A stretch of 37,293 nucleotides of DNA, taken from NCBI GenBank assembly GCA_944323325.1, contig CALUSF010000004.1, forward strand, positions 1 through 37,293, given 5' to 3'. This DNA comes from Candidatus Gastranaerophilales bacterium. Its GTDB lineage: Bacteria; Cyanobacteriota; Vampirovibrionia; Gastranaerophilales; Gastranaerophilaceae. The notes under the pieces are model-generated. The model had not been told where the DNA came from. It searched no databases and saw only the letters and a list, made by a program, of their open reading frames with translations. Numbering within the stretch: the stretch's first letter is position 1; every line of letters starts with the position of its first letter. The position numbers and the translations under genes were made by a program. Positions 1 to 37,293 of the stretch are shown in pieces.

Positions 1-63
1 TTTGGTTAGAGCGCATGCCTGTCACGCATGAGGTCGCGAGTTCGAGCCTCGTCGTTCCCGCCA
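1..63 (+). tRNA. tRNA-Asp(GTC), 5'-truncated by the window edge
   Basis: The D-arm remnant, an anticodon stem-loop with GTC in the loop (bases 21-23), a T-arm containing GTTCGAG, and the acceptor 3' strand GTTCCCG followed by an encoded CCA are all visible. About the first ten bases lie before the window. The gene is the integration target: its segment from base 19 to the 3' end is duplicated 14.87 kb downstream. The left copy is continuous with the 5' part of the tRNA, so this is the functional gene. Confidence 0.93.
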
Positions 64-65
64 TT
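19..65 (+). repeat. attL (47-bp direct repeat, left copy)
   Basis: Identical to 14889-14935. It begins in the anticodon loop of tRNA-Asp and ends two bases beyond the CCA end. Integration therefore restores a complete tRNA, as is usual for tRNA-targeting tyrosine recombinases that cross over near the anticodon loop. Confidence 0.92.
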
Positions 66-68
66 TTA

Positions 69-92
69 AGAGGGTTTAAGACCCTCTTTTTT
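69..92 (+). terminator. Rho-independent terminator supplied by the element to tRNA-Asp
   Basis: A 7-bp stem (AGAGGGT / ACCCTCT) with a 5-nt loop is followed by a run of T. It lies inside the element, 5 bp past the CCA end. The T-run orientation fits termination of rightward tRNA transcription, not of the leftward integrase gene. Confidence 0.8.
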
Positions 93-110
93 AATAAGAT
101 TATTAAAAAA

Positions 111-127
111 GTTCCAAAAAGGTTCCA
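111..127 (+). promoter_or_regulatory. Tandem GTTCCA motif, putative integrase arm site (left)
   Basis: GTTCCA is repeated twice, 11 bp apart start to start (GTTCCA-AAAAG-GTTCCA). It sits 46 bp inside attL, between the att site and the int stop. A near-identical tandem occurs 117 bp inside attR in the same orientation. Binding by the recombinase N-terminal domain is inferred. Confidence 0.45.
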
Positions 128-133
128 TTTCAT

Positions 134-1453
134 TTAAGTAAATACCCTGTTTAACTCATTTGACACAATCCCTGATGTGCTGTCAATATCTATATAAATA
201 TCTTCCGTGATAGATTGTTTGGAATGCCGTAGCAGTCTTTGTATGATTTTACTCTGTACACCTGCTAAATGCAGAATAGTCGCACATGAGCCCCTGAGTT
301 CATGAAAATGCATATAATTTTCATCAGCAAAAACAGCTTTTAAAACTTTTTTGAATTTATACCTGACAAAATCATCAGGTACTAAGGCTTTACCTTCTGG
401 GGTACAGAAACATAATTGATGTAGTCCGTCCGTTGATATAAGTTTTTCTCTATATTCTTTTAACAAATTAATAAGATGTTCTGGGACTGCTATGATGGCT
501 TTAGAGGATTTAGTTTTTAACCGTGTAGTCAGTACTATGTCATTTTCTTTACAATGAGGATTTTTTAATTGTATAGATTTAATATGCTTTTTCGTTACTT
601 TCTGAACTTGTGTGTTCACATAAAGGGTTTGTCTATCAAAATCTATATCTTCCCATTTTAATCCTAAACACTCTCCACGTCTTAGAGCTGCATATCCGGC
701 ACAAGCAATTATATATGCAGTATAGTCGTCAAATAACTCTTGAGCGGCTTTTATAAGCAAATCTATCTGTTGCTTATTAATTCTAACATCCCGTCTAATC
801 TTATTTTCTTTCGTAATACATATTGGTTCAATATGTTCAAAAGGGTTTGGGAGAGTTGTTAATCCTATTTTGAGCGCATAGTTCCATATTGCTTTACACT
901 TTTTTAGAGTATTGTTGTAGGCACTTGCTCCAATCTTATTACGGATTTCATTTGCCCAGCTTCTTCCGACCTGTTTGTTTAAATCAGAAATTTTTATATC
1001 TAAAAGAGGCTTTAAGTGGTTTTTAATTATTCCCTTTGTCGCTTCTACTGTATTTACCGAAAACTCTTTTTCAGCCATTTTTAAATACTCATCGGTAAAA
1101 TATCTGAAATCGGTCTTTCTATTTTTGGTTTGTTCTGATAGTTTTCGTTTATTTTTGAGTAAAATTAACTCACTCTTTTTTGCCAGAGCTTCTGCTTTTG
1201 TTGCAAAACCTTCTCTTTTTATTTTCCTGCCGTTTTCATCCCGCATTGAAAACCCGTAAGTTATACCTTTCTTTCGTTGAATAGAGTATATCCCATCCAC
1301 CTGTTTAGACCTTAACGGGCTGCCATTTTTTAATTTAGCGTTTTCTTTGGATAATAGTGCCAACTCTTCTTCTTTACGAGAGAGCTCATCCTGCATTTTA
1401 TTGAGCTGGATTAACAAAGTCCGTAGATTCTTTTCGGTATTATCCATTACCAT
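134..1453 (-). CDS. int: Tyrosine recombinase (site-specific integrase)
   Basis: This 439-aa recombinase should integrate and excise the element at tRNA-Asp. Residues 1-45 are charged and coiled-coil-like. About 50-105 resembles the AP2-like arm-binding domain (GITYGFSMRDENGRKIKREG). A SAM-like core-binding domain spans about 110-210 and the catalytic domain about 225-430. Catalytic signatures visible are ALRRGE (first Arg), HELRG (His/Arg box), LLRHS (second His) and nucleophile Tyr about residue 420 in TEDIYIDI. The gene points at attL, ending 69 bp from it. Its start overlaps the upstream gene's stop (an ATGGTAATG arrangement), so the two are probably translationally coupled. An alternative ATG lies two codons downstream. 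The catalytic set is complete, so it is likely active. Confidence 0.95.
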   Translation of the reverse strand: MVMDNTEKNLRTLLIQLNKMQDELSRKEEELALLSKENAKLKNGSPLRSKQVDGIYSIQRKKGITYGFSMRDENGRKIKREGFATKAEALAKKSELILLKNKRKLSEQTKNRKTDFRYFTDEYLKMAEKEFSVNTVEATKGIIKNHLKPLLDIKISDLNKQVGRSWANEIRNKIGASAYNNTLKKCKAIWNYALKIGLTTLPNPFEHIEPICITKENKIRRDVRINKQQIDLLIKAAQELFDDYTAYIIACAGYAALRRGECLGLKWEDIDFDRQTLYVNTQVQKVTKKHIKSIQLKNPHCKENDIVLTTRLKTKSSKAIIAVPEHLINLLKEYREKLISTDGLHQLCFCTPEGKALVPDDFVRYKFKKVLKAVFADENYMHFHELRGSCATILHLAGVQSKIIQRLLRHSKQSITEDIYIDIDSTSGIVSNELNRVFT

Positions 1454-1869
1454 TCATCTTCCTCAACCGATTTTATATAGGAGTTCATAACAGGTACTGA
1501 AATTATTATCTTTCGTCCGTATTTAAAGTGTGCGATGTTTTCTTGTTTCACTTTAGAGTAGAGTGTCTGGTATGGCACATCTGTTCGCATTGAATATTCT
1601 TTTAAATCACATTTTTCCCCAGAAATTATTTTTGTCTCATTTTTAATATTAGACCAGTCTCCAGCTTTATGGTCACTGATAAACTTTAAAATATCAGTAC
1701 GCCTAAACAGAATTTTACTGTTAAATCTTCGGTGAGATAAGTTTTCTTTCTTAACTTTTGCGTAAAAGGTTGAATAGCATAGCCCTGTCAGCTTTCTTGC
1801 CGTTTCTAAATTAAAAAACTCGTTTTGATGTAATGTTAATTCGGGTTTGTTAGTAGTTAAATTTAGCAT
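1447..1869 (-). CDS. Excisionase/regulator-like protein with two tandem winged-HTH domains
   Basis: A 140-aa protein made of two similar halves. Residues about 17-65 (FFNLETARKLTG, STFYAKVKKENLSHRRF, then a basic wing and ILKFI) match about 90-137 (CDLKEYSMRTD, QTLYSKVKQENIAHFKY, then IIISVPVMNSYI). Each half resembles the MerR/Xis-type winged helix used by recombination directionality factors. A strong SD (AAAGGAG) precedes the ATG, and the gene follows a near-consensus promoter. The coupled integrase gene and position suggest a directionality factor or transcription regulator. The fold is read from pattern only, so the excisionase role is inferred. Confidence 0.65.
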   Translation of the reverse strand: MLNLTTNKPELTLHQNEFFNLETARKLTGLCYSTFYAKVKKENLSHRRFNSKILFRRTDILKFISDHKAGDWSNIKNETKIISGEKCDLKEYSMRTDVPYQTLYSKVKQENIAHFKYGRKIIISVPVMNSYIKSVEEDEW

Positions 1870-1909
1870 TTATGTTCTCCTTTGTTCTGTTTTTTCTAAT
1901 ATACCACTT

Positions 1910-1938
1910 ATTCTAACATAACCCTGCACATTTGTCAA
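1910..1938 (-). promoter_or_regulatory. Near-consensus sigma70-type promoter of the xis-like/int operon
   Basis: On the minus strand, TTGACA (1938-1933), a 17-bp spacer and TAGAAT (1915-1910) lie about 40 bp upstream of the 140-aa gene's ATG. TTCTAA half-sites overlap the -10 (1911-1919) and the probable start point (1894-1900). A full palindrome adjoins the -35. The layout is what a repressed promoter would show. Confidence 0.75.
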
Positions 1939-1961
1939 CTTTTTCTAATGTTAGAAAAAGT
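1938..1961. promoter_or_regulatory. 24-bp perfect palindrome, probable operator of the XRE repressor
   Basis: ACTTTTTCTAA and its exact reverse complement TTAGAAAAAGT flank a TG centre. The core TTCTAAyRTTAGAA recurs as half-sites TTCTAAT (1894-1900) and TTCTAACAT (1911-1919) across the leftward promoter. It lies between two divergent regulators, with its first base on the -35 of the leftward promoter. Confidence 0.7.
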
Positions 1962-1994
1962 ACACATATATTTTCCCTAATTTTCGTAAATTTA

Positions 1995-2023
1995 TTGCAA
2001 AGAAGAGGCTTCTATGCTAATAT
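1995..2023 (+). promoter_or_regulatory. Putative promoter of the XRE repressor, leaderless
   Basis: TTGCAA (1995-2000), a 17-bp spacer and TAATAT (2018-2023) precede the ATG at 2030 by only 6 bp. Transcription would start at or next to the start codon. No Shine-Dalgarno sequence is visible upstream of that ATG. Confidence 0.5.
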
Positions 2024-2029
2024 GCGATT

Positions 2030-2449
2030 ATGGAAAAAGAGTTAAGAACGATTGAAAAAAAAGCTGATGATATATGTAAGGTAATACTATCCAGGCTTGC
2101 AGTTAAATTTAAAGAGGTAAGAAAACTAAAAAAGATTTCTATAAGGGAATTTAGCGAGTTGTCAAGTGTAAGCACAGCTGTAATATCCGATTTTGAAAAT
2201 AAGAAATATCTTCCTAAACTAGAAATTCTTGTCCGATTTGCCCTAGCATTAGATGTGCCTATTGAAGAGTTGTTATCAACTATGACTCCTTCTGGGAAAG
2301 TAATTAATGCCGTATCTTGTGATGATGAAAATGAACTTCTTTCTCTAGCTCTATTAAGCACAGGTGTGTCTTCAAAAACTATGCTTGAAATTATGGACTT
2401 TATTGCTTTCAAGACGTCAAAATTTAATAGAAGAAATTTTCAGGAATAG
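2030..2449 (+). CDS. XRE-family HTH transcriptional regulator (element repressor)
   Basis: A 139-aa protein whose residues about 22-82 form a Cro/C1-type HTH: FKEVRKLKKISIREFSELS, then VSTAVISDFENKKYLPKLEILVRFALAL. The first 20 residues form a charged helix and the C-terminal 50 residues may mediate oligomerisation. It is the only rightward gene of the element and is divergent from the xis-like/int pair. A 24-bp palindrome and two half-sites lie between them. By analogy with C1-type repressors it probably holds the element integrated by shutting the leftward promoter. No LexA-like self-cleavage domain is evident, so induction may be by another route. An apparently leaderless start is discussed under its promoter. 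Confidence 0.85.
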   Translation: MEKELRTIEKKADDICKVILSRLAVKFKEVRKLKKISIREFSELSSVSTAVISDFENKKYLPKLEILVRFALALDVPIEELLSTMTPSGKVINAVSCDDENELLSLALLSTGVSSKTMLEIMDFIAFKTSKFNRRNFQE

Positions 2450-2561
2450 TAAAATTTGTTTTACATTTCAATTTGCATGCCAGCGCCAAAGTCTGAATAT
2501 TAATGTGTAAACAGGGCAAATAGAAGCAAAGTCCTCTATCTATTGCTTATGCTCAAAGTAT

Positions 2562-2593
2562 TAAGTTGATAAACCTTTAAGCTTATCAACTTA
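2562..2593. terminator. Hairpin between convergent genes
   Basis: An 11-bp perfect inverted repeat (TAAGTTGATAA / TTATCAACTTA) with a 10-nt spacer lies between the XRE gene stop and the res stop. It could end transcription from both sides, but there is no clear U-tract, so the function is uncertain. Confidence 0.4.
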
Positions 2594-2601
2594 TAAAATA
2601 G

Positions 2602-5600
2602 TTATACTTTAGCTTTAAACTCTTTCCAATCCTTAACCGGTTCAGCAGGGAAGTTTACTCCGAGAGTATCAAAGTGTTGTTTCCCGCAATGGATTTTTAA
2701 CTGCTCCGGACTTCTTAAGTCAAAGAGACTTGTAGTTCCCTTAGATTCAAGCACAAAATACAATTTTTGTTCTCCGTCTTTTTCTAAGAATACAGCCCAG
2801 TCAGGGTTATATGTTCCGATCGGGGTTTCAATCTTAAATCTGTCAGGAATTTTAAAGAACATTTTTACGTCAGGGTCATTGTCTAAACTCTCTGCAAACC
2901 GGCTTTCAACACCGCTATCATAGATTAAATAATCGTAAACACTGTGTTCAACTGGAATTGCATTTTTGTCGAGATTTGCAATTAATTCAGAAGAGTCAAA
3001 TATTTCCTGAACATAATATTCCTCTCCGGCTAATTTCACATACTTAATTCCGTCAATAGCAAGAGAATGCCTGTTTTTAGAGATAATTTCGAGTGCTTTT
3101 TCATAAAACCCTTGAGGATTATTTATGAAATCTTGAATCCTTTCACTTTCTTCAATAATCCTTATAATTGTAGATCGTTTTAAAAGTGTTTCTGCTGAAA
3201 TAAGTCTTATGATATCAGGTAATACTTCATACGTGCCGGATAAGTCCTGAGTTTTAATATGTTTTTCCGTGTGAGTAATACCGGAATTTTCAATTTCAAG
3301 TTCAGCAGTTTTAGAGACAAGCCTTGCTTTAGGAATTGGATCCATCTCTTGCAGATCTTTAATACAATTCTTTACAAGTTCTTCCACATCAAAATTAACC
3401 CTGTAAGTGGTTTTCTGCTTAATTTTATCCCATAAATCTCTAAACTCAGGAGAAAGTATTGCCTGTTTTTTGAGTCTTACAGTAACTTCTCTTGAAGCGT
3501 CTCTAATTACAGGTCTGTTGTCCGCTTTTTCAAGTGCCTGCAAAACAGCTCTTTTCTTAGCCGCATCCCAACGTTTAACAATATCAAGTTTATCCGCTGC
3601 AAGCTGGGCTTTCATGGTATCCTTAATTTTGCCATTCTTATCAAGAACTTTGGCTTCTTTTAATTCTTCTATAACCTGTGAAGCTTCTTCATGCGTAAAG
3701 TACGGTTTTTCTTCAACCACTGTTTCAATACATTTTATTTCTTTCAATGTTTCAAATGTCAATGGTTTAGCTTCTTTAACCATTTTCTGCACTTCTTGTT
3801 TCAGAGGTTCTGAAATCTGAGGGAGATCAATTGTTTCAAGTTTTTCTTCATCTTTAACAGAGCCGTCGTAATTGATAATATCGTCTTTTACAAGAGTCTC
3901 AAAAACATCAAAAGCGTCTGCTTCGTTTATTGTGTGCTCAATTTCTCTTTTTTCTTCAACTTTAAGATCCAAAAGATAGCTGATATCAAATGCACCAAAT
4001 TTCATGCCGGTTTCTTGTTCAATTTCTTTTTGCAGAGTTTCAGCAAATTCTGCAAAACTTTCATTCGCCATAACATGAAGTATATTAATATTTCTATCTT
4101 CTATTCTCTCACCATTCTGATCAACACATAGCCTTAACCCTCTCCCGACCTTCTGCCGGCATGTGAATGTGGATTTCTGCTCAATCAGCGTACAGACCTG
4201 AAATACATTAGGATTATCCCACCCCTCTTTTAATGCAGAGTGTGAGAAAATAAACCTCAGAGGGCAGTCAAAGGATAAAAGCATTTCTTTGTCTCTCATA
4301 ATAAGGTTATAGGTATCATCATCAGCCTGAGTATCACCTTTAGTATTCTTATATACACCCTTCTTGTCCTGAGAAAAATATCCGTTATGAGCTTTTTCTA
4401 CATCAGTGTTAAATTTGTCTTTTAAGCCTGCGTATTTAGGTTTATTGATGAGTTCGTTATAACATTCTTCAAACATTTGTGCATAAATACCCTTTTCGCC
4501 GGTTTCGGTTCTATACTTCTTAACTTCATCAATAAAGAATAGTGACAGGACTTTTATCCCTTTATCGTAATATCGGAGTTCTTTGTCTAAATGTGCTTCA
4601 ATTGTACGGTATATTTGAGCTTTTTTCAGGATATTTTCATCAACACTTCCTATAGACTTACCTAGCATAACCGTTTCGGAATTAGAAAACTCCAAACACT
4701 CAAATCCTTTTGTACAGTCAATTCCTTCTATTACATAATCCCTATAAAGTTCACGCTTTCCTGATAATGTATAAAGATCGTCTCCTGCTTTAACGGTTTT
4801 TGTGGTACGTTCGACCTTGCCGTCTTTCGCTTGAATATCAATTTCAACTTTAGCGGAAAAGCCGTTTTCATCTGATACTGACTTTAAGTAAATATAAGGT
4901 TTATTAAAATCATTAGCAACAGTATTAGAAGATACACAAATTTGTTTAACTAATCCCATTTGATAAGCGTCAACCGGAGTGAGACGGTAAAGCAGATTAA
5001 TCTTTTCCCTGTGTGTTGCTGAGTATCTTAATACACATAGCGGGTTTAAAGATTGAATTGCCTCTTTGGCTTTTGGGGTATTATCAACCGACTGAGGTTC
5101 ATCAATAATTACAATCGGGTTTGTATCTTTAATATATCTCATTGCAGTTTCGCCATTGAGTTTATCTTGCTCCTGATTGATAATGTTTTCAGCCTTTTTA
5201 AAAGCATCAATATTAATAATCATTATTTCTATGTTGTTTGATGTTGCAAAAGATCTTACGTCAGATAGCTTTGAGGAATTGTAGATAAAGTATCTGTATG
5301 GTTCTGAGTCATAGAGATTTTTAAAGTGTTCTTCCGTAACCTGTAAGGATTTGAAAACCCCTTCTCTGATTGCAACAGAAGGTACAACAATAATGAATTT
5401 AGTAAAGCCGTATCTTTTATTAAGTTCAAGTATAGTTTTGGTGTAAACGTAAGTTTTACCGGTTCCGGTTTCCATCTCTATGGAATACTGTTTTGAGTCG
5501 AAATCTCTTGTTATAGGAAGTTTTTGACGCTTCTGAATATTGTGCATATTAGCAATCAAAGTATCATCATCTACAAGCAGCTTGTTTCCAAAACCGAAAT

Positions 5601-5739
5601 CATTTTGAATAAGCCGTATTTGTCCCGCATTATCATCTATGGAAAAAGTGTTGCTTGACTTTTCCTGCCCGATAAACAGATCTGCTACTGCATTTACTGC
5701 TTCTGTTTGAAAATCCTGATTCTTAAACTTTAATTTCAC
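2602..5739 (-). CDS. res: Type III restriction enzyme, Res (helicase-nuclease) subunit
   Basis: This 1045-aa protein is the usual length for a type III Res. It has an SF2 helicase/translocase core with motif I TGTGKT at 91-96, motif II DEPQ at 213-216 (IVIIDEPQS, the type III Res variant of DEAD), and motif VI QKVGRGLRL near 545. A long middle section follows. Near the C-terminus is a PD-(D/E)xK nuclease signature, with Asp about 980 in NPDWAVF and ESK about 998-1000. With Mod it should cut DNA after ATP-driven communication between two inversely oriented unmethylated sites. Two genes separate it from mod, where direct mod-res adjacency is usual. It abuts the Bro-N gene without a gap, suggesting coupled translation. 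All key motifs are intact. Confidence 0.95.
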   Translation of the reverse strand: MKLKFKNQDFQTEAVNAVADLFIGQEKSSNTFSIDDNAGQIRLIQNDFGFGNKLLVDDDTLIANMHNIQKRQKLPITRDFDSKQYSIEMETGTGKTYVYTKTILELNKRYGFTKFIIVVPSVAIREGVFKSLQVTEEHFKNLYDSEPYRYFIYNSSKLSDVRSFATSNNIEIMIINIDAFKKAENIINQEQDKLNGETAMRYIKDTNPIVIIDEPQSVDNTPKAKEAIQSLNPLCVLRYSATHREKINLLYRLTPVDAYQMGLVKQICVSSNTVANDFNKPYIYLKSVSDENGFSAKVEIDIQAKDGKVERTTKTVKAGDDLYTLSGKRELYRDYVIEGIDCTKGFECLEFSNSETVMLGKSIGSVDENILKKAQIYRTIEAHLDKELRYYDKGIKVLSLFFIDEVKKYRTETGEKGIYAQMFEECYNELINKPKYAGLKDKFNTDVEKAHNGYFSQDKKGVYKNTKGDTQADDDTYNLIMRDKEMLLSFDCPLRFIFSHSALKEGWDNPNVFQVCTLIEQKSTFTCRQKVGRGLRLCVDQNGERIEDRNINILHVMANESFAEFAETLQKEIEQETGMKFGAFDISYLLDLKVEEKREIEHTINEADAFDVFETLVKDDIINYDGSVKDEEKLETIDLPQISEPLKQEVQKMVKEAKPLTFETLKEIKCIETVVEEKPYFTHEEASQVIEELKEAKVLDKNGKIKDTMKAQLAADKLDIVKRWDAAKKRAVLQALEKADNRPVIRDASREVTVRLKKQAILSPEFRDLWDKIKQKTTYRVNFDVEELVKNCIKDLQEMDPIPKARLVSKTAELEIENSGITHTEKHIKTQDLSGTYEVLPDIIRLISAETLLKRSTIIRIIEESERIQDFINNPQGFYEKALEIISKNRHSLAIDGIKYVKLAGEEYYVQEIFDSSELIANLDKNAIPVEHSVYDYLIYDSGVESRFAESLDNDPDVKMFFKIPDRFKIETPIGTYNPDWAVFLEKDGEQKLYFVLESKGTTSLFDLRSPEQLKIHCGKQHFDTLGVNFPAEPVKDWKEFKAKV

Positions 5740-6576
5740 TTAGTTTGTTCCTTTGTTTTTAATCTGCTTTTGTTTCTTAGCCGGTAGAAAGTTATTATCG
5801 GTTACTACTTTCTGTCCGGTTTGAAGTTCCAGTTTCTCTCTGGCTTCTCTTGCGATCTTACTGCCTTTTTTAGCTGAGACTTTATTTTCAGCCATGCCGG
5901 TTGCATTTTCGCTCTCTGCGATTTGCCTTGTAGAAAGTTCCGCAAGTGCTGTGAAAATAAGTTCTGCCTCAGACATATGATCTCTAAGGTTTTGGGTTTT
6001 TAATCCCTTAAGGTTCTTATGTTCTTTGACAGATAAACCGCTCCATTCCTGATGAATGATATTTGTAAGAATAGCAAATTCTTCACCTTCTTTAATATCA
6101 TGGTCTTTCCAGTAGTCAGTAAGCTTGTTTCTTGTCTCTTGCCCCATCATTCTTTGTTGTATCCACTTTTCAGACCTGCCTAATTTTTTATAGGTATCTC
6201 TGGCTCTGTCAATAGCTGTTGAAGGATCTGCCATTTCTTGAACACGTTCTTGTCCGACTTTTGCCAGCCATTTTTTTATTGGTTCAGCCTTTTTAGAAGG
6301 AATTGATTGGATAATCCTGAAAATCCCCTCAACGTCTGCGCAATTAATTTTTTGAACACCGCCAGGGGTTTCCATTTTAAGGGGGGTGACAATTTGTCCC
6401 CACCCTTCTGAAAGTTCAGTATCACGTTTTCTTAACTTTTTTATGTAATCTTTAGGATTTACTGAATCCGTTAGAATTCTTACAATATCTTCAACGCTAA
6501 AGTACCATTTTTCTTGTTCTTCATTATATACATAGCGGATATTATTATTTTCAAATACTTTAAGTTCGTTTTTCAT
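5740..6576 (-). CDS. Bro-N (phage antirepressor-like) domain protein
   Basis: A 278-aa protein. The N-terminal 110 residues match the Bro-N pattern: WYFSVEDIVRILTDSVNPKDYIKKLRKRD, then GGVQKINCADVEGIFRIIQSIPSKKAEPIKKWLAKVG. About residues 120-230 are helical, with a conserved-looking region TDYWKDHDIKEGEEFAILTN. The tail is lysine-rich. Bro-N proteins bind DNA and occur as phage antirepressors and next to restriction-modification genes. Here it sits immediately upstream of res (stop and start adjacent) and downstream of a 25-bp palindrome, so it may regulate res or modulate the complex. It lacks a recognisable nuclease or KilA-C domain. Function is inferred. Confidence 0.8.
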   Translation of the reverse strand: MKNELKVFENNNIRYVYNEEQEKWYFSVEDIVRILTDSVNPKDYIKKLRKRDTELSEGWGQIVTPLKMETPGGVQKINCADVEGIFRIIQSIPSKKAEPIKKWLAKVGQERVQEMADPSTAIDRARDTYKKLGRSEKWIQQRMMGQETRNKLTDYWKDHDIKEGEEFAILTNIIHQEWSGLSVKEHKNLKGLKTQNLRDHMSEAELIFTALAELSTRQIAESENATGMAENKVSAKKGSKIAREAREKLELQTGQKVVTDNNFLPAKKQKQIKNKGTN

Positions 6577-6608
6577 ATTGTCTCCATTTTAGTTGACTAC
6601 ATTATTTC

Positions 6609-6633
6609 AAACCGTTACAACTTGTAACGGTTT
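6609..6633. promoter_or_regulatory. 25-bp perfect palindrome upstream of the Bro-N/res genes
   Basis: Arms AAACCGTTACAA and TTGTAACGGTTT flank a single central base. It lies in the 72-bp gap between the DUF2971-like gene and the Bro-N gene, 33 bp from the Bro-N ATG. It could be an operator, or a hairpin reducing read-through into bro-res. It is the largest gap in the mod-to-res run. Confidence 0.6.
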
Positions 6634-6648
6634 CATTTCCGTTTTTCA

Positions 6649-7395
6649 TTAACTATTCTCCTCAGACTCTTCATGAAAAGACATAATTGCTCCTGCAAAG
6701 TTCTCAATATTAGCTTTGACTGCATATTGTAAAGCTCCTATATCTATTACAATATGATCATTATCTTTATCTATTAAAGCTGTATCACAAAGTATTAATC
6801 TCCACTCATTCTGCTTATAATAATCCCTATCATCTGAAATATACTTACAAAAGAATTGTTCATATTGTTCTTGAACAGTCGCAAAAGTCTTTATTGATGT
6901 ATCATACTCTTGATAATGTACATTTCCAGAGATAGCTGAGATACATTTTTCTTTTAATACTTTGCCAATTTTATCTAAAAGTTCTTTTCTACTGAATAGT
7001 ACTGCATACATACCAAATTGTTTCATATATTTCAAATATTCTGAACTTAGCTGATACTTATTATTTTCTAACTTAATTAGGTTATTTGAATTAAACCCAG
7101 AAGCGCATAATACCGGTACCTTTTCAGCGCCAACGAAACTTTGTTTAATCGGTGTTTGTGGAGGTAAAGGTATTTTAATAGTCTCTTCATTATCAATTCT
7201 AGTAAATTGTATCAATATAGGATTCATAAAGCTAACAACCTGCGATCCTTCACAATCATCTCCACGAAAACAATTCTCTTCAGTTATAAATTTCCCAGCT
7301 TGATTTATGTATAGTTTTCCACTAAGAAAATCTTCTGCCCATGATTCTTTTTCAAAAAATTTTATTAAGATGTCCGAGAATAGTCTTTGCTCCAC
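6649..7395 (-). CDS. DUF2971-like protein inside the type III R-M operon
   Basis: A 248-aa soluble protein. Residues 8-50 (ILIKFFEKESWAEDFLSGKLY, then an Asn-containing stretch, RGDDCEGS) resemble the start of DUF2971-type proteins, which have an aromatic-Lys-Phe opening, a 'G.L..N' strand and a D..EG box. Near the C-terminus FFCKYISDDRDYYKQNEWRLIL matches their FF.K...Y..E.E.R block. The start codon is GTG, chosen because a strong SD (AAGGAGG) precedes it. It lies 9 bp after the mod stop, so the two are likely co-translated. The molecular activity is unknown. Family assignment is by pattern resemblance, not by search. Confidence 0.55.
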   Translation of the reverse strand: MEQRLFSDILIKFFEKESWAEDFLSGKLYINQAGKFITEENCFRGDDCEGSQVVSFMNPILIQFTRIDNEETIKIPLPPQTPIKQSFVGAEKVPVLCASGFNSNNLIKLENNKYQLSSEYLKYMKQFGMYAVLFSRKELLDKIGKVLKEKCISAISGNVHYQEYDTSIKTFATVQEQYEQFFCKYISDDRDYYKQNEWRLILCDTALIDKDNDHIVIDIGALQYAVKANIENFAGAIMSFHEESEENS

Positions 7396-7404
7396 GTATC
7401 CTCC

Positions 7405-9264
7405 TTATAACAACTTCATTTCTATGTTATGGTCTTTGAGGATGTAGTGAGCGTTGGAAAGGGAGACATCATCTTTGAAGGCTTGTTCTGAAGCTACGAT
7501 TTTTGCCGGAGTATAATCTTCACACATCAATTTTACATCGTCTGCTGTTATTCCGTCTTTGCCATAATCAAGACATATCAGTACCAAGCAATCTTCCCCG
7601 ATTGAATATGCTCTCTTATCGTTTACACTCACCTCTTCAAGCGGATAATCCAGCGGTATTCCGAGTTTAAGCATAACTTCATACACCACGTCAAGGTCGT
7701 TTCTGTCCGGTTTAATTGTCTCCTTGAGCAAAGACATTCTTTGATAAATCTCATCTTTATCTTCTGTAGGAGTAGAGTCCCATTTAACAAGGTTAGATGT
7801 ATCCAGTTTGAATACTTTAAACCCCGTATCCACGTCCTCATTCTGTTCATGGATTTTCTTTCCGGCATGTCTTATACGTTCTTTGCCAATTTCACAAATA
7901 TTTTTATAGTGGGCTTTAAAAGCCTCGGATTTTTCATCGCAAAGCTCAGGAAGCTGTACCATAATGAACTGTCTATTTCCGCCATCTTCAGCATTCAATT
8001 GCATAACAGCATGTGCTGTTGTTGCAGAGCCGGAAAAAAAGTCGAGAACTATGTCATTTTCAGCAACATTTGCCATTTTGATCAAGTCTAAAATTAAGTT
8101 AACAGGTTTGGCATAATCAAAATATGATCTTTCAATAGTAAATAATTTTTTTATGTCTTCGGTACCTTTAGCATTAATATAATCATCTTTAAATATTGAA
8201 ATAAATTGTTTTAACCTGTTTGACCCATCTCTTAGCTTCTCATAGACAATATATGTTCCATCATCTCTCTTTTCAAAAATAACATCACCTTCAGCGACTA
8301 TTTTGTGCATTTTTTCTTTACCTAATCTCCAGCGACCTTCAGAGCCATCATTTCTGATAGGATATACATCTTCACCATTTGGTCCTTTTATAGGGAACCA
8401 CATTGAAGGAGAGTCTTCTCTTCGTGAACCAGCTCCCCATTTATTAAGTTCACGTCCTTTAGCATAAGCACCTTTTTCATCTTGTAGGTTAAGTTTTATA
8501 CCTTCTACTTCAATTCCTCCAAAGATAATATTATTCAAATTTTTGGCATATATAAGTATATAATCATGTGTTATTCTTAAATATTTAGATTGACTACCGC
8601 CTTTAATTGCTTCTCGAGTAATTTGAGCTACAAAGTTTTCTTCCCCAAAAACTTCATCACATAATTTTCTCAGATTAGTGACTTCGTTATCATCAATCGA
8701 AATAAAAATCACCCCATCATCTCTCAAGAGGTTTGAAGCCAGTCTCAAGCGTGGATACATCATATTCAACCAGTTAGTATGAAATCTTCCCATTGTCTCA
8801 GGATTGGATTTCGTTGTCTGCTGAGTAACTTCCTTATACTTTGCCATCGGGTCTTTGAAATCATCTTCGTAAACAAAGTCGTTTCCCGTATTATACGGCG
8901 GATCTATATAAATCATCTTAACTTTTCTGTAATAAGATGTCTGCAAAAGCTTCAACACTTCAAGGTTATCACCTTCTATGTACATATTCTTTGTTATATC
9001 AAAATTAACACTCTCTTCCGGGCAGGGTCTTAATGTACCTGTTGAACACTTACCGGCTATCTTGTAACATTCCGACTTGCCTTTCCATTCAAACTTGTAT
9101 TTTTCAAAATCATTATCAATATATTCCCCGCAAAGGTTCAGGAGCTTATCAATGTCGAGTTTGCCTTCAACAAAACATTCAGGAAAAACACTTTTCAATT
9201 TTTCTTTGTTTACCCCTTCAATATCCATACTTAAACCGCTAATTTTTTCAATATTTTCTACCAT
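7405..9264 (-). CDS. mod: Type III DNA methyltransferase, Mod (adenine-N6) subunit
   Basis: A 619-aa beta-class amino-methyltransferase. The catalytic motif IV is DPPY at 121-124 (MIYIDPPYNTGNDFVYEDDF). The AdoMet-binding motif I is DFFSGSATT at about 408-416. The order catalytic-before-AdoMet site and the target-recognition region between them (about 215-370, with the unusual stretch WGAGSRREDSPSMWF) are as in type III Mod proteins. It methylates the recognition site and supplies sequence specificity to Res. It is 57 bp downstream of the SNF2-like helicase gene and 9 bp upstream of the DUF2971-like gene, all leftward. No simple repeats of the phase-variable mod type are visible near its start. 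Confidence 0.95.
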   Translation of the reverse strand: MVENIEKISGLSMDIEGVNKEKLKSVFPECFVEGKLDIDKLLNLCGEYIDNDFEKYKFEWKGKSECYKIAGKCSTGTLRPCPEESVNFDITKNMYIEGDNLEVLKLLQTSYYRKVKMIYIDPPYNTGNDFVYEDDFKDPMAKYKEVTQQTTKSNPETMGRFHTNWLNMMYPRLRLASNLLRDDGVIFISIDDNEVTNLRKLCDEVFGEENFVAQITREAIKGGSQSKYLRITHDYILIYAKNLNNIIFGGIEVEGIKLNLQDEKGAYAKGRELNKWGAGSRREDSPSMWFPIKGPNGEDVYPIRNDGSEGRWRLGKEKMHKIVAEGDVIFEKRDDGTYIVYEKLRDGSNRLKQFISIFKDDYINAKGTEDIKKLFTIERSYFDYAKPVNLILDLIKMANVAENDIVLDFFSGSATTAHAVMQLNAEDGGNRQFIMVQLPELCDEKSEAFKAHYKNICEIGKERIRHAGKKIHEQNEDVDTGFKVFKLDTSNLVKWDSTPTEDKDEIYQRMSLLKETIKPDRNDLDVVYEVMLKLGIPLDYPLEEVSVNDKRAYSIGEDCLVLICLDYGKDGITADDVKLMCEDYTPAKIVASEQAFKDDVSLSNAHYILKDHNIEMKLL

Positions 9265-9320
9265 ATAAAATCCCTATTCCTGACTTTTGCATTATATTTA
9301 TCATAACATAAACACCGCTG

Positions 9321-11945
9321 TTATGCCTGATTTTTAAGTATTCTTAACTTAAAGTTATTTGATACAAACACATCAAAATTATAACTCTGAGTAAGTTCTG
9401 CAATTGCTTTTTCTGTCTCAATATCTATCTGGGCTTTATCAAAGAAAAGTCCTTCTTCCTTCTGCTTAAGCTCCTTTTCTATAATTCTTAGGCGTTTGGT
9501 TATCTTCAACTCTTCCAACCCGCTGGATTTACCGCTTTCAAGCAGCTTTTTAAGCTCTTTTATCTCAGATCTTAATTCATTCAACTTAACTTCCTGTCCG
9601 GACTTTTTTCTGCCTGCAAGCAGTTTTATCTTCTCTATTTCATACTCAATAGAGCCTTCTTTGCTTTTCAAATACTCTTTAAGTATCGCATCTTTTGATA
9701 CTTTATCATCCAGATTGCCAACACCTTCAAAATCATCAAAGAGTTTTTCATTATTCAGATTCAAAAAACCTTCTTTTGTTATTAAATTAACTACCGGCAT
9801 GGACAAAATCTTTCTGCATTCATCTTCCGTTAAGATTTTCCCGGACTGTGTCTGTCCTATAAGAAGGGTTTGAAAGAGTTTATACTCTCCTTTTTGTGCC
9901 GTGATTGAATAGTTGTATAATCCAATATCGCAAGGTTCAATATCAGAGGCAACATAAAGTATTGCTTCCTTTTTATCGACGGTATCAAGTTCTTTTAGTA
10001 TCCCTTTAGCCAGAAGAGAGGTTAGGGTTATTCTTCCATAATGTGGCTTAAAATCCGGACTCATTCCATATTTTGAATAGCCTTCATAATTCTTTCTCCT
10101 GTTGAACTGGTCTTCCCGATACTCAAAAAGGTACGGACGTCTGTATCCCTCAATTAATGTAAGTGTTTGTTTTTCGTCATCTATGGAATACCAGCCGGGC
10201 TTAATATTAGTAAAATAGTATTTTATGATTTCCCAGAGCGTATCATTTGCTTCTTTTGACTGTTCTTTTATGTACCTAGGAGTTACGGTAATTTTATCCG
10301 CAATAGATTTTGTAAACGTTGTAAAAAGTATGTCTTCAGTTTGTGACACGAGTTTTTCATTAGGAGTTTTATGCTCCTGCAGGTTTTCATAAAAAGACTC
10401 GGCTACAAGATTTGCAGTTCTAAATTCTGATAAAATATCTTTGAGTTTAGCATCAAAATTCCCTACAATATCATCAGACATTCCAAAAATCCCGTTAAAT
10501 TGCAGAGTCCGTTTGTTAATCAGTTCCAGCATTCTTACATCGGCAAAATTTTCTTTGCTCAGCATATTTATTACAAGCACATCAGACTTCTGACCTTGCC
10601 TATGACACCTGCAAATTCTCTGTTCCATTCCAACAGAGTTATAAAGAAGATCATAGTTAACTACAACCGGACAATACTCAATATCCAGACCTTTTGCAGC
10701 AGAATCAGTCGTTACAAGAATCTGGATTTCACTATCATGCCTGAACTTTTCTAAAGAATCATTGTTCTTGTATTTCAGAGTATTATAACCTTCTTTAGTA
10801 AAAATCTTATACAGGACATCAAGGGTAATATTTTTGTCGACAAATACTATTGCTTTTTCGTTCACTTTGCAAGTTTTAAGGTGGTTAAATACCCGTTTCA
10901 ATATCTTTAACAGTTGTTGAGTTTTAGAATTTACCTCAATTTTTGAAGCAATATCCTGCATTTTAGTAAGGACTGATTTTTCAACTCCGTAAGTCCTGTT
11001 AATTGCAGGAGATAACATATTAGAAAATGCCTGTGGAGATGATGACAGGGTATTAAAGAACATTAGGCTCATGTTATACTCGTCCATCTCAGGATATGCA
11101 ACTTTGTTATCCGTTTTTATGTAGGTTTTAATTAATTCATAAAGCTCTTTCTCTTCCTTTATCAAAGGATAGTCAACGGTAAAGGGTATACGGCGTGAAA
11201 AGTTTACATATTCCGTTGTTTGAACTTTTAATGTTCTGAAACAAAATTGTGATACCCAGCTTGTGAGTTCGGAATAGTTTTCCGGTTTTCTGAAATACCG
11301 TTTATAAAAGTAATCAGCGTCAGGAAGTACACTCTCATCAATAAAATGAATAAGCCCGTATATATCCATTATACTCATCGTAATCGGAGTTGGCGTTAAA
11401 AGGAGTTTATAGGCTTCTCTTACTGAGTCCTTTAAAACCTTAGTAAGCAGCTTGTCCGGTTTTGATAAGATATCAGCCTCATCAAAAATTACCAAATCCC
11501 AGTCTCTTTCCTTTATACGTTCGGAATACTTTAAAGCAATGTCATAAGTTGTAATTACGATACCCTCTTCGTCCGGTATTTGAGGAGTATTATTCCAGAA
11601 GAAATGCGGCAGAGTAAAATCCGTATCAAGTTTTCTTAACCATTGGGTGATAAGGTTAGATGGAAGTATAACAAGTATGTTCTCCTTTCCTTCAAACCAT
11701 TTTTGACCTGCAATTAACAGAGCTTCATAAGTTTTACCAAGAGAGCCCTCATCACATAAAATACATCCTTTTAAGTAATCAGATCTTAGGGCAAATCTTG
11801 CGGCTGCTATTTGATAGGGATAAATTTCAGCATTTGATGAAGCATATACAGGTAAGAAATTCTTGTCATTACAAAGCTTTTCAAGACGCTTAGCTTCAAC
11901 AATCGCCTGATATTTGTTCGTTAGTTTAGACAATACTTCCGCCAT
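9321..11945 (-). CDS. SNF2-like superfamily II helicase/translocase
   Basis: An 874-aa protein. A Q-like segment (YPYQIAAARFAL, 42-53) precedes Walker A DEGSLGKT at 65-72, an SNF2-style box with EGS replacing the usual EMG. DEAD is at 155-158 (LVIFDEADIL). The second RecA domain has TTDSAAKGLDI at 412-422 and EQRICRCHRQGQ at 441-452, both typical of SNF2 enzymes. The C-terminal 350 residues lack an identified domain but contain a long coiled coil (about 755-850). It is leftward, between the Rep-like gene and mod. Helicases of this type occur in several phage-defence loci (for example DISARM DrmD), but no DISARM partners are present here. A role with the type III system is inferred from position. 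Confidence 0.88.
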   Translation of the reverse strand: MAEVLSKLTNKYQAIVEAKRLEKLCNDKNFLPVYASSNAEIYPYQIAAARFALRSDYLKGCILCDEGSLGKTYEALLIAGQKWFEGKENILVILPSNLITQWLRKLDTDFTLPHFFWNNTPQIPDEEGIVITTYDIALKYSERIKERDWDLVIFDEADILSKPDKLLTKVLKDSVREAYKLLLTPTPITMSIMDIYGLIHFIDESVLPDADYFYKRYFRKPENYSELTSWVSQFCFRTLKVQTTEYVNFSRRIPFTVDYPLIKEEKELYELIKTYIKTDNKVAYPEMDEYNMSLMFFNTLSSSPQAFSNMLSPAINRTYGVEKSVLTKMQDIASKIEVNSKTQQLLKILKRVFNHLKTCKVNEKAIVFVDKNITLDVLYKIFTKEGYNTLKYKNNDSLEKFRHDSEIQILVTTDSAAKGLDIEYCPVVVNYDLLYNSVGMEQRICRCHRQGQKSDVLVINMLSKENFADVRMLELINKRTLQFNGIFGMSDDIVGNFDAKLKDILSEFRTANLVAESFYENLQEHKTPNEKLVSQTEDILFTTFTKSIADKITVTPRYIKEQSKEANDTLWEIIKYYFTNIKPGWYSIDDEKQTLTLIEGYRRPYLFEYREDQFNRRKNYEGYSKYGMSPDFKPHYGRITLTSLLAKGILKELDTVDKKEAILYVASDIEPCDIGLYNYSITAQKGEYKLFQTLLIGQTQSGKILTEDECRKILSMPVVNLITKEGFLNLNNEKLFDDFEGVGNLDDKVSKDAILKEYLKSKEGSIEYEIEKIKLLAGRKKSGQEVKLNELRSEIKELKKLLESGKSSGLEELKITKRLRIIEKELKQKEEGLFFDKAQIDIETEKAIAELTQSYNFDVFVSNNFKLRILKNQA

Positions 11946-11988
11946 CTTGAGATTATTCTAACATGAATAAATATTTTCATGCCTGCAA

Positions 11989-13125
11989 TCAACTATCATC
12001 CCATATGGGGACTTCATAAACCAGAATAGAGCCCTTAAGTTTTTTAGAACTGTATCCCTTGCAAGGTGTTTTAAAAATCCTTTTCCATTGTTCAGACGTC
12101 ATAACCAATGGCATATTAAAGAATTTGTCATACAGTTCAATGTATAAATCTGACTCGGGTTTGATTTTCCGAACTATTGTTTGAAGTTCAGAAAACTGGT
12201 TCTTCATTCCTATGTCATTAAAAATTGCTTTATAATGGTAAAATTCTTCTGATATTGCAAGTAAGTCGACCGCAAGAGATTTTATTCTGTCGTACCCTTC
12301 TGTCATTTCCATTGCCGATTTTACTTGAAAAAATACATATTTCTTTAAAGTACTATTAAAAACTTCTTCAAGGGTTTGATATAAAGAGTTTTCCTCTAAC
12401 TCTTTAATTATAGAAAACAAAGAAAGCTCTTTCGTATTGTCGGAAAGAGTTTTGATGACAGGCATGAGAACTTTAGATGTTTTATAAACAATCTCGACTC
12501 GAAGAATATTAACCTTACTGATATCAAGCGAGTTTTCTTTTTTATTATAGGCTTCTCCAACAAGTTTCTGTTCTTTACTGGTTAAGGGTTCATTTAATTT
12601 AGCTACCGGATCTTCATTATGAGAGAGATATTCCAGCGTCTTGTTGTAGAACTTAATTACAAAGTTGCCTGTGTATTCTTCATCATCAATATCACGCTTA
12701 GGCGGTGCAAGGTAGACACTTTTACCCTCACTGTTAGATGAATACATGACCGGTGTAAGAGAGGGCAATTTCATGCCGGCAATAAAATTAATGTATTCAT
12801 CAGGATTGTGAGATAAAATGATATCCTTAGTAAGATGAATTTCTGTTACATTTATGCCCTCTCTTACAAATGGATTTAAAGTACAATATTTTAATGCTCT
12901 CAAAAGTTCGTTTTCTGAGGGCATTTGGAGGTTATGAGTGACATTATTATCTCTGATAAGTTTGGTAGGGGTTATAGAATAATAATTATCATTGATTTTG
13001 GAAAAGGTGCAGGCATTACGAAATTTCGCCTTTAATCTTTCAACAATTTTCTTATGTTGAATAGTATCAACATCGGTTTTGCTATGAGTTAGTCTGAGTT
13101 TGTCAATCTTAATATCCCCAAACAT
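11989..13125 (-). CDS. Putative replication protein resembling the phage/plasmid II/X type
   Basis: A 378-aa protein not firmly recognised. Its layout resembles filamentous-phage gene II/X-type replication proteins. An early beta-rich segment contains INVTEIHLTKDI (91-102), comparable to the 'SRIDAT' strand. A segment VYLAPPKR (138-145) is followed by FVIKFYNKTLEYL (155-167), comparable to the YlKh.El strand. NILRVEIVYKTSKVL (206-220) is comparable to the LVRFEaRiktryL strand. A helical C-terminal half follows. It starts within the stop of the 457-aa gene (TGATG), so the two are probably co-translated. Rolling-circle initiation would be the family role. The catalytic Tyr was not identified, and replication by this element is inferred. 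Confidence 0.45.
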   Translation of the reverse strand: MFGDIKIDKLRLTHSKTDVDTIQHKKIVERLKAKFRNACTFSKINDNYYSITPTKLIRDNNVTHNLQMPSENELLRALKYCTLNPFVREGINVTEIHLTKDIILSHNPDEYINFIAGMKLPSLTPVMYSSNSEGKSVYLAPPKRDIDDEEYTGNFVIKFYNKTLEYLSHNEDPVAKLNEPLTSKEQKLVGEAYNKKENSLDISKVNILRVEIVYKTSKVLMPVIKTLSDNTKELSLFSIIKELEENSLYQTLEEVFNSTLKKYVFFQVKSAMEMTEGYDRIKSLAVDLLAISEEFYHYKAIFNDIGMKNQFSELQTIVRKIKPESDLYIELYDKFFNMPLVMTSEQWKRIFKTPCKGYSSKKLKGSILVYEVPIWDDS

Positions 13126-14498
13126 CAGTCTACCCCAACACTATGATTAAATGTCTTGTATAAGTGTTTTAAAACAGGATTGTTATCAAGCCTTTTTATC
13201 CTTCTAACATCTGCAATCATTTTGTTAATGAGAGTCTTTTGTTTCGTGTCTGTCGGTTTAAAATGAATATCTATAACAGAAGCAGCACGGTCAGAAGACA
13301 TACTCGCAAGTTCATTTGCCACAATACAATAACTTACAGCATTTTCTTTAAGCTTATATTTCTCTATTAAATATTGAATTGCTCTGTTTGTCATATCCGG
13401 CATGATAGTATTTAGTTTACTCCCTGCTTCGGATGTGTGTTTGAGCATTGTAGCAAGTGTTTTGTACCCATATTCAAACAAAGTCACTTCGTCATATAAA
13501 AGGCTAAACAAGGTTGAATTTGCGACCAAATCCGTTATTTCGTCAAGAATACCAAGCCCGATAAATGTTAATCTTAGCTTTAATGTATTCTTACTTCCAT
13601 AAACCTTAACAGAGGCGTATCTTTTCCCCGTTTTGTCATTTCTATAGTCCGATTTATAATAAACAGGTTTATAAGTTCCTTCAATATTGGAAACATTTAA
13701 GAAATTCCCTTCAAGCGTTCTATAGGTAAACGTGATACTAGGTACAGATGGATTTTTCGTTATAAGAAGATGTTTGCCATGAGTTGTGAGCTGCATAAGT
13801 TCATGCATAACTTCAACAGTATCCATACCTTCTAGCTGATAGCTAACAGTGGCTGTAAAGCCAATAATAATCGGATGAATAATACCTAAGAATTCAACTA
13901 AAAATTTCTCAATTTTATTACTGACAAGAGGCTCTAAAATGCGGTACATTCCTTCAATCAGTATTATATATAAGATACAAAGCTGATATGTCCAGGCTCC
14001 AGCCCCATCCTCATTTTTTTCGGTATGTTTAAGATAATTCTTAGTCTTGAGTTTACAGAGTATATTATTCGCTTCAAGTTCAGAATCTTCATCTCTAACT
14101 ACATTGGAATGGTATATTCTGTAAGGCAAAATTTCCAGGAAATTATGTGTAATACCTCGTCTAATATCCTCTTCAAATTTCGGTAAAATATTCTCGATGT
14201 GTTTTATTAAGTACCAGTGAAAATACATTTCATCTGTCGCATACCAGTTTAGTTTACTAGCCAGTTCTTCAACTTCATCAAACATTACATCAAAGACTTC
14301 AGGATACAGTATCTCAAACTTATCCACATATTTGTAATTATTAAGGCTTGAAATAAAGTCATTAAGCCTTTGGTAATACTCATCACTATCATCTGTAAAT
14401 TTATCGATTACCATTTCAAGGAAATTCCTTCCTACACATAAGGTTACATTCTCAACCAGAATAGAGTCATCAATGATGAGATAGTCATTATTCTTCAT
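13125..14498 (-). CDS. Unknown 457-aa element protein
   Basis: Not recognised. The N-terminal 160 residues are acidic and probably helical. Residues about 168-186 and 205-225 are hydrophobic (YQLCILYIILIEGMYRIL; FLGIIHPIIIGFTATV) and could be membrane-associated or buried helices. About 235-320 is beta-rich and basic (KPVYYKSDYRNDKTGKRY). The end is helical with Lys/Arg clusters (VRRIKRLDNN). No Walker A, HUH or nuclease motif was seen. Its start overlaps the RHH gene by 11 bp and its stop overlaps the Rep-like gene by 1 bp, so the three form a tightly coupled module. Partnership in replication or its control is a guess from that coupling. Confidence 0.7.
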   Translation of the reverse strand: MKNNDYLIIDDSILVENVTLCVGRNFLEMVIDKFTDDSDEYYQRLNDFISSLNNYKYVDKFEILYPEVFDVMFDEVEELASKLNWYATDEMYFHWYLIKHIENILPKFEEDIRRGITHNFLEILPYRIYHSNVVRDEDSELEANNILCKLKTKNYLKHTEKNEDGAGAWTYQLCILYIILIEGMYRILEPLVSNKIEKFLVEFLGIIHPIIIGFTATVSYQLEGMDTVEVMHELMQLTTHGKHLLITKNPSVPSITFTYRTLEGNFLNVSNIEGTYKPVYYKSDYRNDKTGKRYASVKVYGSKNTLKLRLTFIGLGILDEITDLVANSTLFSLLYDEVTLFEYGYKTLATMLKHTSEAGSKLNTIMPDMTNRAIQYLIEKYKLKENAVSYCIVANELASMSSDRAASVIDIHFKPTDTKQKTLINKMIADVRRIKRLDNNPVLKHLYKTFNHSVGVD

Positions 14499-14667
14499 GT
14501 ACCTGAGTACCCCCTATGTTATCTATTATTTCTCTGCCATTAATTAAACTTGTTTTTAAAATTCTTCTGACAAGAGAGCTGATATTGATATCCGCCTGGT
14601 TCTTTAGATCGTCCAGTAGAATTTCAAGCTCTTCATCCAATCGCACATTAAGGTTTTTCTTATACAT
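14488..14667 (-). CDS. Ribbon-helix-helix (CopG/Arc-like) regulator
   Basis: A 59-aa protein with an N-terminal strand KKNLNVRLDEELEILLDDL and helix-turn-helix-like segment INISSLVRRILKTSLI, the RHH pattern. The start at 14667 was chosen because AAAGGAAGAG precedes it. The same frame runs open upstream to 14949 through attR, but that extension encodes a translated tRNA segment. It is the first gene of the long leftward run, overlapping the next by 11 bp. Its position and a 9-bp inverted repeat 30 bp upstream suggest autoregulation of the module, as CopG-type proteins do for replication genes. Confidence 0.75.
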   Translation of the reverse strand: MYKKNLNVRLDEELEILLDDLKNQADINISSLVRRILKTSLINGREIIDNIGGTQVHEE

Positions 14668-14697
14668 ATTCTCTTCCTTTAATAAACATTCTGCTGT

Positions 14698-14723
14698 ATA
14701 ATGTAAAACAGGTGTTACATTAT
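14698..14723. promoter_or_regulatory. Inverted repeat upstream of the RHH gene, candidate operator
   Basis: Arms ATAATGTAA and TTACATTAT are separated by 8 nt. It begins 30 bp upstream of the RHH start codon, where its promoter is expected. Confidence 0.45.
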
Positions 14724-14754
14724 TTAAGGGAAGCATAGGGTTAAAAGAAAAAGC

Positions 14755-14772
14755 GTTCCAAAAAAGGTTCCA
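14755..14772 (+). promoter_or_regulatory. Tandem GTTCCA motif, putative integrase arm site (right)
   Basis: GTTCCA-AAAAAG-GTTCCA, one base longer in the spacer than the left tandem at 111-127 and in the same orientation, 117 bp inside attR. Shared presence near both ends but nowhere obvious in between suggests recombinase binding. Confidence 0.45.
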
Positions 14773-14888
14773 CTTTCCATGAATTTCCCTTTTTATATAA
14801 TATGGCAAATCAGTTCTGATCCTAGTAAAATTATTAATTTTCAGAATATAGAAATTGCTTAAATTAGATAAATATTGTTTGATTATTT

Positions 14889-14935
14889 CTGTCACGCATG
14901 AGGTCGCGAGTTCGAGCCTCGTCGTTCCCGCCATT
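14889..14935 (+). repeat. attR (47-bp direct repeat, right copy; 3' fragment of tRNA-Asp)
   Basis: Identical to bases 19-65. It lacks the 5' part of the tRNA (the preceding sequence GATTATTT does not match), so it is a non-functional tRNA fragment marking the right end of the element. Confidence 0.92.
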
Positions 14936-14940
14936 AAAAG

Positions 14941-14964
14941 AAGCCACACAAGGTGGCTTTTTTT
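14941..14964 (+). terminator. Rho-independent terminator, probably the original tRNA-Asp terminator
   Basis: AAGCCAC and GTGGCTT form a stem followed by a run of T, six bases beyond attR on the chromosomal side. Before insertion it would have followed tRNA-Asp directly. Confidence 0.8.
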
Positions 14965-15014
14965 AATGGCTGCGTATTTTAATAAGTAGTTTGAGCGAAA
15001 ATAAAAAATTAAAA

Positions 15015-15100
15015 TGTCATCCTGAATTTATTTCAGGATCTTGCCAGAATATAGTAAAAACGCCCAATTTATAAGATGCTGAAACAAGTTCAGCATGACA
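15015..15100. repeat. 86-bp inverted-repeat element (intergenic palindrome)
   Basis: The two ends, 28 nt each, are near-perfect inverted copies (TGTCATCCTGAATTTATTTC versus the reverse complement start TGTCATGCTGAACTTGTTTC). Each arm is itself a small hairpin (TCCTGAA/TTCAGGA; ATGCTGAA/TTCAGCAT). It resembles the dispersed palindromes seen in many intergenic regions. Confidence 0.65.
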
Positions 15101-15186
15101 AAACAGGTCGGAAGTTTGGAATTTCAAAACGGACGAAAAGTAACATCTGCTACTTACTAGATTTTTCAATTACTACCTCACCCTAG

Positions 15187-15207
15187 CCATCTCCTGTAAG
15201 GAGATGG
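15187..15207. repeat. 8-bp perfect hairpin
   Basis: CCATCTCC, five bases, GGAGATGG. Part of the non-coding stretch 14965-15501, where no gene was found and only palindromes are seen. Confidence 0.55.
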
Positions 15208-15238
15208 GACTTGAGCTAAGTCCGTAAAAAGTTTGTAG

Positions 15239-15257
15239 GTTGGGCTTATAGCCCAAC
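15239..15257. repeat. 8-bp perfect hairpin GTTGGGCT/AGCCCAAC
   Basis: The sequence GTTGGGCT-TAT-AGCCCAAC resembles a common dispersed intergenic palindrome. No T-run follows on either strand, so it is not an obvious terminator. Confidence 0.55.
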
Positions 15258-15501
15258 AATCAATAGAACTTTTACAGGACTATCCAAAATCTTTGATTTC
15301 AGTAATTTACAGGCTAATTTAAAGCTACTCACTGTATATTAAAGTCCTAATAAAGTCCTGTTCCTACCTACAAAAAATCAACATCATACGGCTTCCGACG
15401 GCTATAATTTAGTATTGTTAGGTAACTATACCCAACAGGCATTTAATAATTTAAATACAAATCGGACATTAAAATACATAATACACTCCTCCCTCCGCAT
15501 T

Positions 15502-15521
15502 AAAAAAGACCCTTGCGGGTC
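15502..15521 (-). terminator. Rho-independent terminator of tRNA-Ser
   Basis: On the minus strand GACCC-GCAA-GGGTC is followed by TTTTTT. It starts 9 bases after the tRNA 3' end. Confidence 0.85.
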
Positions 15522-15529
15522 AGACAATT

Positions 15530-15619
15530 CGGAGAAGGAGGGATTCGAACCCTCGGTACAGGTTACCCCATACAACACCTTAGCAGGGTGCCGCCTTAAA
15601 CCTACTCGGCCACTTCTCC
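15530..15619 (-). tRNA. tRNA-Ser(GCT)
   Basis: A 90-nt gene with acceptor GGAGAAG/CTTCTCC and discriminator G. The anticodon stem-loop is CACCCTGCTAAGGTG, with anticodon GCT reading AGC/AGT. A long variable arm and a T-arm with GGTTCGAATCC complete it. The length and variable arm are class II features typical of serine tRNA. CCA is not encoded, in contrast to the neighbouring tRNA-Asp. Confidence 0.96.
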
Positions 15620-15666
15620 GTATCAATATTTCTATGTTACCACAAATATTTTATTTTTCAAAATAA

Positions 15667-15693
15667 AATCCTGATTATGATGTAATCAGGATT
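15667..15693. terminator. Bidirectional-type terminator hairpin
   Basis: An 11-bp perfect stem (AATCCTGATTA / TAATCAGGATT) with a 5-nt loop has T-rich sequence on both strands. It lies downstream of the leftward gene run ending at 15801 and upstream of tRNA-Ser. Confidence 0.75.
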
Positions 15694-15800
15694 ATTTTTT
15701 ATACTCTCAACTATCTTATTCCAAGACAGCCTTTCATAATCCGGGTAATAATAATTTGTTTTTCGCTGAATTGTTCGCCAGCAAAAATACAAATCCAACC

Positions 15801-15956
15801 CTACTTCACAGCTTGCAGTTTAACCTGAATTCCTGATTCAGCATTAATTGTTACCGCATTTGCGACGGCCATCGTCCTCCGTTTTTTTGCCCCTCTTAAT
15901 ATAAATTCAACTCCTGTAAATGTGTTGTTTGTTGGGGTTGTGAGCTTTTTTAACAT
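15801..15956 (-). CDS. Small hypothetical protein (51 aa), tentative
   Basis: The frame encodes MLKKLTTPTNNTFTGVEFIL and a basic middle (RGAKKRRT), and ends IQVKLQAVK. The start at 15956 follows AAAGGA at good spacing. A longer reading to 16016 exists without better support. It lies between rsmI and a strong terminator, transcribed leftward. No known family was recognised. The order and the terminator favour a real short gene, but composition alone does not prove it. Confidence 0.4.
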   Translation of the reverse strand: MLKKLTTPTNNTFTGVEFILRGAKKRRTMAVANAVTINAESGIQVKLQAVK

Positions 15957-16059
15957 ATCCTGGTCCTTTCCGATTAATGTATATTTTCGAGTCTTGTAAT
16001 ATACATATCGGCACATTTTTTTAAAACTTTAGGGTTTTTAAGGAAATGTTTACAATTAT

Positions 16060-16869
16060 TTACATATTGAGAACTTTTTTATACACATCATTCTTATTTT
16101 GGTTAAAAAGTGTTGAGATAATTACGGCAATATCCTTATCTTTAAACCCTTTAGACTTCAAAAGCTCAATTTTATAATCTAAATCAGTGTCTTCGGAATT
16201 TTCTTCCGCACTTATCATACACACAATTTCACCCTTAATTCCGTTCTGAAAATATGATAAAATTTCAGATACAGAGCCGGTCTTAACCTCTTCATACAGC
16301 TTGGAAAGCTCTCTGCCTAAGCTTACTTGTGCATTTTTACGGCATTTTTTTATAATGCTTAATGTTTTTAAAATTCTCTCCGGCGAATCATAAAAAACAA
16401 CATTCATACCGGCGTATTTTTTTATAATATCCGTTATTTGATTTTCCGAGCGCGGCATAAAACCTATAAAAATAAATTCTTCCGTTTTTCTCGGCACTTG
16501 AGACAAAAAAGTCGTAACAGCGCATGCACCGGGAAGTGAGGTAAAAGCAATGCCCCTTTTCGCCAGCTCTTCCGTTAAAACGGCTCCGGGGTCACAAATC
16601 ATAGGAGTTCCGGCATCGGAAACGAGAGCTATACTTTTATTATTTTCCAGCTCTCTAATCAAAAAATCAACCCGTTCTCGCTCATTGTACTTATGATAAG
16701 AAATACATTTTGTATTTATATCGTAATGATTTAAAAGCTTTTGCGTAACGCGTGTATCCTCACAAGCAATAAAATCAACTTCTTTAAGAATTTCTATCGC
16801 ACGCAGAGTTATGTCCCGTATATTTCCGATAGGTGTCGGAATAATATATAACTGAAATTTTCTTGTCAT
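16060..16869 (-). CDS. rsmI: 16S rRNA 2'-O-methyltransferase RsmI (C1402)
   Basis: A 269-aa tetrapyrrole-methylase-fold enzyme that 2'-O-methylates C1402 of 16S rRNA using AdoMet. Family signatures in order are LYIIPTPIGNIRDITLRAIEIL (8-29), FIACEDTRVTQKLL (33-46), HKYNERER (59-66), ALVSDAGTPMICDPGAVLT (about 81-99), LPGACAVTTFLS (about 112-123), FIFIGFMPR (about 132-140) and VFYDSPERI (about 156-164). The length is typical. It starts 9 bp after the stop of the small membrane protein gene, in the same leftward run as rng. All motifs are intact. Confidence 0.96.
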   Translation of the reverse strand: MTRKFQLYIIPTPIGNIRDITLRAIEILKEVDFIACEDTRVTQKLLNHYDINTKCISYHKYNERERVDFLIRELENNKSIALVSDAGTPMICDPGAVLTEELAKRGIAFTSLPGACAVTTFLSQVPRKTEEFIFIGFMPRSENQITDIIKKYAGMNVVFYDSPERILKTLSIIKKCRKNAQVSLGRELSKLYEEVKTGSVSEILSYFQNGIKGEIVCMISAEENSEDTDLDYKIELLKSKGFKDKDIAVIISTLFNQNKNDVYKKVLNM

Positions 16870-16878
16870 TGTTTTAAT

Positions 16879-17274
16879 TTAATATTTTGTTTTATCAAGA
16901 AATGTTCTGACAGCTTCTTCAAGCGAATACGGCGTAACAAGAGAAGTTTCTCCTTCCGGTGCTGTCTCCTGATTGGAAACGCTGCCGCGTATTTTATTAT
17001 ACAAAGACAGCAAAACAAACAACAAAATTGAAGATATGCCGACTCCTGCCATTGCAAGCAGAAACTTTTTTGCAATTTTCCTCTTGCTGACCGGCTGTTT
17101 ATAAGCGTAATTTTGTTGTCCAATTTCCGGTTCAGGCGTGTTTGTTGAAGCTTCCGGTGAAACGGTTTCCGTTACCGGTATGTTTTCCGTATTTTCTAAA
17201 GAAGGTTCTTCCGCAAAAACCGGTGAAACCAGTACCAATGCAAGTAGTATAATTATTACTTTATTCTTCAGCAT
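16879..17274 (-). CDS. Small exported/membrane protein, unknown function
   Basis: A 131-aa protein with an N-terminal signal peptide (MLKNKVIIILLALVLVSPVF, cleavage likely after AEE or nearby). A Pro/Thr/Glu-rich linker (about 25-60), a basic patch (SKRKIAKK), one transmembrane helix (about 72-90, LLAMAGVGISSILLFVLLSL) and a short cytoplasmic or periplasmic tail with LEEAVRTFLDKTKY follow. It overlaps the rng stop by 14 bp and precedes rsmI, so it is probably co-transcribed with both. Not recognised as a known family. The architecture suggests an envelope protein with a single C-terminal anchor. Confidence 0.75.
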   Translation of the reverse strand: MLKNKVIIILLALVLVSPVFAEEPSLENTENIPVTETVSPEASTNTPEPEIGQQNYAYKQPVSKRKIAKKFLLAMAGVGISSILLFVLLSLYNKIRGSVSNQETAPEGETSLVTPYSLEEAVRTFLDKTKY

Positions 17275-18976
17275 CTTTTTTTGCAGTCCTTCTGGTTCTT
17301 TTTTGAGAATTCCGGTTTGGTCTGCGGCTTTTCTTAGCCGGTTTTTCTTCTTGTTCTGCCGGTTTTACTTCCGCCGTTTCGGGTTGTACGGCCGGTGTTT
17401 CTTCTACGGCTTGTACGGCAGCATTTTCGGGAATTACCGGAACTATTTCCGAGTTTTCGTTAATAACCGTTTGCGCCGTTGTTTCAGGCTGAATGTCAGA
17501 TTCCTTAATCTTTCTCCTGCCTTTTCCTCTTGATTTTTTTGTTTCTTTTTCCTGTTTTATTTCAACGGCATTTTCCTGAGCTGTAACCGACGGGTTTTGT
17601 TCAGTTTCAAGAACTTCTTCTTGAACGGTTTGCTGCTGTTCTTTTATTTCCTCCGGCTTATTATTGTTATATTTATTATTAAATTTCTTCTTACCGCCCA
17701 TTGGAAGTTTAATTTTTGCGGCTTTTGCTCTGTATTCGCCTTCCGATGTGGCGGAAGCAAATTTAATGTCTTCCATAATGTAGCCGTTGCCTTGGCAGTG
17801 AGGGCATTTCTTTGCAAAAATTTCGCTTAATGCTTGGCCTTGACGGTGACGCGTCATTTCAACAAGTCCTAAATCCGAAAGCTGGCCGACTTGCGGCTTG
17901 GCTTTATCCGCTTCCATTGCAAGTTCAAGTTCTTCCATCATAGTAAGTTTGTCAATGCGCGATGTCATATCGATAAAGTCAATAATAATCATACCGCCTA
18001 TGTTTCTAAGCCTTAATTGGCGCGCAATTTCATGTACCGCTTCAATATTTGTTTTCAGTATTGTTTCATCCTGTGTTGCGGAATTTGTAAATTTACCGCT
18101 GTTTACGTCAATTACCGTGAGTGCCTCGGTTGTTTGAATAAACAGATAGCCGCCGGAGGGAAGATTTACCTTCATCTGCAGAGCGGCTTTAATTTCTTTG
18201 TGAATATCCATTGCAACCAATAAAGGTTCAGAACCCTTGTAAAGAGTTACATTGATATTTTTGTTCATGTGCCAGTTTTGGAGAATATTTTGAACCCTGT
18301 TTAACGCAAAAGCCGTATCTACTATGATTTCCTGGGTTTCTTCATTACAGGCTTCTCTTATAACCCTGTACAATAAATCCTGATCTCTGTATAAGAGGCT
18401 TGGCGGATTGAGGCTTTCTGCCGATGTTATAATATTATTCCATTTTTCCAGCAGAATTTCCAAATCTTCCTGAATGTCAGCCTCCGATTGTCCTTCGGCT
18501 TCCGTTCTTACAATAACTCCTATTCCTACCGGTTTAAGCAGGTTTACGACAGATTTCAACCTCGCTCTTTCTTTTGAAGAGGTAATCTTTTTACTTACAT
18601 TAATTCCGGCTTCGTTAGGCATAAGCACAAGAAAACGCCCGGGAAGAGAGATTTCTGTCGTAACACGCGGACCTTTGTGTCCTACGGGTTCTTTAACAAC
18701 TTGAACCACTATTTTCTGTTTGGGTTTAAGTTTGTCTTGAAGCGCACCTTTTCCCATAACGTCTTGCGCATGCAAAAATCCCATTTTATCGGAGCCTACA
18801 TTTACAAACGCTGCTTCAATTGAGGGTAAAATATTTTCTACTTGTGCTAAATAAACATCTCCAAGGATGATTTCTCCTCTGTGAACGTAAAATTCCGCAA
18901 CTTTACCTTTTTCCATAACCGCGGCAATATTATCGCGCTCAGCTATGACAATTTTGTTAGCTACTGCATCTTTCAT
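17261..18976 (-). CDS. rng: Ribonuclease E/G family endoribonuclease
   Basis: A 571-aa protein. An S1 RNA-binding domain (about 35-115: GDVYLAQVENILPSIEAAFV) is followed by the RNase H-like/DNase I-like catalytic core. Metal-binding Asp290 (VIDVNSGKF) and Asp333 (IIIDFIDM) are present, and the zinc-link CPHC is at 391-394. The core ends near 425. A 145-residue low-complexity tail rich in Glu, Pro, Gln and Lys follows, ending in an Arg/Lys block (KKSRRPNRNSQKRTRR). This matches RNase E-like scaffolding tails more than a bare RNase G. The enzyme cleaves AU-rich single-stranded RNA from 5'-monophosphate ends in mRNA decay and rRNA maturation. It heads the leftward rng-membrane protein-rsmI run. 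Confidence 0.94.
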   Translation of the reverse strand: MKDAVANKIVIAERDNIAAVMEKGKVAEFYVHRGEIILGDVYLAQVENILPSIEAAFVNVGSDKMGFLHAQDVMGKGALQDKLKPKQKIVVQVVKEPVGHKGPRVTTEISLPGRFLVLMPNEAGINVSKKITSSKERARLKSVVNLLKPVGIGVIVRTEAEGQSEADIQEDLEILLEKWNNIITSAESLNPPSLLYRDQDLLYRVIREACNEETQEIIVDTAFALNRVQNILQNWHMNKNINVTLYKGSEPLLVAMDIHKEIKAALQMKVNLPSGGYLFIQTTEALTVIDVNSGKFTNSATQDETILKTNIEAVHEIARQLRLRNIGGMIIIDFIDMTSRIDKLTMMEELELAMEADKAKPQVGQLSDLGLVEMTRHRQGQALSEIFAKKCPHCQGNGYIMEDIKFASATSEGEYRAKAAKIKLPMGGKKKFNNKYNNNKPEEIKEQQQTVQEEVLETEQNPSVTAQENAVEIKQEKETKKSRGKGRRKIKESDIQPETTAQTVINENSEIVPVIPENAAVQAVEETPAVQPETAEVKPAEQEEKPAKKSRRPNRNSQKRTRRTAKKDAEE

Positions 18977-19502
18977 ATCTTTTTAAATCCTTTTTCTAAA
19001 CTGCATCTCATTGAGGTTTTCATTTAGGAATCTGACTTTTGTTAATATTTTTTCATCAAATCATCAGCCCTCAGAGCCGGAATGTCAGACCCTTGACCGG
19101 TTTTTAGATATATAAACAGATTATTATCTCAAAATCCGCCTGTACCTGCGGATTCCTTAAAATCTGTTGTTTTTTCAAAACCTTCCTTGTTTTTCTTCGT
19201 GACCAAAATCTCATCAGAAGACAAAACCTTATCTATATAATACCTAAATTTTTCAAAATTGTAAAGAGATTTGTATATATTGGCAAATATCTGACTATGT
19301 AATACTGAATAGTCGTTTTTAGCTATTGTCTGCTTTTTTTGTGCCAGCTTTGGAAAAGCCGGAGAGGTATATTGTCTGTGCTTTAAATTAATACACTGTT
19401 TTCAATTTACAAGTTTGCAGATAATAAATATATAAAAATAAAAAGTAAATAATATTTGGTTTATAATAGTACTATAAATTTAACTAACAAGGATTAATCA
19501 AA
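18977..19502. other. Gene-poor 526-bp divergent intergenic region
   Basis: The region separates leftward rng from a rightward 71-aa gene and should hold both promoters. A TATAAT at 19462-19467 lies 35 bp upstream of the small gene but has no clear -35. No RNA gene, repeat or convincing open frame was seen. Confidence 0.5.
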
Positions 19503-19718
19503 ATGGGTAAAGCAAAGAGAAGAAACCTAAAACAGGAAATAAATGATAAATTTAAATATATGACGCGGGAATCTGCGCTTGATTCCGTTATAAAAAATAT
19601 TGATAACAAAAATGAAGTTATTGATACAATAACACTGTTTGGTTTTACTGCGGAAGAAATGCTTGAAGCCGGTGCTGCGTATGAAGATGTTATGGCTTTC
19701 GGCGGATTAGTCAGTTAG
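19503..19718 (+). CDS. Small hypothetical protein (71 aa)
   Basis: It begins with a basic segment (MGKAKRRNLKQEINDKFKYM) and continues with helices ending TLFGFTAEEMLEAGAAYEDV. It is soluble and acidic in the second half. AAGGATT 7 bp upstream is a plausible SD. It stands alone between two AT-rich spacers. Not recognised. The compact helical composition and good start support a real gene. Confidence 0.65.
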   Translation: MGKAKRRNLKQEINDKFKYMTRESALDSVIKNIDNKNEVIDTITLFGFTAEEMLEAGAAYEDVMAFGGLVS

Positions 19719-19827
19719 GATTTTAAAAATTATATTCAAAACTCGTCTTAATAATTTGTTACAATTTGACAAAAAATTCGGGTTTTATGTTTTTATATGA
19801 ACATGCTGTGTGTAAATGGAGGTGTAG

Positions 19828-21024
19828 ATGATAAAAATTAACCAACTAAGCGGATTAGGCTTTGCAAAAAGACCTGTTTTTAAAGGCGGGGAAAAACAGG
19901 CGGGGGAAGAAAAACCAATCAGCATTAACGAATTAAAGGGAGCGGAAGCGCTTGCGATTTATAACAGACCGGCTATAAAAAGTAAAAAGCCCGAACCTTT
20001 GGAGCTAATAAGCGATTTGACTCAAACTCCCGAAACGGTAGAGGGCGAAAAAATTTATTCTTCTGACGGTAAATTGGTATGGATTGTTGATACCAAGCCG
20101 GAGGGCAAAACCATATACAATATTGAAGATGACAAGATTGACTCAATAGTTGTAAAAGATAACAATAACAAAATTGTAAAAAGACAGGATTATTTTTATG
20201 ACGATGACAAAAATATAGATGGCGCATCTGTACGCGAGTTTTCGCTTAAAACCGGCCAACTTATAAAATCAACTAATTTTGACAAAAACGGCGAAGCTAA
20301 TTATATCGGACAGTATGAATACCGTAAAGATGATATTACGGTAAGACGCGGATATAATCTTGATGAAAACAGACAATATATAGAAATTGAGGGCAAGCAT
20401 AAGGATTTTTATGCATCAATCGACAGAAAAGATGATAATGAAGTTTTTGAAATGGTTGATAATGTGGAAGACAAATTCAAAAGCCGCAGAAGAGAAGTAA
20501 GATTTTTTAACGGAACAATGATTTCTTACGAAGAGTCAAAAAAATACACAATGCCCAGTTTAATTGGCTCAAAATACGTTAATAATCCTAATCTTGAACC
20601 GGGTAAGATAATGACAAAAGAACAAATCAAGAATCTGGCTGAAGGTTATAACGGTGAAGCAACTTATTATTCAAACGGTATTATGGAATCAAAAACCGTT
20701 AACACTCCTGAAGGAGAGTATAAAATAAGCTTTATGCCTGACGGAGAAGTTACGAAAATTACGTCAGACAAAACTGAAGTAGAATACGACGATGACCGGA
20801 TTTATGTAACCGAGCATTTGAATGATAACAAAACTAAAGAAACAATTTATTATAATGATAACGGTTATGAGGTTAGTTACAAAAACGGGGATGAGTCTAA
20901 AACAGTAGTAATTAGTAAAACGGGAAAACCGCGTTATTACTGTGATGAAAATACGGCAAAAGATTCGGAACTAAATCTGCGTTTCAATGAACTTGGCGTT
21001 ATCGAAGACGCGTATATCTGGTAA
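19828..21024 (+). CDS. Hypothetical 398-aa protein with beta-rich repeat-like body
   Basis: An SD GGAGGTG precedes the ATG. The N-terminus (MIKINQLSGLGFAKRPVFKGG) is an unusual short tag, not a classical signal peptide. The body from about 70 is a series of short beta-hairpin-like units with Tyr/Gly/Asp-Gly turns (YSSDGKLVWIVD, YEYRKDDITVRRGYN, YYSNGIMESKTV, FMPDGEVTKIT, YYNDNGYEVSYKNG). These resemble MORN/YwqK-type antiparallel repeats. It is highly charged and has no catalytic motif. Its stop abuts the stop of the convergent HD-GYP gene. A surface or scaffold function is possible but not shown. Confidence 0.7.
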   Translation: MIKINQLSGLGFAKRPVFKGGEKQAGEEKPISINELKGAEALAIYNRPAIKSKKPEPLELISDLTQTPETVEGEKIYSSDGKLVWIVDTKPEGKTIYNIEDDKIDSIVVKDNNNKIVKRQDYFYDDDKNIDGASVREFSLKTGQLIKSTNFDKNGEANYIGQYEYRKDDITVRRGYNLDENRQYIEIEGKHKDFYASIDRKDDNEVFEMVDNVEDKFKSRRREVRFFNGTMISYEESKKYTMPSLIGSKYVNNPNLEPGKIMTKEQIKNLAEGYNGEATYYSNGIMESKTVNTPEGEYKISFMPDGEVTKITSDKTEVEYDDDRIYVTEHLNDNKTKETIYYNDNGYEVSYKNGDESKTVVISKTGKPRYYCDENTAKDSELNLRFNELGVIEDAYIW

Positions 21025-21786
21025 TCACATATCAAATTTTTCAACATATTTGATAAGAGCATTGTAAACTTCGGGGAGGATTTTTCCTTCCCGAACTTCT
21101 TTGTATAAAATCAGAAGCGCTTCTGTCTTTGAAAGTCTTCTTCTGTAGACTCGTGCTTCTCTAAGAGCACTGTATTTGTCGGCAGTCGATATAATCTGAA
21201 TTCCGATATCCGGCATGCTGTCATTGTCCGGAGATGGATAACCGGAGTGGCTGAGGTTCTGGTGGTGATATTTTACGAGTTCTAATGTTTGAGGCGAAAT
21301 TTTCTGTGTTTTTAGCATTTCATACCCGAGAGTTGAATGTATATTCATGATTTCGCGCTCTTTACAGTTCAGTTTTGCTGGTTTATTCAAGATTTTGGAA
21401 GGTATTAAAACCTTTCCCAAATCATGAAGCATAGAGGCTTCTTTTATAGTATTTTTATCTGTTTCAAGCTTTAAACTGTCGGAAAGCATTGAGTATATAC
21501 CTACCGCCACATTACAAGTAGCATTCATGTGCCCTCCGGATAATTCCTTCAGCGTTTTTGTGTCAATCGACGGTTTTATTTTATATTTTTTAAGCAGCCT
21601 GATAATTGCGGGGTTTAATTCCAGCATGTTTTTGATGAGATGTTTTTGGAGTCTTTCGTCTTTTCCCGTTTTTAAAAAAGTATTTCCGGTCTCATCTTTA
21701 TATACGAAAAAACTGCTGCTGCCGATTTGGACAGCACCGTTAAGCTTTATTCTCTTCTTTTGGGGGGGGGATTTTATTAAAATCAT
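21025..21786 (-). CDS. HD-GYP-type phosphohydrolase domain protein
   Basis: A 253-aa protein. A short N-terminal beta segment precedes an HD domain: HMNATCNVAVGIYSML, then ASMLHDLGKVLIP with the HD pair, then MNIHSTLGYEML, KYHHQNLSHSGYPSP (the HH and GYP elements, with QNLS in place of the usual E..DG) and DIGIQIISTADKYSALREAR. HD-GYP proteins typically hydrolyse cyclic di-GMP. The altered HHQ..SGYP box makes activity uncertain. A run of nine C bases encodes codons 6-9 (SPPQ) close to the start, a potential slippage site. The SD is weak. It is convergent with the 398-aa gene, with adjoining stops. Confidence 0.8.
   Translation of the reverse strand: MILIKSPPQKKRIKLNGAVQIGSSSFFVYKDETGNTFLKTGKDERLQKHLIKNMLELNPAIIRLLKKYKIKPSIDTKTLKELSGGHMNATCNVAVGIYSMLSDSLKLETDKNTIKEASMLHDLGKVLIPSKILNKPAKLNCKEREIMNIHSTLGYEMLKTQKISPQTLELVKYHHQNLSHSGYPSPDNDSMPDIGIQIISTADKYSALREARVYRRRLSKTEALLILYKEVREGKILPEVYNALIKYVEKFDM
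21762..21770. repeat. Homopolymer G9/C9 tract in the 5' end of the HD-GYP gene
   Basis: Nine identical bases at codons 6-9 of the leftward gene, in an AT-rich genome where such a run is conspicuous. A change of one base would frameshift almost the whole protein. Confidence 0.8.
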
Positions 21787-21917
21787 TTTTCCGATTTGGT
21801 TTGTAACTTAACATAAGTTTACAATAATTACCGCAAATATGCAAGGAGTATTGTCCGACAGTCGGAGGGAAAATAATTTTGAATGTGTATTCTGGTCTTG
21901 TAAAAGGAGATAAATTT

Positions 21918-22451
21918 ATGACGGAAAAGAGATTTTTGAGCTTTGTACTTACAGAAGGTCTGCTTCTTCTGGTTTTGGGTATATGTATGCTTATGCTGCC
22001 CAAAATTACAACAATAACATTCGGGCTTATGCTTTGTCTTGCTTTTATAATTTACGGCGGGTATAAGGTTATCAATTCATTTTTAACAAGAAATTATACG
22101 AGACATTTTGTTTTGAATATGCTTATCGGGCTGCTTTTAATCGCGGCGGGTGTATTTCTTTTTATGGCGCCGATGTTCAGCTTAGTGCTTATTACGAGTA
22201 TTATAGGGGTTTATTTTATTGCGGAGAGTATATCTTCGACGGCTTTTGCAATTCAAAACAGAAAGACATTGTATTTTTGGTGGGCGGATATTTTTGTATC
22301 CGTTATGCAGTTTATTATAGGGCTTATTATAATTGCCGGCTTGCCTTCTACCGCTTTATGGATTGTAGGCGTTCTTGCCGGAATTAATTTTTTAATAAGC
22401 GGTGCGGTAATGATTAGTATGTATATTTCAACGAAATACGTTTACAGTTAA
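21918..22451 (+). CDS. HdeD-like (DUF308) six-helix membrane protein
   Basis: A 177-aa integral membrane protein with about six transmembrane helices in three pairs (LTEGLLLLVLGICMLML; FGLMLCLAFIIYGGYKVI; MLIGLLLIAAGVFLFM; FSLVLITSIIGVYFIAESIS; VMQFIIGLIIIAGLP; WIVGVLAGINFLISGAVMI). The repeated two-helix units, length and Gly spacing match the HdeD/DUF308 family, linked in enterobacteria to acid resistance. The start at 21918 was chosen for the SD AAAGGAGA; an in-frame codon at 21879 is less likely. The rhodanese gene follows 10 bp later, so they are likely co-transcribed. The physiological role here is unknown. Confidence 0.85.
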   Translation: MTEKRFLSFVLTEGLLLLVLGICMLMLPKITTITFGLMLCLAFIIYGGYKVINSFLTRNYTRHFVLNMLIGLLLIAAGVFLFMAPMFSLVLITSIIGVYFIAESISSTAFAIQNRKTLYFWWADIFVSVMQFIIGLIIIAGLPSTALWIVGVLAGINFLISGAVMISMYISTKYVYS

Positions 22452-22461
22452 GGAGAAAATT

Positions 22462-22848
22462 ATGACAGACGAAAAAATTCAAAATATCAGAAACAATTCG
22501 GAAAAGGCGGAATGCTATTTTTCCAGAAAGCTGGCATTTACATTGGGGCCGGTTGAATTAAAAGAACTTTCTGAAGAAAAAAATATAAAAATCATTGATG
22601 TAAGAACAAGGGCGGACTATGAAGTCGGACATATTCCGGAAGCTGTTTCCATTCCTTATGATGAATTGGAGGAAAAAATAAAAGAATTAAATAAAGACGA
22701 TTTGCATGTGATATATTGTTACAATAACTTTTGCCATCTTGGTGCAAGAGCAGCCGTTATTTTGGCAAGAAACTTATATCCCGTAATGGAACTCTCCGGA
22801 GGATTTAAAACCTGGGCTGAAGATTTCAGATTTGCGGTTGTACAATAA
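22462..22848 (+). CDS. Rhodanese-like domain protein
   Basis: A 128-aa single-domain protein. Residues about 30-125 carry the rhodanese fold signatures IIDVRTRADYEVGHIPEAVSIPYDEL and LSGGFKTWAE. The active loop is CYNNFCHLGA with the catalytic Cys at about 86, followed by a second Cys, a variant of the usual C....R loop. It could transfer sulfur or act as a redox-type variant. The SD AAGGAGAAAAT fits the ATG. It is the second gene of a two-gene unit with the HdeD-like gene and is closed by a strong terminator. Confidence 0.88.
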   Translation: MTDEKIQNIRNNSEKAECYFSRKLAFTLGPVELKELSEEKNIKIIDVRTRADYEVGHIPEAVSIPYDELEEKIKELNKDDLHVIYCYNNFCHLGARAAVILARNLYPVMELSGGFKTWAEDFRFAVVQ

Positions 22849-22853
22849 AAAAT

Positions 22854-22877
22854 AAAAAGAGGCATATGCCTCTTTTT
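22854..22877 (+). terminator. Rho-independent terminator after the rhodanese gene
   Basis: AAAAAGAGGC-ATAT-GCCTCTTTTT forms a 10-bp stem with a terminal T-run, 6 bp after the stop codon. Confidence 0.92.
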
Positions 22878-22921
22878 TACTGCCTATAGATTTTAATACA
22901 ATTTTTCTGTAGAATAAAAAT

Positions 22922-23743
22922 ATGTTTTGGGGTGTATTTCGAAGACTTTTTGTATTAATTTGCGTATATTCTTTTATATGCAGTTTTGTCTGTGCTTCCG
23001 AATTTGATTATAACAAATACAGAGAAGCGGCTGTTAATCAAGAAGATTTTTCCGGATATATGCGGACTTTGCAGGGAAAAATCCAAAAGAATTGGAACCC
23101 TCCGGATTTTGCGGAAGACGGGGATGCTACGGTTACATTCAGGATAAACAGGCAGGGAGAAATCGTAAGCCGTGAAATTACCGAAAGTTCCAATAATCCG
23201 GTATTTGACGAATCAACTCTTGAAGCGTTAAGAAAAGCCGCGCCGTTTGATAAATTTCCGGCCAATACTTCAAAACAATATCTGACAATTAAATACAATT
23301 TTCATACGTCTATAGTTAAAACTGATACGATGAAAGAGTACGTAAGAAACGCAGACAGGTTTTTTAACGTAAACAACGAAACCGCACTAAGTTATATAGA
23401 CCTTGCAATCAAAGAAGTTGAAGGCGATATCGGCTCATACTTTCTATATGGAAAAAGAAGTAAAATTAAAAGGGCGCTCGGGGATATTGAGGGTGCGGAA
23501 CAAGATCTTCAGGAATGCAAACGGCTGAAAGCTAAGTTTGACCAAAAACGCATTATGTCAAGCAAGTTAATCGCCGAGATGGAAAATTCGCCGTTTGCTT
23601 ATTTCTATCTTGCACATTCATACGAAATCGCGGGAGATTACGTCCATGCGCTTGAGGCTATAGATAAAGCAATACAGCTTACGGAACTTAATAACCAGTA
23701 CAAAAGATACAGGGCGGAACTTCTGGAAAAAAGCAATTTATAA
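22922..23743 (+). CDS. TonB C-terminal domain protein with TPR repeats
   Basis: A 273-aa protein with an N-terminal signal/anchor (about 7-26, [20 protein letters not shown]). The TonB C-terminal fold spans about 45-130: [57 protein letters not shown]. From about 135 to 270 TPR-like helices follow ([42 protein letters not shown]). It is probably a periplasmic adaptor. It is not a classical TonB because the proline-rich spanner is missing. It lies between a terminator and secA and probably forms its own unit. No ExbB/ExbD partners are in the window. Confidence 0.85.
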
Positions 23744-23823
23744 AAAATATTCCCGTCATTTCTGTTCAGCGGGTTTTACCGTATGATTTTGTTTATGTTA
23801 CCATATTATTGGAGAGGATAAAT

Positions 23824-26466
23824 ATGATAAACTTTTTACTTAAACTTTTGGGCGATCCAAACGAGAAAAAAATAAAGAAAATTCAAGGAATTATTGACCA
23901 TATAAACGCGCTTGAACCGGAATTTGAGAAACTTACGGATGACGAACTCAAGGCTAAGACCGACGAATTCAGGGCAATTCTTGCAAAGCGTCCGACGTCT
24001 GATAATGAAAAAGCGGACAGAATACTGGAAAAAGAAGCGCTCGACAAAATTCTTCCTGAGGCCTTTGCAACAGTAAGGGAAGCAGGAAAAAGAGTTTTGA
24101 ATATGCGTCACTTCGACGTACAGTTAATCGGTGCGTATTTCCTTCATAACGGTCATATTGCGGAAATGAGAACCGGTGAAGGTAAAACCCTTGTTGCAAC
24201 TCTTGCCGCATATTTAAACGCTTTAACAGGGAAAGGGGTTCACGTTGTAACGGTTAACGATTATCTTGCCAAGCGCGACAGCGAGTGGATGGGGCAGATT
24301 TATAAATTTCTCGGTCTGACGGTCGGTGTTATCCTTTCCAACCAGCACGATGCAGATGAGTTTAACAGAAAAAGAGCCGCTTATGCATGCGATATAACTT
24401 ACGGCACAAATAACGAATTCGGATTTGATTACCTTAGGGATAATATGGCATCTTCAAAAGAAATGCTTGTACAGCGTCCTTTTAATTACGCAATCATAGA
24501 CGAAGTTGACAGTATTTTGATTGACGAAGCAAGAACCCCGTTAATTATAAGCGGTCGTGTTGAAAAGTCTGCCGATACATATACTTTGATGGCAAAAGTT
24601 GCACCGCAGCTTGAAAAAAATAAAGATTACGAAGTTGATGAAAAGAATAAAAACGTTATCCTTACGGAAGACGGTATTGACAGGGCGCAGGAAATTATCG
24701 GGTGCAAAGATTTGTTTGATATTAATAACCAATACGCCCACGATTTGTTAAATGCATTGAAGGCAAAAGAACTGTTTATTCGCGATACCGATTACGTTGT
24801 AAAAGACGGAGAGATAATGATTGTCGATGAGTTTACCGGACGTTTGATGCCCGGAAGACGCTGGTCTGACGGACTTCACCAGGCAATAGAAGCTAAAGAA
24901 GGGGTTGAAATTCAGGATGAAACCCAAACTCTTGCAAGTATTACATTCCAAAACCTTTTCAGGCTTTATCCGAAACTTTCCGGCATGACAGGTACCGCAA
25001 TGACCGAAGAAGCGGAATTCGGGAAGATATATAATCTAGAAGTTACCGTTATTCCGACAAATAAACCCGATATAAGAATTAATTATCCGGATGTTATTTA
25101 TAAGACGGAAAAAGCAAAATATAATGCCGTAGTTAATGATATTATGGAGCAGAATAAAATCGGCAGACCCGTGCTTGTAGGTACGGTAAGTATTGAAAAA
25201 TCGGAATACATTTCCGCACTTTTGAATAAAAAAGGAATTAAGCACAATGTTTTAAATGCGAAACAGCATGAACGCGAAGCATATATCATCGCTCAGGCCG
25301 GACGTGTCGGCGCGGTTACGATTGCAACAAATATGGCGGGCCGTGGTACTGATATTCTCTTGGGCGGTAATGCGGAATTTCTTGCCAAAGAAGAGCTTGA
25401 GAAAAAAGGAATTACGCCTGAAACTAAGAACTATGAAACATTTAAAGATGAAGCGCTTAAAAAAGCCCGTGAAATTACCGAAAAAGAACACGCAAAAGTT
25501 GTGGAACTCGGCGGGCTTCACGTTATAGGAACCGAAAGACACGAATCACGAAGAATTGATAACCAATTGAGAGGGCGTGCCGCAAGACAGGGCGACCCCG
25601 GTTCAACAAGATTCTTCCTGTCTCTGGAAGATAACCTTATGAGAATATTCGGCGGAGACAAAATTACCGGTCTTATGAATATGCTTAATGTTGAAGAAGA
25701 TATGGCAATAGAATCTTCTTTGATTACAAGGCAAATTCAATCCGCTCAAAAGAAAGTCGAAACGTATCATTTTGATATTCGTAAAAACGTTCTTCAATAT
25801 GACGATGTAATGAATCTGCAAAGAGAAAAATTCTATGCACAAAGGCGTAAAGTACTTGAAGGCAAAGATTTAAGAAGCGATATTGAATACATGATTGATA
25901 ACGAAATCGACAGGCTGCTTAAGAGTTATATTACGCCCGAGATGAATCCGGAAGAATATATTCAGGATGACTTGCAGATTCTTGTTAAAGAACTGCATTC
26001 AATAATTCCGCAGCTTTCATATATAACAACGGATGATATAAAAAATTACAGGTATGCAAGAATTTATGATTCGCTAAAAGATGCGGCTCAAAAGGCTTAC
26101 AGAGAACACGAAGAAGAAATTATCGGATTTTATAATACAATATCCGAGCAGTATGACCCGTCTTTTGAAAAACAAGAAGTGTTCTCTTCAAATAATATTA
26201 TGCGCTCTCTTGAACGTGATATTCTTTTAAGAGTAGTTGACAATCAGTGGATAGATCATCTGCACAATATTGATATGCTGAAAGACGGTATCGGATTGAG
26301 GGCATACGGCCAAAAAGATCCTCTTATCGAATATAAAAAAGAAGCTTACGACCTATTTAATAAAATGATGCACGAAATTAAAAGCAATACGGTAAGATAC
26401 CTTTTCCGGGCTAAATTCGGAATACAATTTGTGTCCGATGACGGTGTGGAAATCGTTGAAAGCTAG
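23824..26466 (+). CDS. secA: Protein translocase ATPase SecA
   Basis: An 880-aa preprotein translocase motor. Walker [18 protein letters not shown], the DEAD-like [19 protein letters not shown], the preprotein cross-linking region, the second nucleotide-binding fold ([14 protein letters not shown]), [21 protein letters not shown] and the helical wing/scaffold [28 protein letters not shown] are all present. It drives Sec-dependent export at SecYEG. The start at 23824 was chosen because GGAGAGG lies 7 bp upstream; a TTG five codons earlier overlaps that SD. The usual C-terminal zinc-binding CxCxSGxxxxxCC/H tail is absent. The protein ends [12 protein letters not shown]. Confidence 0.98.
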
Positions 26467-26549
26467 GATGTGGAATATATAAGGGGAAAAGATAAAGAGG
26501 ACAAACTCTATTTTTTCCCTAAAAAGAACAGATAACAAAAAGTAAAAAT

Positions 26550-29102
26550 ATGACTTGTTTTTTCAGAGATCAGCAGGAAGCTTTATTTAATGCAACAAAA
26601 CCTTACCAGTATGTCGGCGGCGAGTTTTTATCTTATAACAAGGATTTTGATTCCGCTAAGGTTAAATTTGCGTTTGTTTTTCCGGATAAATATGAAATAG
26701 GAATAAGTAATCTCGGGGTCAGAATTATTTATGACAGAGTTAATTCAACCGACGGGTACCTTGCAGACAGAGCCTATGCACCGGAGCCGGATTTTAAGCC
26801 TGAATTCCTGTACGGTGTAGAATCAAAACGGGCGCTTAAGGATTTTGACGGTATAGGGTTTTCGCTCCAATATGAATTGTCTTACCCTACGGTTTTGAAA
26901 ATGCTTGAGATGTCCGGAATAACCGTAAGAAATGATGAACGTAAAGAAGACGAGCCGATAGTTCTTGCGGGCGGTCCGTGTACTTTTAACCCGCTCCCGA
27001 TGAGCAAATTCATTGATGTTTTTTGTATCGGGGACGGTGAAGAAATGATGGTTGAAGTCTGTGAGTCTTTGGAGCGCACAAAAGGACTTACCAGAAAAGA
27101 AAAAATTGAAGATTTATGCAGGATTAAAGGCTGTTGGTCGGCAAGTATTGCTCCTTCTTCTGATAAATTTGTATACTCTCCCGCAGAAAAACGTATTGCG
27201 CCTCTTAAGCTTGAATATACTCCGACAGCTTATCCGATTCCGTTTTCAAGTTCGGTTCATGACCGCGCCATTGTGGAAATAAGGCGCGGATGCGGACGTA
27301 TGTGCAGATTTTGCCAGCCCGGCCATGTCACGTTGCCTTTAAGAGAACGGCCGGCAGAGGATATAATTAAAATCACAAAAGAACTCGTTAATAATACCGG
27401 ATACGATGAATACTCGCTTTTATCGCTCTCATCAAATGATTATTCCAATATTAAAGAAGTTATAAAGGAATTGGCGGTTGATTTTGACAAACGCAAAGTT
27501 TCCGTTTCCCTTCCGAGCCAGAGAATTGACGGATTTAGTCTTGAACTTGCAAATCTTGTTCAAAAGGTAAGAAAATCGGCAATGACACTTGCGCCGGAAG
27601 CCGGAAGCCAGAGACTCAGAAATGTTATTAAGAAAAATATCTCGGAAGAGCAAATCATTGATGCAGCTCTGACTCTTTACGCTAACGGATGGTCAAAAAT
27701 AAAATTCTACTTTATATCCGGACTTCCGACAGAAACATTGCAGGATATGGATGAATTAGCGGAACTTCTGGGAAAAATTAAATACCGCTCAAAACTTATT
27801 AAACAGGAAAAAGGTTTAAACTACGGCCTTGAGATAACCTGTACGCTTTCTATCTTTGTTCCCAAACCGTTTACTCCTTTTCAGTGGTGTCCCCAAATGG
27901 ATTTGGAAGAGGTTACGGCACATATTAATTATTTGAAAGAAAAAATTAAGCACCTTAAAGGGGTTAAGATTAATTATCACGACAAATACGTTTCGCAAAT
28001 AGAAGCCGTTTTGACACGCGGAGATGCAAAATTATGCAAATATATAGAAGCACTTTATAAAAAAGGGTGTTATCTTGATGCCTGGGGAGAATATTTTGAC
28101 AAAAATGTCTGGGCGGAAACCGCAAAAGAATGCGGGTTTTTGTTGGAAGAATTGGCTCAAAAAGAATACGGGCTTGAAGATACGCTTCCCTGGGATTTTA
28201 TAAATGTCGGATTATCAAAAAACTGGCTGCAAAATGAATACAAAGAAGCTTTTAAACAAACAGAACCGTTCAATTTTCAGCCGACGTGCGAAAATAAATG
28301 CGTTAATTGCGGGGTTTGTACATCTTTAAAAACGCATAAAATTCTTGCAAAACCTTATACGGCATCTGAAGAAGCGCAAAAATTAAGTTTGGAACCGCTT
28401 CTGGATCCGACAAAAACTCATATCAGTGCAGTTACATATAAATATCGTCTGAAAATTACCAAAAAAGGAATTTTAAGGTATTTTTCGCATCTGGATTGGC
28501 AAAATACTTTTCATAAAGTTCTCGCAAGAACGGGTTTAAATGTTGCGTTTTCTCAGGGGTTTAATCCCGCAATGAAAGTTTCCATGGGAATTGCGCTTCC
28601 TTTGTTTGCCGAAAGTGAAGGCGAATTGGTTGATATTGAGATATACGATAACTTAAGCGAAGAAAATATTAAAGAAATTATTAATCCTAAATTACCCGCA
28701 GGTGCTGAAATAATCGCGGTTAAACAAATCGAAAAAAGCTGTCCCGCCGTAAATATAGAAGCTCAGTGGGCGGAATACAGGATAACTCCGTATTATAAAT
28801 CAAATGAAAACGGCTTTTACGGTTTTGAAAATTTTAAAAATGATGTAGAAAAAGTTCTGTCCGGTGATAAAATTTTAATCACGAAAAAAAATAAAAAAGG
28901 ATTAGACAAAACAACGGATTTCAAAAGATCAGTAGGGACGCACAGATTTGAAAACAATTGCTTGTATATTTATCTTAAAACCGGTCAGGGCTCGGAAATT
29001 CCGGCATTTAGAGCCGATGATTTGATGAAGCTTGTTAACCCGAATCGAATTTTTGATATAATGCGGGTTAGATTTCTGACGGAAAATCTTCACGAGATAT
29101 AG
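26550..29102 (+). CDS. B12-binding-like radical SAM protein fused to DUF2344
   Basis: An 850-aa two-module protein. An N-terminal region, with the segment FVFPDKYEIGISNLG and a cobalamin-binding-like fold, precedes the radical SAM core. The 4Fe-4S motif is CGRMCRFC at about 248-255 (RRGCGRMCRFCQPG). A second Cys cluster CENKCVNCGVC lies at about 579-589. From about 630 to the end a DUF2344 domain follows (FSHLDWQNTFHKVLARTGL; GFNPAMKVSMGIALPL). The combination matches the TIGR03960/TIGR03936 pair, often next to RNase E/G genes and split or fused in different lineages. The substrate is unknown; tRNA/rRNA modification has been suspected. It follows secA by 83 bp. Rightward; no partner gene follows. 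Confidence 0.9.
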   Translation: MTCFFRDQQEALFNATKPYQYVGGEFLSYNKDFDSAKVKFAFVFPDKYEIGISNLGVRIIYDRVNSTDGYLADRAYAPEPDFKPEFLYGVESKRALKDFDGIGFSLQYELSYPTVLKMLEMSGITVRNDERKEDEPIVLAGGPCTFNPLPMSKFIDVFCIGDGEEMMVEVCESLERTKGLTRKEKIEDLCRIKGCWSASIAPSSDKFVYSPAEKRIAPLKLEYTPTAYPIPFSSSVHDRAIVEIRRGCGRMCRFCQPGHVTLPLRERPAEDIIKITKELVNNTGYDEYSLLSLSSNDYSNIKEVIKELAVDFDKRKVSVSLPSQRIDGFSLELANLVQKVRKSAMTLAPEAGSQRLRNVIKKNISEEQIIDAALTLYANGWSKIKFYFISGLPTETLQDMDELAELLGKIKYRSKLIKQEKGLNYGLEITCTLSIFVPKPFTPFQWCPQMDLEEVTAHINYLKEKIKHLKGVKINYHDKYVSQIEAVLTRGDAKLCKYIEALYKKGCYLDAWGEYFDKNVWAETAKECGFLLEELAQKEYGLEDTLPWDFINVGLSKNWLQNEYKEAFKQTEPFNFQPTCENKCVNCGVCTSLKTHKILAKPYTASEEAQKLSLEPLLDPTKTHISAVTYKYRLKITKKGILRYFSHLDWQNTFHKVLARTGLNVAFSQGFNPAMKVSMGIALPLFAESEGELVDIEIYDNLSEENIKEIINPKLPAGAEIIAVKQIEKSCPAVNIEAQWAEYRITPYYKSNENGFYGFENFKNDVEKVLSGDKILITKKNKKGLDKTTDFKRSVGTHRFENNCLYIYLKTGQGSEIPAFRADDLMKLVNPNRIFDIMRVRFLTENLHEI

Positions 29103-29103
29103 A

Positions 29104-29117
29104 GGATGCGGAAAAAG
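29104..29117 (+). repeat. GGATGCGGAAAAAG repeat, copy 1
   Basis: A 14-nt word just after the radical-SAM stop codon. Its exact reverse complement occurs at 30783-30796 and 31105-31118. The remaining 29118-29337 spacer holds no gene that could be recognised. Confidence 0.6.
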
Positions 29118-29337
29118 CTTTCTAATATTTCAATTTACGCTTCACGGCTCATTACGTATATAATAGATTGAGATTTCCCAGTCTCTCCGGCAGGCACAAA
29201 AAAGTCTAATAAACACATATTGAAAAGAAATATATAGAAAACTGAAGAATCTTAAAGCAAACTTCTAAAAAGAATGTTTAATAAGTCGGAGCCTGATGTT
29301 CCCGATTAAATGACTGCAATTATAAAATAAGAATACA

Positions 29338-29373
29338 AAAACCGGATTTGGTTTTCATGCCAAATCCGGTTTT
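29338..29373 (-). terminator. Terminator of the rpsF-ssb-rpsR operon
   Basis: A perfect 14-bp stem (AAAACCGGATTTGG / CCAAATCCGGTTTT) with an 8-nt loop, 15 bp past the last leftward gene's stop. T-rich sequence flanks it on both strands. Confidence 0.9.
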
Positions 29374-29388
29374 ATTTAAATTTTTTTA

Positions 29389-29577
29389 TTATTTTACATC
29401 GTCTTTTATGACAATCAGATTTTTAACTACTTTCATTTTGCAGGTAGGCAAAACCACTTCCGCAAGTCCGTCGGCTATACTTATAATGCTTCCTGCTTTT
29501 AATGTTACGTCTTCACCTTTGTACTGGAATGTGTAATCGTCTTTTCTGTCAGATCTGATTGTGATTTGATTGTTCAT
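29389..29577 (-). CDS. Small hypothetical protein (62 aa) at the end of the rpsF-ssb-rpsR operon
   Basis: The start at 29577 was chosen because AGAGGAA precedes it; an upstream in-frame codon at 29637 is less likely. The 62-aa product is rich in beta strands: NNQITIRSDRKDDYTFQYKG, VTLKAGSIISIADGLAEVVL and MKVVKNLIVIKDD. It has one Cys and no membrane segment. It follows rpsR by about 94 bp and precedes the operon terminator, so it is probably the last gene of the ribosomal operon. Not recognised as a known family. Confidence 0.7.
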   Translation of the reverse strand: MNNQITIRSDRKDDYTFQYKGEDVTLKAGSIISIADGLAEVVLPTCKMKVVKNLIVIKDDVK

Positions 29578-29670
29578 AGTTAAATTCCTCTGTTTTAAAG
29601 TAACGTAAATGTAGGAATGGCAAAAAGATTTCGCCATTCCTATTAAATTTATACCACCTTGATTATCAAA

Positions 29671-29904
29671 TTAGTCGAATACATAACTGATAATTGCGGC
29701 TTCTCTTGCGCGTTTAATTGCTTTTGTAATCATTCTCTGGTGCATTGCGCAATTACCCGTAACTCTGCGCGGAATAATTTTTCCGGCTTCTGTCAGGTAT
29801 CTTTTAAGCTTTGCAGCATCTTTGTAATCGATAGATTCCACATGATCTGCGCAAAAAGAGCAGGTCTTGCGTTTTTTTCTATCTTGCATGTCTTGTTTTG
29901 CCAT
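29671..29904 (-). CDS. rpsR: 30S ribosomal protein S18
   Basis: A 77-aa protein matching bS18: CSFCADHVESIDYKDAAKLKRYL, GKIIPRRVTGNCAMHQRMITKAIKRAREAAIISY. The Cys pairs (CSFC and the later NC) resemble the zinc-binding C+ type of S18. It binds 16S rRNA as a heterodimer with S6 in the 30S platform. It is downstream of ssb in the conserved order rpsF-ssb-rpsR, all leftward. Confidence 0.98.
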   Translation of the reverse strand: MAKQDMQDRKKRKTCSFCADHVESIDYKDAAKLKRYLTEAGKIIPRRVTGNCAMHQRMITKAIKRAREAAIISYVFD

Positions 29905-29975
29905 TGTTTTTAATTGCCTTTCTAGCCTTATTTTAGTAATTAAGCATTAGGTATTTTAACCTAATTGTTTTTTCC

Positions 29976-30374
29976 CTAAAACGGGATTTCGTCTTCTCCG
30001 ATTAATTCATCGGAAAATTCTTCCTGCGAGAATTTAACAATATCTTCACCGGAAGAAGCAGCTACAGGGGTTGAAGCTCCTGCGCCCATCATTTCTATTG
30101 TATTAGCGTCAATCTCGTATATACGTCTTTCCGCCCCGTTTTCGTTTTTAACAGTTGTAATCTGCAATCTGCCTTCTACAAGTACTCTGTCGTCTTTTGA
30201 AATTCCCGATACAATCTCGTCCAGTGCCGTACGTTTGGAAATAATACGAATAAGCATTTCTTCTCTGTCGCCTATATTAAGTACAAAAGAAGAAACCGGA
30301 ACATTGTTCTGGGTAAAACGTTTTTCAGGTGCTCTGTATACACTGCCGGTAACAACCGCTTTTGCTAATGCCAT
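29976..30374 (-). CDS. ssb: Single-stranded DNA-binding protein
   Basis: A 132-aa OB-fold protein: AKAVVTGSVYRAPEKRFTQN, PVSSFVLNIGDREEMLIRII, DDRVLVEGRLQITTVKNENG, RIYEIDANTIEMMG. It ends in the acidic tip DELIGEDEIPF, with the DEIPF motif that recruits replication and repair partners. The linker is short, giving a length below the E. coli protein. Good SD GAGGAAA. It lies 12 bp after the rpsF stop, coupled in the standard operon. Confidence 0.97.
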   Translation of the reverse strand: MALAKAVVTGSVYRAPEKRFTQNNVPVSSFVLNIGDREEMLIRIISKRTALDEIVSGISKDDRVLVEGRLQITTVKNENGAERRIYEIDANTIEMMGAGASTPVAASSGEDIVKFSQEEFSDELIGEDEIPF

Positions 30375-30386
30375 AAAAATTTCCTC

Positions 30387-30689
30387 TTACACTGTTTGTG
30401 CTTTTTTAGCAGCTTCCATAAACATAAATCTTAATATATTGTCATTAAGTTTTAAGTTTCTTTTGAATTCTACAATTGATTCCGGCGGAAGTGATACAAC
30501 CATTGTTGTAAAGTATCCGTCTCTGAAACCTTGTACGTCGTAAGCCAATTTTTTACGGCCCATTTTGTCAACAGACTCAACATTTCCTTTGTAAGATTTA
30601 ATTTCTTCCGAAATTTTATCTACAATCTTGTCTAATTCCTCTGAATCAAGACTCGGTTTAAAAATCGTCAATAATTCGTAATTCTTCAT
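30387..30689 (-). CDS. rpsF: 30S ribosomal protein S6
   Basis: A 100-aa protein matching bS6: MKNYELLTIFKPSLDSEEL, VESVDKMGRKKLAYDVQGFRDGYF, FKRNLKLNDNILRFMFM. It pairs with S18 on the 30S platform. SD AAGGAGAAA. First gene of the rpsF-ssb-rpsR operon. The 5' leader between 30690 and 30780 contains a small TCATG/CATGA hairpin just before the SD, too little to name a regulatory element. Confidence 0.98.
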   Translation of the reverse strand: MKNYELLTIFKPSLDSEELDKIVDKISEEIKSYKGNVESVDKMGRKKLAYDVQGFRDGYFTTMVVSLPPESIVEFKRNLKLNDNILRFMFMEAAKKAQTV

Positions 30690-30780
30690 AAAAATATTTC
30701 TCCTTATGACATCATGCTAACATGAAAAGGTTTAAAGTAAAGGGGGCAAATAGAGAAATAAAGAGGAGTATAAGTAAAAT

Positions 30781-31119
30781 GACTTTTTCCGCATCCTTTT
30801 AGAGTTTGCGGAAAAATGTGCATTTTTCTCGCAAACTCCCGGGAACGGTTTCAGGGGTAAAAAATTTTGCTGGAAGTATACACTACAAACATGAAAGTAA
30901 AGTTAAAAAGGTTGTGTGCTATCCCGCACACGACCTGATGTTCACACACCTAAGGTCGGATTTGAAAAGCGGATTGTCGGCAGAGTGCGAAGTGCTTTTG
31001 CGAAGCAAAACACGCAGACACGTTTAACGCCGACAACCAAGCTGGTTCGAAAAACAGCGGGAATGAGTTCTACGCAACTCCCGCTCACGCATGTCATTTT
31101 TCGACTTTTTCCGCATCCT
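30781..31119. repeat. Highly structured 339-bp intergenic element flanked by 17-bp direct repeats
   Basis: GACTTTTTCCGCATCCT occurs at both ends (30781-30797 and 31103-31119). Between them are at least four strong stems: 30803-30818 with 30821-30837; 30910-30919 with 30926-30935; an outer stem 30974-30981 with 31029-31036 enclosing 30992-31001 with 31005-31013; and 31047-31054 with 31097-31104 enclosing two-part stem 31056-31069 with 31076-31085. No reading frame here resembles a protein. It is either a dispersed repeat element or a structured RNA. It does not show RNase P RNA, tmRNA or SRP RNA signatures. Confidence 0.65.
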
Positions 31120-31213
31120 CTTTATGTAACAAATTGTAAAATATTATTGTAATTCTATAAAGTTTTTCTCAATAATGTCGTTAATATAAAAGTAAAATTC
31201 TTATGAGGTTAAT

Positions 31214-32152
31214 ATGCGGAGTATCAAAAAAGGTTTAGCCCTGGGTTTTATGGTATTGCTTGTTTCAAACGGTATTGCGGGAGCAAAACCCAACTATTCT
31301 TATACAATGCAGAACAATATACCACCAAAACAAGGCAGTGTACAAAGCACTGTGAATAATTATAACAAAGCAGCTCCATACGGCAGCCATTCGGAAATTG
31401 GTTCGGATGAAAACGAAACAATTACTTATGAGGAATTGTATCCGGAAATCACGGACAATGTTTTATCAGGCAGGATTTCAAAAACTGACAGAAGTTACGG
31501 AGAGACTCTAAATGACGCGCAGGCACAAACTGCTGTAAAGAAAATAGGTTCGCTTTTAATGAAAAATTCAGGAATTGATAAAAATGTAAATTTCAGCTAT
31601 TCAAAAAAAGATGTTAAAAATGCAAGTACATCAATACGAGGAAATATCATTGTTTACAGAGGTTTGATAAATTGCTGCGAGCTGGAAGATGAGCTTGCTT
31701 TTATCATAGGTCATGAAATAGGGCATGCGGCAAGTTATCATAGTGCAAAAGGTGCTTCGGTAGCGGTTGCGACTACGGCAGCATCTACTGCTATTCTAAA
31801 AAAAATTGACGATTTGGGTGTTGCTTTAGCGGGCTCGGCTGCAGTAGGTCTTCTAGGTTCTATTATAGGAAAAAAATATTCAAGAATACACGAAAACGAT
31901 GCCGATTTATTGGCAGTTGATTATATGGTTAAAAGCGGATACAATCCGCTTGCCGGAATTTCAATATTATATAAAATAGGAAAAGTATATCCCGATTTCT
32001 TCTCATCCCACCCGTCGACGGACAAAAGAACGGCGGCTATTTATCAGTATGTGAGGGAGACATATCCTCAATACATAAACCAGAATATTGGAACGGAAGC
32101 TTATCAAAGCGCAATTAATGAAATGAACAATCAGCCCATACCCGCAAGCTGA
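31214..32152 (+). CDS. M48-family zinc metallopeptidase (exported)
   Basis: A 312-aa protein with a signal peptide (MRSIKKGLALGFMVLLVSNG, ending about AGA). A disordered 80-residue segment precedes the M48 domain. The zinc site HEIGH lies at about 166-170 (FIIGHEIGHAASYHSAKG) and the third ligand region ENDADLLAVDYM at about 225-236. The downstream HPSTDKRTAAI box is the M48 Hxx(S/T)xxR motif. A hydrophobic Ala/Gly helix lies between. Such peptidases (LoiP/BepA/YcaL type) act in envelope protein quality control. SD GAGGT. Its 3' end overlaps the convergent fliI 3' end by 22 bp. Confidence 0.92.
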   Translation: MRSIKKGLALGFMVLLVSNGIAGAKPNYSYTMQNNIPPKQGSVQSTVNNYNKAAPYGSHSEIGSDENETITYEELYPEITDNVLSGRISKTDRSYGETLNDAQAQTAVKKIGSLLMKNSGIDKNVNFSYSKKDVKNASTSIRGNIIVYRGLINCCELEDELAFIIGHEIGHAASYHSAKGASVAVATTAASTAILKKIDDLGVALAGSAAVGLLGSIIGKKYSRIHENDADLLAVDYMVKSGYNPLAGISILYKIGKVYPDFFSSHPSTDKRTAAIYQYVRETYPQYINQNIGTEAYQSAINEMNNQPIPAS

Positions 32153-33456
32153 TTTAGTTGCAAAAGCTGTTCAATAGTATTTTTATACTCAATTTTTTCG
32201 TCCGTAGATTGAATTAAAAATTTATTAATATCGTCCATTAAAGCGATGGCCTTATCACAAACTGCGTCTGACCCTTTTACATAAGCGCCTATATTGATTA
32301 AGTCTTCATTTTTTCTGTGTACCGCAAGTAAATTTCTGATATGTCCGGCTGCCGCTCGATGCTCTTTTGTTGTAACATCTCCCATAACCCTGCTTAATGA
32401 TTGCAGAACGTCGACTGCGGGATAATGGTTTTTATGCGCCAAATCACGCGTAAGTACAATGTGTCCGTCAAGAATACTTCTTGCCGTGTCGGAAACAGGC
32501 TCATTGAAGTCGTCACCTTCAACCAATACGGTATATAAACCCGTAATTGTTCCGTACTCGTTCGTTCCGGCTCTTTCCATAAGTTTTGGCATAAGGGCAA
32601 AAACGGACGGAGTATATCCTCTTGTTGCAGGGGGTTCACCGATTGCAAGCCCGACTTCTCTCTGTGCCATCGCAATACGCGTTACACTATCGAGCATAAA
32701 CAATACATCCAGCCCTTTATCTCTAAAATACTCGGCAATTGATGTTGCAACAAATGCTGCTTTAATTTTGACAAGTGAGGGCTGTTCCGATGTTGCGGCA
32801 ACAACGATTGAACGCTTCATACCCTCCGGGCCCAGAATTTCTTCTATAAACTCTTTAACCTCACGTCCGCGTTCTCCGATTAATGCAATGACGTTCAAAT
32901 CGGCGGTTGTATTTTTTGCCATCATACCGATAGTTGTACTCTTCCCGACACCTGAACCTGCAAATATGCCCATTCTCTGGCCTTTTCCTACGGTTATAAA
33001 TCCGTCAATTGATTTTATGCCCAGAGAAAGCGGCTCCGAAATTCTTTTTCGTTTAAGCGGGTTTATTGCATCAGCCCGGGTTGAACGATATTCTGAGAAT
33101 CGTATTTCACCGAGAGTGTCTATAGGATTCCCGAGCCCGTCAAGTACGCGTCCTATAAGCTGATTCCCGACACCTATTTTCATTGCGCCGCCGGTATTAA
33201 CAACCAAAGCTCCGGGATGGATTCCGTCAGGCGCTCCGAGAGGCATTAAAAGAATTTTATCGCGCTTAAATCCGACAACCTCTGCCATTATCGGTTTATC
33301 ATTATAGTTATTGTATACGTAACACAAATCTCCGATAGATGATTTGGGACCGTCGGATTCAATTGTAAGCCCGATAATTTCGGTAATTTTGCCGATTTCT
33401 TTTATTGTATCGGAATTTTTAATAATATTGAGATATCTATCCTTGTTCCAGCTCAT
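32131..33456 (-). CDS. fliI: Flagellar export ATPase FliI
   Basis: The start at 33456 was chosen (441 aa, MSWNKDRYLNII): ACGGAAG precedes it and the length is typical. The frame runs open 28 codons further upstream inside fliH. Walker A is GIFAGSGVGKSTTIGMMA. Further matches are ALIGERGREVKEFIEEILG, LFMLDSVTRIAMAQREVGLA, the FliI-type GEPPATRGYTPSVFA, and DGHIVLTRDLAHKNHYPAVD. It powers the flagellar type III export apparatus with FliH. The start overlaps the fliH end by 20 bp. FliJ does not follow; the convergent M48 gene does. Confidence 0.97.
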   Translation of the reverse strand: MSWNKDRYLNIIKNSDTIKEIGKITEIIGLTIESDGPKSSIGDLCYVYNNYNDKPIMAEVVGFKRDKILLMPLGAPDGIHPGALVVNTGGAMKIGVGNQLIGRVLDGLGNPIDTLGEIRFSEYRSTRADAINPLKRKRISEPLSLGIKSIDGFITVGKGQRMGIFAGSGVGKSTTIGMMAKNTTADLNVIALIGERGREVKEFIEEILGPEGMKRSIVVAATSEQPSLVKIKAAFVATSIAEYFRDKGLDVLFMLDSVTRIAMAQREVGLAIGEPPATRGYTPSVFALMPKLMERAGTNEYGTITGLYTVLVEGDDFNEPVSDTARSILDGHIVLTRDLAHKNHYPAVDVLQSLSRVMGDVTTKEHRAAAGHIRNLLAVHRKNEDLINIGAYVKGSDAVCDKAIALMDDINKFLIQSTDEKIEYKNTIEQLLQLNQLAGMG

Positions 33457-34195
33457 CTTCCGTACCTGTAAGCATTTTTTGTGCAATTTCGGTAATTTGT
33501 GATGAAACTCTCGAATCCAGTCTGATATCCGGAGTTTCAACGATTACGCCGTCCGCGGAAAGGGAGTTATCTTCCAAAATTTTCAATGATTTCAATTTCG
33601 GAATCTCTTCTTTGAAATCCGGCACCAGATTGTTGATATTTTCCGTAAGTTTGGGATTAACGATAATAGTAATATTTTCTTTATCGTTGAGCTTTTTAAT
33701 TGCATCCAGGGTAATTTGGTGCAACACTTCATCATTAAACTTTTGATGGCAAACTTTATCCGCAATTGCGGCTACAAGGTCAATAATATCTCTGGAAGCA
33801 GAATCTATAATATTCTTTTTTATATCAAAAGAACTGCTTGCGAGAATTTCCAACGACTTTAGATTTTCATGCGCATCGGTTTGAAATTTATAAAGTCCGT
33901 CCTGCTCGCCTTTCTTAAATCCCTCGTTATAAGCCTGATTTTTTATTGTATCATATTCCTGCTGAGCCTTTTTTCTTGCATCTTCTATAATTCGCTCAGC
34001 CTCAGTGTTTGCGGTCTGGACAATAACTTGCGATTTATTTTCCGCTCCCGCAATAATCTGCTGCGCTTTTGCATCGGTTTCTTCAATAATCTTTTGAACT
34101 TTTGCCTGCTGCTGGGAAATACGAGTTTGTTCTATCGGCAAAACAAAGCTATCGCCGATTTGAATTTCCTGACCTTTTATTCTGTTACTACTCAA
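33437..34195 (-). CDS. fliH: Flagellar assembly protein FliH
   Basis: A 252-aa protein with a long coiled coil (about 25-95: QQQAKVQKIIEETDAKAQQI, EAERIIEDARKKAQQEYDTI) and a C-terminal FliH/YscL domain (about 110-245). The start is a TTG lying inside the fliG stop region, an 8-bp overlap that implies coupling. FliH binds and restrains FliI and links it to the C-ring. Positional assignment between fliG and fliI plus the coiled-coil/HrpE-like pattern (GFKKGEQDGL; IVNPKLTENINNLV) makes this secure although the family is divergent. Confidence 0.9.
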   Translation of the reverse strand: MSSNRIKGQEIQIGDSFVLPIEQTRISQQQAKVQKIIEETDAKAQQIIAGAENKSQVIVQTANTEAERIIEDARKKAQQEYDTIKNQAYNEGFKKGEQDGLYKFQTDAHENLKSLEILASSSFDIKKNIIDSASRDIIDLVAAIADKVCHQKFNDEVLHQITLDAIKKLNDKENITIIVNPKLTENINNLVPDFKEEIPKLKSLKILEDNSLSADGVIVETPDIRLDSRVSSQITEIAQKMLTGTEDELEQG

Positions 34196-35237
34196 CTAAT
34201 TCATCCTCAACACTTGCACGCGTAATAGTAATTTCACCGGCTGCTTCAAGATTTCTGATAGAGTTAACAATACCGGTTTGAGCTTCCTGTACTTCTTTTG
34301 CACGAACAGGGCCAAGATATTCCATATCATCAACAAGCATTTGTTTTGCTCTTTCAGACATATTTTTAAAGATTTTTTCTTTAATTTCATCTTTTGTACC
34401 TTTAAGAGCCATAGCGAGTTGTTTGGTATCAATTTCTCTAAGCAGTCTTTGAATGGCCCTGTCATCAAGAATAATAATATCTTCAAATACGAACATCAAA
34501 TCGCGGACTTCCTGCGCCATCTTTTGATTTTCAATATCGAGCCATTCCATAATATTCTTTTCGGTACCTCTGTCGCAGCAGTTAAGAATGTTAGCCAGCG
34601 ATTCCACACCGCCGGCGTTTGAAAAATCCTGAACAAGCAGAGCGGAGAATTTGCGCTCCACAATATCCTCAATTGTTGATAAAATTTCCGGATTTGTAGG
34701 GGTCATATCGGCAATTCTCATTGATACTATAGCCTGAACATCCGGTGGTAAAAATGCAAGTACCTGTGCTGAAAGTTCGGGTCTTAAATACGCTAAAATA
34801 AGCGCTAGTAACTGCGGGTTTTCAGAAGCAAAAGTGTTTGCAAGCTGGGACGGATCAGCTTCGTTTAAGAAATAAAACGGGTTTGTGTTGACCATTGCAT
34901 TAACTTTTTCAAGAAGTTTTGCGGCTTCCTGCTCCCCGTAAGTCTGAGACAAAAGCTGTTTTGCATAACTGACACCGCCCTGCGCGATATAATTCTTTGC
35001 TTGAAATACGGTTTTAAATTCAATCAAAACTTCATTTAAATCCTCATCGGAAATTTTGCCTAAATTTGCGATATCAAGCGTAATCTGCTCCAATAAATCT
35101 TCATCTTTAATATTTTTGAGTATTTCGGAAGTCGTAGCCGGACCGAGCGCAATCAAAAGTGCCGCGACCTTTTGACTGGGACGCGTTATTGTTTTTCTTG
35201 CTTCTTCTTTGGCTTTTTTGATTTCTTCTATACCCAT
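34188..35237 (-). CDS. fliG: Flagellar motor switch protein FliG
   Basis: A 349-aa C-ring protein. The N-terminal domain (SQKVAALLIALGPATTSEIL), a middle domain with PFYFLNEADPSQLANTFASENPQLLALILAYL (the EHPQ-like region as ENPQ), and the C-terminal torque domain (MFVFEDIIILDDRAIQRLLREI; LAMALKG; NMSERAKQMLVDDMEYLGPVR) are all visible. The charged torque residues appear kept. It is expected to bind FliF and the FliM/FliN ring. It is 206 bp downstream of fliF, the largest gap in the cluster, filled by an inverted octamer repeat. Confidence 0.97.
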   Translation of the reverse strand: MGIEEIKKAKEEARKTITRPSQKVAALLIALGPATTSEILKNIKDEDLLEQITLDIANLGKISDEDLNEVLIEFKTVFQAKNYIAQGGVSYAKQLLSQTYGEQEAAKLLEKVNAMVNTNPFYFLNEADPSQLANTFASENPQLLALILAYLRPELSAQVLAFLPPDVQAIVSMRIADMTPTNPEILSTIEDIVERKFSALLVQDFSNAGGVESLANILNCCDRGTEKNIMEWLDIENQKMAQEVRDLMFVFEDIIILDDRAIQRLLREIDTKQLAMALKGTKDEIKEKIFKNMSERAKQMLVDDMEYLGPVRAKEVQEAQTGIVNSIRNLEAAGEITITRASVEDELVE

Positions 35238-35265
35238 TTTGTGTTCCTTTTGTGGTGAAGGTGTA

Positions 35266-35428
35266 ATTGAGTGATTGAGTGACTGGGTGACTAAGTGATT
35301 AAGTGATTTGTATTTTATCCTTCACTTTTCACTTATTTGATTTTAAATGTACAATTTGTTATCTTAATTCTTTCCCTTTTCAATTGGGGAATTAATATAC
35401 CTTCTTAGTCACTTAATCACTCAGTCAC
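35266..35428. repeat. Inverted octamer-repeat spacer between fliF and fliG
   Basis: At 35266-35308 the octamer TGAYTRAG is repeated about five times (TGATTGAG, TGACTGGG, TGACTAAG, TGATTAAG, TGATTT). An inverted counterpart (TTAGTCACTTAATCACTCAG) lies at 35405-35424. The central part contains a 7-bp TTAATTC/GAATTAA palindrome. The region can form a long imperfect hairpin. Confidence 0.65.
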
Positions 35429-35443
35429 ATCTCTTCCTCCTCA

Positions 35444-36991
35444 CTAATCCCTTATAAACGATGTCAATAATTTTGCCGCTTCTTCGGGCGATGCCATTAC
35501 GGCTTCGTTTAACTCATTAATATTTTGGTCTTTTTGAGATTTTATCTCTTTTTTGCTTAATTCAATTTTAGGCAGCTCTTCTTCCTGCTCTCCTTCTTCC
35601 TGCTGTTTTTCAAGAGCTTCTTCTATAACTCTGCGTTGTTCCTGACTTCTTGCAGACGGCATTTTGGAGACAAAATTCTTAAGAATATAAAGCGCAAAAC
35701 AGCCAAGGACAAGTACTACTATAAGCGGTATTACGGAAGATGTAATAAAGTAGAACATTTGTTCTTGTTTATATTGTTTTGTAAAGTCTTCTTGTGCAAT
35801 CTTATCAATTGATGCTCCTTCAAATTGCAAGCCTGAAACAGAAATTACGTCACCCCTTGAATAATCCACTCCGGAAGCTGATAATACAAGATTTTTAATC
35901 TCCTCTTTTTCCGCTTCAGTCAAAATTTTATTAATTGCAACCGCAATTGAAAGCCGCTTAACAGTTCCCGGTGCATACACCACCTGTTTAACTTCCTTTG
36001 ATACACTGTAATTTATGGCTGTTTTTTGTTTTGAATAATTTAAATTCCGCTGATTAACATTGTTTGGATTAGGAACGTTATTAGGGTTTTCATATGTTTC
36101 AACTTCTGTTTGAGAGCTTGTTACAACACCCTCGCCTTTATCATTAACCGGAATATAGCTTTCTATGGTTGATTTTGCGGAATTAAAATCTATATCCGCA
36201 TTAACCTGAACGGATACATTGCCCTTGCCGACAATTTTTTCCAAAACGTCTGACACTTTTTTAGCGGTATCTTTTTCCAGATTAGTCTTGAAACTTTCCA
36301 TATCCGTAGAATTTTTTGATGTCTCATCCGACAGGCTGTTACCGTTTTGATCGGTAATAAAAACCTGTTCCGGTGTCATACGGGGAACCGCATAAGCAAC
36401 AAGATTCTTAATAGCCTTCACCTGCGCACTTTTGATTTTATATCCCGGCTCAAGTACCAAAACAACTGAGGCGGATGGTTTTTCGTCATTATCTTCAAAA
36501 ATTGAACGTTCCGGCTCCGCAAGCTGAACACGGGCGTACTTTATACCTTGAATTTTTTCAATGGAACGTGTTAATTCTCCTTGGAAAATACGCTGTCTTG
36601 TAAGTTTATTTTTAAAATCTGTAGAGCCGAGCTGCATATCATCCAGAAGTTCAAAACCGGTATCAGCATCTTTTATTAAATCATTTTCGGCAACGAACAT
36701 TCTCATCTCATCCCTTACTTTAGAAGGAACAAGAATTGTTTTGTGATCTTCGGATACTTTATATCTGTATCCGTTCTTTTTCATACCCTCAACTATGCTG
36801 ATTGCGTTAACTTCGTTTAAATCCGTATATAAAACGACCCAGTCAGGCTCCATTGCTTTTGAGAGGAAAAATGTTGCCGCAACAATCGTAACGACAATTA
36901 AAGCAAGCATTCCAAGCTTCTGGTTCCCGTCTAAACCGTTCCACAGCTTCTTTACATCATTAGCTAATAGTGCAAAATAGTTATTTTCCAT
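35444..36991 (-). CDS. fliF: Flagellar MS-ring protein FliF
   Basis: A 515-aa protein with two transmembrane helices (about 26-44 and 415-437) bracketing the periplasmic ring-building region. The YscJ/FliF domain contains DWVVLYTDLNEVNAISIVEG and the GELTRSIEKIQGIKYARVQLA segment, followed by the family stretch ASVVLVLEPGYK. A low-complexity Asn-rich loop occurs at about 310-325. The cytoplasmic tail ends in a Glu-rich stretch and a FliG-binding-like helix (NELNEAVMASPEEAAKLL). First gene of fliF-fliG-fliH-fliI. No fliE is visible upstream, where fusA lies. Confidence 0.97.
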   Translation of the reverse strand: MENNYFALLANDVKKLWNGLDGNQKLGMLALIVVTIVAATFFLSKAMEPDWVVLYTDLNEVNAISIVEGMKKNGYRYKVSEDHKTILVPSKVRDEMRMFVAENDLIKDADTGFELLDDMQLGSTDFKNKLTRQRIFQGELTRSIEKIQGIKYARVQLAEPERSIFEDNDEKPSASVVLVLEPGYKIKSAQVKAIKNLVAYAVPRMTPEQVFITDQNGNSLSDETSKNSTDMESFKTNLEKDTAKKVSDVLEKIVGKGNVSVQVNADIDFNSAKSTIESYIPVNDKGEGVVTSSQTEVETYENPNNVPNPNNVNQRNLNYSKQKTAINYSVSKEVKQVVYAPGTVKRLSIAVAINKILTEAEKEEIKNLVLSASGVDYSRGDVISVSGLQFEGASIDKIAQEDFTKQYKQEQMFYFITSSVIPLIVVLVLGCFALYILKNFVSKMPSARSQEQRRVIEEALEKQQEEGEQEEELPKIELSKKEIKSQKDQNINELNEAVMASPEEAAKLLTSFIRD

Positions 36992-37079
36992 GTACTCCCC
37001 GCGGACAATTATTCAATATAATAATACCCCAACCAAAAATTCTTTTCAAATTATTAATAAGTGTAAAGCAACAACTTAA

Positions 37080-37113
37080 AAAAATAGGAGAACCGTACAG
37101 TCCTCCTATTTTT
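37080..37113 (-). terminator. Terminator of fusA
   Basis: An 11-bp perfect stem (AAAAATAGGAG / CTCCTATTTTT) with a 12-nt loop, 16 bp beyond the fusA stop. T-runs suit leftward termination. It separates fusA from fliF. Confidence 0.85.
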
Positions 37114-37129
37114 GTTATTTTATTAGTAA

Positions 37130-37293
37130 TTACTTGCCTGCGCCTGATTTTTCGATAATTTCTTTTTCGATATTTGCAGGAACTTGTTCATATTTTTGGA
37201 ATTCCATAGAGAATGTACCGCGTCCCTGAGTGTTAGATCTCAAATCAGTTGCGTAGCCGAACATATTTGCAAGAGGAACTATTGCTCTTACAA
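37130..37293 (-). CDS. fusA: Elongation factor G, C-terminal fragment (continues beyond the window)
   Basis: The last 53 residues are visible, beginning [20 protein letters not shown] and continuing [18 protein letters not shown]. This is the domain V end of EF-G, the GTPase that drives translocation on the ribosome. The 5' part lies outside the window to the right. A strong terminator follows. The short acidic/lysine tail [13 protein letters not shown] is normal for the family. Confidence 0.95.

Follow-up and report, generated by a model that had tools for sequence, protein, structure and literature searches.

The intergenic element and its boundaries

Between divergent genes of the 37,293-nucleotide window (the whole stretch of Candidatus Gastranaerophilales DNA analyzed here) lies a structured sequence that raises the question of whether it is a new RNA or a mobile repeat, both of which had been proposed from the letters alone for positions 30781-31119. 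The site has minus-strand rpsF-like and ssb-like genes to its left and an M48 peptidase gene (PF01435) to its right. No gene falls at the element in the open reading frame list of the window. The bounds of the element were corrected to 30802-31120, with positions 30781-30797 belonging to the remnant of another copy. Its features are as follows.

30802-31120, plus strand: the complete element of 319 bp, enlarged relative to its 157-bp family, with ends set by family consensus and target duplication
30798-30801, unstranded: left target-site duplication TTTA, equal to 31121-31124; a 4-bp duplication is the family rule
31121-31124, unstranded: right target-site duplication TTTA, followed by TGTAA, the preferred flank
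30802-30838, plus strand: H1, a hairpin in which the left terminal inverted repeat GAGTTTGCGGAAAAA is joined to an inverted copy of itself, with covarying pairs in other copies
30839-30853, plus strand: linker with the near-invariant motif GGAACGGTTTC, from the alignment of 29 copies
30854-30908, plus strand: 55-bp insert without counterpart in the standard copies with which it was compared
30910-30935, plus strand: H2, central hairpin with conserved loop TGC-TATCCC-GCA; 13 of 16 pairs changed on both sides
30942-30950, plus strand: conserved unpaired motif TCACACACC, from the alignment of 29 copies
30958-31118, plus strand: H3, right-end hairpin, broken in the window copy by two inserts; covariation is for the uninterrupted form
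30969-31042, plus strand: nested 74-bp palindromic repeat of another family; 29 similar sequences with at least 7 different outer stems, all fully paired
about 31055-31091, plus strand: hairpin insert in the H3 loop (GCGGGA...TCCCGC), missing from standard copies
31106-31120, minus strand: right terminal inverted repeat GAGGATGCGGAAAAA (read inward), from end matching
30781-30800, plus strand: remnant of an older neighboring copy's right end, recognized as a direct repeat; its last 3-4 bases overlap the TTTA duplication

Folding of the 319-nt element gave -99.7 kcal/mol compared with -81.6 +/- 5.1 for dinucleotide shuffles (z -3.5), and the long stems with a nested inner stem described by the sequence-only reading proved real (H1, H2, 30969-31042, a further stem of the window copy at about 31057-31086, and an outer stem). 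The outer stem, that of H3, is long-range, GGAT at 30958-30961 pairing with ATCC at 31115-31118 and inwards.

Elsewhere in the window, a lone 15-bp family end (GAGGATGCGGAAAAA, 29102-29116) lies just past the preceding gene's stop and is not attached to any element. The 70 bp to the right of the element (about 31125-31195; TGTAACAAATTGTAAAATATTATTG...) match many AT-rich places in all genus genomes at 75-80% identity, and may represent a widespread promoter-like motif containing TGTAA repeats.

A dispersed family in Gastranaerophilales

BLAST recovered about 25 fragments of the element from its own genome, a copy number that rests on searches, and 34 of the 57 genomes searched (own included) held matches, nearly all of them belonging to the same genus and two to other families of the order. 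The species collection, scanned with a pattern, yielded at least 118 stretches. Among the matches listed, the titles that name a lineage read Gastranaerophilales, Melainabacteria, Cyanobacteria or Candidatus Adamsella, with few exceptions; one pattern match labeled Chloroflexi (L138) did not match the covariance model and was taken as chance. No element match was found in the phage and plasmid collections. One copy was observed in a contig classed as viral (L229:11239-11471), beside phage-like genes and a NAD-kinase-like gene, and may mark a prophage border. Gastranaerophilales are non-photosynthetic Cyanobacteriota, gut-dwelling relatives of cyanobacteria, and the present family adds a well-delimited repeat, with defined ends, duplications and empty sites, for this little-studied gut lineage.

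The standard copy is 157 bp long with inverted ends GAGTTTGCGGAAAAA and GAGGATGCGGAAAAA. Of 83 two-ended copies, 64 measured 155-159 bp and 42 exactly 157 bp, the window copy being the longest. Nearly all copies were intergenic (62 of 65), and their arrangement relative to genes was balanced (17, 8, 14 and 8 across the four arrangements), with no orientation bias. The copy data were drawn from the matches listed in metagenome assemblies, in which copies were often located at contig ends, and the repeat therefore probably breaks such assemblies.

One copy that lacks a duplication was also observed, across many species in several genera, between a gene for a 179-aa tyrosine recombinase (PF00589) and a HipB-like/HipA-like pair (L113, L116, L124, L162, L170, L172, L186, L192, L193, L200 and, in part, L273-L285). 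Beyond the recombinase, the genes vary and include restriction-modification genes, an HTH plus peptidase-like pair and radical SAM. This is a shuttling defense-type locus, and it probably carried the element between lineages.

Evidence for transposition

Evidence of insertion came from the flanks. The 4 bp to the left and right of the element were equal in 63.7% of copies, compared with 3.2% when partners were permuted, and identity of 2 bp or 3 bp alone was near background, which fixes the duplication length. The target preference is symmetric, approximately TTACA-NNNN-TGTAA, and stands out most at the sixth position of either flank, a G in 19 and 24 of 54 cases. For three copies, all other than the window's, the joined flanks had contiguous empty-site counterparts in close relatives; these were base-exact at the junction for two (L078/L377 and L023/L375), one of them a copy of 208 bp that carries the 55-bp insert; a small gap was seen in the third. 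At another locus (L083) the element splits a short reading frame, which the joined flanks restore, reading MAREEKVFTLRIKNELFERIKKEAENNKRSITKHIEYILEKSLEK. Derivatives have moved as well: a 99-bp form that retains little except the two ends still has TTAA on both sides (L094), and copies bearing the 55-bp insert have target duplications in four genomes (G000, G011, G026 and G027).

Together with many copies and terminal inverted repeats, the duplications and exact empty sites bear out the earlier suggestion of a dispersed, inserted element. These features of a MITE are present: the repeat is short, non-coding and dispersed, with terminal inverted repeats, a constant target duplication and empty sites in relatives. 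It is very probably a MITE-type non-autonomous transposon. Counted against this assignment are that no autonomous partner was found, that no empty site was shown for the window copy, that the divergent families seem to carry 3-bp duplications (judged by eye, eight of their complete copies have 3-bp flanking repeats) and that the interior is conserved more strongly than a MITE requires. For the window copy, 29 relatives were examined: in none does the M48 peptidase gene lie near rpsF, and other genes stand upstream of rpsF there.

Origin of the window copy

As a short non-coding DNA transposon, the element would be moved in trans by a transposase that is encoded elsewhere and acts on its two ends, and the ends would appear to be all that matters to that enzyme. 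The window copy inserted next to an older copy's end, and it holds three internal inserts, among them a dispersed palindromic repeat of a second kind. The 55-bp insert displaces the left arm of the H2 base and is common to a mobile subfamily, and at the site of the H3 loop insert other genomes have a different hairpin (L092 and L094).

The flanking direct repeat that had been noticed in the window is real (GACTTTTTCCGCATCCTTTT, at 30781-30800 and 31103-31122, 19/20 identical), but it does not represent a target duplication; it is what is left of an older neighbor, namely its right end, the rest having been lost. In another locus (L095) a copy follows the right end of another copy with ATTA between them, and the same end-to-end arrangement explains the direct repeat at 30781-30800. 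A similar arrangement was seen in L085.

The nested 74-bp repeat (GCGGATT...CCAAG) forms a separate dispersed family, seen also in L099-L106, L145 and L210, in tandem in L102 and inside other repeats in L100 and L101. GGCAGAG and CGTTTA are conserved in it, a target duplication is not obvious, and it favors AA before its left end.

A conserved three-hairpin fold

The plan of the element consists of three hairpins: each end pairs with an inverted copy of itself, the left as H1 and the right as H3, and H2 is placed between them. In a standard copy, the first two hairpins had a folding z of -9.0. In an alignment of 29 copies less than 93% identical to each other, 93.5% of cells were paired, a percentage biased toward this structure relative to slid versions, since the structure was written from one of the aligned sequences. 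Changes on both sides were seen in 27 of 53 pairs, and the cells changed on both sides numbered 160, compared with a mean of 48 for shuffles and 15-24 after partners were slid by 1-3 columns. RNAalifold recovered the same three hairpins unaided, plus GGT/ACC closing H2, and GGAACGGTTTC, TATCCC and TCACACACC were nearly invariant across the 29 copies. The three-hairpin fold is real and unusually well conserved.

The covariance model, of which the calibration was short and the E-values are rough, detected divergent elements built on the same plan elsewhere in the order, in other families (about fifteen in G042, for example), with unrelated H2 sequences; in a sample of the phylum it matched in the element's own family only. 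In Rfam 15, no family matched the element at the gathering score, and an E-value threshold gave weak chance matches only.

RNA or DNA basis of the fold

Why the fold is kept may be explained at the level of RNA or of DNA. An RNA function of the element is possible: a 157-nt core could be transcribed, its fold, with GGAACGGTTTC, the TATCCC loop and TCACACACC, acting as RNA while transposition only spreads it. Such an RNA might act on genes or in its own mobility, its near-invariant loops binding a host or transposition partner, and it would be conserved across Gastranaerophilales families. The changes on both sides of 27 of 53 pairs, far above the shuffled and slid controls, would fit this, as would the near-invariant unpaired motifs, a fold that stays while its sequence changes, and the recurrence of the plan with unrelated H2 sequences in other families. 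However, covariation in a multicopy palindromic mobile repeat is by itself no proof of a functional RNA, even where the covarying, conserved secondary structure expected of one is present. An RNA on the element strand would tolerate G-T only, not A-C, yet H2 showed no wobble preference (25 A-C mismatches against 33 G-T, 26 of the latter at one position); H1 and H3 lean the other way on mismatches (23 to 8). The balanced gene orientation, the lack of an Rfam match, and the transposition of both end-only (99 bp, TTAA) and insert-broken H2 derivatives also count against a mobile structured RNA, which we consider unlikely. We favor a DNA reason for the fold, whether palindromic ends, palindrome correction or propagation from intact master copies; palindromes may also stay paired through DNA-level correction. 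Of the earlier proposal of a new RNA, strong stem covariation stands, but in a multicopy mobile repeat, which leaves the RNA reading a possibility; the either/or that had been set up between covariation and many copies does not separate the readings, both having been found. Covariation across many independent insertions nonetheless offers a good test of RNA versus DNA upkeep of bacterial MITE folds.

A single-copy riboswitch or cis-regulatory RNA of the neighboring gene, working through two pairings of CGACCT, is highly improbable. The competing pairings that the sequence-only reading described are both present in the window sequence, CGACCT (30931-30936) being complementary to AGGTCG (30953-30958) as placed, but an exact alternative of at least 6 nt occurs in just 7 of 29 non-redundant copies and is not a conserved switch. 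Moreover, the element is dispersed, inserted and present in many copies, and the fixed orientation to neighboring genes that characterizes a cis-acting RNA is not observed. Hairpins at both ends could also suggest a palindrome mobilized as a single strand (HUH/Y1, IS200-IS605 or REP/RAYT-like), and for the nested module at 30969-31042 alone, its location after A-rich sites and its lack of an obvious duplication would fit such a mechanism. Y1 elements make no target duplication, whereas the main element is bounded by terminal inverted repeats and a 4-bp duplication of constant length, and there is little chance that it belongs to this class.

The predicted mobilizing enzyme

Elements moved by a DDE transposase are recognized by inverted ends, a short duplication of constant length and a symmetric target, and for the MITE-type transposon we infer a mobilizing enzyme of this type. 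The partner would be expected in the form of a transposase gene flanked by GAGnnTGCGGAAAAA. No autonomous partner was found by paired ends with a duplication in all fetched loci, by PF01609 in relatives, by an IS1182-type protein search of 65 genus and 117 order genomes, or around solitary ends in two genomes. One 2.2-kb pair of ends (G029) encloses two other genes and no transposase.

IS1182-type elements of the same order (DUF772 plus DDE domains) have ends of the form GAGGnTGnnnAAAAAGT, compared with GAGGATGCGGAAAAAGT in the element; examples are GAGGCTGTCCAAAAAGTAAAA in G034 and GAGGATGACTAAAAAGTAAAG in the 348-bp relics of G006. These ends differ from those of the element at three or more inner positions, and the IS1182-type copies showed no clear 4-bp duplication and had matches in 3 of 65 genus genomes. 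The repeat does not share its terminal inverted repeats with an IS1182-type element: the closest ends have GAGGnTGnnnAAAAAGT in common but differ in the inner bases. The likeness of the ends may serve as a lead, and an IS1182-like enzyme is a tentative candidate with somewhat less than even chances. G006 also holds a second short family, about 348 bp long (L241/L263, L248/L261, L264 and L265), with ends GAGGGTGTCCAAAAAG / GAGGATGACTAAAAAGTAAAG and decayed transposase sequence; it is a non-autonomous IS1182-type relative.

Comparison with known repeats

Searches of an open-license library of papers turned up no description of repeats in Gastranaerophilales, and the repeat is a known kind of element, apparently in a new family. 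It was compared with BOX, Correia/NEMIS, CIR, ERIC and RUP by published architecture. BOX of Streptococcus pneumoniae (modules A/B/C, 67-637 bp, proposed partner IS ISSpn2) is likewise small and intergenic, with terminal inverted repeats, target duplications, optional inner modules, a stable predicted fold and nesting, but its module layout is different; in the Gastranaerophilales element each end is its own hairpin (PMC3049150). Correia/NEMIS of Neisseria also comes in two size classes, set apart by an internal block of roughly 50 bp, and shares the terminal inverted repeats and the duplication on insertion, whereas its ends are 24 bp with 5'-TA and its stem forms by the two ends pairing together, in contrast to three separate hairpins here (PMC2229807). 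CIR of Caulobacter and Brucella shares arms plus linker and a phylogenetically conserved structure, but has two arms, a GANTC motif and no established terminal repeats or duplication (PMC2229807). By description alone, the element may also be likened to Nezha, a cyanobacterial MITE from the same phylum, for which ISNpu3-like elements are the proposed mover (PMC3049150, PMC10969869). On these comparisons, BOX would appear nearest to the Gastranaerophilales element in modularity, Correia/NEMIS in size classes and CIR in arms.
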